A stretch of DNA of 49,863 nucleotides from Gemmatimonadota bacterium. GTDB taxonomy: Bacteria; Gemmatimonadota; Gemmatimonadetes; Longimicrobiales; Gaopeijiaceae. Under the pieces are notes generated by a model. That model was given only the letters and a program-made list of their open reading frames with translations. It had not been told where the DNA came from and ran no database searches. The DNA lies in the NCBI GenBank assembly GCA_009841475.1, contig VXLT01000082.1, forward strand, positions 1 through 49,863, written 5' to 3'. Both the position numbers and the translations under genes were made by a program. Shown one piece after another: positions 1-49,863 of the stretch (positions are counted from its first letter, which is position 1; every line of letters starts with the position of its first letter).

Positions 1-27
1 GGGCGGGCCGGGGGGGCCGCGCCAGGG

Positions 28-378
28 GTGAGGACGGCACCGGCGGGCGTTGGCGCGCGGCGAGGACTGATTGCGGCGCTGATCCTGGTGCCGGCGGCAC
101 TCGGCGCGGTGGCTTGCGGGTCGGCGCCGGACACGATCTCGCGCGAGGAGTTCGTCGATGCCTACCTGGCGCTGCGGATGGCCGAGCTGGAAAGGGCAGG
201 CAACGTCATTTCGGAAGCGGCCCGTGACAGCGTGCTTGCCGCCAGCGGGGTGACCGAGGAGGACCTCGACGCGTTCGTGGAGGCGCACGGCACCGATGTC
301 GTTCTCATGTCGGGCATCTGGACCGAGGTCGACAGCATGATGGACGCGCGGAGCGGCGGGACGGAGCCGGAGCGGTAG
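28..378 (+). CDS. Small secreted/lipoprotein-like protein, function unknown
   Basis: A 116-residue ORF opens with GTG. Its N-terminus is basic (several Arg), followed by a hydrophobic stretch (about residues 14-28, LIAALILVPAALGAVA) and a Cys at about residue 30. That looks like a lipoprotein signal, but the lipobox AVAC has Ala rather than Leu at -3, so lipidation is uncertain. The mature part is acidic and predicted helical (REEFVDAYLALRMAELE). I do not recognise a family. It lies upstream of and convergent with guaA, 23 bp away. Only 27 bases precede the start, so its promoter and any operon partner lie outside the window. Confidence 0.6.
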   Translation: MRTAPAGVGARRGLIAALILVPAALGAVACGSAPDTISREEFVDAYLALRMAELERAGNVISEAARDSVLAASGVTEEDLDAFVEAHGTDVVLMSGIWTEVDSMMDARSGGTEPER

Positions 379-379
379 G

Positions 380-393
380 GCGGCGGGAGCCGC
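380..393. terminator. Short GC hairpin between convergent genes
   Basis: GCGGC (380-384), loop GGGA, GCCGC (389-393) form a 5-bp perfect stem in the 23-bp gap between the convergent lipoprotein-like gene and guaA. There is no U-tract on either strand, only a pyrimidine-rich tail on the plus strand. It may help 3'-end formation, but the evidence is weak. Confidence 0.25.
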
Positions 394-401
394 GCCTCCC
401 T

Positions 402-1956
<1,555 letters not shown>

Positions 1957-1964
<8 letters not shown>

Positions 1965-3240
1965 GGCGTTGGCCGCGGATGAGGTCGCTGTACCGCTCGC
2001 GCCGCCGGACGAGCGTGGCGCGGCCGCCGTGCACCAGCACCTCGGCGGGGCGGGGCCGCGAGTTGTAGTTCGACGCCATCGTGAAGCCGTAGGCGCCCGC
2101 CTGATGGACGCACAGGAGCGCGCCGGGGGACGGCACGGGGAGGAGCCGGTCCCGGGCGAGGAAGTCGCCCTGCTCGCAAACGGGCCCGACGACGTCCACG
2201 ATTTCCTCGTCGCCGTGGCCGTCTTCGCACACGGGCGTCACGGCGTGCACGCCGCCGTAGTGACTGGGCCGGATGAGCTCGGTCATGCCCGCGTCGGTGA
2301 CCACGAAGGTCTTGCCGCCGCTGCGCTTCACGTAGAGGACGCGCGTGACGAGCACGCCCGCGTCGCCGACCAGGAACCTGCCCGGTTCGACGATCAGTTC
2401 CAGACCGCGGCCCCGGAGCCTTGCGGCGACCTCGCGGCCGAGCGCCCGCACATCCAGCTCGCCGGCCTCCGCGTCCGCGATGCCGAAGCCGCCGCCGAGG
2501 TCCGCGTAGCGGAGCGCGATCCCCACCTCGTTGCGCACACGGTCCGCGACCTCGAGCATCACGTCGAGGGCACGCAGGTAGGGATCGCCTTCGCGCAGCT
2601 GCGAACCGATATGCACATCCACCCCCGCGGCACGCAGCCGGGGATGTTCGGCGACGCGCCGGTATAGCTCGATGGCCTCGTCCGGGGGCACGCCAAACTT
2701 TGCGGCCGCGTGCCCCGTGCGCGTGAACTCGTGAGTGGGGCTCCGCACATCCGGGTTCACGCGGATGGCTACGGGTGCCTCGCGCCCGAGCTGGGTGGCC
2801 ACGCGGGCGCACGCCTCGAGTTCCTGAGCACTCTCGACGTGGAAGGCGCGGATGCCGGCCCTGAGTCCGTCCCTCATCTCGGCGGTCGTCTTGCCGACGC
2901 CGGCAAAGACGATGCGGCCCGGAGGAAACCCCGCGTGCAAAGCGCAGTACAGTTCACCGCCGCTGACGATGTCGGCGCCGGCGCCGGCGCGTGCGAAGAG
3001 CCGCAGCAGGGCGAGGTTGGGGTTGGCCTTGACGGAGTATGCGACGAGGAGGTCCCTGGGAGAGGAGGCGAAGGCTTCCTGGAGGGTGCGCAGGCGTTCC
3101 AGGGCCCGGTCGGCATCGTAGACGTACAGCGGGGTCCCGTGTCTTTCCGCGAGGTCGTCCAGCGCGTGGGAGCCGCAGCGAAGGACTCCGCCGACGCGCG
3201 GAAATGGTGGCCGCGTGGGGGTCAGTACGCCCTGGCCCAT
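1957..3240 (-). CDS. lysA: Diaminopimelate decarboxylase
   Basis: A PLP enzyme that decarboxylates meso-diaminopimelate to L-lysine, the last step of lysine synthesis. It has a fold-type III alanine-racemase-like barrel. The PLP lysine is Lys71 in YSVKANPN, the glycine-rich phosphate loop is [12 protein letters not shown] follows, and the active-site Cys is in GPVCEQGD. The length is 427 aa from the ATG at 3240. A much longer reading in this frame (to 4563) exists only because the frame stays open through proS, so I chose the family-length start. The gene overlaps proS by 19 bp and guaA by 8 bp. Confidence 0.97.
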
Positions 3241-4697
3241 ACCACTTCCATGCGAGCCTCGCCGCCTCCGATGCAGCGTGAGGGGGGGGTGGCCGAGCGG
3301 AATTCCTCGCCGGGGATGACCCGGATGGTGGCCTTCGTGGCGTCCTTGGCACGCTCCTCGACCCCGGGATCGCCGCTCCACCCCGAATACACGAATCCGG
3401 CTCCCCCGTCCAAAAGGTCGCCCAGCTCCTCGACCGAAGTGACCTCGCCCCGGAAGGTCATCCCTTCGCGGTGGTCCCGCGCCGCCTCGAGGAGTTGCGC
3501 CTGCAGCGCCTCCAGCCGATCCCCGATGCCGCCCACGGCGTCGCCCTCCGGCACGGCCTCCTTGCGGGCGCCCGACACGCCGGCCACGCGCGGCACCACC
3601 ACGACCTCCCCCCGCTCCACGTCCCGCGGGCCGATCTCGATGCGCAGCGGCACGCCCTTGCGCTCCCACTCGAAGAACTTGGCGCCCGGCGACAGATGGC
3701 GCCGGCGATCGACATCGGCCCGCACCCCCCTGCGCTGCAGCGCCTGCACGATTCCGTCCGCCTTCTCCATCACCACGGCCGCCTGTTCGTCGCTGCGCGC
3801 AATCGGAGTCACGATCACCTGGGTCGGGGCCAGCCTGGGCGGGACAACCACGCCCACATCGTCCCCATGTGTCATGACGAGTCCGCCCACCAGCCTCGTG
3901 GACACGCCCCACGACGTGTTCCACGCGTACTCCTCCCTTCCCTCCTCGCTCTGGAAGGTCAGGCCGAACTGCCGCGCGAAGTTCTGCCCCAGCATGTGCG
4001 AGGTGCCGGCCTGCAGCGCCTTGCCGTCCTGCATGAGCGCCTCGCACGCATAGCTGCGGTCGGCCCCGGCGAAGGTCTCGGACCTGCTCTTGAGACCGGT
4101 CAGCGGAGGCATCGCCATCCAGTCCTCCATGAAGGTGCGGTAGATCCCCAGGATCAGCCGGGCCTCCTGTTCGGCCTCGGCCTCGGTTGCATGCGCGGTG
4201 TGTCCCTCCTGCCAGAGGAATTCGGCCGTACGGAGGAAGAGCCGGGTGCGGAGCTCCCAGCGCATGACGTTCGCCCACTGGTTGAGGAGCACGGGAAGGT
4301 CGCGGTAGCTCTGCACCCACTTGGCGTACATGGAGTAGATGATCGTCTCGGAGGTGGGGCGCACCACATAGGGCTCCTCCAGCTCCTTCCCGCCCGCGTG
4401 GGTAACGACCGCAAGTTCGGGCTTGAAGCCCTCGATGTGCTCCTTCTCGCGCTCGATGAAGCTCATGGGGATGAGCAGCGGGAAGTACGCGTTCTGATGT
4501 CCGGATGCCTTGAACATGTCGTCCAGGGCGCGCTGCATGTTCTCCCAGATCCCGTACCCCCACGGCCGGATCACCATGCTGCCCCGGACCGGGGAGTAGT
4601 CGGCCAGCTCGGCTTCCTGGACGACCTCGTTGTACCAGGCGCTGAAGTCCTCCGACCTCGGCGTCAGTCCCTTCCTTCGCCTCTTCCTTGTGTTCAT
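3222..4697 (-). CDS. proS: Prolyl-tRNA synthetase, archaeal/eukaryote-type
   Basis: It charges tRNA-Pro. The 491-residue protein is the short type without the ~180-residue editing insertion of E. coli ProRS. Class II motifs are visible: motif 2 around MRWELRTRLFLRTAEFLWQEGH and motif 3 around GLVMTHGDD. The anticodon-binding domain follows (about 280-400). The C-terminus ends in the typical ARAY with a terminal Tyr. In relatives the C-terminal domain binds zinc through four Cys; here the first pair reads WSGDPGVE and the second CIGGGEA, so only one Cys remains and zinc binding is probably lost. It is the first gene of proS-lysA-guaA. Confidence 0.97.
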   Translation of the reverse strand: MNTRKRRRKGLTPRSEDFSAWYNEVVQEAELADYSPVRGSMVIRPWGYGIWENMQRALDDMFKASGHQNAYFPLLIPMSFIEREKEHIEGFKPELAVVTHAGGKELEEPYVVRPTSETIIYSMYAKWVQSYRDLPVLLNQWANVMRWELRTRLFLRTAEFLWQEGHTAHATEAEAEQEARLILGIYRTFMEDWMAMPPLTGLKSRSETFAGADRSYACEALMQDGKALQAGTSHMLGQNFARQFGLTFQSEEGREEYAWNTSWGVSTRLVGGLVMTHGDDVGVVVPPRLAPTQVIVTPIARSDEQAAVVMEKADGIVQALQRRGVRADVDRRRHLSPGAKFFEWERKGVPLRIEIGPRDVERGEVVVVPRVAGVSGARKEAVPEGDAVGGIGDRLEALQAQLLEAARDHREGMTFRGEVTSVEELGDLLDGGAGFVYSGWSGDPGVEERAKDATKATIRVIPGEEFRSATPPSRCIGGGEARMEVVWARAY

Positions 4698-4733
4698 TCA
4701 GCCTTCGTGGCCTCCCTGGCAGTCCGTGGCATA

Positions 4734-4836
4734 AGTCCCCGCTGCATTCGCGCAGCGATGCATCCGGGCTGAACCGCGGTGCCCTCGCATTGCAATGTCA
4801 AGACAACTTTACACTTTGTCATGTTTACTTTACTTT
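4734..4836 (+). repeat. Intergenic element, copy 1 (partner at 35223-35326)
   Basis: This stretch aligns by eye with 35223-35326 at roughly 70% identity with a single 1-nt gap. Conserved blocks are AGTCcCCGCTGC (4734-4745), ATGCATC (4758-4764), CCG then GTGCCC (ending 4784), the palindrome-like core (4796-4813) and TGTCATGTT (4817-4825). On the plus strand it ends in a promoter-like pair, TTTACA (4808-4813), 17 nt, TACTTT (4831-4836). Its distal end overlaps the stop codon of the small membrane protein gene (4825-4827). Copy 1 sits between proS and that gene, both on the minus strand, so its promoter reads antisense to hisS. Confidence 0.6.
4796..4813. promoter_or_regulatory. Imperfect palindrome, possible operator, overlapping a -35 box
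   Basis: TGTCAAG-ACAA-CTTTACA has 7-bp arms with one mismatch around a 4-nt centre, the size and symmetry of a dimeric HTH-regulator site. The right arm contains the TTTACA -35-like hexamer of the plus-strand promoter. The left arm read on the minus strand gives TTGACA, but no -10 follows at the right spacing. The same arrangement occurs at 35286-35303. The cognate regulator is not in this window. Confidence 0.45.
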
Positions 4837-5193
4837 CCGCGCTTCTGAAGCACCGCTGTCGCGCGCCTCGCGGCGCCTGCGCCGCTCCATCGTCCAAGCC
4901 ACGACGGCCGGGACGATGAACAACAGTAACGAAAGAACCATCCAGGTAGTCCTCAGCGGCAGGCCGAAGGCGCTGCGCGCCAGGAGGGCGCCCAGCCAGC
5001 CGCCCAGGAGCGCGACGACCGCCGCCGCGCCCATGATCAGCGTCTCCAGCAGGTTGAGGCGCCGTATGGCACGGGACACGACCTCCCGGGCCGCCTGAAT
5101 GTCCTCCGGGGTGGAGCTGCGGCGGACGGGTCTCGTGCCGGCCGGTATCCCGCGGGCCCTGGACTTCCGGGCCGAGCGCTTCTTCGCGCTCAC
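4825..5193 (-). CDS. Small two-TM membrane protein coupled to hisS
   Basis: A 122-residue protein with GTG start. The GTG overlaps the hisS stop (GTGA), so translation is probably coupled. The N-terminal ~25 residues are Lys/Arg-rich. A helical segment (STPEDIQAAREVVSRAIRRL) comes next, then two hydrophobic segments (about 60-82 and 86-108), then a charged tail rich in Arg/Glu. The basic ends suggest both termini are cytoplasmic. I recognise no family. The TAA stop and last codons lie within the repeated intergenic element 4734-4836, so the C-terminus may have been shaped by that element. Confidence 0.7.
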   Translation of the reverse strand: MSAKKRSARKSRARGIPAGTRPVRRSSTPEDIQAAREVVSRAIRRLNLLETLIMGAAAVVALLGGWLGALLARSAFGLPLRTTWMVLSLLLFIVPAVVAWTMERRRRREARDSGASEARKVK

Positions 5194-6494
5194 AGGCCTG
5201 CCCCGTCCCCGCGCAGGATCAGCTCCACCGGGACGGCGTCCTGCCGGCCCGACGCGAGATCCCGCACGGTCACGGTCCCGCTCGCTGCCTCGTCCGGCCC
5301 GATGATCAGCGCGCGGGCAGCTCCCAGGCGGGCCGCCGTGCGCAGCTGCTTCCCGACGCCCCGGGGAGCGAGGCCGTAAAGGACCGCGCGGCCGTGGCGC
5401 CGCAGGGCGCGGGCCACCTTCATCGCCTGGGATCGTTGGGCCGGCTCCACCCAGATCAGGTAGTCGTCGCATGCAGGGACCGCGTCCGGAAGGGCGCCCC
5501 GATCCCTCAGCAGCTCGCCCAGCACGACGTCTCCCATGCCGAAGCCCACCGCCGGGAGCGGCTCGCCCCCGACCAGTTCGAGCAGCCGGTCATAGCGGCC
5601 ACCCCCGCAGATCGCGCGCATCTCGCCCGCGCGGTCGAACAGTTCGAAGACGATCCCGGTGTAGTACGCAAGCCCCCGCACCACCGTGAAATCGAAGGAC
5701 AGGTAGCCGCCGAGCCCCATGGCCTCCAGAATCTCCCGGTACTCTTCGAGAGGCTGCATTGCGGCCAGCACCGGGCCGCTGGACCGGAACCGGTCGCGCA
5801 GGTGGTCCCACGAGCCGTCCGCGACCAGCTCGGCGAGCGCCCGGGCCGCCGCTTCACCCACCCCCAGCGCGGCCAGCCCCGCGCGCGTCCCGGCCGGCCC
5901 CGCCCGGCCCGCCTTGTCGATCACGGCGAGAACCCCCGCGCGGTGGCCCTCCGCCACCCCGGCCTCGTCGAGCACGGCGGTCACCAGGCGCCGGTCGTTC
6001 ACCCGCGCGACGAAGTCCCTCTCGCCCAGCCCCAGCGCGCTCACCGCGTCGATCGCAACCGCCACGACCTCGGCGTCGGCACCGACCCCCGCCTCGCCCA
6101 CGATGTCGGCGTTGAGCTGGAAGTGTTCCCGGAGCCGGCCCCGCTGGCTGCGCTCGTAGCGGAAGAGCTGCGGGATGGAGAACCATCGGATCGGCTTGGC
6201 CATCCCCCGGCTGCGCTGCGCCAGGATGCGCGCCAGCGACGGGGTCATCTCGGGGCGAAGCGCCACCTCGCGTCCGCCCTTGTCCGCGAAGTTGTAGAGC
6301 TGCTCGACGATCTCGGGACCGCTCTTCTCGACGTACAGCCCGAGCGGCTCCAGCGGCGGACCATCGTACTCCATGAATCCGTAGCGCCGGCAGACGCGGC
6401 GCCAGGCCTCGAAGATGTGAGTGCGGAGAGCGAGTTCCGCGGGCACGAAGTCCCGAAACCCCGGGAGCTTCGCGAAAGACTTGTCTGAGGGCAT
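5190..6494 (-). CDS. hisS: Histidyl-tRNA synthetase
   Basis: It charges tRNA-His in the cytoplasm. Class II core: motif 1 near residues 55-75, motif 2 RYERSQRGRLREHFQ (about 114-128), and the histidine-specific motif LAYYTGIVFE (about 268-277) followed by GGGRYD. The C-terminal anticodon-binding domain covers about 335-430. The length of 434 aa is normal. It starts with ATG 10 bp after folC and ends in a GTGA overlap with the small membrane protein gene. Confidence 0.97.
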   Translation of the reverse strand: MPSDKSFAKLPGFRDFVPAELALRTHIFEAWRRVCRRYGFMEYDGPPLEPLGLYVEKSGPEIVEQLYNFADKGGREVALRPEMTPSLARILAQRSRGMAKPIRWFSIPQLFRYERSQRGRLREHFQLNADIVGEAGVGADAEVVAVAIDAVSALGLGERDFVARVNDRRLVTAVLDEAGVAEGHRAGVLAVIDKAGRAGPAGTRAGLAALGVGEAAARALAELVADGSWDHLRDRFRSSGPVLAAMQPLEEYREILEAMGLGGYLSFDFTVVRGLAYYTGIVFELFDRAGEMRAICGGGRYDRLLELVGGEPLPAVGFGMGDVVLGELLRDRGALPDAVPACDDYLIWVEPAQRSQAMKVARALRRHGRAVLYGLAPRGVGKQLRTAARLGAARALIIGPDEAASGTVTVRDLASGRQDAVPVELILRGDGAGL

Positions 6495-6504
6495 GGCCGC
6501 GAAT

Positions 6505-7803
6505 CTAATGTGGAAGGGTGGGTTGGCAATCCCGGTCGGCGGAGAAGGGGCTTAGCCCCATCATGAGGAGGACATCGCCAACGGTGTGGCACGAACCCGT
6601 GACCACCACCGTCCCCGCCGGGCAGAGTTCGGTGGCGCGGGCGAGGGCCGCACCCACGTCGGCAACGACCTCCACCGGCGTGCCGCGTTCCACGCGCGCT
6701 GCGACCTCGGCGGGGTTCCAGCTCCGGCCGGCCGGCGCGGAGGCGGGAGTCGTGAATACGGCCCGGTCGGCGAGGTCCACCAGGGGCGGCAGCATGCGCA
6801 ACCAGTCCTTGTCGCCCAGAATGCCGGTCAGGAGCACGAGCGGCCGGGGGGGCGCGAGAGCCGCGAGGACCCTCACCAGCGCCTCCACCCCGGCGGTGTT
6901 GTGCGCCACGTCGAAGACGAAGAGCCGTTCCCCGGCCCGCCGGATCTGCCCCCGTCCCGGCCACCGAACCGCGGCCACCCCCTCGCGCACGGCGGCGGGA
7001 GCGGGGGGAGGGCGCAGCAGCTCCAGAGCGCGCACCGCGAGTGCGGTGTTGGTGGCCTGGTGGGCGCCCGGCAGCGGGGTCTCGAGCTGCAAGGCGCCGC
7101 CGGACGCGGAGCGCAAGCAGAATTGTGTGCCGTGCGGGTCCAGTCGCAGGCGGGAGATGTCCCGCCACGGCTCGACGCGGTGGAGGGGGGCTCCGACGGC
7201 CGCCGCGCGGGCCTCCAGCACCGCGAGGGCCGCGGGTCGCCCCTCGGCGGTGACGATGGGCACGCCCGGCTTGATGATCCCCGCCTTCTCCCGCGCGATG
7301 TCCTCGAGGGTGTCGCCGAGGTACTCCTGGTGGTCCAGCGCCACGTTGGTGATCGCGGTGACCTCGGGTGTGATTACGTTGGTGGCGTCGAGGCGCCCGC
7401 CGAGCCCGACCTCGACGCACGCGCACTCCACCCCCTCCTCGGCGAAGACGTGCAGGGCGAGGAGGGTGGTCGCCTCGAAGAACGACATGCGCAGGCCCTC
7501 GGCGAGGGGGCGCAGCCGGGCGGCGGCGGCGGCGAGGCGGGAGGCCGCGACGGGGCGGCCGTCGATCATGATGCGTTCCCGGAAGGAACAGAGGTGGGGT
7601 GAGGTGTAGAGTCCGGTGCGGTGGCCGTGCCGGGTGAGGACGGACGCCCAGGTCGACGCGACGGAGCCCTTGCCGTTCGTGCCGCCGACGTGGAGGGTGC
7701 GGTAGCGGCGCTGCGGGTTCTCCAGCTCCTCCAACGCCGCCTCCATCCGCTCCAGGCCCCAGTCGACCACGGCGGGAGCGCCCGGAAAGAGGGCCTCCAT
7801 CAA
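6505..7803 (-). CDS. folC: Folylpolyglutamate / dihydrofolate synthase
   Basis: A Mur-ligase-like ATP-dependent enzyme that adds glutamate to folates (and, in bifunctional members, to dihydropteroate). The P-loop GGTNGKGS is at about residues 40-47. The folate-loop region reads GLYTSPHLCSFRERI. The Mur central motif GLGGRLDATN is near 130, and the C-terminal ligase domain starts near 295. 432 residues is normal. It lies between accD (26 bp upstream) and hisS (10 bp downstream). Whether it has both activities cannot be read from sequence alone; folP is not nearby. Confidence 0.95.
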   Translation of the reverse strand: MMEALFPGAPAVVDWGLERMEAALEELENPQRRYRTLHVGGTNGKGSVASTWASVLTRHGHRTGLYTSPHLCSFRERIMIDGRPVAASRLAAAAARLRPLAEGLRMSFFEATTLLALHVFAEEGVECACVEVGLGGRLDATNVITPEVTAITNVALDHQEYLGDTLEDIAREKAGIIKPGVPIVTAEGRPAALAVLEARAAAVGAPLHRVEPWRDISRLRLDPHGTQFCLRSASGGALQLETPLPGAHQATNTALAVRALELLRPPPAPAAVREGVAAVRWPGRGQIRRAGERLFVFDVAHNTAGVEALVRVLAALAPPRPLVLLTGILGDKDWLRMLPPLVDLADRAVFTTPASAPAGRSWNPAEVAARVERGTPVEVVADVGAALARATELCPAGTVVVTGSCHTVGDVLLMMGLSPFSADRDCQPTLPH

Positions 7804-7829
7804 CGGATCGGGACCGGGAGCGCGCCCCT

Positions 7830-8687
7830 TCAGCCCCAGGGTCTCCAGCCTTCCCGGGAGTGGCGCAGCAGCTGCGCGATGGCACCCTTCAGTTCCCGCC
7901 GGTCGACGACCCTGTCCACCATCCCGTGCTCCTCCAGGAACTCGGCGCTCTGGAAGCCGGGCGGCAGCTCCTGCTTGATCGTCTCGCCGATCACGCGCGG
8001 ACCCGCGAAGCCGATCAGGGCGCCCGGTTCGGCGAGGTTTACGTCGCCGAGCATCGCGTACGACGCGGTGACGCCCCCCGTCGTGGGATCGGTGAGCACC
8101 GAGATGTACGGGAGGCCTCGCTCGTGCAGGCGGGCCAGCACCGCGGACGTCTTGGCCATCTGCATGAGCGAGAAGATCCCCTCCATCATCCTGGCTCCTC
8201 CCGACGCGCTCAACACGATCAGGGGAAGCTCGCCGGCCAGCGCATCCCTGCCCGCGCGTGCAATCTTCTCACCCACCACGGACCCCATGGAGCCGCCGAT
8301 GAAGCTGAAGTCCATGACCGCCAGCACCACCGGGATGCCCTCGATCCGGGCCCTGCCGGTGACGACGGCCTCGTTGCGGCCGGTTCGGCGGCGCGCCGCC
8401 TGAAGGCGATCACCGTATTCCTTCAGGTCCGTGAACCCGAGCGGGTCGCCGCTCTCCATCTCCGCATCGCGCTCCTCGAACGAATCCGGATCGGCCAGGA
8501 TCTCCAGGTAGCGGGCGGCCGAAATCCGGAAGTGGTTCCCGCATTCGGGACACACTCCAAGGTTGCGTGCAAGGCGCTCCCTGTAGAGGATCTCGCCGCA
8601 CGCGCCGCACTTCTCGAAGACATCGCGCGGCAGATCGCGCCTGTCCTCCGAAGTGAGCCTCTTCTTCTGTTTTCGAAACCAGGTCAA
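7830..8687 (-). CDS. accD: Acetyl-CoA carboxylase carboxyltransferase subunit beta
   Basis: The beta half of the carboxyltransferase that transfers carboxyl from biotin to acetyl-CoA, giving malonyl-CoA for fatty-acid synthesis. The N-terminal four-Cys zinc ribbon is intact (Cys27, Cys30, Cys46, Cys49). The crotonase-fold domain has the oxyanion-region glycines (SASGGARM, TDPTTGGVTAS, GFAGPRVI). 285 residues is normal. Its partner accA is not in the window. It follows rodA by 21 bp and precedes folC, the familiar accD-folC order. Confidence 0.97.
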   Translation of the reverse strand: MTWFRKQKKRLTSEDRRDLPRDVFEKCGACGEILYRERLARNLGVCPECGNHFRISAARYLEILADPDSFEERDAEMESGDPLGFTDLKEYGDRLQAARRRTGRNEAVVTGRARIEGIPVVLAVMDFSFIGGSMGSVVGEKIARAGRDALAGELPLIVLSASGGARMMEGIFSLMQMAKTSAVLARLHERGLPYISVLTDPTTGGVTASYAMLGDVNLAEPGALIGFAGPRVIGETIKQELPPGFQSAEFLEEHGMVDRVVDRRELKGAIAQLLRHSREGWRPWG

Positions 8688-8708
8688 TTCAACGCCCGTT
8701 TCCCCGGG

Positions 8709-9947
8709 TCAGGACTTGTCGCTCGCCATCGCCACCACGATCGCGGCGGCCAGCCACGAGGTCAGGAGGAAGGATCCCCCGTAGCTGATGAACGGAAGCG
8801 GGATCCCGGTGATGGGAACGACGCCGACCGTCATGCCGATGTTGACGACCACGTGCGTCAGCCAGACCCCCATGATACCGAACACGAAGAGCCCGGCAAA
8901 GAGGTTTTGGGACTCCTCCGCCATCTGAATCATCTTGAAGAAGAGGTAGCCGAAGAGCAGCAGGGTCAGCGAAGTGCCCACGAATCCGAGTTCTTCGCCC
9001 ACGACGCTGAAGATGAAGTCGGTATGTTGTTCCGGCAGGAAATCCAGCCGCTTCTGCGTGCCTTCGGTGAACCCCTTGCCGAGAATGCCGCCGCTCCCCA
9101 CGGCCACCTTCGACTGGATCAGATGCCACCCGTCGCCGCGCGGGTCCAATTCGGGATCCAGGAAGACCAGCAGGCGGTTCCTCTGGTAGTCGTGGAGCGA
9201 GTTCCAGAGGGGCTGAGCAAGGGCTCCCGCCGCCAGATTGGCCACCACCACACTCAGCGACTCGACCAGATAGAGCCGGTAGCGGTAGAGGTAGAGGCCG
9301 ACGAGCACGAGAATGAACCCTATGGACCAGGCGATGGTGTTGAAGGAGAGGATGAGCGCAACGCCGGGGGAGGCCGCGAAGACGATGAGCGGCCACGGTG
9401 TCCCCGCCCAGTAGATCACCGCGAAGAAGATCCCCACGAACGCCATCGCCGTGCCGATGTCCGGCTGACCGAGCACGAGAACCAGCGGCAACCCGACCAG
9501 GAGCCCCGGGACCAACAGATCCCGCAGGTACTGTGGGGGGGAATCGCGCCTGGCCAGCAGCCTGGCAACGACGAGCACGGTAGCCAGTTTGGCGGCTTCG
9601 GCCGGCTGAAAGCGAAAGCCCGGAATGGCCAGGAAGCTCCGCACCCCTTCGGCGGTCCCGGCGCCCGTGCCGATCACAAGCGTCGCCGCCAGGACCCCTA
9701 CCGCCACGATGTAGACAGGCATGGCGGTCCAGTCGAACCATCGGACCGGAACCCTGGACACCGCGAACAGAATCACGATGGAGCCGCCGAGAACGATGCT
9801 CTGGCGGAGCCACAGGCCCTGCGTGACCGGACTGGGGATATTCAGCACTCCCGCAGAGTAGATCATCGCAACGCCAAAGAGCGACAGCATGAGGACCGGG
9901 GCCAGGAAAGGGAGGTGCCCCAGCCAGGGAAGGAGCGACTTCTTCAC
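8709..9947 (-). CDS. rodA: RodA, SEDS peptidoglycan glycosyltransferase
   Basis: A SEDS-family polytopic membrane protein that polymerises lipid II during lateral wall growth, in complex with PBP2. 412 residues with about ten hydrophobic segments. Family signatures include FQPAEAAKLATV, GQPDIGTAM, the DYQRNRLLVFLDP loop, GKGFTEGTQ and the C-terminal GIPLPFISYGGS. The start codon overlaps the mrdA stop (ATGA), so the SEDS/bPBP pair is translationally coupled. Confidence 0.97.
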   Translation of the reverse strand: MKKSLLPWLGHLPFLAPVLMLSLFGVAMIYSAGVLNIPSPVTQGLWLRQSIVLGGSIVILFAVSRVPVRWFDWTAMPVYIVAVGVLAATLVIGTGAGTAEGVRSFLAIPGFRFQPAEAAKLATVLVVARLLARRDSPPQYLRDLLVPGLLVGLPLVLVLGQPDIGTAMAFVGIFFAVIYWAGTPWPLIVFAASPGVALILSFNTIAWSIGFILVLVGLYLYRYRLYLVESLSVVVANLAAGALAQPLWNSLHDYQRNRLLVFLDPELDPRGDGWHLIQSKVAVGSGGILGKGFTEGTQKRLDFLPEQHTDFIFSVVGEELGFVGTSLTLLLFGYLFFKMIQMAEESQNLFAGLFVFGIMGVWLTHVVVNIGMTVGVVPITGIPLPFISYGGSFLLTSWLAAAIVVAMASDKS

Positions 9948-11788
9948 CGGCCCTCGCGAATGACCCAGGGCTGTGTGCTGCGTCCCGCGTTGTAGTATTC
10001 GAGGAGCGTCTGTATGGTGTCCCTCGGGATTCCGTACTCGCCGCGAAGGAAGTAGTCGGCGGTCTTGGTGGCGAGGGGGGCCGCGACCGTCGAACCGCTT
10101 CCGCCGTATTCCACGAGCGCCACGACGACGATATCGGGTGCTTCGCCGAACCGCCCCGCCATACCCGTGAACCAGGCGTGGGTCTCCCGTCCGGGCACGC
10201 TCTGTGCGGTACCGGTCTTTCCGAGTACTTCGAAGTGTTCCAGCGACGACAAGTGGGCCGTGCCGCCGGGTCCCATGACCCGCCGCAGGCCCTCGCGAAT
10301 CGCATCCAGGCTCTCCTCGGAGATCTCGAGGCGCCAGGCCTCCTCGGCGGGAGCCGACCGATACAGCGTGGGCGACGGCGCGGAGCCGTCACGGGCAAGC
10401 GCGACGACGAACTGGGCCATCTTGAGCGGCGACTGGTCGTTCGGCCCCTGCCCGATCGCGAGGTTCAGCACTTCGCCCTCGGTCGCCCTCGCGCCGAACC
10501 GCTCCTCCCAGAACGACACGTCTGCGGGAAAGGTGCCGGTCGCCTGGTTGGGCAGGTCGATCCCGCACCGGTCACCGAAGCCCATCCGGTTCGCGCGTTC
10601 CAGCAGCTGTTCCAGCCCGACTTCGAGGCCCGCCTGATAGAAGAAGACGTTGCAGGAATGCTGGATGGCCCCAGCGAGAGTCAGGGACCCGTGTCCCTCT
10701 TCATCCCAGCAGCGAGCGACGCGGTTGCCGTAACGAAAACTGCCCGTGCAGGGCACCGGCATCCGCTCGGTGGGGGTGATCGCGCCCGTCTCCAGGGCGA
10801 TGGCGGCGGTCGCCAGCTTCCAGGGCGAGCCCGGGGGGTACGTCCCCATCACTGCCCGGTGGTACAGCGGTGTTACCGGATCCCTTTCGAGGCGGGCCCA
10901 TTCGGCGGGATCGACCACACCCGCGAAGACGTTCGGATCGTAGGCGGGAGCCGAATAGAGGGCCAGCACCCCCCCGGTCTCGACATCGAGCACGACAACC
11001 GAACCACCCAGGCTGTCCGGAAAGATATGGTGAATCCACTCCATCAGTTCCAGATCCACATTGAGATCGATGTCCGACCCCGGCTCTTCCGTGAGCGTGC
11101 GGATGCCCCCGAACGATCCCACGATCCGCCCCGACGCATCCACCTCCACATAGCGGAGCCCGGGCGTACCCTGAAGCAGCGCGTCGTACTGCGCTTCGAG
11201 CCCGGACCGCCCGACAATCCGCCCGGGCTCCACGCCTTCGTATTCCTCCGAGCTCAGCTCTTCCTCGTTGATTTCGCCGACGCTCCCGACGATATGCGCC
11301 CCGACCCGGCCCGCCGGATAGCGCCTCTTGGGACGCGTCTCGATCAGGAGCTGGGGGAATGCCGTCCGGCGCTCCTCCATCGCCGCAACCTCGTCGAAGG
11401 AGGCATCCATGGAGACGATCAGGGGCCTCGTACCCCGCGCGCGCACCTGCTCTTCCAGCCTTTGGAACCGCTCCTCGCCGATCTCCATGTGTTCGCGCAA
11501 CCGATTCAGTGTTGCGAGCATCGAGTCGACCTGCGCCGGCAGGATCGAGACCGAGTATCCCGGGATGTTGTCGGCCATCGGTCGTCCGGTTCGGTCCCGG
11601 ATGATCCCCCGCGGGGCGGGCAGCGTCAACGAGCGCAGCCGGTTCGACTCCGATCGCAGCAGCCAGTCCGATGAACGGGACACCTGCGCCCGGAAGAACG
11701 CCGCGACGAGCAGTCCCAACAGTGCGAAGACAACCACGCGGGCGCGCTTGGCCAGAGCCTTCTGCCTTTGCTGATCGTAGCCTTTCAT
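9944..11788 (-). CDS. mrdA: Penicillin-binding protein 2 (elongation transpeptidase)
   Basis: A class B PBP that crosslinks peptidoglycan in the rod complex. 614 residues: short cytoplasmic tail, one TM segment (about 17-34), the pedestal/dimerisation domain (about 55-240) and the transpeptidase domain. The three active-site motifs are present: SxxK at Ser321-Lys324 (SPWK), SxN at Ser378-Asn380 (SCN), and KTG at 524-526. It sits between mreD and rodA with 4-bp ATGA overlaps on both sides. Confidence 0.97.
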   Translation of the reverse strand: MKGYDQQRQKALAKRARVVVFALLGLLVAAFFRAQVSRSSDWLLRSESNRLRSLTLPAPRGIIRDRTGRPMADNIPGYSVSILPAQVDSMLATLNRLREHMEIGEERFQRLEEQVRARGTRPLIVSMDASFDEVAAMEERRTAFPQLLIETRPKRRYPAGRVGAHIVGSVGEINEEELSSEEYEGVEPGRIVGRSGLEAQYDALLQGTPGLRYVEVDASGRIVGSFGGIRTLTEEPGSDIDLNVDLELMEWIHHIFPDSLGGSVVVLDVETGGVLALYSAPAYDPNVFAGVVDPAEWARLERDPVTPLYHRAVMGTYPPGSPWKLATAAIALETGAITPTERMPVPCTGSFRYGNRVARCWDEEGHGSLTLAGAIQHSCNVFFYQAGLEVGLEQLLERANRMGFGDRCGIDLPNQATGTFPADVSFWEERFGARATEGEVLNLAIGQGPNDQSPLKMAQFVVALARDGSAPSPTLYRSAPAEEAWRLEISEESLDAIREGLRRVMGPGGTAHLSSLEHFEVLGKTGTAQSVPGRETHAWFTGMAGRFGEAPDIVVVALVEYGGSGSTVAAPLATKTADYFLRGEYGIPRDTIQTLLEYYNAGRSTQPWVIREGR

Positions 11789-12258
11789 TCTCGAGCGGAA
11801 TCCTTTAGGAACAGGTAGCGGACGGACAGCCCGGCAGCGGCGACGTACAGCGCTGCCACGGGCGACTCGATGAGTACATGATCGACGAAAACGTCGCGGC
11901 TGTCAGGGTTGGATACGAGCCAGGCCAGCAAGTCACGCACCCATTTTGCCAGGAAGAAATATGTGGACTGGAAGAAGATCGAGCGGCCCACGAACATGTG
12001 GCGGACCTGCGCCCCCATGGTCCCCACCAGCGTCAGCGCGAATACACTCGCCCCGAACGAAAGCATCGAGAAGGCGTCCTCCAGCAGCCCAAGACAGAAT
12101 CCGACGAGGGCCCCGCCCCCGAGGCTGAGCGAGCGGCTCGCCAGCAGGAGGGCCAGCAGCATGAGGTCCGGAGCCGCGTTCTGCAGGCCGAAACCGATCC
12201 GCAGAAGGAGGTGGGCGACGATCAGACCCGCAACGACGGTCGCTTCGCGGACGTTCAC
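11785..12258 (-). CDS. mreD: Rod shape-determining protein MreD
   Basis: An integral membrane protein of the elongasome that partners MreC. I place the start at the GTG at 12258, which overlaps the mreC stop (GTGA); this gives 157 residues, normal for MreD. About five hydrophobic segments are visible, plus the small-residue-rich GFCLGLLEDA motif common in MreD. Family sequence is poorly conserved, so the call rests partly on position between mreC and mrdA. Confidence 0.9.
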   Translation of the reverse strand: MNVREATVVAGLIVAHLLLRIGFGLQNAAPDLMLLALLLASRSLSLGGGALVGFCLGLLEDAFSMLSFGASVFALTLVGTMGAQVRHMFVGRSIFFQSTYFFLAKWVRDLLAWLVSNPDSRDVFVDHVLIESPVAALYVAAAGLSVRYLFLKDSARE

Positions 12259-13133
12259 CTGAAAGCGTCGGCTACAGCCACGGAATCGGCGGTGTTCGCC
12301 ACCGCCTGCAGAGTGTCTGCCGGCATCACGACGTGTACGGACGCGTAGGTCGCAGCACCGGGATAGACGGCGGGATCGATGTAGTAGCTGATGTCCCAGC
12401 CGGCCGACGCGCCGGCGACCTCTCCGACCCATCCGATGAGGATGCCGCGGGGGAAAACACCCCCCCGGCCCGAGGTCAGGACCCTTGCCCCGGGCTCCAG
12501 GTCCGACAGAAACGCGGTCCCGCGGAGCACGAGTCGGTCCTGCTCGCGAAACTGTCCCCGCTCGGCCTCGACCAGCCCGTGCGCCTGACCCTCGTTGGTC
12601 ACGATCATCGCAGACACGCGAAAGTCCGGGTGGGACCAGTCGTAGCCCATTGAACTGCCCGGACCCACCTCCTGAACCTGGCCCAGGAGGCCCTGCGCGG
12701 TGACAACCGCATCGAAGGACCGGATTCCGTCGCCGGCTCCGGCGTCCAGCCGGAAGACGCTCGATGAACCGGAGGTGCCCGATCGGATCACCGAGGCCGC
12801 CACAAGCCGGCTCGGGGACCTTTCATGGAGGTCCAGCAGATCCCTGATCTGCCGGTTCTCCTCGGCGAGAGTCGCCGCGGAGGCGACGAAGGTCAGCGCG
12901 GAGTCCAGCTGGGCCCGCACCGTAAGGTAGTCACGCGCCCGCGCCCGCGTGCGTGCAACCATCAGCTGTACCTCGATAAAGGGTCTCAGCACAGACTCCC
13001 GGAGCGCGTTTCCTATCTCGCGCTGGGCTTCGAACGGGAGATTGATGGTGATGAGAGAGAGCAGGAGAAGGCCCAGTACGATGTGGAAGTCCCGTCGCCG
13101 GTGCTTCCGGCCTCCGCTCGCCTGGCCCACCAT
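12255..13133 (-). CDS. mreC: Rod shape-determining protein MreC
   Basis: A periplasmic scaffold that activates PBP2/RodA. 292 residues: a basic N-terminus, one TM segment (about 17-34), a coiled-coil region (about 60-105, including LAEENRQIRDLLDL), then the two-beta-barrel domain with family motifs (VFRLDAGAGDGI, GLLGQV, LTSGRGGVFPRGILIG). It starts 64 bp after mreB. The 3' end overlaps the mreD start. Confidence 0.95.
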   Translation of the reverse strand: MVGQASGGRKHRRRDFHIVLGLLLLSLITINLPFEAQREIGNALRESVLRPFIEVQLMVARTRARARDYLTVRAQLDSALTFVASAATLAEENRQIRDLLDLHERSPSRLVAASVIRSGTSGSSSVFRLDAGAGDGIRSFDAVVTAQGLLGQVQEVGPGSSMGYDWSHPDFRVSAMIVTNEGQAHGLVEAERGQFREQDRLVLRGTAFLSDLEPGARVLTSGRGGVFPRGILIGWVGEVAGASAGWDISYYIDPAVYPGAATYASVHVVMPADTLQAVANTADSVAVADAFR

Positions 13134-13197
13134 CTCCGCTCACCCCCTGTGCTGCCCCGTTCGGTCCCGGTCTGCTCCCCGCCCCGGCTTCCCGGGC

Positions 13198-14241
13198 TCA
13201 CGCCGTCAGGACCGTCCGGTACTTGTTGAAGTCCTGCAAGATAGTGTTGGCGCCGCGAACGACGCACGTCATCGGTTCCTCGTCGACGCGGATCGGCAGG
13301 TTCGTCTCGAGTTCGAGCAACCTGTCCAGCCCGCGAATCAGCGACCCGCCTCCGGTCATGACGATTCCGAAATCGAAGATGTCCGAGGCCAGCTCGGGGG
13401 GAGTGATCTCGAGAGCCGAACGCACGGCTTCGACGATCGAACGGATCGGCTCCTGGATGCAGTCCCTGATCTCCTGCGAGTGTATGAGCACCAGCTTGGG
13501 GATGCCCGAGACCAGATCCCGGCCCTTGACCTCCATCTCGCGTTCGTCGTCGGTCTCGATCGCCGACCCGATCTGCATCTTGATCGCCTCCGCGGTCGGG
13601 TCGCCGATGAGCAGGTTGTAGTTCTTGCGCAGGAAGGCGGCGATGCACTGGTCGAGCTCGTCGCCACCGATCCGGGTCGAGGTGTCGGACACGATTCCCG
13701 AAAGCGAGATTACGGCGATCTCGGTGGTTCCGCCCCCGATGTCGATCACCATGCTGCCCCGCGGCGTTTCGATCGGCAGACCGACCCCGATGGCGGCCGC
13801 CATCGGCTCGGCGACCATGTAGACATCGTTGGCACCGGCCGCCTGGGCCGAGGACCGCACGGCCCTGCGTTCCAGCTCCGTGATCCCCGACGGCACCCCT
13901 ACCACCACCCGCGGCTTGATGCGGAAGATCCGCTTCGACATGACCTGCTTGAGGAAATGGCGAAGCATCAGCTCCGTGATGTCGACGTCGGCGATCACAC
14001 CGTCCTTGAGCGGCCGGACCGCCTCGATCCCCTCCGGGGTGCGGCCCAGCATCCGCTTCGCCTCGAGCCCTACGCTCATGATTCGCCGGGTGCCTCGTTC
14101 CACAGCCACGACGGACGGCTCGTTGAGGACGACGCCCTCGCCCCGGACGCAGATGAGGGTGTTGGCAGTTCCAAGGTCAACGCCGATGTCACTCGTAGGC
14201 ACGAGGCGTCGTGAACTGAACCAGCTGGAGAGTGGAGCCAA
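13198..14241 (-). CDS. mreB: Rod shape-determining actin homologue MreB
   Basis: A cytoplasmic actin-like ATPase that orients wall elongation. The phosphate-1 motif DLGTANT is near residues 22-28, phosphate-2 is DIGGGTTE, and the adenosine motif is MTGGGSLIRGLD. 347 residues from a TTG start. A GTG at 14202 would give a 334-residue form starting VPTSDIG. The longer N-terminus (SSWFSSRRLV) resembles the amphipathic membrane-binding extension of many MreBs, which favours TTG, although no clear Shine-Dalgarno precedes either. It heads mreBCD-mrdA-rodA. Confidence 0.95.
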   Translation of the reverse strand: MAPLSSWFSSRRLVPTSDIGVDLGTANTLICVRGEGVVLNEPSVVAVERGTRRIMSVGLEAKRMLGRTPEGIEAVRPLKDGVIADVDITELMLRHFLKQVMSKRIFRIKPRVVVGVPSGITELERRAVRSSAQAAGANDVYMVAEPMAAAIGVGLPIETPRGSMVIDIGGGTTEIAVISLSGIVSDTSTRIGGDELDQCIAAFLRKNYNLLIGDPTAEAIKMQIGSAIETDDEREMEVKGRDLVSGIPKLVLIHSQEIRDCIQEPIRSIVEAVRSALEITPPELASDIFDFGIVMTGGGSLIRGLDRLLELETNLPIRVDEEPMTCVVRGANTILQDFNKYRTVLTA

Positions 14242-14251
14242 AGTCAGTGCC

Positions 14252-14268
14252 CGAGTTGTCGCAACTCG
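14252..14268. promoter_or_regulatory. Perfect inverted repeat in the mreB leader
   Basis: CGAGTTG-TCG-CAACTCG is a perfect 7-bp inverted repeat with a 3-nt centre, 10 bp upstream of the mreB TTG start and downstream of its predicted promoter. In RNA it would form a compact hairpin close to the ribosome landing site; in DNA it could be a small operator. Confidence 0.4.
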
Positions 14269-14300
14269 TGTGTGGGATCGTGGGATCGACGGTTGGTCAC

Positions 14301-14329
14301 AAGGTAACCTACCGAAAAAGGCCGCTCAA
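14301..14329 (-). promoter_or_regulatory. Predicted sigma-70-type promoter of mreB
   Basis: Read on the minus strand: TTGAGC (14329-14324), 17-nt spacer, TACCTT (14306-14301). The hexamers fit the vegetative consensus moderately and the spacing is optimal. Transcription would start near 14294, leaving a ~50-nt leader before mreB. It is the only obvious promoter at the head of the mreB operon. Confidence 0.5.
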
Positions 14330-14454
14330 TTCATGCCCTTGCGGCGGACTGCGCGGAGCAACTCCCATGGCGCGGGCGAATCAGCGCGAAGCGCCGGGAC
14401 AGCGTGCGCCCGGCCGGGGCAGGAGCGCGGGGGATCGGACGAGGCGTTCCGACA

Positions 14455-16026
14455 TCACTCGACGCCCGTGCTTCCAAAACCTCCGGAGCCCCTCTCGGTC
14501 GGCGAAACGCTGGACGCGTCCTCCAGATGCGGAGCCACGTAGCGGCTGAACACGAGTTGCGCGACCCGGTCGCCACGGCGGATTTCGACCGTTTCCGGAC
14601 CCAGATTCTGCACCAGGATCCTGAGTTCGCCGCGGTAGTCCGGGTCGATGGTGCCGGGGCTGTTCGGCAGGGTGACCCCGTGCCGGTAGGCCAGTCCGGA
14701 CCTCGGCCGAACCTGGCACTCCATCCCGTCGGGAAGCTCCATCACCAACCCGGTGGCAATCGCCTGGATACCCCCCGGCGGGAGCTCGACATCCTCGCAG
14801 CTGCGAATGTCGTGGCCGGCCGCACCGGGCGTCGCGCGCCCGGGCAGTGGAAGATCGGGATTCGAGGCCAAACGCTGGAACCGCACCGTCTCCGGCGGGC
14901 CCGCCTCGCGGTCGAAAAGCCGCGGATCGAGCGGGACGCAATCGATCCCGAACGCCTCCGCCACACCGGGATGCGTCACGGTGCCGCCGGCGACGTTGAT
15001 TCCCCGCGCCAGGTCGGCGTCCGCCGCGCAGGCCTTCCGCCATCCGAGCCCGGCCAGCTGCAGACCGTACGGCAGCGTCGCATTGGTGAGGGCCAGCGTC
15101 GAGGTTCGGGGCACCGCGCCCGGGATGTTCGCCACGCCGTAGTGGACAATGCCGTCGACCTCGTACACGGGGTCGCTGTGGGTCGTGGGCCTGCTCGTCT
15201 CGACGCAGCCTCCCTGGTCGACGGCCACGTCCACGATGACGGAGCCGGGCCGCATGAATGCCAGGTCGTCGCGCGCCACGAGCTTCGGCGCTCTGCCGCC
15301 GGGCACCAGGACGGCCCCGATCACCAGGTCGGCGTCCCGGAGCTGCTTGCGCACCGCGTACCGGGTGGAGTAGAGCAGGTTGACGTTCGCGGGCATGAAT
15401 TCCGCCAGCTCTCTCAGACGCGCAAGCGAGATATCCATCACGGCGACGCGCGCACCGAGTCCGGCGGCCATCCGCGCCGCGTGAGTTCCAACCACGCCGC
15501 CACCGAGGACGAGGACCTTGGCGGGGAGCACCCCCGGGACGCCTCCAAGGAGGATGCCGGACCCGCCGCAAGGCCGCTCCAGGTACTTGGCGCCCTGCTG
15601 CACCGCCATCCGCCCGGCGACCTCGCTCATCGGCATCAGGAGCGGAAGCTCCCCGTCTTCCGGTCCCACCGTCTCATAGGCGATGGCCACCGCGCCGCTC
15701 GCCATCACGGCCCGCGTGAGACGTTCTGAGGCGGCGAAGTGGAAGTACGTAAACAGGAGCTGCCCCTCCCGGATGAGGGGCCACTCGCTCGGGACGGGCT
15801 CCTTCACCTTCATGATCATCCCGGCCCGGGCCCACACCTCCTCGGCCGTCTGCGCAATCCTTGCCCCGGCGTTCTCGTAGAAGTCGTCGGTGAAGCCGCT
15901 GTCCCGTCCCGCCCCCGCCTGCACGAGCACCTCGTGCCCGCCCCGGGTGAACGCCTCGGCGCCCGCCGGGGTGAGCGCGACCCGGTATTCGCTGTCCTTG
16001 AGCTCCGCGGGAATCCCTACGAGCAC
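14455..16026 (-). CDS. Alanine dehydrogenase-dUTPase fusion protein
   Basis: A 523-residue in-frame fusion of two complete enzymes. Residues 1 to ~370 are alanine dehydrogenase (L-Ala + NAD to pyruvate, ammonia, NADH), with the residues known from M. tuberculosis Ald at the same numbers: Arg15, Lys75, His96, Asp198, Asp270, plus the NAD loop GGGVVG (175-180). Residues ~380-523 are a trimeric-type dUTPase (dUTP to dUMP + PPi) with all five motifs: GAAGHD (401-406, His where Tyr is usual), RPRSGLA (440-446), GTIDPDYRGE (458-467), RGDRVAQ (484-490), GSGGFGSTG (513-521). A GTG codon (Val381) at the junction could start a free dUTPase. It follows the M16 gene by 6 bp. Confidence 0.93.
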   Translation of the reverse strand: MLVGIPAELKDSEYRVALTPAGAEAFTRGGHEVLVQAGAGRDSGFTDDFYENAGARIAQTAEEVWARAGMIMKVKEPVPSEWPLIREGQLLFTYFHFAASERLTRAVMASGAVAIAYETVGPEDGELPLLMPMSEVAGRMAVQQGAKYLERPCGGSGILLGGVPGVLPAKVLVLGGGVVGTHAARMAAGLGARVAVMDISLARLRELAEFMPANVNLLYSTRYAVRKQLRDADLVIGAVLVPGGRAPKLVARDDLAFMRPGSVIVDVAVDQGGCVETSRPTTHSDPVYEVDGIVHYGVANIPGAVPRTSTLALTNATLPYGLQLAGLGWRKACAADADLARGINVAGGTVTHPGVAEAFGIDCVPLDPRLFDREAGPPETVRFQRLASNPDLPLPGRATPGAAGHDIRSCEDVELPPGGIQAIATGLVMELPDGMECQVRPRSGLAYRHGVTLPNSPGTIDPDYRGELRILVQNLGPETVEIRRGDRVAQLVFSRYVAPHLEDASSVSPTERGSGGFGSTGVE

Positions 16027-16032
16027 GCCGCC

Positions 16033-17379
16033 CTACCTCCAGTCCTGATGATCCGCCTGCGCCGCTTCCGCGCCTTCCGGGCCCAGGCAGAGGATGTATT
16101 GGCGCTCCGGATCCATCACTTCGCCGGCCAGGCGCAGGATGTCGTCCTCGGAGACGCGGTCAATCCTGCGAGTCAGTTCGTCCACGGGCACGAAGGTTTC
16201 GCCGACGAGCGCGAAACCGGCAAGGCGGTGCAGCCTCGCTGCAGGGGACTCCAGGGACAGCACGATCTCGCCCTTGACCTGGTCCTTCGTCCTGCGGAGT
16301 TCCCCGCCCGCCAGGCCCTCCCGGGCAAGATCGCCATAGACCTCCCGCACCGCGTCGAGCGCGGCGGATCCAGACCCGGGGCGCGTGCCGAGATAGGTTC
16401 CACAGACTCCGGCCCGGCGATAGAACGATTGGTAGGAGTAGACCGCGTAGGCGAGGGCAAGCTCTTCGCGGATCCGCTGGAAGAGCCTTGAGCTCATCCC
16501 TCCCCCCAGGGCCGCCGACAACAGGAGCAGCGGATACCGATCAGGGTGGGATTGTCCCGGCGTGGGGTGGCCAAGCACGACGTGAACCTGGGCCGACCCC
16601 CGCGAAACCGCGGTGGTGCCCCGGGCCGGCCGGGGCGGCGGGTTGACAGCCGCAACCTCTTCGCCCGGCTCCATGTCCCCGAAACCCCGGACCACCAGCT
16701 CCGTGAACTCGTCGTGCTCGACGGCTCCGGCAGCGGCCAACACAAGATTCGCTCCCGTGTACGCGCGACCGTGGAGCTCGGCGAGGTCGTTACGCGACGT
16801 TTCCGCCAGGGTCTCGCGGCTTCCCATGATCGGCCGGCCGTAGGGATGTCCCCCCCACAACCCGTCGCCGTGCATCTCGAAGACGAGGTCGTCGGGGGTG
16901 TCCTCGACCGCCGCGATCTCCTCACAGACCACCTCCTTCTCGTGGTCCACATCCTCCTCACGCAGGAGCGGGTGCCTGACGAGGTCCGCAAGTACGTCCA
17001 CCGCCTCCGACAGGTGACGGTCCAGGACCCTGGCCTCGAACCCCGTGTGCTCGCGTGCGGTGTAGGCGTTGAGCGTGCCTCCCACACTCTCAAGCGCCAG
17101 CGCAATCTGGCGCCGGGAGCGGCGCTCCGTGCCCCGGAACACGACGTGCTCGAGCAGGTGGCTCGCCCCCGCCCGCCCGGCGGGATCCTGCGCCGCCCCC
17201 TGGCGCACCCAAGCCCCGGTGGCGACCGAGCGGACCCCCGCCATCGCTTCGGTAACGACCTCGACGCCGTTGTCCAGCCGGGTGAACCGGCAGGCACCCG
17301 CCGCGACACCGTCCCGGGTGAGCGTCGTCCCGTTCGCCAGGGCGCCTGAAGCGGCCCGGCCCCGGGGGTTGCGGCTCAA
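16033..17379 (-). CDS. M16 family zinc metallopeptidase (pitrilysin/MPP-like)
   Basis: A processing-peptidase-like protein of about 448 residues. The inverted zinc motif HLLEH (His74, Glu77, His78) is intact, and the distal Glu lies in the EKEVVCEE stretch about 70-80 residues on. The second, non-catalytic M16 domain follows with GGGMSSRLFQ and the YSYQSF region. The same gene order (pnp then an M16 peptidase) is common in many bacteria. The likely start is the TTG at 17379, which overlaps the pnp stop (TTGA). No ATG or GTG lies between it and the conserved part, so the exact start is uncertain. Confidence 0.93.
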   Translation of the reverse strand: MSRNPRGRAASGALANGTTLTRDGVAAGACRFTRLDNGVEVVTEAMAGVRSVATGAWVRQGAAQDPAGRAGASHLLEHVVFRGTERRSRRQIALALESVGGTLNAYTAREHTGFEARVLDRHLSEAVDVLADLVRHPLLREEDVDHEKEVVCEEIAAVEDTPDDLVFEMHGDGLWGGHPYGRPIMGSRETLAETSRNDLAELHGRAYTGANLVLAAAGAVEHDEFTELVVRGFGDMEPGEEVAAVNPPPRPARGTTAVSRGSAQVHVVLGHPTPGQSHPDRYPLLLLSAALGGGMSSRLFQRIREELALAYAVYSYQSFYRRAGVCGTYLGTRPGSGSAALDAVREVYGDLAREGLAGGELRRTKDQVKGEIVLSLESPAARLHRLAGFALVGETFVPVDELTRRIDRVSEDDILRLAGEVMDPERQYILCLGPEGAEAAQADHQDWR

Positions 17380-19514
17380 GAGTGCGCGGGGGCGGCCTGT
17401 CTCCGCCCCTGCCGCGAATCTTCCTCTTCCGCGGCGGCAGCCCGCATGGACAGGCGCATGCGCCCTTTTTCGTCGATCGACAGCAGCTTGACGCGCACCA
17501 GATCTCCGCGTTTCACGACATCTTCCGTCTTCCCCACCCTGTGATCGGCGAGCTCGGAGATGTGGCAGAGCCCCTCGACGCCCGGCATGATCTCGACGAA
17601 GGCGCCGAAGGTCGTCGTGTTCTTGACCGGACCCTCGTAGATGATCCCGACCTCCGGCTCCTGGACGATGGCCTCGATCATCTCGCGCGCCCTGGCGCCG
17701 GCCTCGCCGGACACGGCCGCGATCTTCACGACCCCGTCGTCGTCGACCTCGATGGTGGCGCCCGATTCCTCCTGGATTGCGCGGATGGTCTTGCCCTTCG
17801 GGCCGATGATCTCGCCGATCTTCTCGGGGTTGATCCTGATGGAGACGATGCGCGGGGCGTATTCGGACAGATCCTCGCGCGGCGCCGGGAGCGCGGCGTC
17901 CATGCGGTCCAGGATGTGCATGCGGCCCTTGTGGGCGCGCTGCAGGGCCTCGTCGAGCAGCTCCACGGTCAGTCCGTCGATCTTGATGTCCATCTGGATC
18001 GACGTCACGCCCCGGCGCGTGCCGGCCACCTTGAAGTCCATGTCCCCGAGGAAGTCCTCCAGGCCAAGGATGTCGGTGAGGATCGCGGCCCGCTCGCCGT
18101 CGGTCACCAGCCCCATCGCCACACCCGCGCACGCCGCCTTGATCGGCACTCCCGCGTCCATGAGCCCCAGCGACGCCGAGCACACCGACGCCATCGACGA
18201 GGAGCCGTTCGACTCGAGGATGTCCGACACGATGCGGATCGTGTAGGGGAAGTCGTCGTACTCGGGGAGCAACGGCTGGATGGCCCGCTCGGCGAGCGCC
18301 CCGTGCCCCTTTTCGCGGCGGGAGGTGGACCGGATCGGCCGCGCCTCCCCCACCGAGAAGGGCGGGAAGTTGTAGTGCAGCATGAAGGACTTGGTGATCT
18401 GCTCGGCGGAGTCGATCGAGTCGATCCGCTGCTCGTCCCGGGATGTTCCCAGCGTCACCACGCCCAGGGACTGGGTCTGGCCGCGGGTGAAGAGCGCGGA
18501 GCCGTGCGTCCTGGGCAGCACGCCCGTCTCGCAGTCGATGGCGCGGACATCGTCCATCGCACGCCCGTCGGCGCGGACGCCGTCGTCCAGAATGCGAGCC
18601 CGCATGCACTTCTTCTCGATCGACCGGATCACGTCCGTGATGTGGCTGTCGGTGGCCTCCCCGTCGGGATCCTCGCTCTGCAGCGTGTCGCCGATGTCGG
18701 CGGAGATCGCGGCCATTGCGGCCTGCCGCTCCTGCTTGTCCGCAATCCGGAGCGCCTCGGCGACCCGGTCGCCCGCAAGCTCCTCCACCCGGCCCCTCAC
18801 CTCCGCCGGAGCCTCCCGCGGCTCCCACGGCATCTCGGGTTTGCGGCGCGGCGCGATCAGCACCTCCTGGATGTCGATCAGCTCCCGGATCGCCTCGTGG
18901 GCGATCACCAGGCCCTCGAGGATCTCCTCTTCGGGGACCTGCATCGCGCCGCCCTCGACCATGACGATCGCCTTGGCCGTCCCGCCGACCACGATGTCGA
19001 CATCGGCGTACTCCAGCTGCGTGAAGGTCGGGTTGACCACCCAGTTGCCCTGAATGCGGCCGATCCGGACCGACGCGACCGGGGTCCGGAAGGGGATCAC
19101 GGAGGTATTGAGCGCGACCGAGGCACCGATCAGCGTCAAGACGTCCGCGTCGTTCTCCTGGTCGGCGCTGAGGACCTGGGCGTGCACCTGGGTCTCATTG
19201 TAGAAGCCATCGGGAAACAGGGGACGGAGGGTCCGGTCGGCGAGCCTCGCGGAGAGTACCTCCTTCTCCTGGGGCGCGCCCTCCCGCTTGAAGAAGCCGC
19301 CGGGGATCTTGCCGGCCGCGTAGGATTTCTCCCGGTATTCCACGGTGAGGGGGAAGAACGGGAGGTGGGTCTGCTTGTCCTGGACCGTCGCGGTCACGAG
19401 GACTACGGTGTCACCGTACTGTACCAGGCAGGCGCCATGCGCGAGGCGCGCCATCCGGCCCGTTTCGAGGACCAGACGCCTGCCGGCGAATTCACGTTCG
19501 ATTCTTTCTGTCAT
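17376..19514 (-). CDS. pnp: Polyribonucleotide nucleotidyltransferase (PNPase)
   Basis: A phosphorolytic 3'-5' exoribonuclease of the RNA degradosome. 712 residues: first RNase PH domain (about 10-140), helical linker (about 150-310), second RNase PH domain (about 320-545, with TRGQTQ and GSSSMASVCS), a KH domain (about 550-615, GPKGKTIRAIQ) and an S1 domain (about 620-690). The C-terminal tail is short and acidic then basic. It lies downstream of rpsO, as in many bacteria. Its stop overlaps the M16 start. Confidence 0.98.
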   Translation of the reverse strand: MTERIEREFAGRRLVLETGRMARLAHGACLVQYGDTVVLVTATVQDKQTHLPFFPLTVEYREKSYAAGKIPGGFFKREGAPQEKEVLSARLADRTLRPLFPDGFYNETQVHAQVLSADQENDADVLTLIGASVALNTSVIPFRTPVASVRIGRIQGNWVVNPTFTQLEYADVDIVVGGTAKAIVMVEGGAMQVPEEEILEGLVIAHEAIRELIDIQEVLIAPRRKPEMPWEPREAPAEVRGRVEELAGDRVAEALRIADKQERQAAMAAISADIGDTLQSEDPDGEATDSHITDVIRSIEKKCMRARILDDGVRADGRAMDDVRAIDCETGVLPRTHGSALFTRGQTQSLGVVTLGTSRDEQRIDSIDSAEQITKSFMLHYNFPPFSVGEARPIRSTSRREKGHGALAERAIQPLLPEYDDFPYTIRIVSDILESNGSSSMASVCSASLGLMDAGVPIKAACAGVAMGLVTDGERAAILTDILGLEDFLGDMDFKVAGTRRGVTSIQMDIKIDGLTVELLDEALQRAHKGRMHILDRMDAALPAPREDLSEYAPRIVSIRINPEKIGEIIGPKGKTIRAIQEESGATIEVDDDGVVKIAAVSGEAGARAREMIEAIVQEPEVGIIYEGPVKNTTTFGAFVEIMPGVEGLCHISELADHRVGKTEDVVKRGDLVRVKLLSIDEKGRMRLSMRAAAAEEEDSRQGRRQAAPAHS

Positions 19515-19579
19515 CTTCTCTTCCGATACTGCCGCTGATGTCCCGCGGCGGGGGTGGTCTGCGGCACTACGGAAGAGTC

Positions 19580-19595
19580 ACGGCCGGGAGGCCGT
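19580..19595 (-). terminator. Hairpin in the rpsO-pnp spacer
   Basis: On the minus strand ACGGCC-TCCC-GGCCGT folds into a 6-bp stem with a 4-nt loop, 15 bp after the rpsO stop. No U-tract follows, so it is not a classical terminator. In E. coli this spacer holds a terminator and a processed hairpin controlling pnp; a comparable role here is inference. Confidence 0.35.
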
Positions 19596-19610
19596 CTTCG
19601 CTCGCGTCCG

Positions 19611-19871
19611 TCAATGGCGCAGTCCGAGGTCCTTGATCAATTCCCTGTACCCGTCCACGTCTCTTCGCTTCAGGTACTCGAGGAGCCGCCGTCTGCGGCC
19701 CACCATCTTCAGGAGGCCGCGGCGACCGTGATGGTCGTGCTTGTGGGCATCGAAGTGACCACGGAGGTGGTTGATCCTCGCGGTAAGTATGGCGATCTGG
19801 ACCTGGGTGCTCCCACTTCCGTTCTCGTGGGGCTGATACTTCCTGACGATCTCTTGTTTGTCGATACCCAT
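19611..19871 (-). CDS. rpsO: 30S ribosomal protein S15
   Basis: It binds 16S rRNA in the central domain of the small subunit. 86 residues from ATG 19871; an adjacent GTG at 19874 would add one Met. Typical S15 sequence: [29 protein letters not shown], and the C-terminal [11 protein letters not shown] 131-bp gap with a possible promoter separates it from ribF, and a 96-bp gap with a hairpin separates it from pnp. Confidence 0.97.
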
Positions 19872-19925
19872 CACTGTTCCCGTATGCTCGTCATCTTCAC
19901 ACCGCCAAACGACACACAGCCGTTA

Positions 19926-19953
19926 AAAGTAGCGGCCTTTGCACGGAATACAA
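19926..19953 (-). promoter_or_regulatory. Possible promoter of rpsO-pnp
   Basis: Minus-strand TTGTAT (19953-19948), 16-nt spacer, TACTTT (19931-19926) lies in the ribF-rpsO gap. It would start a transcript near 19919, about 50 nt before rpsO. The match is moderate and the spacer is one base short of optimal, but this is the only AT-rich stretch in the gap. Confidence 0.35.
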
Positions 19954-19954
19954 G

Positions 19955-19980
19955 ACTCGTGTCGGGAACTCGTGTCGGGA
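19955..19980. repeat. Perfect 13-bp tandem duplication
   Basis: ACTCGTGTCGGGA occurs twice head to tail (19955-19967 and 19968-19980), with a third partial unit (ACC) following. It lies immediately upstream of the possible rpsO -35 box and downstream of the ribF stop. It could be a simple duplication or a pair of direct-repeat binding sites. Confidence 0.6.
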
Positions 19981-20002
19981 ACCAGCCCCGAACCCGGGTC
20001 CG

Positions 20003-20956
20003 TCATCCGCCGAGGATTGCCCGGGTCCGCCTCACGTCCGCCCGAATCTGTTCCTGAAGGGACCGCACCGTGCCGAAGGTGGCTACCGGCCGCAGGTACT
20101 CGACCAGCTCCAGCCGGATCTCGTGCCCGTAGAGTCCGCCCTCGAAGTCCAGCAGGAAGACCTCGACGGTCGGATCGGCCCCGGGAAAGCTGGGCCTGGG
20201 GCCGATGTGGAGTGCCCCCAGGTACCGGGATCCGGTGACCGAGGCATGGCACGCGTATATCCCCGCGGCGGGAACCAGCTTGTCCACACCGGAGACACGG
20301 ATATTGGCGGTGGGGAACCCCAGTTCGCGGCCACGGCCATCGCCGCGCACGACGATACCCGTGAGGGGATAGGGCCGGCCCAGACCGCGGTTGGCATCGG
20401 CAAGCCGCCCCTCCTGCAGCGCCTGTCGGATCGAGGTCGAGGAGATCGCCGCATCATCCGCGTACACGGCGTTCACCACGTCCAGCGCGAATCCGCACTC
20501 CGCGGCGATGACGCGCAACGTGTCCACGTCCCCGGATCTTCCCTTGCCGAAGCCGTGATCGTAGCCGATCACCAGTTCGCTCATGCCCAGCCTCGACAGG
20601 AGCAGCTCGGTCACGAACCGGCGCGGCGAATACTCCCTCAGCTCGGGGGTGAAAGCCACGAAAACGACGTAGTCCAGGCGGCTCTCGGCGAGCACGGTCT
20701 TCTTTTCGTCAGGCGTCGTCAGGAGGGGCGGGGCCGCCGCCGGACGGACGATGCGCAGCGGATGCGGGTCGAAGGTGACCAGGACGCTTCGTCCATCGAC
20801 GGCTGCCGCCCGGGCTCCGATCTCCTCCAACACCCTCCAGTGGCCCAGATGCACCCCGTCGAAAGTGCCGACCGTGACGATCACGGGGCGATGGTCGCGC
20901 GGCAGTCCAGACGGACCCGCATGGAAGACGGTCGGGCCCGGTGCGTGCTCAGACAC
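20003..20956 (-). CDS. ribF: Bifunctional riboflavin kinase / FAD synthetase
   Basis: It phosphorylates riboflavin to FMN and adenylylates FMN to FAD. 317 residues. The N-terminal nucleotidyltransferase domain has GTFDGVHLGHW (about 28-38) and the ISSTSIRQAL motif. The C-terminal flavokinase domain has GRELGFPTANI and PSF..DPTVEVFLLDF. It overlaps truB by 8 bp, the normal truB-ribF pairing. It ends 128 bp before the rpsO ORF region. Confidence 0.97.
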   Translation of the reverse strand: MSEHAPGPTVFHAGPSGLPRDHRPVIVTVGTFDGVHLGHWRVLEEIGARAAAVDGRSVLVTFDPHPLRIVRPAAAPPLLTTPDEKKTVLAESRLDYVVFVAFTPELREYSPRRFVTELLLSRLGMSELVIGYDHGFGKGRSGDVDTLRVIAAECGFALDVVNAVYADDAAISSTSIRQALQEGRLADANRGLGRPYPLTGIVVRGDGRGRELGFPTANIRVSGVDKLVPAAGIYACHASVTGSRYLGALHIGPRPSFPGADPTVEVFLLDFEGGLYGHEIRLELVEYLRPVATFGTVRSLQEQIRADVRRTRAILGG

Positions 20957-21833
20957 GCAGGAACACCTTGCCCGGCTCGATCAAGCCGTTGCGAATACGT
21001 CCCACGGCGACGAGCGGGCCTCCCGGGAGGATGAACGCCACCGGGCCGGAGGAGGGCGCCCGGTCCGCGCCGGTCTCCCCAGCCGGTATCCGCCGGCCCT
21101 GGGCGAGAAGCAGCGCCTCCTCGGGGTGGACCTCCACCGTGCCGAGGTGGGAGAGCGCCGTTCGCGGCTCCACCCAGGCATGGGCCGGCAATTCTCCCGC
21201 GTGCACGGAGGCAACCGGAGCCGCGTCGCGAAGATGGAAGGAGCCGACCCGGGTTCGGCGCAGTGCCGTGAGGTGGCAGCACGTGCCGAGACGTTCGCCC
21301 AGTTCGGCCGCGAGGCTGCGCACGTAGGTGCCGCTGGAGCAGGCCACGAAAAAGCGCACCTCGGGAAGGTCGGTGGCGAGCACCTCGAAACGGCGCACAC
21401 GCACCTCGCGGGGCGCGAGCTCCACGCTCTCCCCGCGCCGGGTCCGGCGATGCGCCGGGACGCCGCGCACCTTCACCGCCGAGTACTGCGGAGGGGTCTG
21501 CAGGATGGGTCCCTCCATCGAGGCGGCCACGGAACGGATTCGGTCGGCCGGGATCCCGCGCCAGCGGTCGTCACGCGCGACGCACGCACCCTCGGGGTCG
21601 AGCGAGTCGGTGGCGACGCCAAGGCGTGCGGTGCCTTCGTACTCCTTGTCCAGGCCCACCAGGTAGTCCAGCAGCCGCGTTGCACGTCCGATCCCCAGCA
21701 CCAACAGGCCGGTCGCGAAGGGATCGAGCGTTCCCGCGTGACCGATCTTCCTGATCGCGAAGGCGCGGCGCGCGGCGGCCACCACATCGTGCGACGTCAC
21801 TCCGGCCGGCTTGTCGACCAGCAGGAACCCCAT
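20949..21833 (-). CDS. truB: tRNA pseudouridine(55) synthase
   Basis: It makes pseudouridine 55 in the T-loop of tRNAs. 294 residues from ATG 21833; the reading frame stays open further upstream across rbfA, but the conserved N-terminus MGFLLVDKPAG marks the start. The catalytic Asp37 is in HAGTLDPFATGLL. The KVRGVPAHRRTRRGE segment and the FFVACSSGTYVRSL motif are typical. The C-terminal ~60 residues form a PUA-like tail (VAVGRIRNGLIEPGKVF). It lies 17 bp after rbfA. Confidence 0.96.
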   Translation of the reverse strand: MGFLLVDKPAGVTSHDVVAAARRAFAIRKIGHAGTLDPFATGLLVLGIGRATRLLDYLVGLDKEYEGTARLGVATDSLDPEGACVARDDRWRGIPADRIRSVAASMEGPILQTPPQYSAVKVRGVPAHRRTRRGESVELAPREVRVRRFEVLATDLPEVRFFVACSSGTYVRSLAAELGERLGTCCHLTALRRTRVGSFHLRDAAPVASVHAGELPAHAWVEPRTALSHLGTVEVHPEEALLLAQGRRIPAGETGADRAPSSGPVAFILPGGPLVAVGRIRNGLIEPGKVFLRV

Positions 21834-21850
21834 GAGTTCCGCGCGCCCGC

Positions 21851-22249
21851 TCAACGGTCCCCGTCCCCCGGGCCAGCCTCGGTATCGCCACCCTGACCGG
21901 CCCCGTCTCCGGGAAGGACTTCCCTCAGAATCGACTCGATGCGCTGCCCCGCCTCGATCGACTCGTCCCTGAGGAAGCGCAGCTCGGGCATCCGTCTGAT
22001 GTGCAGCTCGCGGCCGATCACTGACCGGAGAAACGGGGCTGCGCGCCGGAGTGCCGCCATGGACTCGGCTTGCTCCTCGGCGGAACCGTGCGCCTCGACG
22101 AATACGCGCGCCAGCCACAGGTCGGCGGTTACGTCCACCCCGGTAACCGTGACGGGTCCCAGTCCCGGGTCGCGCACCAGACCGTCGATCTTGAGCGACA
22201 ACTCCCGGCGCAGCTGCTCGCCCAGACGGGAACGGCGATGCCGCGACAT
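21851..22249 (-). CDS. rbfA: 30S ribosome-binding factor A
   Basis: A KH-like factor for 16S rRNA maturation and cold-shock growth. 132 residues. Family features: the RLGEQLRRELS start, VTGVDVTADL, ARVFVEAHG, and MPELRFLRDES. The C-terminal ~15 residues are a Gly/Asp-rich low-complexity tail. Its ATG shares one base with the ylxP stop (TGATG), implying coupled translation. Confidence 0.95.
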   Translation of the reverse strand: MSRHRRSRLGEQLRRELSLKIDGLVRDPGLGPVTVTGVDVTADLWLARVFVEAHGSAEEQAESMAALRRAAPFLRSVIGRELHIRRMPELRFLRDESIEAGQRIESILREVLPGDGAGQGGDTEAGPGDGDR

Positions 22250-22527
22250 CAGAGCCGCTCACTGCTGTTGGCAATCACCACCGCGCCGCGCGCGCTGGCG
22301 ACCATGCGGTCGACAGAAGCCAGGATCGAGTCGGCCTGGGCGGAGTGGGCCGCCAGGAAGACGACCGAGATGCGGGCCCGGCCGCGGTGATCCTGCAATC
22401 CGGACTCGGCGACCGACACGTTCTTGCGCGAAAGACGGTCCTTCAGCGACCTGAGCACGGAACGCTTGTCCTTGAGCGAGCCGGAGCCGGGCAGCGCCAG
22501 CTCCCAGGTGGCAAGCGTCACGACCAT
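22249..22527 (-). CDS. ylxP: DUF503 family protein YlxP
   Basis: A small ferredoxin-like-fold protein of the infB operon, found between infB and rbfA in many bacteria; a role in ribosome assembly is suspected. 92 residues from ATG 22527 (MVVTLATWELALPG). The family signatures SLKDKRSVLRSLKDRL and NVSVAESGLQDHRGRA are clear. An upstream in-frame ATG at 22608 lies inside infB and adds no conserved sequence, so I rejected it. Confidence 0.9.
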   Translation of the reverse strand: MVVTLATWELALPGSGSLKDKRSVLRSLKDRLSRKNVSVAESGLQDHRGRARISVVFLAAHSAQADSILASVDRMVASARGAVVIANSSERL

Positions 22528-22561
22528 TGCCGGCCCGCCAGTCTCAAGGCCCGGGACGCCG

Positions 22562-25426
22562 TCAGACCGCCTCGGCTTCCGCGAGCGTTCGCGCAACTTC
22601 CTCGACATCGTAGGTCTCGATGATGTCGTCCGTCTTGACGTCGTTGAAGTTGGCGATGCCGATGCCGCATTCGTACCCCTCCTTCACCTCGCGGGCATCG
22701 TCCTTGAAACGCTTGAGCGAACCGATCTCGCCGTCGTAGACAACCACACCGTCGCGGATCACGCGCGCCAGCGCGCCCCTGCGGATCGAGCCGTCCACGA
22801 CGTAGCTCCCGGCGATCGTACCGACGCCACGGATCTTGAAGACCACGCGAACCTCGGCCGCCCCGACCACTCGCTCTTTCCGTTCCGGCGCCAGGAGTCC
22901 CTCCAGGGCGGCCCGCACGTTGTCGACGGCCTCATAGATGATGTCGTAGGTCTGGATCTCGATCCCCTCCCGCGAGGCGGCCTGGCGCGCCCCGCCGTCG
23001 GGACGCACACGGAAGCCCATGACGACCGCGCCGGCGGTGAGCGCCAGCATTACGTCGGACTCGTTCACCGCCCCGACTCCCCGGTGGATGATCTCGACCT
23101 GCACCTCCGAGGTGGAAAGCTGCTCCATGGCATCACACAACGCCTGCACCGACCCATCCACGTCGCCCTTGACGACCAGGCGAAGAGAACTGGCCTCGCC
23201 GGCGGCGAGGAGCTGGCTGAAGTCGCCCAGCTTGATGCCCCGCTCCTTGATCCTGAGCTGCTTCTCGCGGTCGAGCCGCTGCCGGTTGCCCGCGATGGAG
23301 ACCGCCTGGTCGGCATCCATGACCTGCAGGACATCGCCCGCCTGGGGCACGCCCGCCGTTCCGAGGATCTGCACGGGAATGCCCGGGCCCACCTCGTCGA
23401 CGCTCTGGCCGCGTTCGTCGAGAAGCGCCCGGACCCGGCCACTGTGAAGGCCGACGACATAGTTGTCTCCCACCTTGAGCGTGCCGCTCTGGACGAGGAT
23501 GGTCGCCACCGGCCCCTTGCCAATGTCCAGCTCCGCCTCGACCACGGCCCCCGTCGCGTCGCGGAAGGGGTTGGACTTGAGTTCGAGGAGTTCGGCCTGA
23601 AGCAGAACCTTGTCGAGGAGGTCGTCCATGCCCTGGCCGGTCTTCGCCGACACCTCGGCGACCAGCGTGTCGCCGCCGAAGTCCTCGACCGTGACCTGGT
23701 GTCGCAGGAGGTCCTGTTTGACTTTGCCGGGATCGGCGGTGGGCAGGTCGATCTTGTTGATGGCAACGACCATCGGCACGCCGGCGTTGCGAGCATGGCT
23801 CACGGCTTCGACGGTCTGGGGCATCACCGCGTCGTCGGCCGCGACCACGAGGATCACGAGGTCGGTGACGTCCGCTCCCCGGGCGCGCATCGCGGTGAAG
23901 GCGGCGTGGCCCGGCGTGTCCAGGAACGAGAGCGTTCGACCGTCGTCGAGCTCCAGGTGGTAGGCCCCGATATGCTGGGTGATCCCCCCGGCCTCTCCCG
24001 CGACAACGTTCGTGTTGCGAATCCAGTCGAGAAGCTTCGTCTTGCCGTGGTCCACATGGCCCATCACCGTGACCACCGGCGGACGGGGGCGCAGGTCCTT
24101 GGGGTCGTCCTCCTCCACGGCTTCGGCGGCCGGGAGGTAGTCGGCCTCGCGGACGGCGGTGAACCCGAATCCCTCCAGCAGGAGCTCGATCTGGTCGAAG
24201 TCGAGCCGCTGATTGATGGTCAGCGGCAGCCCCATGTCCCTGAAGGCGGTGCCGATGATCTCGGTCGCGCTAACGTCGACCAGTTCCGCCAACTCGGCCA
24301 CCGTCAGGAATTCGTTGACACGGACCCTGCGCGCCTCCGCGGCAACCTTGCGGGCGGCCTCCTCCTTGGCGGCCACTTTCTCCTCCTTGGCGGCGGCCAC
24401 CGTCGCCTTGCCCTTGCGGCGCTTCCTGCCCCCGCTCTTGATCTCGGCCATGACCCGCTGGATGTTCTCCCTGGCCAGATCACGGTTCGCCCCTCGGCGG
24501 CGGCGGCCCTTCCTGCGGTCCCTCTTTCTGCGTCCGTCCGATGTATACCCCTCGGCCTGGATGCGGACCTTCCCACCGGGCCCGGCGCTGGCGGCGGGTT
24601 CCGGCCTGGAACGGACCCCGGCACCGGGGTCGCCCAGCCCCTGGCGAACCGACGGGGGCGGAGGAAGACCGGCCCTGGCGGCGGTGGGCGGCGCGGAAGG
24701 CGGCGGTGCGTCCCCGGCCGGAATCGGTGCGCGCTCCCCGGGGGGGGCGGCCGCGGGCGGCACGATCCCCATCGCGGGATCGGTGAACGGCTGATCCGCT
24801 GCGGCACCCTCCTCGGCCCCGGCGGGCCCCGCAGGCTCCTCCAAACCGGGTGACGGTTCCACCGACACCGGCGCCCCGGCCGTGGGTTCCACCGCAACTC
24901 CGTCGGGGCCGGGCGGCGCCGAATCGGCTTTGGCGGCGGCGCCTTCGGCGACCGGGGATCCGGGCTCGCCGGAGTCGGCGGAAGGGGCCGTGGCCGTGTC
25001 GGCAGCGGCAACACCGGGAGCCTCCCCCGCCGCCGTGGCCGGACCGTCCCCGACGGCGGCGGCAGTTGCGGCCACGCCCTCGGCGGCAACGGGTGCGGCG
25101 GCCTCGCCGATGGGGAGTCCGGTCGGCTCCGCCCCCGCATCCGAAGGAGTGTCGACATCGCCAGCCGGGGCGACCGGTGCTCTGCGCCGGCGAACACGCC
25201 GGCGGCGGCTGACAGGCTTGTCTCCCTTGAGTTCGGCCCGCATGACATCGGCCGGGGCCCCCTTGCCCGCCCTTCGCTCGCGCTCCAGGCGCATCCTGAT
25301 CCTGGCCACATCCGAATCCCTGATCGGTGCGTCCGGATGCCCCACGCGCACGCCCCCCTTCCTCAGAAACCGAACGAGAATGTCCGGCTTGACCTTCAGG
25401 TCGGCGGCGAGATCACGAACCTTCAT
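22562..25426 (-). CDS. infB: Translation initiation factor IF-2
   Basis: A GTPase that brings fMet-tRNA to the 30S subunit. 954 residues. An IF2_N domain (1 to ~60, [19 protein letters not shown]) is followed by a long low-complexity Ala/Pro/Gly-rich linker (about 75-330) and a second IF2_N-like segment (about 365-420, [16 protein letters not shown]). The GTPase core starts near 455: G1 GHVDHGKT, G3 DTPGH, G4 NKID. Domains II-IV follow. Its ATG overlaps the nusA stop (TGATG). Confidence 0.98.
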
Positions 25427-26763
25427 CAGGCGTCGCCACCTCCAGCCTCGGCTGCGCCGGCCTCGCCCCCGTCCGAATCCGGCACGGTGAGGTCCTCGAT
25501 CAGGGCAAGCAGCTGGGCGGCGGCCGTTTCCGTGACCCCTTCAACAGCCAGAAAGTCAGTCCTGTCGAGGTCGATGATGTCGAGAAAACTGTCGTATCCG
25601 GAAGCTGCGAGCGCAGCCAGGATATCGGCCTCGAGCGATAGTTCGCTCAGGGGGAAGTCGGCCGTTTCGTACCCGTCGCCGTCTCCCTCCACGAAGACCG
25701 CCATGTCCTCTCCGCGTTCCAGCCATTCGCGCGAGCCGTAGAGATCGATCTGCCAACCGATGAGCTGGGATGCGAGGCGCACATTCTGTCCGTTCCGGCC
25801 GATCGCCAGCGACAACTGGTCTTCATCCACGATGGCCGTGATCACCTGGCGCGCGGCGTCGGACATGACCTTGGCGACGCGCGCCGGGGCCAGCGCCCAG
25901 CGGGCGAAGATCTCGGGGTCGGGGTGCCAGGGCACGATGTCGATCCGTTCCCCACCCAGTTCGGACACCACGGCCTGGACCCGCGAGCCCTTCAGACCCA
26001 CACACGCGCCCACGGGGTCGATGGAATCGTCCCTGGAATGCACCGCGATCTTCGTGCGGCCTCCCACCTCCCGCGTCAGTTCCTTGATCTGGACGATGCC
26101 CTGGTAGATCTCCGGCACCTCGAGCTTGAAGAGCGCGGCCACGAAGAGCGGATCGGCACGGGAGAATATGAGCCTGGGGCCCTTCGGCGTCTCCTCCACC
26201 TTCTTCAGCACGCAGCGGATGGACTCCCCCTGCCGGAAGCGCTCGCGCGGATTCTGTTCCTTCCAGGGGATGATCGCCTCGGCTTCGCGCGACCGGTTCA
26301 GGATCAGCACAAGCTTGCCCCGCTCGATCTGCTGCACCTCGCCGGAGAGCATTTCACCGATCCGGTCGGAATACTCGTCCCTGATCCTCTGCCGCTCCCC
26401 TTCCCGCACCAGCTGCACGATCCGCTGCTTCGCCGCCATCACCGCGTTGCGCCCGAACTCCGAGAAGTCCACGGGAATCTCCATCACGTCGCCGACCTCG
26501 TAGGTGGGGTCGTCCCAGCGCGCCTCCTCGACCGAGACCTCGGCCGAAGCATCCTCTACCTCGTCGACCACGCGCTTGAGCACCACCATGTCGATATCGC
26601 CCGCGAGGTCGTCAATTGTGATCTCGGCGTCGACGTTGGGGCCGTAGATGCGCGCCAGGCCCGCATGGATCCCGTCCTGGATGAGCGCGTTGACCTCGTC
26701 CGGCTCGAGGCTCTTGCTCTTCGCGATGTCCTTGAAGGCTGCGATGATCAAACCGGTATTCAT
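25426..26763 (-). CDS. nusA: Transcription termination/antitermination factor NusA
   Basis: It binds RNA polymerase and nascent RNA to modulate pausing and termination. 445 residues from ATG 26763, which overlaps the rimP stop (ATGA). NusA N-terminal domain (about 1-130), S1 domain (about 135-200), KH domains (about 205-350, including VGACVGLKGSRVQAVV and LAIGRNGQNVRLA) and an acidic C-terminal helix-hairpin-helix region (about 385-430). The final residues are Gly/Ala/Glu-rich. Confidence 0.97.
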   Translation of the reverse strand: MNTGLIIAAFKDIAKSKSLEPDEVNALIQDGIHAGLARIYGPNVDAEITIDDLAGDIDMVVLKRVVDEVEDASAEVSVEEARWDDPTYEVGDVMEIPVDFSEFGRNAVMAAKQRIVQLVREGERQRIRDEYSDRIGEMLSGEVQQIERGKLVLILNRSREAEAIIPWKEQNPRERFRQGESIRCVLKKVEETPKGPRLIFSRADPLFVAALFKLEVPEIYQGIVQIKELTREVGGRTKIAVHSRDDSIDPVGACVGLKGSRVQAVVSELGGERIDIVPWHPDPEIFARWALAPARVAKVMSDAARQVITAIVDEDQLSLAIGRNGQNVRLASQLIGWQIDLYGSREWLERGEDMAVFVEGDGDGYETADFPLSELSLEADILAALAASGYDSFLDIIDLDRTDFLAVEGVTETAAAQLLALIEDLTVPDSDGGEAGAAEAGGGDA

Positions 26764-27257
26764 CGAATCACCTGGCTCCAGTCCTGTTCGAGCCGAACGT
26801 CCCGCACAGCCGTGCGGGGCACCTCGACCTCGTCGCCCTCGTTCAACCGGAGCCGGATTGCGGATCCGTCCCCGCCCCCCGCCAGGCCGAGCAGCTCGCC
26901 TTCCAGCCGCGACGCCCGCCCGCACAGCACCTGCGTTCCCCGCACCGCCACCCTCCGCCCCCGGAAGCGCTGGAAGTCCCTGTCACGCGTCAGGGGGCGG
27001 TCCATGCCCGGCGACGAGACCTCGAGCACGTACCGCTCGGGCAGACGGGCTCCCTCGTCGATCCATGCCTCCAGCCGGCGACTGACCCGCGCGCAATCGT
27101 CAAGCGACACGGGACGGTTCGGAGGCTCGTGTTCCACGCGCAGGCGGACGACCGGCCGCTGGGCGTTTCCCGCCCACTGCAACTGAACGATCTCGTAGCC
27201 GAGATGAGCCAACTGCTCTGCGAACCCCTCCTGGAGTCCCGTCCGGTCTGTTTTCAC
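26760..27257 (-). CDS. rimP: Ribosome maturation factor RimP
   Basis: A 30S assembly factor. 165 residues from a GTG at 27257 preceded at good spacing by AGGGGGTGG; an in-frame GTG two codons upstream is also possible. The open frame extends to 27377, but that region contains an intrinsic terminator and no conserved sequence. Family motifs: GYEIVQLQ, SLDDCARVSRRLEAWID, YVLEVSSPGMDRPL. It is first in rimP-nusA-infB and overlaps nusA by 4 bp. Confidence 0.93.
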   Translation of the reverse strand: MKTDRTGLQEGFAEQLAHLGYEIVQLQWAGNAQRPVVRLRVEHEPPNRPVSLDDCARVSRRLEAWIDEGARLPERYVLEVSSPGMDRPLTRDRDFQRFRGRRVAVRGTQVLCGRASRLEGELLGLAGGGDGSAIRLRLNEGDEVEVPRTAVRDVRLEQDWSQVIR

Positions 27258-27281
27258 GTCCACCCCCTGGCGGCTACCGAC

Positions 27282-27309
27282 AAAAAAAGCGGGGGACGCC
27301 ATCCCCCAC
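27282..27309 (-). terminator. Intrinsic terminator between murA and rimP
   Basis: On the minus strand, GGGGGA (27307-27302), 5-nt loop, TCCCCC (27296-27291), then GC and a run of seven T (27288-27282). This is a textbook rho-independent terminator 3' of murA. It also lies in the possible leader of rimP-nusA-infB, so it could act as an attenuator if transcription from murA reads on. Confidence 0.85.
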
Positions 27310-27373
27310 TCGAAAAAGGCCACCGCGGCGGCCCCGGCCACACCCTCAATATAGCGGCGGGCTCCGCCGGCGG

Positions 27374-28651
27374 TCAATCGATCCGCTCGATCTGCGCCCC
27401 CAGCGCGGCAAGTCGTTCGTCGATCCTCTCATATCCCCTTTCGATCTGCGCGGCGTTGCGAATCCGGCTCTCGCCCTTCGCCCCGAGTGCCGCGATAAGG
27501 ATCGCCATACCCGCCCGAATATCCGGACTCTCCACCCGGGCCCCGTGCAGCTCGGACGGCCCCACGACCACGACCCTGTGGGGATCGCAGAGAATGATCC
27601 GAGCGCCCATGGACACCAGTTTGTCGGTGAAGAACATCCGTGACTCGAACATCTTCTCGTGCACGAGGACCGAACCCCGGGCGCGGGTTGCGGTGACCAC
27701 CGCGATGGACGTCAGATCCGCCGGGAACGCAGGCCAGGGGCCGTCGTCCACCTTGGGCAGGTGCCCGAAGGCGTCCATCTGGACGTGAGGCTCCGCGCGG
27801 CCGTCCACGATCAGGTCCCTCCCGTCGATGCGGCAGTCCACGCCAAGGCGGCGAAACCCGATCAGGATCGAGTCGAGGTGTTCGACCGGGGCGCGCTCGA
27901 TGACGAGCCGGCTTCGGGTCAGCACGGCGAGGCCGATGAACGAGCCCGTCTCGATGTGGTCGGCCCCGATCTCGTAGTCGGCGCCGCCGAGCGAGGAAAC
28001 CCCTTCGATGACCAGCGTGGAGCCGCCGATGCCGCTGATCCGGGCCCCCATCGCGTTGAGGAGGTGGCACAGGTCCTGGACGTGCGGCTCGCATGCGGCG
28101 TTGCGGATGGTGGTGTCGCCGGCGGCCATGGAGGCGGCCATCACCGCGTTCTCGGTCGCGGTGACCGACGGCTCGTCGAGGAACATGTTCGCGCCGGTCA
28201 GCGACCGCGCGTCGATCTCGAGGCCGCGCGAAAAGCCGACCCTGGCTCCGAGGGCCCGGAAGGCCAGGATGTGCGAGTCCAGCCGGCGGCGCCCGATGAC
28301 GTCTCCTCCGGGCGGCGGCAGCGACAGCGATCCGAAGCGCGCGAGAAGAGGCCCGGCCAGGAGGATCGACGCGCGGATGCGCTCCGAGAGGGCCGGGTCG
28401 AGGTTGCCCTCGTTCACGTCCCGCGCATCCACCACCACAGTGCCCGGACCGGTCCAGGTCGCGCGGGCCCCCAGCGACTCCATGATCTCGAGAAGGGTGT
28501 GTACGTCACGGATGCGGGGCACGTTGCGCAGCGTGACGGGTTCGGCCGACATGAGGGTCGCGGCGAGCGCGGGAAGCGCCGCGTTCTTGTTGCCGGCGGG
28601 CCGGATCGTGCCCGACAGTTCGTGGCCGCCGGTCACGATCAATGTTGGCAT
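27374..28651 (-). CDS. murA: UDP-N-acetylglucosamine 1-carboxyvinyltransferase, Asp variant
   Basis: First committed step of peptidoglycan synthesis: enolpyruvyl transfer from PEP to UDP-GlcNAc in the cytoplasm. 425 residues. The substrate-binding NKN (21-23) is present. The active-site loop reads PPGGDVIGRR with Asp117 where E. coli has Cys115; the codon GAC is at 28303-28301. The AFPADLTS motif and C-terminal DIRAGMA plus ERGYERI are recognisable. The TGTFDM-type loop is altered to a divergent sequence, so this MurA is somewhat unusual. It stands alone, ended by the terminator at 27282-27309. Confidence 0.93.
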   Translation of the reverse strand: MPTLIVTGGHELSGTIRPAGNKNAALPALAATLMSAEPVTLRNVPRIRDVHTLLEIMESLGARATWTGPGTVVVDARDVNEGNLDPALSERIRASILLAGPLLARFGSLSLPPPGGDVIGRRRLDSHILAFRALGARVGFSRGLEIDARSLTGANMFLDEPSVTATENAVMAASMAAGDTTIRNAACEPHVQDLCHLLNAMGARISGIGGSTLVIEGVSSLGGADYEIGADHIETGSFIGLAVLTRSRLVIERAPVEHLDSILIGFRRLGVDCRIDGRDLIVDGRAEPHVQMDAFGHLPKVDDGPWPAFPADLTSIAVVTATRARGSVLVHEKMFESRMFFTDKLVSMGARIILCDPHRVVVVGPSELHGARVESPDIRAGMAILIAALGAKGESRIRNAAQIERGYERIDERLAALGAQIERID

Positions 28652-28740
28652 GACCGAAAGCTACCGCTGGATCGCGCCGGGCTGAAGTCCCATATTCGAA
28701 TCCCATCCGGAATCACCGCTTTCAACGCGAAACCTGCGAC

Positions 28741-29313
28741 ATGCCGTTCACCGACCCGCCGGCACTTCAGGACACGACGGTCCTTACGCTCGCAAGCGAC
28801 AGCCTGACCCTCGTTCCGGGCTGGGCGGCCGTCCTGGTCGCGCTTGCGTTCGCCGGTGTGCTGGTCGTCCTTCTCTTCCTGCTTGTGGAAATGCGGCGGG
28901 TGTCGAGCGCCTGCGCCCGCTTCTTGTCGTCCGCCGAGGAGCGCTCGCGGCCCCTGGTCGAACACGCCAACGCGGCCGCACGCAACCTGGAACACATCAC
29001 CGAGGTCGCCCGCGCCGACATCGACCGGGTGAACAAGGCATTCACGGGACTGGCCAACGGCATTGCGGACGCCTCGGGCGAGCTGCAGCACCGGCTGAAG
29101 GACCTCGTGGCACTGCTCGACCTGGCGCAGTCCGAAGCCGAGGACGCGGTTCTGGAGGGGGCGTCCAGACTGCGCTCGCTGCGGGCGGGACTGGGGAGCC
29201 TGCGGTGGCCGTTGTCGGGTTCCGGGCGGGCCCCGGACGCGGAAGAGCGGCCTGCGGCGGAGGTTGCTGAAGGAGATGGCGATCCCGAGCGGGCCGTTTC
29301 CGGCACGGAGTAG
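28741..29313 (+). CDS. DUF948-like single-TM protein with coiled coil
   Basis: 190 residues. A hydrophobic segment at about 28-48 is followed by a long amphipathic helix (about 50-150) rich in Ala, Glu, Arg and Leu with heptad character, as in DUF948 proteins (related to YtxG-type general stress proteins). The tail is acidic and low-complexity. Divergent from murA (89 bp between starts) and convergent with the helicase gene. Function is unknown. No good promoter stands out in the 89-bp gap. Confidence 0.75.
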   Translation: MPFTDPPALQDTTVLTLASDSLTLVPGWAAVLVALAFAGVLVVLLFLLVEMRRVSSACARFLSSAEERSRPLVEHANAAARNLEHITEVARADIDRVNKAFTGLANGIADASGELQHRLKDLVALLDLAQSEAEDAVLEGASRLRSLRAGLGSLRWPLSGSGRAPDAEERPAAEVAEGDGDPERAVSGTE

Positions 29314-29337
29314 CGTCGCGGGGCGCGCCGGACGGCC

Positions 29338-29361
29338 GGACCGCTTCCGGATCAGCGGTCC
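29338..29361. terminator. Hairpin between convergent genes
   Basis: GGACCGC (29338-29344), 10-nt loop, GCGGTCC (29355-29361), a perfect 7-bp stem in the 102-bp gap between the DUF948-like gene and the helicase gene. A second, wider pair, GCGGGGCG near 29318 and CGCCCCGC near 29408-29415, encloses it. There is no U-tract; a bidirectional 3'-end structure is plausible. Confidence 0.4.
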
Positions 29362-29415
29362 CGTGGATGATACCCGCGTCGCACCGAGACTTTTGCGCGG
29401 GACCGTCCGCCCCGC

Positions 29416-31764
29416 TCAGAAGTAGTCCTTCTCCAGCCCCGCGTAGCGGACCACCAGCTTCTTCCGCCCCACCTCCTCGAAGTCCACGGTGACCTTGAGG
29501 CCGGGCCCGAATCCCGACAGCTCAACGATCGTCCCCGAACCGAACGTCTGGTGCACGACCCGCTCCCCCTTCATGTAGCTGGGCCGGTCCTGGTTGAAGT
29601 CGGGCTCGTCCCGGGTGGCAGCACCCCGCCGCGTCCTGCGTTCGCGAGCGCCCACCCACCGCGCCCCCCCGGTACGGCCGGTGGTCCGCACCTCCATGTC
29701 CCCCCGAAGAGCGTCCAGGAAGGACGACGGACCGGACCAGGAGACGTCGCCCGCCCTGCGGCGTGAACGCGCCCAGCTGAGGTACACCTTCCGCCGCGCG
29801 CGCGTCAGTCCCACGTAGAAGAGCCGCCGCTCCTCCTCGAGGAGGTGCTCCTCGTCGTACGCGCGGGCGAGCGGGAAGAGCCCCTCCTCCAGGCCGCTGA
29901 TGAAGACGACCGGGAACTCCAGTCCCTTGGAGCTGTGCAGGGTCATGAGGGTCACGGCGTCGGCTCCCGGGTCGTGACGGTCGATGTCGGCGACCAGCGC
30001 CACGTGCTGCAGGAAGAGTCCGAGATCGGTGAAGGCGTCGCGTTCGTCGTCCTCCAGATCCGGCAGCGACTCGGATTCGAACTGGCTGGCTGCCGCGACG
30101 AGCTCCCGGACGTTCTCGGCCCGGTCGTCCCCCTCCGGGCCCTCCTCGCGCAACAGCCGGGTCAGTTCCAGCTCCCCGATGAGCGCCTCCAGCACCTCGC
30201 CAACGGTCTGCGTCGCCGCGAGAACCGAGTACCGGCGGACCAGCGCCGCCAGACCGAGAAGCCCGTTGCGCGCCGTCCGGTTCAGCTCGGGCACCTCCCC
30301 TGCCCTCTCCGCGGCCTCCAGCGGCCCGGTCCCCTCCTCCAGCGCGAAGCTGTACAGCCGTTTCAGCGACACGCTGCCCACCCCCCGGCGCGGGTAGTTG
30401 ACCACGCGTTCGAAGGCGTCGATGTCGCGCGGGTTCGCGATCAGGCGCAGGTAGGCCAGCACGTCCTGGATCTCCCTGCGTTCGTAGAAACGCACCCCGC
30501 CGACGATCTGGTACGGGAGACCGCGCCGCCAGAAGCGGTCCTCCAGGGCGCGGGCCTGCGCGTTCGTGCGGTAGAGCACCGCGAAGCCGCGGTAGTCCAG
30601 ATCCGGTTCGGAGAGCATCCGCCGCTCGATCTCCTCGACGATCCAGCGCGCCTCGTCGGTCTCGTTGCCCGCCTCGACGCCGGTCACGGGCTCGCCGCCC
30701 GCGATTTCGGTGCGGAGCCGTTTCTCCTTGCGGTGGACATTAAGCGAGATGACCGCGTTGGCCGCGTCCAGGATCACCCGCGTCGACCGGTAGTTCTGCT
30801 CCAGACGCACCACGTGAGCGCCCGGGAAGCTGCGCTCGAAGTCGAGGATGTTGCGGATGTCGGCGCCGCGCCAGCCGTAGATGCTCTGATCGTCGTCGCC
30901 GACCACCATGAGGTTGCGGTGCTCTCGCGCCAGCAGCTCCAGGAATCTGAACTGCGCACGGTTGGTGTCCTGATACTCGTCGACCAGCAGAAACGCGAAT
31001 CTCCCGCGGTAGTGCTGCCGCAGTCGTTCGCTGTCTTCGAGGAGCCGCACCGGCAGCATCAGCAGGTCGTCGAAGTCCATGGCATCCTGGTCGCGCAGCA
31101 TCTGCCGGTAGACCGGATAGACGCGCGCGGCCTGCCTGATCAGCAGATCGGCGCTGTCGCCGTGGGCCTGCGCAAACGCCTCCGGCCCCACCAGCTGGTT
31201 CTTTGCGTCGGAAATGCAGCTGCGAATGGCCTTGGGCTGCCAGCGCTTCGGGCTCACCTCGGCTGCGGTCTGCGCTCTCTTGATTTCCCGGAGCGACTGT
31301 TCCGCGTCGCGGATCGCGAAGCCCCGGGTCCAGCCCAGTTCGGGGGCGTGGCGCCGCAGCAGGCGGGCACCGAGCGCATGGAATGTCCCCATCCAGATGC
31401 CCTTGGGCTCCCCCCCCAGCATCGCCGCCACCCGTTCGCGCATCTCGCCGGCCGCCTTGTTGGTGAAAGTGACCGCCATGATCCGGCCGGGGGGCACGCC
31501 GTGCTCGCCGATGAGCCGGCACACGCGCGTGGTCAGCACCCGGGTCTTGCCGGACCCGGCGCCCGCGAGAACGAGACAGGGGCCCTCGAAGTGCTCGACG
31601 GCGTCGCGCTGCTCAGGGTTGAGGGATTCGAGGAGCGACTGTATGCGCTGCACCGGATTGGCCGAAGGAGGACGCTGTTGATGCCCGGAGCCGCTGCGGG
31701 CCGCCCGCCCGCGGGACCGGTCCCCACACCGGCTCACGACTCGGCGGCCCGGCGGCCCGTGCAC
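29416..31764 (-). CDS. pcrA: PcrA/UvrD-type superfamily 1 DNA helicase
   Basis: A 3'-5' ATP-dependent helicase of DNA repair and replication-fork maintenance. Up to 782 residues from a GTG at 31764; the conserved part (IQSLLESLNPEQRDAV) begins after a GTG at 31653, which would give ~745 residues and is an equally good start. Motifs: Ia/Q LNPEQ, I GAGSGKT, II DEYQDTN, III GDDDQSIYGWRGA, IV LEQNYRS, V TLMTLHSSKGLEFPVVF, VI LFYVGLTRAR. The C-terminal tudor-like domain (KGERVVHQTFGSGTI) resembles PcrA. It follows the histidine kinase gene. Confidence 0.95.
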   Translation of the reverse strand: MHGPPGRRVVSRCGDRSRGRAARSGSGHQQRPPSANPVQRIQSLLESLNPEQRDAVEHFEGPCLVLAGAGSGKTRVLTTRVCRLIGEHGVPPGRIMAVTFTNKAAGEMRERVAAMLGGEPKGIWMGTFHALGARLLRRHAPELGWTRGFAIRDAEQSLREIKRAQTAAEVSPKRWQPKAIRSCISDAKNQLVGPEAFAQAHGDSADLLIRQAARVYPVYRQMLRDQDAMDFDDLLMLPVRLLEDSERLRQHYRGRFAFLLVDEYQDTNRAQFRFLELLAREHRNLMVVGDDDQSIYGWRGADIRNILDFERSFPGAHVVRLEQNYRSTRVILDAANAVISLNVHRKEKRLRTEIAGGEPVTGVEAGNETDEARWIVEEIERRMLSEPDLDYRGFAVLYRTNAQARALEDRFWRRGLPYQIVGGVRFYERREIQDVLAYLRLIANPRDIDAFERVVNYPRRGVGSVSLKRLYSFALEEGTGPLEAAERAGEVPELNRTARNGLLGLAALVRRYSVLAATQTVGEVLEALIGELELTRLLREEGPEGDDRAENVRELVAAASQFESESLPDLEDDERDAFTDLGLFLQHVALVADIDRHDPGADAVTLMTLHSSKGLEFPVVFISGLEEGLFPLARAYDEEHLLEEERRLFYVGLTRARRKVYLSWARSRRRAGDVSWSGPSSFLDALRGDMEVRTTGRTGGARWVGARERRTRRGAATRDEPDFNQDRPSYMKGERVVHQTFGSGTIVELSGFGPGLKVTVDFEEVGRKKLVVRYAGLEKDYF

Positions 31765-31803
31765 AAGACCCCCGCGGGATTCGAGCGGCGATGCATTCGC
31801 CTC

Positions 31804-33075
31804 TCAAGGCGCCTCGCCAACGCGGCGCCTCGCCGCTCTCGGTGCTCGCGCGGGCTTGTCCACGGACTGCTGCGGGAGACGGGCCTGGAATGTAACACCG
31901 CGCTCACCACGGTCGAGGAGTTCGATGCGGCCCCGATGGACCACTTCGATGATGCGGCGGGTCAGGGTAAGACCGACCCCCCAGCCGCCCGACTTGGTCG
32001 TCACCCCGGGATCGAAGAGACGGTCGCGGATTTCGAAGGGCACGCCGGGCCCGGTGTCCCGGATCCTCAGCAGGACCCAGCGGGAGTCGGGGACCCGGGC
32101 CGAGATGGTGATCGATCCGCCGGTCCCCGCCATCGCGTCGAGCGCGTTCTTGACGACATTCTCGAGGGCCCAGGTCAGCAGCACTTCATGGCCCTGGACG
32201 TCCGGCAGGTCGTCCGGCACGTCGACATGCAGCGCCACACCCGGACCCAGCCGCGGCAGCCGGACCTCCATGTACGAGCGCAGTTCGTCCACGACGTGCT
32301 TGAGCGACACCCGCCGCAGCGCCGGATCCCGTCCGATCAGCTCGAACCGCCGGCTGACCCTCTCGAGCCGAACCAGGTCGTCGCCGATGGCGGTCGCGAC
32401 CTCGGCCTGGTCCATCCGCTCCGGTCGCTGGTCGGGAGTCATCCCCAGCAGTTCCACCCAACCCTGCAGCGAGCTGATGGGCGTGCCCAGCTGGTGCGCA
32501 AGCTCCCTCGCCATCGCCGTCCAGGCCTGCTCCGCCTCCGTGCGGCGCTGATACCGGAAGACCGACACCGCAAGCAGCACCGTGAGCAGCATGCCCGTCC
32601 CCCAGAGGATGGGAATCCACCGCAGCCTGGCGTCCTCGGGCGTGATCCCGTAGTGCACGAGCGCCGCACTCCCCACCACGGGCTCGTTGCGGGTGTCCAG
32701 CTGCTCCGAGGTATAGCGGAGGATGCGCACCGTGTCCTGCGGCGTCGGGGGGTCGGCGATCGCGAACGGCAGGTTGACGGAGGCGATGTAGCGGCCGTCG
32801 TCGCCCGAAGTGACCACCAGTGGCACACCGAGATCGACCAGAAGCTCCTGCAGATCATGGAGCGCGGCCAGCTCGGCGCCGGCTTCCCGGCTCGCAAGCC
32901 CCTCCTGCACGGCCGCGTAGATTCGCGCGGTGATCTCCACGTCGGCGTCGCGGGAGCGCACGATCGCGACCGTGTAGACCATGTACCAGACCAGCAGTGC
33001 GACGAAAACCATGGCGAGCGCGGTGGGCCACGTCCGCGACGCCGTCGGGTTGCGCCTTCCCTTTTCTCTGTTCAT
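31804..33075 (-). CDS. Orphan membrane sensor histidine kinase
   Basis: 423 residues. TM1 (about 18-38), an extracytoplasmic region of ~115 residues without a recognised fold, TM2 (about 153-172), then a HisKA-like dimerisation segment with the phospho-acceptor in ELAHQLGTP. The HATPase domain has an N-box ENVVKNALDAM, G1 DTGPGV and G2 GGWGVGLTL. The tail is Arg/Ala-rich. There is no response regulator beside it; the only one in the window is the NtrC-type gene at 47675. The start ATG is preceded by GGAGGAGGGG, but that Shine-Dalgarno is in the arm of a hairpin (33081-33100). Confidence 0.93.
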   Translation of the reverse strand: MNREKGRRNPTASRTWPTALAMVFVALLVWYMVYTVAIVRSRDADVEITARIYAAVQEGLASREAGAELAALHDLQELLVDLGVPLVVTSGDDGRYIASVNLPFAIADPPTPQDTVRILRYTSEQLDTRNEPVVGSAALVHYGITPEDARLRWIPILWGTGMLLTVLLAVSVFRYQRRTEAEQAWTAMARELAHQLGTPISSLQGWVELLGMTPDQRPERMDQAEVATAIGDDLVRLERVSRRFELIGRDPALRRVSLKHVVDELRSYMEVRLPRLGPGVALHVDVPDDLPDVQGHEVLLTWALENVVKNALDAMAGTGGSITISARVPDSRWVLLRIRDTGPGVPFEIRDRLFDPGVTTKSGGWGVGLTLTRRIIEVVHRGRIELLDRGERGVTFQARLPQQSVDKPARAPRAARRRVGEAP

Positions 33076-33100
33076 CGCCCCTCCTCCGCGTGTGGAGGAG
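33076..33100 (-). promoter_or_regulatory. Shine-Dalgarno-sequestering hairpin before the histidine kinase
   Basis: In the minus-strand RNA, CTCCTCC (33100-33094), loop ACACGC, GGAGGAG (33087-33081) form a perfect 7-bp stem, followed by GGGCG and the ATG at 33075. The 3' arm is the Shine-Dalgarno itself, so ribosome entry needs the stem to open. The serS stop lies 60 nt upstream. Confidence 0.6.
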
Positions 33101-33159
33101 AACCTTCGCGAACCGTCAATCCGCGACCGTCAAACCCGGATCCGGCCCGCGAAGCAGGC

Positions 33160-34443
33160 TCAATCCGCGGGCGCAATGCCGTTGAAGCCGAGCACGGGAC
33201 CGAGCACCTCCGGGAGCCGCACCGATCCGTCTTCCAGCTGATACGTCTCCAGAAGGGCCACCATGAGTCGCGGCAGCGCCAGCCCCGAACCGTTCAGCGT
33301 GTGCAGGAACCCGGCCGGCGCACCCCGCTCCGGCCGGTACCGGATTCGGGCCCGCCGCGCCTGAAAGTCGCGGAAGTTGGAGCAGCTCGAAACCTCCAGC
33401 CACTTCCCGACGCCCGGTGCCCATACCTCGAGGTCGTAAGTCAGCGCGGAGGAGAATCCGAGATCCCCGGCGGCCAGCAGGACCACCCTGTAGTGCAGCC
33501 CCAGCAGCTCCAGGATGCGCGCCGCCTCGGCGGTCAGCTCCTCCAGGGCGGCCGCGCTGGCCTCCGGGCGCTCGAAGCGCACAAGCTCGACCTTGTCGAA
33601 CTGGTGCACCCGCAGCATGCCCCGGGTGTCCCGGCCGGCGGCCCCCGCCTCTCTTCGGAAGCACGGAGAGTAGGCAACGTACTTCAGCGGCAGGTCGGTC
33701 CCGCTCAGTATCTCCTCGCGGTGCAGATTGGTGACCGGCACTTCGGCTGTCGGAATCAGCCAGAGGCCGTCCGGCTCCGTCACGTAGGATTCCTCGGCGA
33801 ACCTGGGCAGCTGCCCGGTGCCGGTCATGGTCGGGGCCGTGACCAGGTAGGGGACCCGCACCTCCTCGTACCCGTGCCCGGCGGTGTGCAGTCCGATCAT
33901 CCAGTTGATCAGCCCCCGCTGAAGCGCGGCGCCACGTCCGCGCAGCACCGTGAATCCCGACCCCGACACCTTCGCCGCGGCGGCCAGATCCAGAATCCCT
34001 AGCGATTCCCCGAGCTCCCAGTGGGGGCGCGGGGCGCAGGGAAGGTCCGGCGGCGATCCCCACTGGCGCACGACCCGGTTGGCCTGCACTCCGCCTTTGG
34101 GGACGGAGTCGTGGGGAAGGTTGGGGATGGCTGCCAGCGCCTCGGCCAGCCAGCGGTCCGTTTCGGCCACGACCGCGTCCAGACCGGCGATTTCGCCCCC
34201 CACCTCGCGCATCACGGCGATCTGCGCGCTCGCGTCGCCTCCCTCGCGCCGTACGGCTCCGATCTCCTTCGAGGCCCGGTTGCGGAGCGCCTTGAGCTCG
34301 TTGACCCGCGCAAGCGCATCCCGGCGGGTCCGGTCGCGCTCCGCCACGGCGTCGATCGTCGCCCTCGCATTTTCGAGTCCCCTCCTCTCGAGACCCGCAA
34401 TCACCCGTTCGGGATCGCGGCGCACCAGAGCGATGTCGATCAT
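33160..34443 (-). CDS. serS: Seryl-tRNA synthetase
   Basis: It charges tRNA-Ser (and tRNA-Sec where present). 427 residues. The N-terminal long antiparallel coiled-coil tRNA arm spans about 25-100 (rich in Arg, Ala, Glu). The class II core follows: TAEVPVTNLHREE, motif 2 CFRREAGAAGRDTRGMLRVHQFDKVE, motif 3 NGSGLALPRLMVALLE. Length and start (MIDIALVRRDPE) are typical. It lies 61 bp after the lipoprotein gene and 84 bp before the histidine kinase. Confidence 0.97.
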   Translation of the reverse strand: MIDIALVRRDPERVIAGLERRGLENARATIDAVAERDRTRRDALARVNELKALRNRASKEIGAVRREGGDASAQIAVMREVGGEIAGLDAVVAETDRWLAEALAAIPNLPHDSVPKGGVQANRVVRQWGSPPDLPCAPRPHWELGESLGILDLAAAAKVSGSGFTVLRGRGAALQRGLINWMIGLHTAGHGYEEVRVPYLVTAPTMTGTGQLPRFAEESYVTEPDGLWLIPTAEVPVTNLHREEILSGTDLPLKYVAYSPCFRREAGAAGRDTRGMLRVHQFDKVELVRFERPEASAAALEELTAEAARILELLGLHYRVVLLAAGDLGFSSALTYDLEVWAPGVGKWLEVSSCSNFRDFQARRARIRYRPERGAPAGFLHTLNGSGLALPRLMVALLETYQLEDGSVRLPEVLGPVLGFNGIAPAD

Positions 34444-34504
34444 CAGCGACCTGGCGCCCGTCCGGGACGCTTCGCCGGTCGCTTCCGGGGGGGTATCTCC
34501 GACA

Positions 34505-35116
34505 CTAGTCGGGCGGGATGAGATCCCGGTTGTTGCAGGCGGGGCTCACGTCGAACTGGAACAGGACCCAGCCCGACGCGAAGTCGATGGCCAGCGGCTC
34601 CAACTTGCCGTAGTAGTTGCAGCTGACGCCGAACAGCCCGGTGTGCCCGCGGGTGCGGATCACATAGGTGGTGCGGGTCCTTACGGGAACCGGCACGTTG
34701 GTGGCGTACTGGGCGGTGTCTCCCGGCGCCCTCACCGCCGATTCGAAGGTCTCCCCCTCCAGCGTCGCGATCCCGGCCGCGGAGGTGACTCCCAGCGCGC
34801 CCGGAGGAAGCCAAACGAACTCCCCGCCGGCGGTGTCGACGGCCAGATCGAAGTTGCCTCCCGTCGAGTGGCTCTCGATCTGGACCGGCATCCGCGGGTG
34901 GAAGTCGAAGCCCGAATACAGATTCGGTTCGCTGCGGGACAGTGCGTAGAGGCGCACCGTGTCGGGACTCTCCACCCAGCGCACGGCCAACGGATCGTCG
35001 CCGCACGCGGCCAGAAGCGCCAGTGCCAGCGCCGTGGCGGAGAGGCTGGCGAAAGCCGGCCGGGCGAAGAATGCCGCGGCGGGCTTCCCGGCCGAGGGGA
35101 CTGCGGAGTTTCTCAT
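34505..35116 (-). CDS. Predicted lipoprotein, function unknown
   Basis: 203 residues from ATG 35116. A signal peptide with a hydrophobic core (SLSATALALALL) ends in lipobox LAAC, so Cys at about residue 38 should be lipidated. The N-terminal region before the core is long (about 22 residues). The mature part looks beta-rich, with FHPRMPVQIES, TTYVIRTRGHTGLFGVSC and two further Cys (VSC near 171, PAC near 194) that could pair. I recognise no family. Its promoter (35122-35151) ends so close to the ATG that the mRNA may be leaderless. Confidence 0.8.
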   Translation of the reverse strand: MRNSAVPSAGKPAAAFFARPAFASLSATALALALLAACGDDPLAVRWVESPDTVRLYALSRSEPNLYSGFDFHPRMPVQIESHSTGGNFDLAVDTAGGEFVWLPPGALGVTSAAGIATLEGETFESAVRAPGDTAQYATNVPVPVRTRTTYVIRTRGHTGLFGVSCNYYGKLEPLAIDFASGWVLFQFDVSPACNNRDLIPPD

Positions 35117-35121
35117 GGTCA

Positions 35122-35151
35122 ATTCTACCGAGCGCAACGACCCTCCGTCAA
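35122..35151 (-). promoter_or_regulatory. Predicted promoter of the lipoprotein gene, probably leaderless
   Basis: Minus-strand TTGACG (35151-35146), 18-nt spacer, TAGAAT (35127-35122). Both hexamers differ from consensus at one or two positions. The ATG is at 35116, only 5 nt after the -10 box, so a start site 6-8 nt downstream falls on the start codon. No Shine-Dalgarno is possible in that layout. Confidence 0.55.
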
Positions 35152-35222
35152 CCGTGGAACGCCTCCATCGTTCTTGACTCGCTGCCCCCCGCGCGGCTAG
35201 GTTCCCGCCGCCTGCCGGAGGC

Positions 35223-35326
35223 AGTCTCCGCTGCCTGCGGTCGGCAATGCATCGACACTCGACCGCCGTGCCCGGCTGGCCAGTACGTAAAGAAAACATT
35301 ACAAGATGTCATGTTCACCATACATT
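35223..35326 (+). repeat. Intergenic element, copy 2 (partner at 4734-4836)
   Basis: It aligns with 4734-4836 over its full length with one 1-nt gap, roughly 70% identical by eye. Shared blocks: AGTCtCCGCTGC (35223-35234), ATGCATC (35247-35253), CCG.CGTGCCC (ending 35273), palindrome-like core cGTAAAG-AAAA-CATTACA (35286-35303) and TGTCATGTT (35307-35315). It fills most of the 241-bp gap between the lipoprotein gene and manC. The remainder of the gap holds the lipoprotein promoter and nothing else that I can identify. Confidence 0.6.
35298..35326 (+). promoter_or_regulatory. Predicted promoter of manC inside the repeated element
   Basis: ATTACA (35298-35303), 17-nt spacer, TACATT (35321-35326), directly matching TTTACA-17-TACTTT in copy 1. 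Transcription would begin near 35333, about 25 nt before the manC ATG. The -35 hexamer is one arm of the palindrome at 35286-35303, an arrangement expected for repression by a bound protein. Confidence 0.5.
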
Positions 35327-35357
35327 TTGAGTCTGTACGGACGACCAGAGTGACTCC

Positions 35358-36446
35358 ATGAGCGGAGTCTCCGGCCCCTCCTTGTGGGTCACGATTCTGG
35401 CGGGGGGATCCGGCCAGCGCTTCTGGCCCCTGAGCAAAGCGGACCGGCCCAAGCAGCTGCTTCCGCTCGGATCCGCGCGACCGATGATCGTCGACACCCT
35501 TGAGCGGCTGCCCGGACTGGCGCTCCCGGAGCGGACCCGGATCCTGGCCGGAGAAGGCCTTGTGGCGCCAATCCGCGAGGTGACCGGCCTGCCGGCGAGC
35601 GCCTTCCTGGAGGAGCCCAGGCCCCGGGGTACCGGACCGGTTCTCGCTTGGGCGGCCTGGGAGCTGGAGCGGGCCGGCCCCGGCGCGGTGATGGTCTCGC
35701 TCCACGCCGACCACGTCATCGACCCCGCCTCCGGCTTCCGGGACGCGGTGCGCGCCGCCGCGGCCATCGCCGTGCGAGAAAACCTGCTGATGACGATCGC
35801 CGTCCCGCCCGACCGGCCCGAGACGGGGTACGGCTACCTGCGGCCCGGCCGTTCCCTGGATGCGCCGCCCGGCCACCGGGCCTTTCGCGTCGAGGCGTTC
35901 GCCGAGAAGCCGGACACGGCCACCGCCGTGCGGTACATCCGCGAAGGGTATCGCTGGAACTCCGGGATCTTCGTCTGGCCGGCCGCCACCTTCCTGGCCG
36001 AGATCGAGGCGCACGCCCCCGGGATCGCGCGCGCGTTCCCCCTGCTCGAGCGGGGCGATGTCCCGGGCTTCTTCAGCGAGGTCGAGCCGATGTCGGTGGA
36101 CGAGGGGGTGCTGGAGCGCAGCGGCCGGGTGGGATCCCTCGACGCGACCTTTGCGTGGGACGACGTGGGGACCTGGGAGGCCTTCGCGCGTCACAGGCGG
36201 GCGGACGAGGACGGGAACGTGTCGCAGGGGGAGGTGCACCTTGCCGACGCCCGCGGCAACATCGCCGTCGCGGACTCGGGGCGCGTGGTGCTGCTGGGGG
36301 TGCGGGACCTGCTCGTCGTCCGGACGGAACGGGAAACGCTCGTCATGCCTCGGTCCCGTTCGGCGGAGTTGAAGCGGTACTTGCGCAATAAAGATCATAA
36401 GGCTATATTATATCCCCGCGAAAGGTCGGGAGCCGGCTCCGGCTGA
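35358..36446 (+). CDS. manC: Mannose-1-phosphate guanylyltransferase
   Basis: It makes GDP-mannose from mannose-1-phosphate and GTP for glycan or glycolipid synthesis. 362 residues, so it lacks the C-terminal isomerase domain of bifunctional ManC. Signature GGSGQRFWPLS (16-26) followed by PKQLLPL; metal-binding HADH near 115; the product-side EKPD and WNSGIF motifs, and WDDVGTWEA near 270. The stop overlaps the next gene's ATG (TGATG). A second promoter for the downstream gene lies in its 3' end. Confidence 0.93.
   Translation: MSGVSGPSLWVTILAGGSGQRFWPLSKADRPKQLLPLGSARPMIVDTLERLPGLALPERTRILAGEGLVAPIREVTGLPASAFLEEPRPRGTGPVLAWAAWELERAGPGAVMVSLHADHVIDPASGFRDAVRAAAAIAVRENLLMTIAVPPDRPETGYGYLRPGRSLDAPPGHRAFRVEAFAEKPDTATAVRYIREGYRWNSGIFVWPAATFLAEIEAHAPGIARAFPLLERGDVPGFFSEVEPMSVDEGVLERSGRVGSLDATFAWDDVGTWEAFARHRRADEDGNVSQGEVHLADARGNIAVADSGRVVLLGVRDLLVVRTERETLVMPRSRSAELKRYLRNKDHKAILYPRERSGAGSG
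36381..36409 (+). promoter_or_regulatory. Internal promoter in the 3' end of manC
   Basis: TTGCGC (36381-36386), 17-nt spacer, TATATT (36404-36409). The -10 box lies in an AT-rich island (roughly 36387-36413) that stands out in a GC-rich gene. Initiation near 36416 would give a ~30-nt leader to the nucleotidyltransferase gene at 36446. Confidence 0.5.
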
Positions 36447-37675
36447 TGGCCGCACCGCACCGATTCTTCCTCTTCGACGATCCCGTCGCACGTGCCTGGC
36501 ACCCCTTCGCGCTCACCCGGCCCGTCGGGGAACTCCTGTTCGGGACCGAGACTCTGAGGGCAAGGTGCGAACGGGTGTTCGGGATCCCGTGCGAGGGGCA
36601 CCTCGCCGGCGATGCCCTCCGGGGATTCGAGGAACCCGGCGCCCCGCCCTGCCTCGCCGCCGCGGAACCTGCGGACGACGGGCACCGACTCGTGCTGTCA
36701 AGCCGCTTCGTCGCGGAAGAGCCGCCCGCCGCATGGCCGGAGGGTCCCGCCGTGCTGTCCGCGGGCGCGGCGGTTGTGGGTGTCCGGATGCCGCACGACA
36801 CGGCGATTCCGCCCGGTTTCGCCACGGCGCGCTTCCCGGAGTCGTGGCCGAGGGTCGCCGTCGGGGGCCGGCTGCTGGCCAGCACATGGGAGCTGATGGC
36901 CGCGAACCGGGAGCGACTCCGCAGGGACGGCGGGCGCTTCCCCGAAACCGCGCTGCCCGCTGGAGCGCACCGGGTGGGCGATGGCGTGATCAGTGTCGCA
37001 CCCGACGCCGTGGTCGAGGCGGGCGTCGTTCTGGATACGACCGCCGGACCCGTCAGGGTGGAGGCGGGCGCGCGGGTGCGGGCGCCGTGCCGGCTCTGTG
37101 GGCCGGTGTGGGTGGGGCCAGGGTCCACGATCCTGGGGGGCGAACTGGCGGGCGTCAGCATCGGGCCAGGATGCAGGGTCCGCGGCGAGGTCGAATCGTC
37201 GCTGGTGCTCGGCCACGCGAACAAGGCGCACGACGGTTTCCTGGGACATTCCATAGTGGGCCGCTGGGTCAACCTCGGTGCCATGACCAGCAATTCGGAC
37301 CTGAAGAACACTTACGGTCCAATACGCGCGCAGGTCGGCGGGAAGACCGTCGAGACCGGGCTCACGAAGGCCGGGTGCCTGCTGGGAGACCACGTGCGCA
37401 CCGGAATCGGTACGTTGCTCGATACCGGCACGGTGGTGGGGGCCGGCTCCAACCTGTTCGGCGGACGGATGCCCCCGAAATCCGTACCGCCGTTTTCGTG
37501 GGGCAGTGGCGGGGGGCCCGGCGAGTACGAGATCGAGCGATTCCTGGATACGGTGGCTGTGGTCATGCGGCGGAGGGGCGAGTCGCTGACGCCGGGGATG
37601 CGGGAGCTGTACCGCCGGGCCTTCCACGATTCGGCGGCACTTCGCGCTCGCGCGGCCTTGTCCACGGACTCCTAG
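36446..37675 (+). CDS. GlmU-like sugar nucleotidyltransferase (NTP_transf_4 type)
   Basis: 409 residues. The N-terminal ~190 residues resemble the reduced nucleotidyltransferase domain found in Bacteroidota/Gemmatimonadota GlmU-like proteins (start FLFDDPVARAWHPFALTRPVGELLFG). Residues ~195-350 are hexapeptide repeats of a left-handed beta-helix (VAPDAVVEAGVVL, VGPGSTILGG, SNSDLKNTYGPI), as in acetyltransferase domains. The G-x-G-T-R pyrophosphorylase loop of classic GlmU is not obvious. It probably acts in nucleotide-sugar supply with manC; the exact substrate is unknown. It abuts the next gene with no spacer. Confidence 0.85.
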   Translation: MAAPHRFFLFDDPVARAWHPFALTRPVGELLFGTETLRARCERVFGIPCEGHLAGDALRGFEEPGAPPCLAAAEPADDGHRLVLSSRFVAEEPPAAWPEGPAVLSAGAAVVGVRMPHDTAIPPGFATARFPESWPRVAVGGRLLASTWELMAANRERLRRDGGRFPETALPAGAHRVGDGVISVAPDAVVEAGVVLDTTAGPVRVEAGARVRAPCRLCGPVWVGPGSTILGGELAGVSIGPGCRVRGEVESSLVLGHANKAHDGFLGHSIVGRWVNLGAMTSNSDLKNTYGPIRAQVGGKTVETGLTKAGCLLGDHVRTGIGTLLDTGTVVGAGSNLFGGRMPPKSVPPFSWGSGGGPGEYEIERFLDTVAVVMRRRGESLTPGMRELYRRAFHDSAALRARAALSTDS

Positions 37676-38497
37676 GTGCGCTTCTCGGTGCTGGGAAGCG
37701 GCAGCCGGGGCAACGCGACTATGGTGGCCGCGGGCTCGACCAGCATCCTGATCGACGCGGGCTTCAGCGGCCGGGAGCTCTCCGCCCGGCTTGAGGCCGT
37801 CGGCCGGAGTGCCGAACAGATCTCGGCGATCGTTCTGACCCATGAACACGGCGACCACACCCGCGGCGCCGGGGTGTTCGCCCGCAGCCACGGCACGCCG
37901 CTCTACATGACCGCGGGGACGCGGGAGGCCTGCAGCCGCCTGCTGAAGGGAACCGAGACCGTCCACCTGTACCGTCCGGGCTACCCCGTCACGGTCGCCG
38001 ACCTCGATGTCGAGCCGTTCATCACCGTTCACGATGCCGCGGAGCCGGTGGCGGTGGCCATCAGAGATCCCGAGAGCGGACTTCGCCTGGGGATCGCGAC
38101 CGACCTTGGTCGTCCCGGTGTACAGGCGAAGCACGCGCTGCGGGGGTGCGACGCCCTGGTGATCGAGTCGAACCACGACGCCGAGATGCTCTGGGCCGCC
38201 GCCTACCCCACCGCCGTCAAGTCGCGGATCGCCTCGAGCCATGGCCACCTCTCCAACCGGGCCGCCGCCGACCTCGCCCTCGAACTGTTGAGCCCCAGGC
38301 TCGCGGTGGTCGTCTTGGCCCATCTGTCCGAGGAGACGAACACGCCCGCACTGGCGAGATCCGTGATGGAGCGGGCGCTCAGGAGGAAAGGCTACGGGGG
38401 GCAGGTGCTGGTGGCGGCCAGCGATCGCCCCACCCCCCTCGTCGATCTGGCCGAACTGCGCCAGCGCAACCGCCCGGCGCAACTGTCCCTCTTCTGA
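37676..38497 (+). CDS. MBL-fold metallo-hydrolase, YycJ/WalJ-like
   Basis: 273 residues from a GTG immediately after the preceding stop. The beta-lactamase-fold starts with FSVLGSGSRGNAT. The metal motif THEHGDH is near residues 54-60, with further His in TVHDA, SSHGHLS and AHLSEETN. This matches the YycJ/WalJ branch, which in Bacillus is linked to the WalRK cell-wall system and to DNA-end processing; the role here is not proven. Convergent with rseP. Confidence 0.88.
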   Translation: MRFSVLGSGSRGNATMVAAGSTSILIDAGFSGRELSARLEAVGRSAEQISAIVLTHEHGDHTRGAGVFARSHGTPLYMTAGTREACSRLLKGTETVHLYRPGYPVTVADLDVEPFITVHDAAEPVAVAIRDPESGLRLGIATDLGRPGVQAKHALRGCDALVIESNHDAEMLWAAAYPTAVKSRIASSHGHLSNRAAADLALELLSPRLAVVVLAHLSEETNTPALARSVMERALRRKGYGGQVLVAASDRPTPLVDLAELRQRNRPAQLSLF

Positions 38498-38558
38498 GCC
38501 GGCCCCGGAGCCCCGTCACCGGACGCTGGCGGCGCCGCGCGCCCCCGCTGGCCGGCTC
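38496..38558. terminator. 9-bp perfect inverted repeat between convergent genes
   Basis: GAGCCGGCC (38496-38504) and GGCCGGCTC (38550-38558) are perfect 9-bp arms 45 nt apart, filling the gap between the YycJ-like gene and rseP. The left arm overlaps the YycJ stop codon. The loop is very GC-rich and can fold further. No U-tract, so any terminator function would be unconventional. Confidence 0.4.
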
Positions 38559-38566
38559 CCCGTCGC

Positions 38567-39895
38567 CTACAGCCCCAGCAGGCGCAGTACGTCGTTCCCC
38601 AGAGCCCAAACCATGATCGCCACGACGACAACCAGTCCCACCTGGCTCCAGCGGATCCGCTGCTTGACGGTCAGCCGCTGCCCGCGGACCAGTTCGAGCC
38701 CCAGAAACACCATGTGGCCACCGTCAAGTATGGGAATCGGCAGCATGTTCAGGATGGCCAGGTTGATGCTGAACAGGGCCATGAAATTCAGGAAGGTAGC
38801 CATGCCCTGGGCAGCGGCCTGACCGGACACCTGGGCGATGGTCCCCAGCGAGCCCACCTCTCTGGGGGAGACGTTGAGCGTCACCAGATCCCGCAGGAAT
38901 GCCAGGATGCGCCGCGTGTCGAAGACGGTCCGGTTCACGCCGATGACGGCTGCCTCGCCGAGGCCGGCCCGAACGGTCTCGCGAGTGATGCCCAGCCTTC
39001 CCCGCTCCCCACCCTCGCCGTCCACGGATTCGAGCTCGGCTACCCTGACCAGTGCCGCTCCGTCCCGCAGAAGACCGATCTCCACGCGCTCGCCGGGCCT
39101 TGCCCCGATCTCTCGCAAGAGGTCGGACCAGTTCGCGACCGGCGCCCCGGCCACACTCGTGACGCGGTCTCCCTTCTCGATCGAGGCCTGGTCGGCGGGC
39201 GATCCCGGTTCCACCGCGCCGACGACCGGCTCGATCCAGGGGACAAGCGACCGTGCCAGCGCGCGCCTGTCCTCCGCGGCTTCGGGGATCGTGATCTCGA
39301 ATCTTGCGGACGGAGACGCGGTTGCTAGGGCGAGAGGTCCCGCCGGGCTTTCGAGGAATGACTGCAGGAGTTGATTCCACGATGTCGGCTCGATTTCGCC
39401 GACCTGAACGATCTCCGCCCCGCGCGGCATTTCGGCCAGTGCCTCGGCGCCGGCGGGCAGCGTACTGTCGGCGACCGCCATCACCCGGGTCGTCGGCAGG
39501 TTGTCGAAGCCCCAAAAGGCCGCCGTGGCACCATACAAAAGCACCGCGAAGAGCATGTTCATGATCACGCCCGCCGAGATCACGAAGGCCCTCGCCCAGA
39601 TGGGCTTGGCATCGAAATCGCGCTGATCGCGCCGCCGAGGAGCATCCGCGGCTCCCCCCTCCAGGTGCTCCATCACCTCGTCCTCCATCCCCTGCATCTT
39701 CACATAGCCACCCAGCGGTATGGCGGAGAGCACGTACTCGGTCTCCCCCCGGGTGTACCCCCAGACCCGCGGTCCCAACCCGATGGAGAACCGCTCCACC
39801 CCGATGCCGACCGCCTTGGCCGCCAGGAAGTGTCCCAGTTCGTGCACGAAGATCAGGACTCCAAGAAGAACGACCGTAGCCAGTAGTGTCGTCAT
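38567..39895 (-). CDS. rseP: RIP zinc metalloprotease RseP (S2P family)
   Basis: An intramembrane protease that cleaves anti-sigma factors and signal-peptide remnants. 442 residues from ATG 39895. HELGH at 18-22 lies within TM1. Two PDZ-like domains span roughly 110-310 (EPGSPADQASIEKGDRVTSVAG is the clearest), and the C-terminal TM region has the second metal motif PIPILDGGH. Last gene of the uppS-cdsA-dxr-rseP run, the order found in many bacteria; 46 bp after dxr. Confidence 0.95.
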   Translation of the reverse strand: MTTLLATVVLLGVLIFVHELGHFLAAKAVGIGVERFSIGLGPRVWGYTRGETEYVLSAIPLGGYVKMQGMEDEVMEHLEGGAADAPRRRDQRDFDAKPIWARAFVISAGVIMNMLFAVLLYGATAAFWGFDNLPTTRVMAVADSTLPAGAEALAEMPRGAEIVQVGEIEPTSWNQLLQSFLESPAGPLALATASPSARFEITIPEAAEDRRALARSLVPWIEPVVGAVEPGSPADQASIEKGDRVTSVAGAPVANWSDLLREIGARPGERVEIGLLRDGAALVRVAELESVDGEGGERGRLGITRETVRAGLGEAAVIGVNRTVFDTRRILAFLRDLVTLNVSPREVGSLGTIAQVSGQAAAQGMATFLNFMALFSINLAILNMLPIPILDGGHMVFLGLELVRGQRLTVKQRIRWSQVGLVVVVAIMVWALGNDVLRLLGL

Positions 39896-39941
39896 GTCCG
39901 TCCCCTGTCGGCCCGGCGGACGAATCTCCGCATCCGGGCTC

Positions 39942-41081
39942 CTATACCAACGAAGCGGCGTGCCGCCGGGCGGCGCCGTCCACTTCCAGTATCTCATCCA
40001 GCGAGTTGGCGGTGCGGCCCCCGAGGACCTCCAGCGCCCCGGCGACGACACCCGCCATACGCCGGAAACTAACCATTCCTTCCAGAAACGCCTTCACGGC
40101 CACCTCGTTGGCGGCGTTGAACACCGCTGGCGCGGCCCCACCGGCCCGGCCGGCCTCCACGCCGAGGCCGAATAGCGGGAAGCGTTCCGTGTCCACGGGC
40201 TCGAAGGTCAGGGGCGACGACCTGAGAGGATCGAATGTGCAGAGCGCCCGATCCGGGGGACGACGCGGCCAGGTGAGAGCGTGGAGGATCGGCAGTTCCA
40301 TGTTGGGCTCGCCCATCTGGGCCAGAACCGACCCGTCGACGAACTCGACGAATGAATGGACGATCGAGGTGGGATGGACGACGACATCGATCCGGTGGTA
40401 GGGGAGGCGGTAGAGGAAGTGCGCCTCGATCACCTCCAGCGCCTTGTTGGCCAGCGTCGCCGAGTCGACCGTGATCTTGGCGCCCATCTCCCAGGTGGGG
40501 TGCTTGAGTGCCATGGCGGCGTCGACCTGCTCCAGCATCGCGGGGTCGAGCTCCCGGAAGGGGCCGCCGCTTGCCGTCAGGATGATTCGGCGCACCTCTT
40601 CGCGCCGCGCCTCGCCGATGCACTGCAGGATTGCCGAGTGTTCGCTGTCGACCGGGACGAGCTCCCCGCCGCCTCGACGGGCGGCGTCGAGGACGATCTC
40701 GCCCGCGGCGACCAGGGATTCCTTGTTCGCCAGCGCGCAGCGCTTGCCCGCTTCCAGCGAGGCGATGGTGTGCTGGAGGCCGGCGGCTCCCACGATCGCG
40801 TTGACCACGATGTCCGCGTCCGGAATGGCGGCAAGCTCGGCCACACCGCCGGCCCCTGCCCGCCATCCCGCCGCCCTGAGCTCGGGGCGGCCATCCAGCG
40901 CGGCCGGATCGGACACGGCGACGCGCCCCGGCCGGAACTCCGCGGCGAGCGCCTCGAGCGCTGCAACGGAGCGGCCGGCCGCCAATCCGACCACCTTGAA
41001 GCGAGCGGGGTGGCGTCGGACCACCGCCAGCGCCGAGCGTCCCACCGAGCCCGTGGCGCCAAGGATGACCAGGCGCTTCAC
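39942..41081 (-). CDS. dxr: 1-deoxy-D-xylulose-5-phosphate reductoisomerase
   Basis: Second step of the MEP isoprenoid pathway (DXP to MEP, NADPH). 379 residues from the GTG at 41081, which overlaps the cdsA stop (GTGA). NADPH motif LGATGSVG (about 6-13); the metal and substrate region ANKESLV, PVDSEHSA, LTASGGPFRE and HPTWEMGAKITVDSATL are all intact. It supplies precursors for the UppS product encoded nearby. Confidence 0.97.
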   Translation of the reverse strand: MKRLVILGATGSVGRSALAVVRRHPARFKVVGLAAGRSVAALEALAAEFRPGRVAVSDPAALDGRPELRAAGWRAGAGGVAELAAIPDADIVVNAIVGAAGLQHTIASLEAGKRCALANKESLVAAGEIVLDAARRGGGELVPVDSEHSAILQCIGEARREEVRRIILTASGGPFRELDPAMLEQVDAAMALKHPTWEMGAKITVDSATLANKALEVIEAHFLYRLPYHRIDVVVHPTSIVHSFVEFVDGSVLAQMGEPNMELPILHALTWPRRPPDRALCTFDPLRSSPLTFEPVDTERFPLFGLGVEAGRAGGAAPAVFNAANEVAVKAFLEGMVSFRRMAGVVAGALEVLGGRTANSLDEILEVDGAARRHAASLV

Positions 41082-41974
41082 GCCAGAACCTGCGCCAGCA
41101 GCACCAGTCCGTACGCCAGAGGTATGGTGAACAGAAGCGAGTCGAAGCGGTCCAGGAAGCCGCCGTGTCCCGGCAGAAGTCTTCCCGAGTCCTTTACGCC
41201 CGCTTCCCTCTTGAGCAGCGATTCGGACAGATCGCCCAGTTGCCCGGCAATCCCCAGTAGGAGTCCGATCCCGGCGCACACGGGCGCTGACAGAACCAGG
41301 GTGCCGACCCCGTCGAGGAACAGGCCGGCCGCGTACCCCGTGACCACGGCACCCGCCAGCCCACCGATGCTCCCCTCGACCGTCTTGCCGGGGCTGAGCC
41401 TGGGCGCGAGCCGTCTGCGGCCCAGGCGCTTGCCCACGAAGTACGAGGCGGTGTCGGCCAGGGACGTGACCGCCACCGGCAGCATCACCAGCATGAAACC
41501 CTCGATCGGGCGCACCGGCATCGCGCCGCGGATCTCCGGGAGGGAGCGAAGGAGGAGCGCGAAGGACAGGGTTCCGCCCGTGTACAGCACGCCGGAAACG
41601 GTCGCCGTCGCGGAGAGCAGCGGCTGGTTGGTCGAGCGGTCGAAGATGGAAATGGCGACCGCGAGGAGCCCCAGCAGCAGCAGGAGCGACAGCGCCCGGT
41701 TGCCCCAGACGTGAAAGCTCGGCTCATGGGCGGCAATCGCCACCAGCAGCACCGCGGCGGGTACGCCCAGCCATGCGATGGGCCGCCCCGCCCTGTCCCT
41801 CACCAGACCGTAGAACTCCAGGGCGGTCAGGGCCGCGACGACCGCAACCAGCGCGGTGAAGTACCAGCCGCCCAGATAGATGGCCACAATGCTCACGGGC
41901 GCGATGACGGCCACGACCAGCAGTCTGGAGCGCAGCTCGCGCGAGATGCCCCGGGATCGCCGCCTGGCGCTCAT
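41078..41974 (-). CDS. cdsA: Phosphatidate cytidylyltransferase
   Basis: It makes CDP-diacylglycerol from phosphatidic acid and CTP at the inner membrane. 298 residues with a basic N-terminus and about seven hydrophobic segments. The CDP-alcohol-forming signature is present near the C-terminus: LSPGKTVEGSIGG, then DLSESLLKREAGVKDSGRLLPGHGG with the conserved DRFDS. The ATG overlaps the uppS stop (ATGA). Confidence 0.96.
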   Translation of the reverse strand: MSARRRSRGISRELRSRLLVVAVIAPVSIVAIYLGGWYFTALVAVVAALTALEFYGLVRDRAGRPIAWLGVPAAVLLVAIAAHEPSFHVWGNRALSLLLLLGLLAVAISIFDRSTNQPLLSATATVSGVLYTGGTLSFALLLRSLPEIRGAMPVRPIEGFMLVMLPVAVTSLADTASYFVGKRLGRRRLAPRLSPGKTVEGSIGGLAGAVVTGYAAGLFLDGVGTLVLSAPVCAGIGLLLGIAGQLGDLSESLLKREAGVKDSGRLLPGHGGFLDRFDSLLFTIPLAYGLVLLAQVLA

Positions 41975-42684
41975 CCGGCGGTAACCCTGCCGAACCGGCG
42001 CTCGCGCCGCTGATAGTCCAGAATCGCGCGGAACAGGTCTTCCCTCGTGAAGTCCGGCCACAGGACCGGCGTAACGTGGAATTCGGTGTACGCGAGCTGC
42101 CAGAGCATGAAGTTGCTGATCCGGAGTTCGCCGGACGTGCGGACCAGCAGGTCGGGGTCCGGGATGCCCCCGGTGAAGAGCGCGCCCCTGAAAGCCTCCT
42201 CGTCGATCGACCCGGGGTCGAGCAGGCCGGCGCAAGCGGCCTCCGCCAGTGCCCGCGCAGCCCCCACGATCTCCTCGCGGGCTCCATAGGAGATCATCAG
42301 GTTGAGCAGCAGGCGCTCGCCGCCGCGAGTGGTCTCCACGATCCTCCGGACGGCTTCGAGCGAAGGCTCGTCAAGACGCTCGACCTCGCCAAGCACCCTC
42401 ACCTCTACACCGGCGCGGGCCAGCCGTTCCCGCTCCTTCTCGGCAAAGGTCTGAAGGACTCCCATGAGCGCCTCGATCTCTTCCGGGGGACGGAGCCAGT
42501 TCTCGGTCGAGAACGCGTAGAGCGTCAGGATCTCGACACCCGCCTCACACGAGCCCTCGACAACCTCTCGGACCGCGTTCATCCCCTCAAGGTGGCCCAC
42601 GCCCCGCGGGAGGTCTCGCAGGGCCGCCCAGCGGCCGTTTCCGTCCATGATGACGGCCACATGCCGCGGTAGATGGCCGGCCAT
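41971..42684 (-). CDS. uppS: Undecaprenyl diphosphate synthase (isoprenyl transferase)
   Basis: A cis-prenyltransferase that makes the C55 lipid carrier for peptidoglycan and glycans. 237 residues. MDGNGRWA at 13-20 with catalytic Asp14; LTLYAFSTENWLRP; the C-terminal DLLVRTSGELRISNFMLWQ and the EFHVTPVLWPDF motif. It lies 23 bp after frr, giving the common frr-uppS-cdsA order. Confidence 0.97.
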   Translation of the reverse strand: MAGHLPRHVAVIMDGNGRWAALRDLPRGVGHLEGMNAVREVVEGSCEAGVEILTLYAFSTENWLRPPEEIEALMGVLQTFAEKERERLARAGVEVRVLGEVERLDEPSLEAVRRIVETTRGGERLLLNLMISYGAREEIVGAARALAEAACAGLLDPGSIDEEAFRGALFTGGIPDPDLLVRTSGELRISNFMLWQLAYTEFHVTPVLWPDFTREDLFRAILDYQRRERRFGRVTAG

Positions 42685-42707
42685 CCTGATCCGGTCGAGC
42701 AGGTCCG

Positions 42708-43259
42708 TCAGATCGCCATCACCTCCCTCTCCTTCGAGGCCAACAGCGTATCGATCCTGCCGCAGTACTCGTCGGTGAGCTTCTGTACGTTCGCCATCGT
42801 GCGGTGGGCATCGTCCTCGCCGATCTCGTGAGCGCGCAGCCGCTGCTTGATCCGGTCGTTGGCCGCGTGGCGAGCCTGGCGCACCGACACGCGGCCCTCC
42901 TCGGCCATGCGGTGAAGCAGCTTGACATACTCTTTCCGCCGCTCCTCGCTGAGCGGGGGAATCGGGACGCGGATCAGCACGCCGTCGCTGGACGGATTCA
43001 GCCCGAGCCCCGAAGTCAGCACCGCCTTCTCGATATCGGCAGCCAGCGATCGGTCGAACGGCTGAATCACGAGCAGCGAGGGGTCCGGGGCGGACACGGT
43101 CGCGACCTGGTTCAGCGGCATGATACCCCCGTACGCGCTCACGCGGACGGTGTCCAGGATCGACGGAACGGCTTTTCCGGTCCGCACCGTGGCGAACTCG
43201 CGCTCCACCGCGTCCAGCGAGGCGTCCATCCTCCTTCTGGCATCGTCCACTACTTCCAA
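42708..43259 (-). CDS. frr: Ribosome recycling factor
   Basis: It splits post-termination ribosomes with EF-G. 183 residues from a TTG start, supported by a strong GAGGAGG Shine-Dalgarno 5 nt upstream. Typical RRF sequence: FATVRTGKAVPSILD, PLNQVATVSAPDPSLLVIQPFD, GLNPSSDGVLIRVPIPPLSEERRKE, DDAHR. In-frame GTG codons a few residues inside are the alternative. It lies 81 bp after pyrH. Confidence 0.96.
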   Translation of the reverse strand: MEVVDDARRRMDASLDAVEREFATVRTGKAVPSILDTVRVSAYGGIMPLNQVATVSAPDPSLLVIQPFDRSLAADIEKAVLTSGLGLNPSSDGVLIRVPIPPLSEERRKEYVKLLHRMAEEGRVSVRQARHAANDRIKQRLRAHEIGEDDAHRTMANVQKLTDEYCGRIDTLLASKEREVMAI

Positions 43260-43340
43260 GGTGTCCTCCTCGTCCAGGCGTGACCGGGGCAGCCGGCAGG
43301 TCCCCGTTGCATTCCGGCAGCGTCCACGGGCCGCTGGCAG

Positions 43341-44078
43341 CTAGGAAACCAGGGTTCCCACGCGCTCACCGCGGATCGCCCGCCGCACCGCCCCCTGATC
43401 CTCAAGATCGAGCACGATAATGGGAAGGCGGTTGTCGCGGCAAAGGGAGACGGCCGCCACATCCATCACGCGCAGGTCGCGCGCGACGACCTCATGGTAT
43501 GAAATGTCCGGGATGAAGGTCGCGTCGGGGTCGCTAGCAGGGTCCGCCGTGAAGACGCCCTGGACCCTGGTCGCCTTGATCACCACGTCGGCGTCCATCT
43601 CGATGGCCCGGAGCACCGCGGCCGTGTCCGTGGAGAAGTACGGGTTCCCCGTCCCCCCCGCGAAGATCACGATCCGGCCCTTTTCGAGGTGCCTTACCGC
43701 CCGGCGCCGGATGTACGGCTCGGCGAGCTGGGGCATGTGGATCGCCGTCATCACCCGCGTGTCGATCCCCTTCTTCTCCAGCAGGTCCTGCATGGCAAGC
43801 GCGTTCATGATCGTCGCGAGCATGCCCATGTAGTCGGCCGAGACCCGGTCCATCCCCCGGCGGCTGGCGATGGCCCCGCGAACGATGTTCCCGCCCCCGA
43901 TCACCAGCCCGAGGGCGACGCCCAGTTCGTGAATGGACTTGACGTCGTCCGTGATCGAGTCGACAACCTCGGGATCGATCCCGAAACCCCGCTCCCCCGC
44001 CAGCGCCTCGCCCGACAGCTTCAGCAGCACGCGGCCGTAGCCGGAGCTTCTCGGGCCGGCTACGCGGGGATCATCCAC
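43341..44078 (-). CDS. pyrH: UMP kinase
   Basis: It phosphorylates UMP to UDP; an amino-acid-kinase-fold hexamer regulated by GTP/UTP in other bacteria. 245 residues. LLKLSGEAL near the start, [27 protein letters not shown], and [20 protein letters not shown] are diagnostic. It lies between tsf (6 bp upstream) and frr, the standard order. UDP made here also feeds UDP-GlcNAc for MurA. Confidence 0.97.
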
Positions 44079-44084
44079 GGACGG

Positions 44085-44678
44085 CTAGCCCCCGACCTGA
44101 AACCTCGAGAACCGCGCCACCTCGACCTTCTCGCCGGTGCGGGCCGCCACCTCGGTGATCAGGTCGCCCACACTGCGGTCCGGGTCCCTGATGTAGGCCT
44201 GCTCCAGCAGAACCCGCTCCTTGAAGAACTTGCCGAGCTTGCCTTCGACGATCCGCTCCCGGATGTGCTCGGGCTTCCCTTCGCGGGCGACCTGTTCCTC
44301 GAAGATCGACCGTTCCCGCTGCACCACGGCCGGGTCCACGTCGCCGGTTCCCACGGCGATCGGATCCGCCGCCGCCACATGCATCGCCAGATCCCGGGCC
44401 AGCGCGCGAAAATCGTCGGTGTTGGCCACGAAATCGGTCTCGCAGTTCAGTTCGACAAGCACGCCGATCCGGCCGCCGTGGTGGATGTAGCTGGCAATGG
44501 TGCCCTCATTGGCCTTCCGCCCGGCCCTCGTGGCCGCCTTGGCCTCACCCTTGCCGCGAAGCAGGTCGATGGCAGCCTCGATCTCGCCGTTGGTCTCCTG
44601 CAGCGCCTTCTTGCAATCCATCATTCCCGCGCCCGTCCGGTCGCGGAGTTCCTTCACATTGCTCGCACTGATCTTCAT
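44085..44678 (-). CDS. tsf: Elongation factor Ts, short form
   Basis: Nucleotide exchange factor for EF-Tu. 197 residues from ATG 44678, about the Thermus length and ~85 shorter than E. coli. The N-terminal UBA-like domain (VKELRDRTGAGMMDCKKAL) and core motif ELNCETDFVANTDDFRALA are present; the C-terminal part retains only one subdomain. Separated from rpsB by 147 bp that contain a terminator-like hairpin (44700-44735). Confidence 0.96.
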   Translation of the reverse strand: MKISASNVKELRDRTGAGMMDCKKALQETNGEIEAAIDLLRGKGEAKAATRAGRKANEGTIASYIHHGGRIGVLVELNCETDFVANTDDFRALARDLAMHVAAADPIAVGTGDVDPAVVQRERSIFEEQVAREGKPEHIRERIVEGKLGKFFKERVLLEQAYIRDPDRSVGDLITEVAARTGEKVEVARFSRFQVGG

Positions 44679-44699
44679 GTCGATGAAATCTCCCTGGTG

Positions 44700-44735
44700 A
44701 AAAACCGGGCCGCGGCGCTCCCGGAGGACGCCCGG
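44700..44735 (-). terminator. Attenuator-like hairpin in the rpsB-tsf spacer
   Basis: On the minus strand, CCGGGC (44735-44730) pairs with GCCCGG (44710-44705), enclosing 19 nt that can fold further, and five T follow at once (44704-44700). This has intrinsic-terminator form. Since tsf and pyrH lie downstream, it would act as a partial terminator reducing their transcription relative to rpsB, as reported for the rpsB-tsf spacer of E. coli. Confidence 0.55.
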
Positions 44736-44825
44736 TGGGCGGCCGGCCGCAAAGCAGGAACCCCGGGCAGCCACCGGGTCACCAGCAGCGCCGCCGGGGC
44801 GAACCGCACCTGGGCGCCCACTGCC

Positions 44826-45725
44826 TCAGCCCTGTCCGGACCCGCGCCCCTTCCGCCCCTTGGCATCGTCGCCGTCTCCGGTCTTGCGGACCTGCGCGAT
44901 GGCCTCGGGCCGCGGTCTCCGCTTGCGGGCCCGGGGCATGATCTCCCGGGTGTCCGCCGACTTCTCACCCGTCTCCGTCGAGTAGGTGGTGGCCTCGAGC
45001 TCCACCTGGCGGCGAAGCTGCTCGTCGGGGACCTCCCTGCGCGCGGCGATGATCGAGTCCGCGATCTGCCCGGCAATCAGGCTCACCGAGCGGATGGCGT
45101 CGTCGTTCCCGGGTATGGGGTAGTCGATCAGTTCAGGATCGACGTTGGTGTCGGCGATGGCGATGACCGGAATGCCCAGCCGGTGAGCCTCGCGCACCCC
45201 GATGATCTCGCGCCTCGCGTCCACGACAAAGACTGCACCGGGAAGCCGCCCCATGTCGCTCAGTCCGTGAAAGTACTTCTCCAGCTTCTCGCGTTCCCGC
45301 TCGAGCAGAAGGCGCTCCTTCTTGGTGTAGAAGTCGAACGCGTTCTCGTCCCTGCCGCGCTGAAGCTCCTTCATGCGCCGGATCTGGCGGCGGATCGTCT
45401 GGAAGTTGGTGAGCATGCCGCCCAGCCAGCGCTCGGTCACGAACAGCGCGCCACACCGCCTGGCTTCCTCCTCGATCACGACCCGGAGCTGGCGCTTGGT
45501 CGAGAGGAACAGCACGTTCTCGCCCTTGAGTACCGTCCGGCGCACGGCGTCGCACGCCCGGTTCAGGCGATCGAGTGTCTTGCGCAGGTCGATGATGTGA
45601 ATCCCGTTGCGCTCCCCGAAGATGAAGGGGCGCATCTTGGGGTTCCAGCGCCGCGTCTGATGGCCGAAGTGAACGCCGGCGTCGAGAAGTTCGGTCAGAC
45701 CGACATCGTTGGTGGCTGGATCCAT
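44826..45725 (-). CDS. rpsB: 30S ribosomal protein S2
   Basis: A small-subunit protein bound late in assembly. 299 residues, about 50 longer than E. coli S2. The core is typical: [66 protein letters not shown]. The extra length is a basic, Arg/Lys/Gly-rich tail after residue ~245 ([11 protein letters not shown]), of unknown role. It lies 10 bp after rpsI. Confidence 0.97.
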
Positions 45726-45735
45726 TGAGCGACCC

Positions 45736-46131
45736 CTACCTCTTGCTGAACTGGAAGCGTTTGCGCGCCTTGGGGCGGCCCGGCTTCTTCCGCTCCACCT
45801 TGCGCGCGTCGCGGGTAAGCATGCCGCTCTCGCGGAGCGCTACCCGCTTGTCATCGTCCTGGACCGCAAGCGCCCGCGCCACCCCCAGCCGGATCGCGTC
45901 GGCCTGGCCGGTCAGCCCGCCCCCGCGGACCCTGACCTGGACATCGAAGCTTCCCTCTGACGCGGCCGTCTCGAACGGCTCTTCGATCCGGACCCGGTGG
46001 GCGGGCCGGGGGAAGTAGTCGTCGAGAGCGCGACCGTTGATCGACCAGTTGCCGGCTCCGGGGCGGAGGAGCACCCGGGCGACGCTCGTCTTCCTGCGAC
46101 CCACTGCCTGTGTAGGCTGCTGTGCGGTCAT
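45736..46131 (-). CDS. rpsI: 30S ribosomal protein S9
   Basis: A small-subunit protein whose C-terminal Arg touches the P-site tRNA. 131 residues. [12 protein letters not shown] at the N-terminus, [19 protein letters not shown] in the middle, and the basic tail ending KRFQFSKR, all family-typical. It follows rplM by 17 bp in the universal rplM-rpsI order. Confidence 0.98.
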
Positions 46132-46148
46132 GTTCGTTTCCGTGGCGT

Positions 46149-46580
46149 TCAGATCTCGAGGGGTTTGGGGCCCTGCCCCTCGTGGGGGTGGGTCGCGTCC
46201 GGATACACCCGCAGCTTCCGGCGCATCTGCCGCCCCAGCTTGTTCTTGGGCAACATGCCGCGTACCGCGAGTTCGATCACACGTTCCGGGAATCGCTGCA
46301 ACATGGCCGCGAACGGAATGTGCCTGTCGCCGCCCATGTACCCCGAGTGGCGAAAATACGTCTTCTGTTCGGCCTTGCGGCCGGTCAGGCGAACCTTGGA
46401 CGAGTTGATCACGATCACATGATCGCCGGTGTCCAGGTGGGGCGTGTAGATGGGCTTGTGCTTACCGCGAAGGATCCGGGCGACCTCGCTGGCGAGCCGA
46501 CCGAGCGGCTTGCCATCGGCGTCAACCACCCACCACGCGCGGTGGATGTCCTCTTCCCTGGGAGTGATGGTCCTGGTCAC
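46149..46580 (-). CDS. rplM: 50S ribosomal protein L13
   Basis: An early-assembling large-subunit protein. 143 residues. WWVVDADGKPLGRLASEVA, VIVINSSKVRLTGRK, YFRHSGYMGGDRHIPF and the AVRGMLPKNKLGR signature are clear. First gene of the long run to rseP. A consensus-like promoter stands 82 bp upstream. Confidence 0.98.
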   Translation of the reverse strand: MTRTITPREEDIHRAWWVVDADGKPLGRLASEVARILRGKHKPIYTPHLDTGDHVIVINSSKVRLTGRKAEQKTYFRHSGYMGGDRHIPFAAMLQRFPERVIELAVRGMLPKNKLGRQMRRKLRVYPDATHPHEGQGPKPLEI

Positions 46581-46661
46581 GCGATTTCCTCGTCCGCGAA
46601 ACGAAGCCGCCTCCGCGCCACAGGGCGGAGAACGGCTCCAGAAAACGATCTACAGCTTTAA

Positions 46662-46690
46662 ACGATACCGACTCCGCACACGAGTGTCAA
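46662..46690 (-). promoter_or_regulatory. Predicted promoter of the rplM-rpsI-rpsB-... operon
   Basis: Minus-strand TTGACA (46690-46685, perfect -35), 17-nt spacer, TATCGT (46667-46662). A start near 46655 would leave a ~75-nt leader before rplM. It lies in the 222-bp gap between the sigma-factor gene and rplM. The other half of that gap (46691-46802) contains only short GC palindromes and no U-tract terminator. Confidence 0.65.
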
Positions 46691-46802
46691 CGACAAGTCC
46701 TGTCCAACGGGAAGTGAGCCTGAACGGGATTCCGGGCTCCGGCGGGGCATGAGCCTGAAGTCCGGACTCGACACCCCGAAAATGTTCGCACCAGACGTCC
46801 CG

Positions 46803-47654
46803 TTACTTCGTGAAGGTCACCAGATAGCGGGCCCTGGAGCGATGCCTCAGCCGCTCCAGCGCCTTCTCCTTGATCTGCCGCACGCGCTCCCGCGTGATTC
46901 CCAGATCCCTGCCGATTTCCTCGAGGGACATCGGTGCTTCGTCGCCGAGTCCGAAGTAGAGCCGGAGCACCATGGCCTCGCGCACCTCCAGCGTGTCGAG
47001 TGCGGCGTTCAGGGTATCGGTCATCGCCCGCTCGAAGGTCTCCTCGTCGGGGCCTGGTGACAGATTGTCGGGGAGGCAGTCCATGAGACAGCTGTCCTCT
47101 CCCGGCACCATGGGAGCGTCGAGCGAAAGATGCGAGCGTGCGATCGTCATGGTCTCCTCCACGTCCTCCCGGTCCGACCCCAGTGCCGCGGCGATCTCGG
47201 CCGCGGTCGGATCCCTGCCCAGCTCCTGCACGAGAATCGCTTTCTGCTTGCTGATCCGGTATAGCATCCCCGCCCGGTTCAACGGCATCCGAACGATCCG
47301 GCTCTGTTCCGCGAGCGCCTGCAGGATCGCCTGCCGAACCCACCAGACCGCATAGCTGATGAACTTGATCCCCTTCGTTTCGTCAAAGCGGCGAGCCGCC
47401 TTGATGAGTCCCAGATTCCCCTCGTTGATGAGGTCGGACAGCGGCACGCCCTGGTTCTGATACTTCTTGGACACGGACACAACGAACCGCAAATTCGACC
47501 GGACAAGCTTGTCGAGCGCTTCCTCCTCACCGCGGCGGATGCCTCTCGCCAGACGCGCCTCCTCATCGCGGTCGATGAGCGGATACCTGGCGATCTCCCT
47601 GAGGTATTGCCCGAGCGAGCCTTCGGCCTGGTCGGACAGGGGGGGCACGGTCAT
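46803..47654 (-). CDS. RpoD-like sigma-70 factor lacking region 1.1
   Basis: 283 residues. Region 1.2 (LGQYLREIARYPLIDRDEEARLA), region 2 (LVRSNLRFVVSVSKKYQ through FISYAVWWVRQAILQAL), region 3 (about 110-190) and region 4 with the HTH (LEEIGRDLGITRERVRQIKEKALERLR) are all present. The absence of region 1.1 and the long non-conserved region resembles the short primary sigma of Bacteroidota. It could be the main vegetative sigma or a group 2 factor; the window cannot decide. It follows the response regulator by 20 bp. Confidence 0.92.
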   Translation of the reverse strand: MTVPPLSDQAEGSLGQYLREIARYPLIDRDEEARLARGIRRGEEEALDKLVRSNLRFVVSVSKKYQNQGVPLSDLINEGNLGLIKAARRFDETKGIKFISYAVWWVRQAILQALAEQSRIVRMPLNRAGMLYRISKQKAILVQELGRDPTAAEIAAALGSDREDVEETMTIARSHLSLDAPMVPGEDSCLMDCLPDNLSPGPDEETFERAMTDTLNAALDTLEVREAMVLRLYFGLGDEAPMSLEEIGRDLGITRERVRQIKEKALERLRHRSRARYLVTFTK

Positions 47655-47674
47655 CTGTCTCTCCTCTCCTTTGG

Positions 47675-49033
47675 CTAGCTCCTCACCAGCCCATGCCGTT
47701 CAATCTTCTTGTAGAGGTTGGAACGCGGCATTCCCATCCGCCTCGCGGCCTGGGACACGTTCCAGTCGTGCTCCCGCAGCTTCAACTCGATGTAAGCCTT
47801 CTCCGCGGCCTCCTTGAACTCGCTCAGCGTCTCCAGCGCCATCATGTCCCCGGGGATTCCGGTTCCGGCTCCGTCCGACGAGACGAGCTGCGCCACGTCG
47901 CGACGCCCCACCAGATCGTCCGCGCTCAGTATCATGAGGCGTACGACCGCATTCTTCAACTGGCGCACGTTGCCGGGCCAGTCGGCGGCCGCCAGAGTCT
48001 CGATCGCTTCCTCGCTGAAACGCTTGTACGGAACGCCGAAACGCTGCGGCGCAAGCTCCGCAAAGTGCGCGACCAGCATCGGAATGTCCTCCCTGCGTTC
48101 CCGGAGCGGGGGCACGCGGATGGTCACCATGTTCAGGCGGTGGAGGAGATCTTCGCGGAAGTTGCCCCGGTCGATTTCCTCGTGCAGGTCCTTGTTGGTC
48201 GCCGAGATGACGCGCACGTCCACCGAGATCGAGCGGCTGCCCCCCACCCGTGTGATGTCACCCCCCTGCAGGGCACGCAGAACCTTGGCCTGGGTCACCA
48301 GCGACATGTCCCCGATCTCGTCCAGGAACAGGGTTCCCCCGGTGGCCTGCTCGAACTTTCCCGTGCGGTCGGACACGGCACCCGTGAACGATCCCTTCAC
48401 GTGTCCGAAGAGCTCCGACTCGATCAGCTCCGACGGTATCGCGGCGCAGTTGACTTCGACGAAGGGCTGGCCAGCCCGGACGGAACGGCGGTGCAGCGCG
48501 CGCGCGGTAAGCTCCTTGCCGGTGCCGTTCTCGCCGGCGATGAGAACGCGCGCGTCGGTGATCCCCACCGTTTCGATTTCCTTGAGCACCTTTCGGATCG
48601 CCGGCGACGCACCCACGATGTTGTGACGGATCTCGATCTCGTTCTGAAGCCTCTCGACGCTGTCCGAGAGCCCGCGGAAGGCCAGTCCGTTGCGAAGCGT
48701 AACGAGAAGCCGGTCGGTGTCGAGCGGCTTCTCCAGAAAGTCGAAGGCCCCATTGCGGGTGGCCCTCACCGCCGTGCCGATGGTCCCGTGGCCGGAGATC
48801 ATGACCACGATCGCGCGCGGATCCTCGTCGCGGACCCTTTCCAGAACCTCCAACCCGTCCATCTGCGGCATCTTCACGTCGAGGAAGGTCACGTCGGGCT
48901 TGAAGTCCGGATAGTCGATCAGCCCGCTCGGACCGTTTGTGCAGACGTGCACGCGGTGCCCTTCGTATTCGAAGAGTTGCCGGAGCGCGCCCGCCACCGA
49001 CTCGTCGTCGTCCATGATGAGGATTCTTGCCAT
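47675..49033 (-). CDS. NtrC-family sigma-54-dependent response regulator
   Basis: 452 residues from ATG 49033. Receiver domain (1 to ~120): acidic DDD (8-10), phospho-acceptor Asp52, Lys102. AAA+ domain (about 138-370): Walker A GENGTGKE (167-174), Walker B LFLDEIGDM, and the sigma-54 contact loop reads GSFTGA (214-219) instead of GAFTGA. Fis-type HTH at the C-terminus (QAARRMGMPRSNLYKKIERHGL). Layout resembles NtrX/NtrC. No kinase is adjacent. It sits upstream of the sigma-70 gene, probably co-transcribed. Confidence 0.94.
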   Translation of the reverse strand: MARILIMDDDESVAGALRQLFEYEGHRVHVCTNGPSGLIDYPDFKPDVTFLDVKMPQMDGLEVLERVRDEDPRAIVVMISGHGTIGTAVRATRNGAFDFLEKPLDTDRLLVTLRNGLAFRGLSDSVERLQNEIEIRHNIVGASPAIRKVLKEIETVGITDARVLIAGENGTGKELTARALHRRSVRAGQPFVEVNCAAIPSELIESELFGHVKGSFTGAVSDRTGKFEQATGGTLFLDEIGDMSLVTQAKVLRALQGGDITRVGGSRSISVDVRVISATNKDLHEEIDRGNFREDLLHRLNMVTIRVPPLRERREDIPMLVAHFAELAPQRFGVPYKRFSEEAIETLAAADWPGNVRQLKNAVVRLMILSADDLVGRRDVAQLVSSDGAGTGIPGDMMALETLSEFKEAAEKAYIELKLREHDWNVSQAARRMGMPRSNLYKKIERHGLVRS

Positions 49034-49055
49034 GCAGCTTCCAGCACTCCGTCTT

Positions 49056-49718
49056 CTACGCGCGAACCAGAACGAGTTCGCCGCCCTCGATGTAGGCGCT
49101 CCTGATCTCCTTGAATGCCGGCGCGAGGATGGCCGACGCCGGCAACCCCTGCTCGTCCTTACGCCCCAGGGCCGCCAGGATTTCCGGGAAGGCGCTCGAG
49201 GGTATCGGAATGCCGCCCACGACAATCTCGCTGAGCAGGAGCATCGAGCCCTGTTCTCCGAACGGCAGCAGTGAGCCGCTCGCGGACACCGACACCGTGT
49301 CGGGGACAATCGCCCCGGTGATCCCCCCGAGATCGGGAAACTCGGGCAGCGCCGACGGTATCACCCCGGCCATGAGTTCGATCCTGTCCCCGTCCATCTT
49401 CACGGTCGGCTCCACCACGCCCCTGGGAAGCACACCCGGCACCGAGTACCGCAGGAGAGACGACACCTCGAACGCCTTGAGCCGGAGTTCCAGGGCGTCC
49501 TCCGATTCCCGGAAGGCCTCGATCTTCTCCCGGGCGAGGTCCGCGGCCTCGGGGGTCACCAGTTCGGGTGCGGCGGATTCCTCCGTGTCTCCGATCCCGA
49601 TGGCCGTCTCCAGGCGCGGGAAGACCACGTCACCCCACTTCCAGCCCGCGTAGGCCGCGAGCACGAACAGCACGGCCAGTGCAAGCCGGGTAGCGAACCT
49701 CTTCACTGACTTGCCCAT
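49056..49718 (-). CDS. Membrane-anchored protein of unknown function
   Basis: 220 residues from ATG 49718. A basic N-terminus (MGKSVKRFATR) precedes one TM segment (about 12-30). The rest is a likely extracytoplasmic domain: an acidic helical stretch (about 50-85) and then a beta-rich region (about 85-215) with repeated alternating patterns such as DRIELMAGVIPSALPEF and VSVSASGSLLPF. The pattern recalls single-TM lipid-binding proteins of the YpmS/LmeA kind, but similarity is too weak to claim. It lies 22 bp before the response regulator, in the same direction. Confidence 0.7.
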   Translation of the reverse strand: MGKSVKRFATRLALAVLFVLAAYAGWKWGDVVFPRLETAIGIGDTEESAAPELVTPEAADLAREKIEAFRESEDALELRLKAFEVSSLLRYSVPGVLPRGVVEPTVKMDGDRIELMAGVIPSALPEFPDLGGITGAIVPDTVSVSASGSLLPFGEQGSMLLLSEIVVGGIPIPSSAFPEILAALGRKDEQGLPASAILAPAFKEIRSAYIEGGELVLVRA

Positions 49719-49725
49719 CGCTCGG

Positions 49726-49863
49726 TCACTCCTGGCTTCCCGAAAGGACCACCTTGTGAATGTTCGCATACCTGGGCCCTTCGGGGAACAGGTCGCTCCG
49801 CACCAGATGCAGCGCATCGACCATGAAGCTCTCCGCAAGGGCCCCGGCCGCCCCACCCCCGGC
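49726..49863 (-). CDS. 3' end of an unidentified CDS (partial)
   Basis: A 45-codon open frame runs in from the window edge and ends in TGA at 49728-49726, 7 bp before the next ATG. The readable C-terminus includes DALHLVRSDLFPEGPRYANIHKVV. The tight spacing supports a real gene in the same operon as the anchored protein and the response regulator. I do not recognise the family. Confidence 0.5.
   Translation of the reverse strand, partial: AGGGAAGALAESFMVDALHLVRSDLFPEGPRYANIHKVVLSGSQE

Follow-up and report, generated by a model that had tools for sequence, protein, structure and literature searches.

Two copies of a palindromic site in the window

The window, by which we mean the whole stretch of 49,863 nucleotides that was analysed, contains two related elements of about 100 bp, one at 4734-4836 beside the prolyl-tRNA ligase gene proS (3222-4697, minus strand) and one at 35223-35326 beside the nucleotidyltransferase gene manC (35358-36446, plus strand). 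The first, copy 1, faces no gene start, as it is flanked by proS (start 4697) and by a gene for a DUF2269-like membrane protein (4825-5193), both on the minus strand; this gene call, like all of those used here, is heuristic. The second, copy 2, has its core 34 bp upstream of manC, and its divergent neighbour on the other side is a lipoprotein-like gene with no Pfam family (34505-35116, minus strand). Rfam and tRNA scans of the window found nothing. The likeness between the two copies was first pointed out in a sequence-only reading of this DNA, and it is real at these coordinates, with the two copies alignable over about 100 bp.

What is conserved is a near-palindrome of 37 bp. It is built from two 16-bp palindromes, GTMAWG-N4-CWTKAC, that begin exactly 21 bp apart, and in many copies AAT and ATT flank the 37-bp core. 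The core of copy 2 is at 35287-35323 on the plus strand (GTAAAGAAAACATTACAAGATGTCATGTTCACCATAC), with unit A at 35287-35302 (the 16-bp palindrome GTAAAG-N4-CATTAC) and unit B, which starts 21 bp after unit A, at 35308-35323 (GTCATG-N4-CCATAC). The core of copy 1, also on the plus strand, is at 4797-4833 (GTCAAGACAACTTTACACTTTGTCATGTTTACTTTAC), and its units are A at 4797-4812 and B at 4818-4833. The core pattern has exactly 2 matches in the window and 0 in 100 dinucleotide shuffles. The sequence-only reading had described an 18-bp palindrome followed by TGTCATGTT. The palindrome is the first unit plus one base on each side, TGTCATGTT is the start of the second unit, and the two together form the single 37-bp near-palindrome. 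The same reading noted -35/-10-like pairs, and these are present as described, with a spacing of exactly 17 nt in both copies. In copy 2 the pair spans 35298-35326 on the plus strand (ATTACA at 35298-35303, TACATT at 35321-35326), and in copy 1 it spans 4808-4836 (TTTACA at 4808-4813, TACTTT at 4831-4836). The pair in copy 2 is part of the palindrome and is mirrored on the other strand; because the resemblance lies in the palindrome itself, the same "promoter" is present on both strands.

The site is found in nearly the whole genus. In the window's genome (4.18 Mb, 369 contigs) the pattern with up to 3 mismatches has 70 matches and a reversed control pattern has 0. With up to 2 mismatches, 22 of the 23 members of the genus have the core, and it was found in none of the 36 genomes scanned from other genera in the family and order. 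With the symmetric pattern, strand hits numbered 229 in G020, 168 in G011 and 110 in G005, and the single-contig genome G021 has about 69 distinct sites; part of these counts take in both strands of one palindromic site, and the site collection is made up only of sites close to the consensus. Per genome, the family numbers some 70 to 200 of these 37-bp palindromes, which are nearly identical to each other. In an exact scan of 84,980 GTDB species genomes, the matches to the asymmetric consensus were all in Gemmatimonadota, in MAGs and in one assembled chromosome (OX638356.1), and the symmetric consensus had no exact match in the same set. The contig names of the matching records suggest sponge metagenomes, and the genus is described as sponge-associated Gemmatimonadota. 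Our literature search found no paper on such sites in Gemmatimonadota. The two window copies could have stood alone, without relatives in this or other genomes, and clearly they do not: there are copies genome-wide and in related species.

In 138 of the 140 collected sites for which units were counted, two units stand in the 21-bp register, no more and no fewer. A three-unit site in this register at L234:1787-1844 (G020, contig C24) is an exception to the two-unit rule. Separately, we noted about six direct 21-bp units, GTAAAG-N3-GAC-ATTAC..., at L199:1466-1580 (G020, contig C74, about 7965-8080), where they overlap the start of a lipoprotein-like gene; they repeat the unit and the period of the 37-bp core, but as a direct array. 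Nucleoid-organising sites of the matS, SlmA or Noc type would be expected to have a domain-specific distribution. The 69 sites of G021 lie all round its chromosome and are mildly depleted near dnaA only, so there is no sharp domain pattern.

The repeat that carries about half of the sites

Of the 73 sites in the window's genome, 39 are inside a repeat of ~249 bp (-81 to +168 around the core) with terminal inverted repeats GCAGYCCGTGGAY...RTCCACGGACTGC, and the remaining sites are isolated cores. The repeat has the properties of a MITE, as it is short (below ~600 bp), has terminal inverted repeats and no transposase gene, and is present in many dispersed copies that are polymorphic for presence and absence. 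By eye, some of the repeat copies only have TA or other dinucleotides on both sides, as a putative target-site duplication. The sequence-only reading had proposed a dispersed regulatory element or the footprint of a mobile cassette, and it was right about the dispersal and the mobile footprint, given ~70 sites of which about half are in an inverted-end repeat that is polymorphic between species.

Copy 1 is surrounded by a degraded copy of this repeat at 4719-4858 (plus strand), of which the left two-thirds are present and the right end is lost; it has 81% identity over 143 bp to the repeat copy L001, and its left terminal inverted repeat, GCAGTCCGTGGCA, is at 4719-4731 on the plus strand. The DUF2269-like gene has its C-terminus and stop codon in the MITE and core, with the stop codon (4825-4827) forming part of the core itself, and the DUF2269-like protein of relatives has a different C-terminus. 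The site is empty in 21 relatives, including G020 and G011, whose proS loci are 92% identical. Copy 1 arrived by insertion of a MITE between proS and the DUF2269-like gene.

Copy 2 has an eroded left MITE arm at 35224-35286 (plus strand), which contains the ATGCATC and GTGCCC blocks and has 74% identity over 94 bp, core included, to the MITE copy L013. The core upstream of manC is kept in four species (G000, G005, G020 and G011) and is absent there in the other genomes, and the MITE arm is detectable in G000 and not in the G020 ortholog. Copy 2 is an older, eroded MITE copy whose core has been kept. We also noted that G003 has an independent element with a terminal inverted repeat in the gap upstream of manC.

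All 23 genomes of the genus contain the repeat, and a weaker form occurs in a few other genera. Few or no cores are recognisable in the repeats of G008 (0 at 2 mismatches), G030 and G033, so the repeat and the core are separable. When 400 kb was examined for a different central core in the MITE copies of G008 and G033, two truncated ends were all that we found. Tandem arrays at exactly 249 bp are present in G021 (L179:1780-2315) and G012 (C148:13362 and 13611).

Several other occurrences of the repeat were noted in passing. MITE copies lie adjacent to each other at L012. G000 and G011 each have a core-bearing MITE between clpP and clpX, genes that were identified by eye, and the core sequence is the same in the two genomes (L066:1749-1785 and L142:1501-1537). 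In the window, a perfect MITE end on the minus strand at 31852-31870 falls in the 3' part of a histidine kinase gene, whose C-terminus was possibly made by the insertion. Core-less mini-elements of 31-88 bp have the same inverted ends (L118:457-543, L119:242-300, L124:402-432, L127:1037-1121, and L080 upstream of manC).

A 1.9-kb pair of terminal inverted repeats at C59 was the only candidate larger element that we opened. It contains no transposase and no regulator, and it was rejected as an autonomous transposon since ordinary genes lie between its decayed ends. Nor did we find an autoregulated regulator gene recurring beside the isolated sites, and the suggestion that the cassette brings its own repressor is accordingly not supported by either the one larger element or the neighbours of the isolated sites.

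When we searched around the ~68 isolated sites with a profile HMM, remnants of MITE arms were found at 6, which is similar to a few control hits. Because isolated sites are mostly without detectable arms, some of them may have another origin. Descent of the isolated sites from MITEs is plausible, with support at the manC locus and none from the profile search of the rest.

Retention and gene context of the sites

To measure retention we used the orthologous gaps of isolated sites in G005, G020 and G011, where 16 sites yielded 29 pairs. Changes were seen at 46 of 667 consensus positions (7%), compared with 82 of 261 (31%) for free positions (p=5e-20) and 528 of 1258 (42%) for flanks (p=1e-66), the figure for the flanks being an upper bound as they were compared ungapped. 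A site has to be recognisable to be counted, which biases the divergence, so neutral drift was simulated with the same detection filter; it gave a conditional divergence of 0.14-0.19, which at no time came down to the observed 0.069. Orthologous isolated sites are either well kept or wholly gone. The isolated 37-bp sites are kept in place by purifying selection.

The gap between an ECF sigma factor gene and its downstream partner, presumed to encode an anti-sigma factor, contains one such site. In most of the relatives measured these genes overlap or are separated by no more than 11 bp. A longer gap, of 63-64 bp and with a core inside it, is found in G000, G005 and G020, and the core is also carried by G022 and G011. 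A 37-bp palindrome is not made by point mutation where no gap existed, so the core was inserted at the junction. This happened in one clade, and five species have kept the core without loss of its consensus positions.

A purely selfish palindromic repeat, that is, a MITE with an internal site that perhaps serves a transposase or host factor in mobility and gives the host no benefit, would explain the inverted ends, the copy number, the insertion polymorphism and the tandem 249-bp arrays. However, dead insertions should decay evenly, and instead armless cores are kept at orthologous places where the free positions diverge and the consensus does not. Mobility also seems not to need the core, given the three genomes in which the MITE has few or no recognisable cores. 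We consider this explanation quite improbable.

Nearly all of the sites (148/153, 97%) are intergenic. Those between tandem gene pairs show no preferred direction, with 45 oriented with the genes and 45 against them (19 and 21 for isolated sites, 26 and 24 for sites in MITEs). Isolated sites lie between convergent genes in 9 of 64 cases, versus a background of 18 of 294, and between divergent genes in 15 of 64, versus 68 of 294, which is no enrichment. Site ends that face gene starts and those that face gene ends are equally conserved, including TACATT. The distance to gene 3' ends (median 23 bp) is smaller than the distance to gene starts (median 50 bp), the core supplies the stop codon of several genes, and some sites are inside operons at only 9-17 bp from start codons. 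The genes adjoining the sites are functionally unrelated, and a sigma-54-like element was found near none of 68 sites. The consistent position and orientation upstream of genes that a promoter or operator would have is not seen.

These observations bear on the most conventional explanation, a regulon in which the 37-bp palindrome would be an operator over a sigma-70-like promoter (TTTACA-N17-TACATT), with the adjoining genes under the control of a global repressor or activator. Such a regulon would agree with the exact 17-nt spacing in both window copies, the position of copy 2 upstream of manC and its retention in four species, the constraint on the consensus positions, and a few sites that are well placed between divergent genes. 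It is contradicted by the random orientation of the isolated sites, the nine convergent pairs and the divergent pairs at background level, the equal retention of both kinds of site end, the sites close to start codons within operons, the unrelated functions of the adjoining genes and the lack of a sigma-54-like element. Because the sites are unoriented, occur between convergent genes and have both types of side alike, the promoter reading fails; the "promoter module" of the sequence-only reading falls with it, since sites also occur within operons and conservation of the -10-like end is not higher on the side of a gene start than on that of a gene end. Overall we regard a conventional regulon as unlikely.

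The nearness of sites to gene 3' ends, and the stop codons that several genes take from the core, would be in keeping with an RNA-level element, such as a hairpin, terminator or processing site in a transcribed gap near gene ends. However, the partner of the highly conserved T13 is a C in 78-86% of sites, which is a mismatch, and changes in one arm are unmatched in the other. The window copies fold no better than shuffled sequences (z -0.8 and +0.3), though some sites fold well, and the G+C-rich stem and U-tract of an intrinsic terminator are missing. We rejected the hairpin or terminator reading because pairing is not preserved, and we think an element acting in RNA very unlikely.

A candidate binding protein and known systems

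The explanation that we prefer, and in which we place about as much belief as doubt, is that the palindromes are MITE-dispersed, selection-kept sites for a candidate DNA-binding protein with two dimers per site, and that its role is more likely architectural or insulating than that of a promoter switch. A sequence-specific protein would bind the 37-bp palindrome as a pair of neighbouring dimers, both on the same face of the helix, given palindromes of 16-20 bp with centres 21 bp apart. From the near-invariant count of exactly two units we infer that the complex is fixed, with its two dimers separated by two helical turns. The ~249-bp MITE-like repeat would have scattered the site through the genus. 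After insertion the repeat arms would erode while the 37-bp site stays under purifying selection, and arm erosion may be the general route to isolated sites. Most likely the protein would act on the chromosome or on read-through transcription, through looping, insulation or a road-block at gene ends, and would not switch one promoter per site, because the kept sites ignore gene orientation and promoters. It is the absence of promoter signals that suggests an architectural role, and the lack of a sharp domain pattern in G021 counts against it.

This genus appears to show a small bacterial transposable element seeding genome-wide predicted protein-binding sites that are kept while their carrier decays, and the intermediate stage, in which the arm is decaying and the core is kept, can be seen in the window itself, at manC. 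As the sites are not tied to promoters, the question arises of what a candidate DNA-binding protein with ~70-200 sites does. The lineage is known here from assembled genomes only, and the 43-bp consensus could be used as bait for the candidate protein. In mammals, CTCF sites have been spread by SINEs. By analogy, and as a tentative picture that we think rather unlikely as a whole, the genus might have chromosome-wide sites resembling insulators or loop anchors for one dedicated protein, seeded by MITEs and kept by selection between genes, with an evolution like that of the SINE-spread CTCF sites.

Among known systems, the TyrR box is TGTAAA-N6-TTTACA, with its G and C 14 bp apart (PMC4374768), and GcsR binds tandem sites of the form TGTAACG-N4-CGTTCCG (PMC4894688). 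The palindrome found here is of this kind, in that the unit consensus TGTMAW-N6-WTKACA fits the TyrR consensus, has the 14-bp G-to-C spacing and occurs in tandem, as might be expected if these were enhancer sites of a TyrR/GcsR-like AAA+ enhancer-binding protein with a Fis-type helix-turn-helix. In contrast to those systems, the sites here form a fixed pair 21 bp apart, number ~70-200 per genome, have no relation to promoters, sigma-54-like ones included, and are not in promoters of amino-acid genes, and no TyrR-type HTH gene consistently accompanies them. No such domain (PF18024) was detected in G021, a genome with ~69 sites; it was weak and below the cut-off in G000, G020 and G011, and in a family search was common in genera without the motif. 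Membership of the TyrR/GcsR family is not supported, as the distribution of PF18024 does not fit, and we consider it extremely improbable that these are enhancer sites of such a protein.

For the candidate protein with two dimers per site, the operator relO of the ribbon-helix-helix protein RelB is a parallel in layout, with half-sites [A/T]TGT[A/C]A arranged as contiguous hexads in 24 bp (PMC2812701). The half-site here has the same A/C freedom, and two dimers on one face would likewise use four half-sites, whereas the hexads are 8 bp apart within the unit and extend over 43 bp, and the sites do not belong to a single autoregulated operon. Correia elements (CREE/NEMIS) of Neisseria, which have an internal IHF site and putative divergent promoters (reviewed in PMC2229807), are likewise short, non-autonomous, genus-restricted repeats with inverted ends and many copies, combining a host protein-binding site (here predicted) with promoter-like sequences. 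The repeat described here differs in that it has an internal 37-bp double palindrome and not an IHF site, and in that this palindrome is also found armless at orthologous places under purifying selection. A role in chromosome restructuring has been proposed for GalR sites (PMC5110547), and as in that case the sites of a sequence-specific regulator would lie apart from the genes that it affects, and long-range contacts are proposed; GalR is a known protein, whereas the binder here is a predicted one and its sites have been spread by a repeat.
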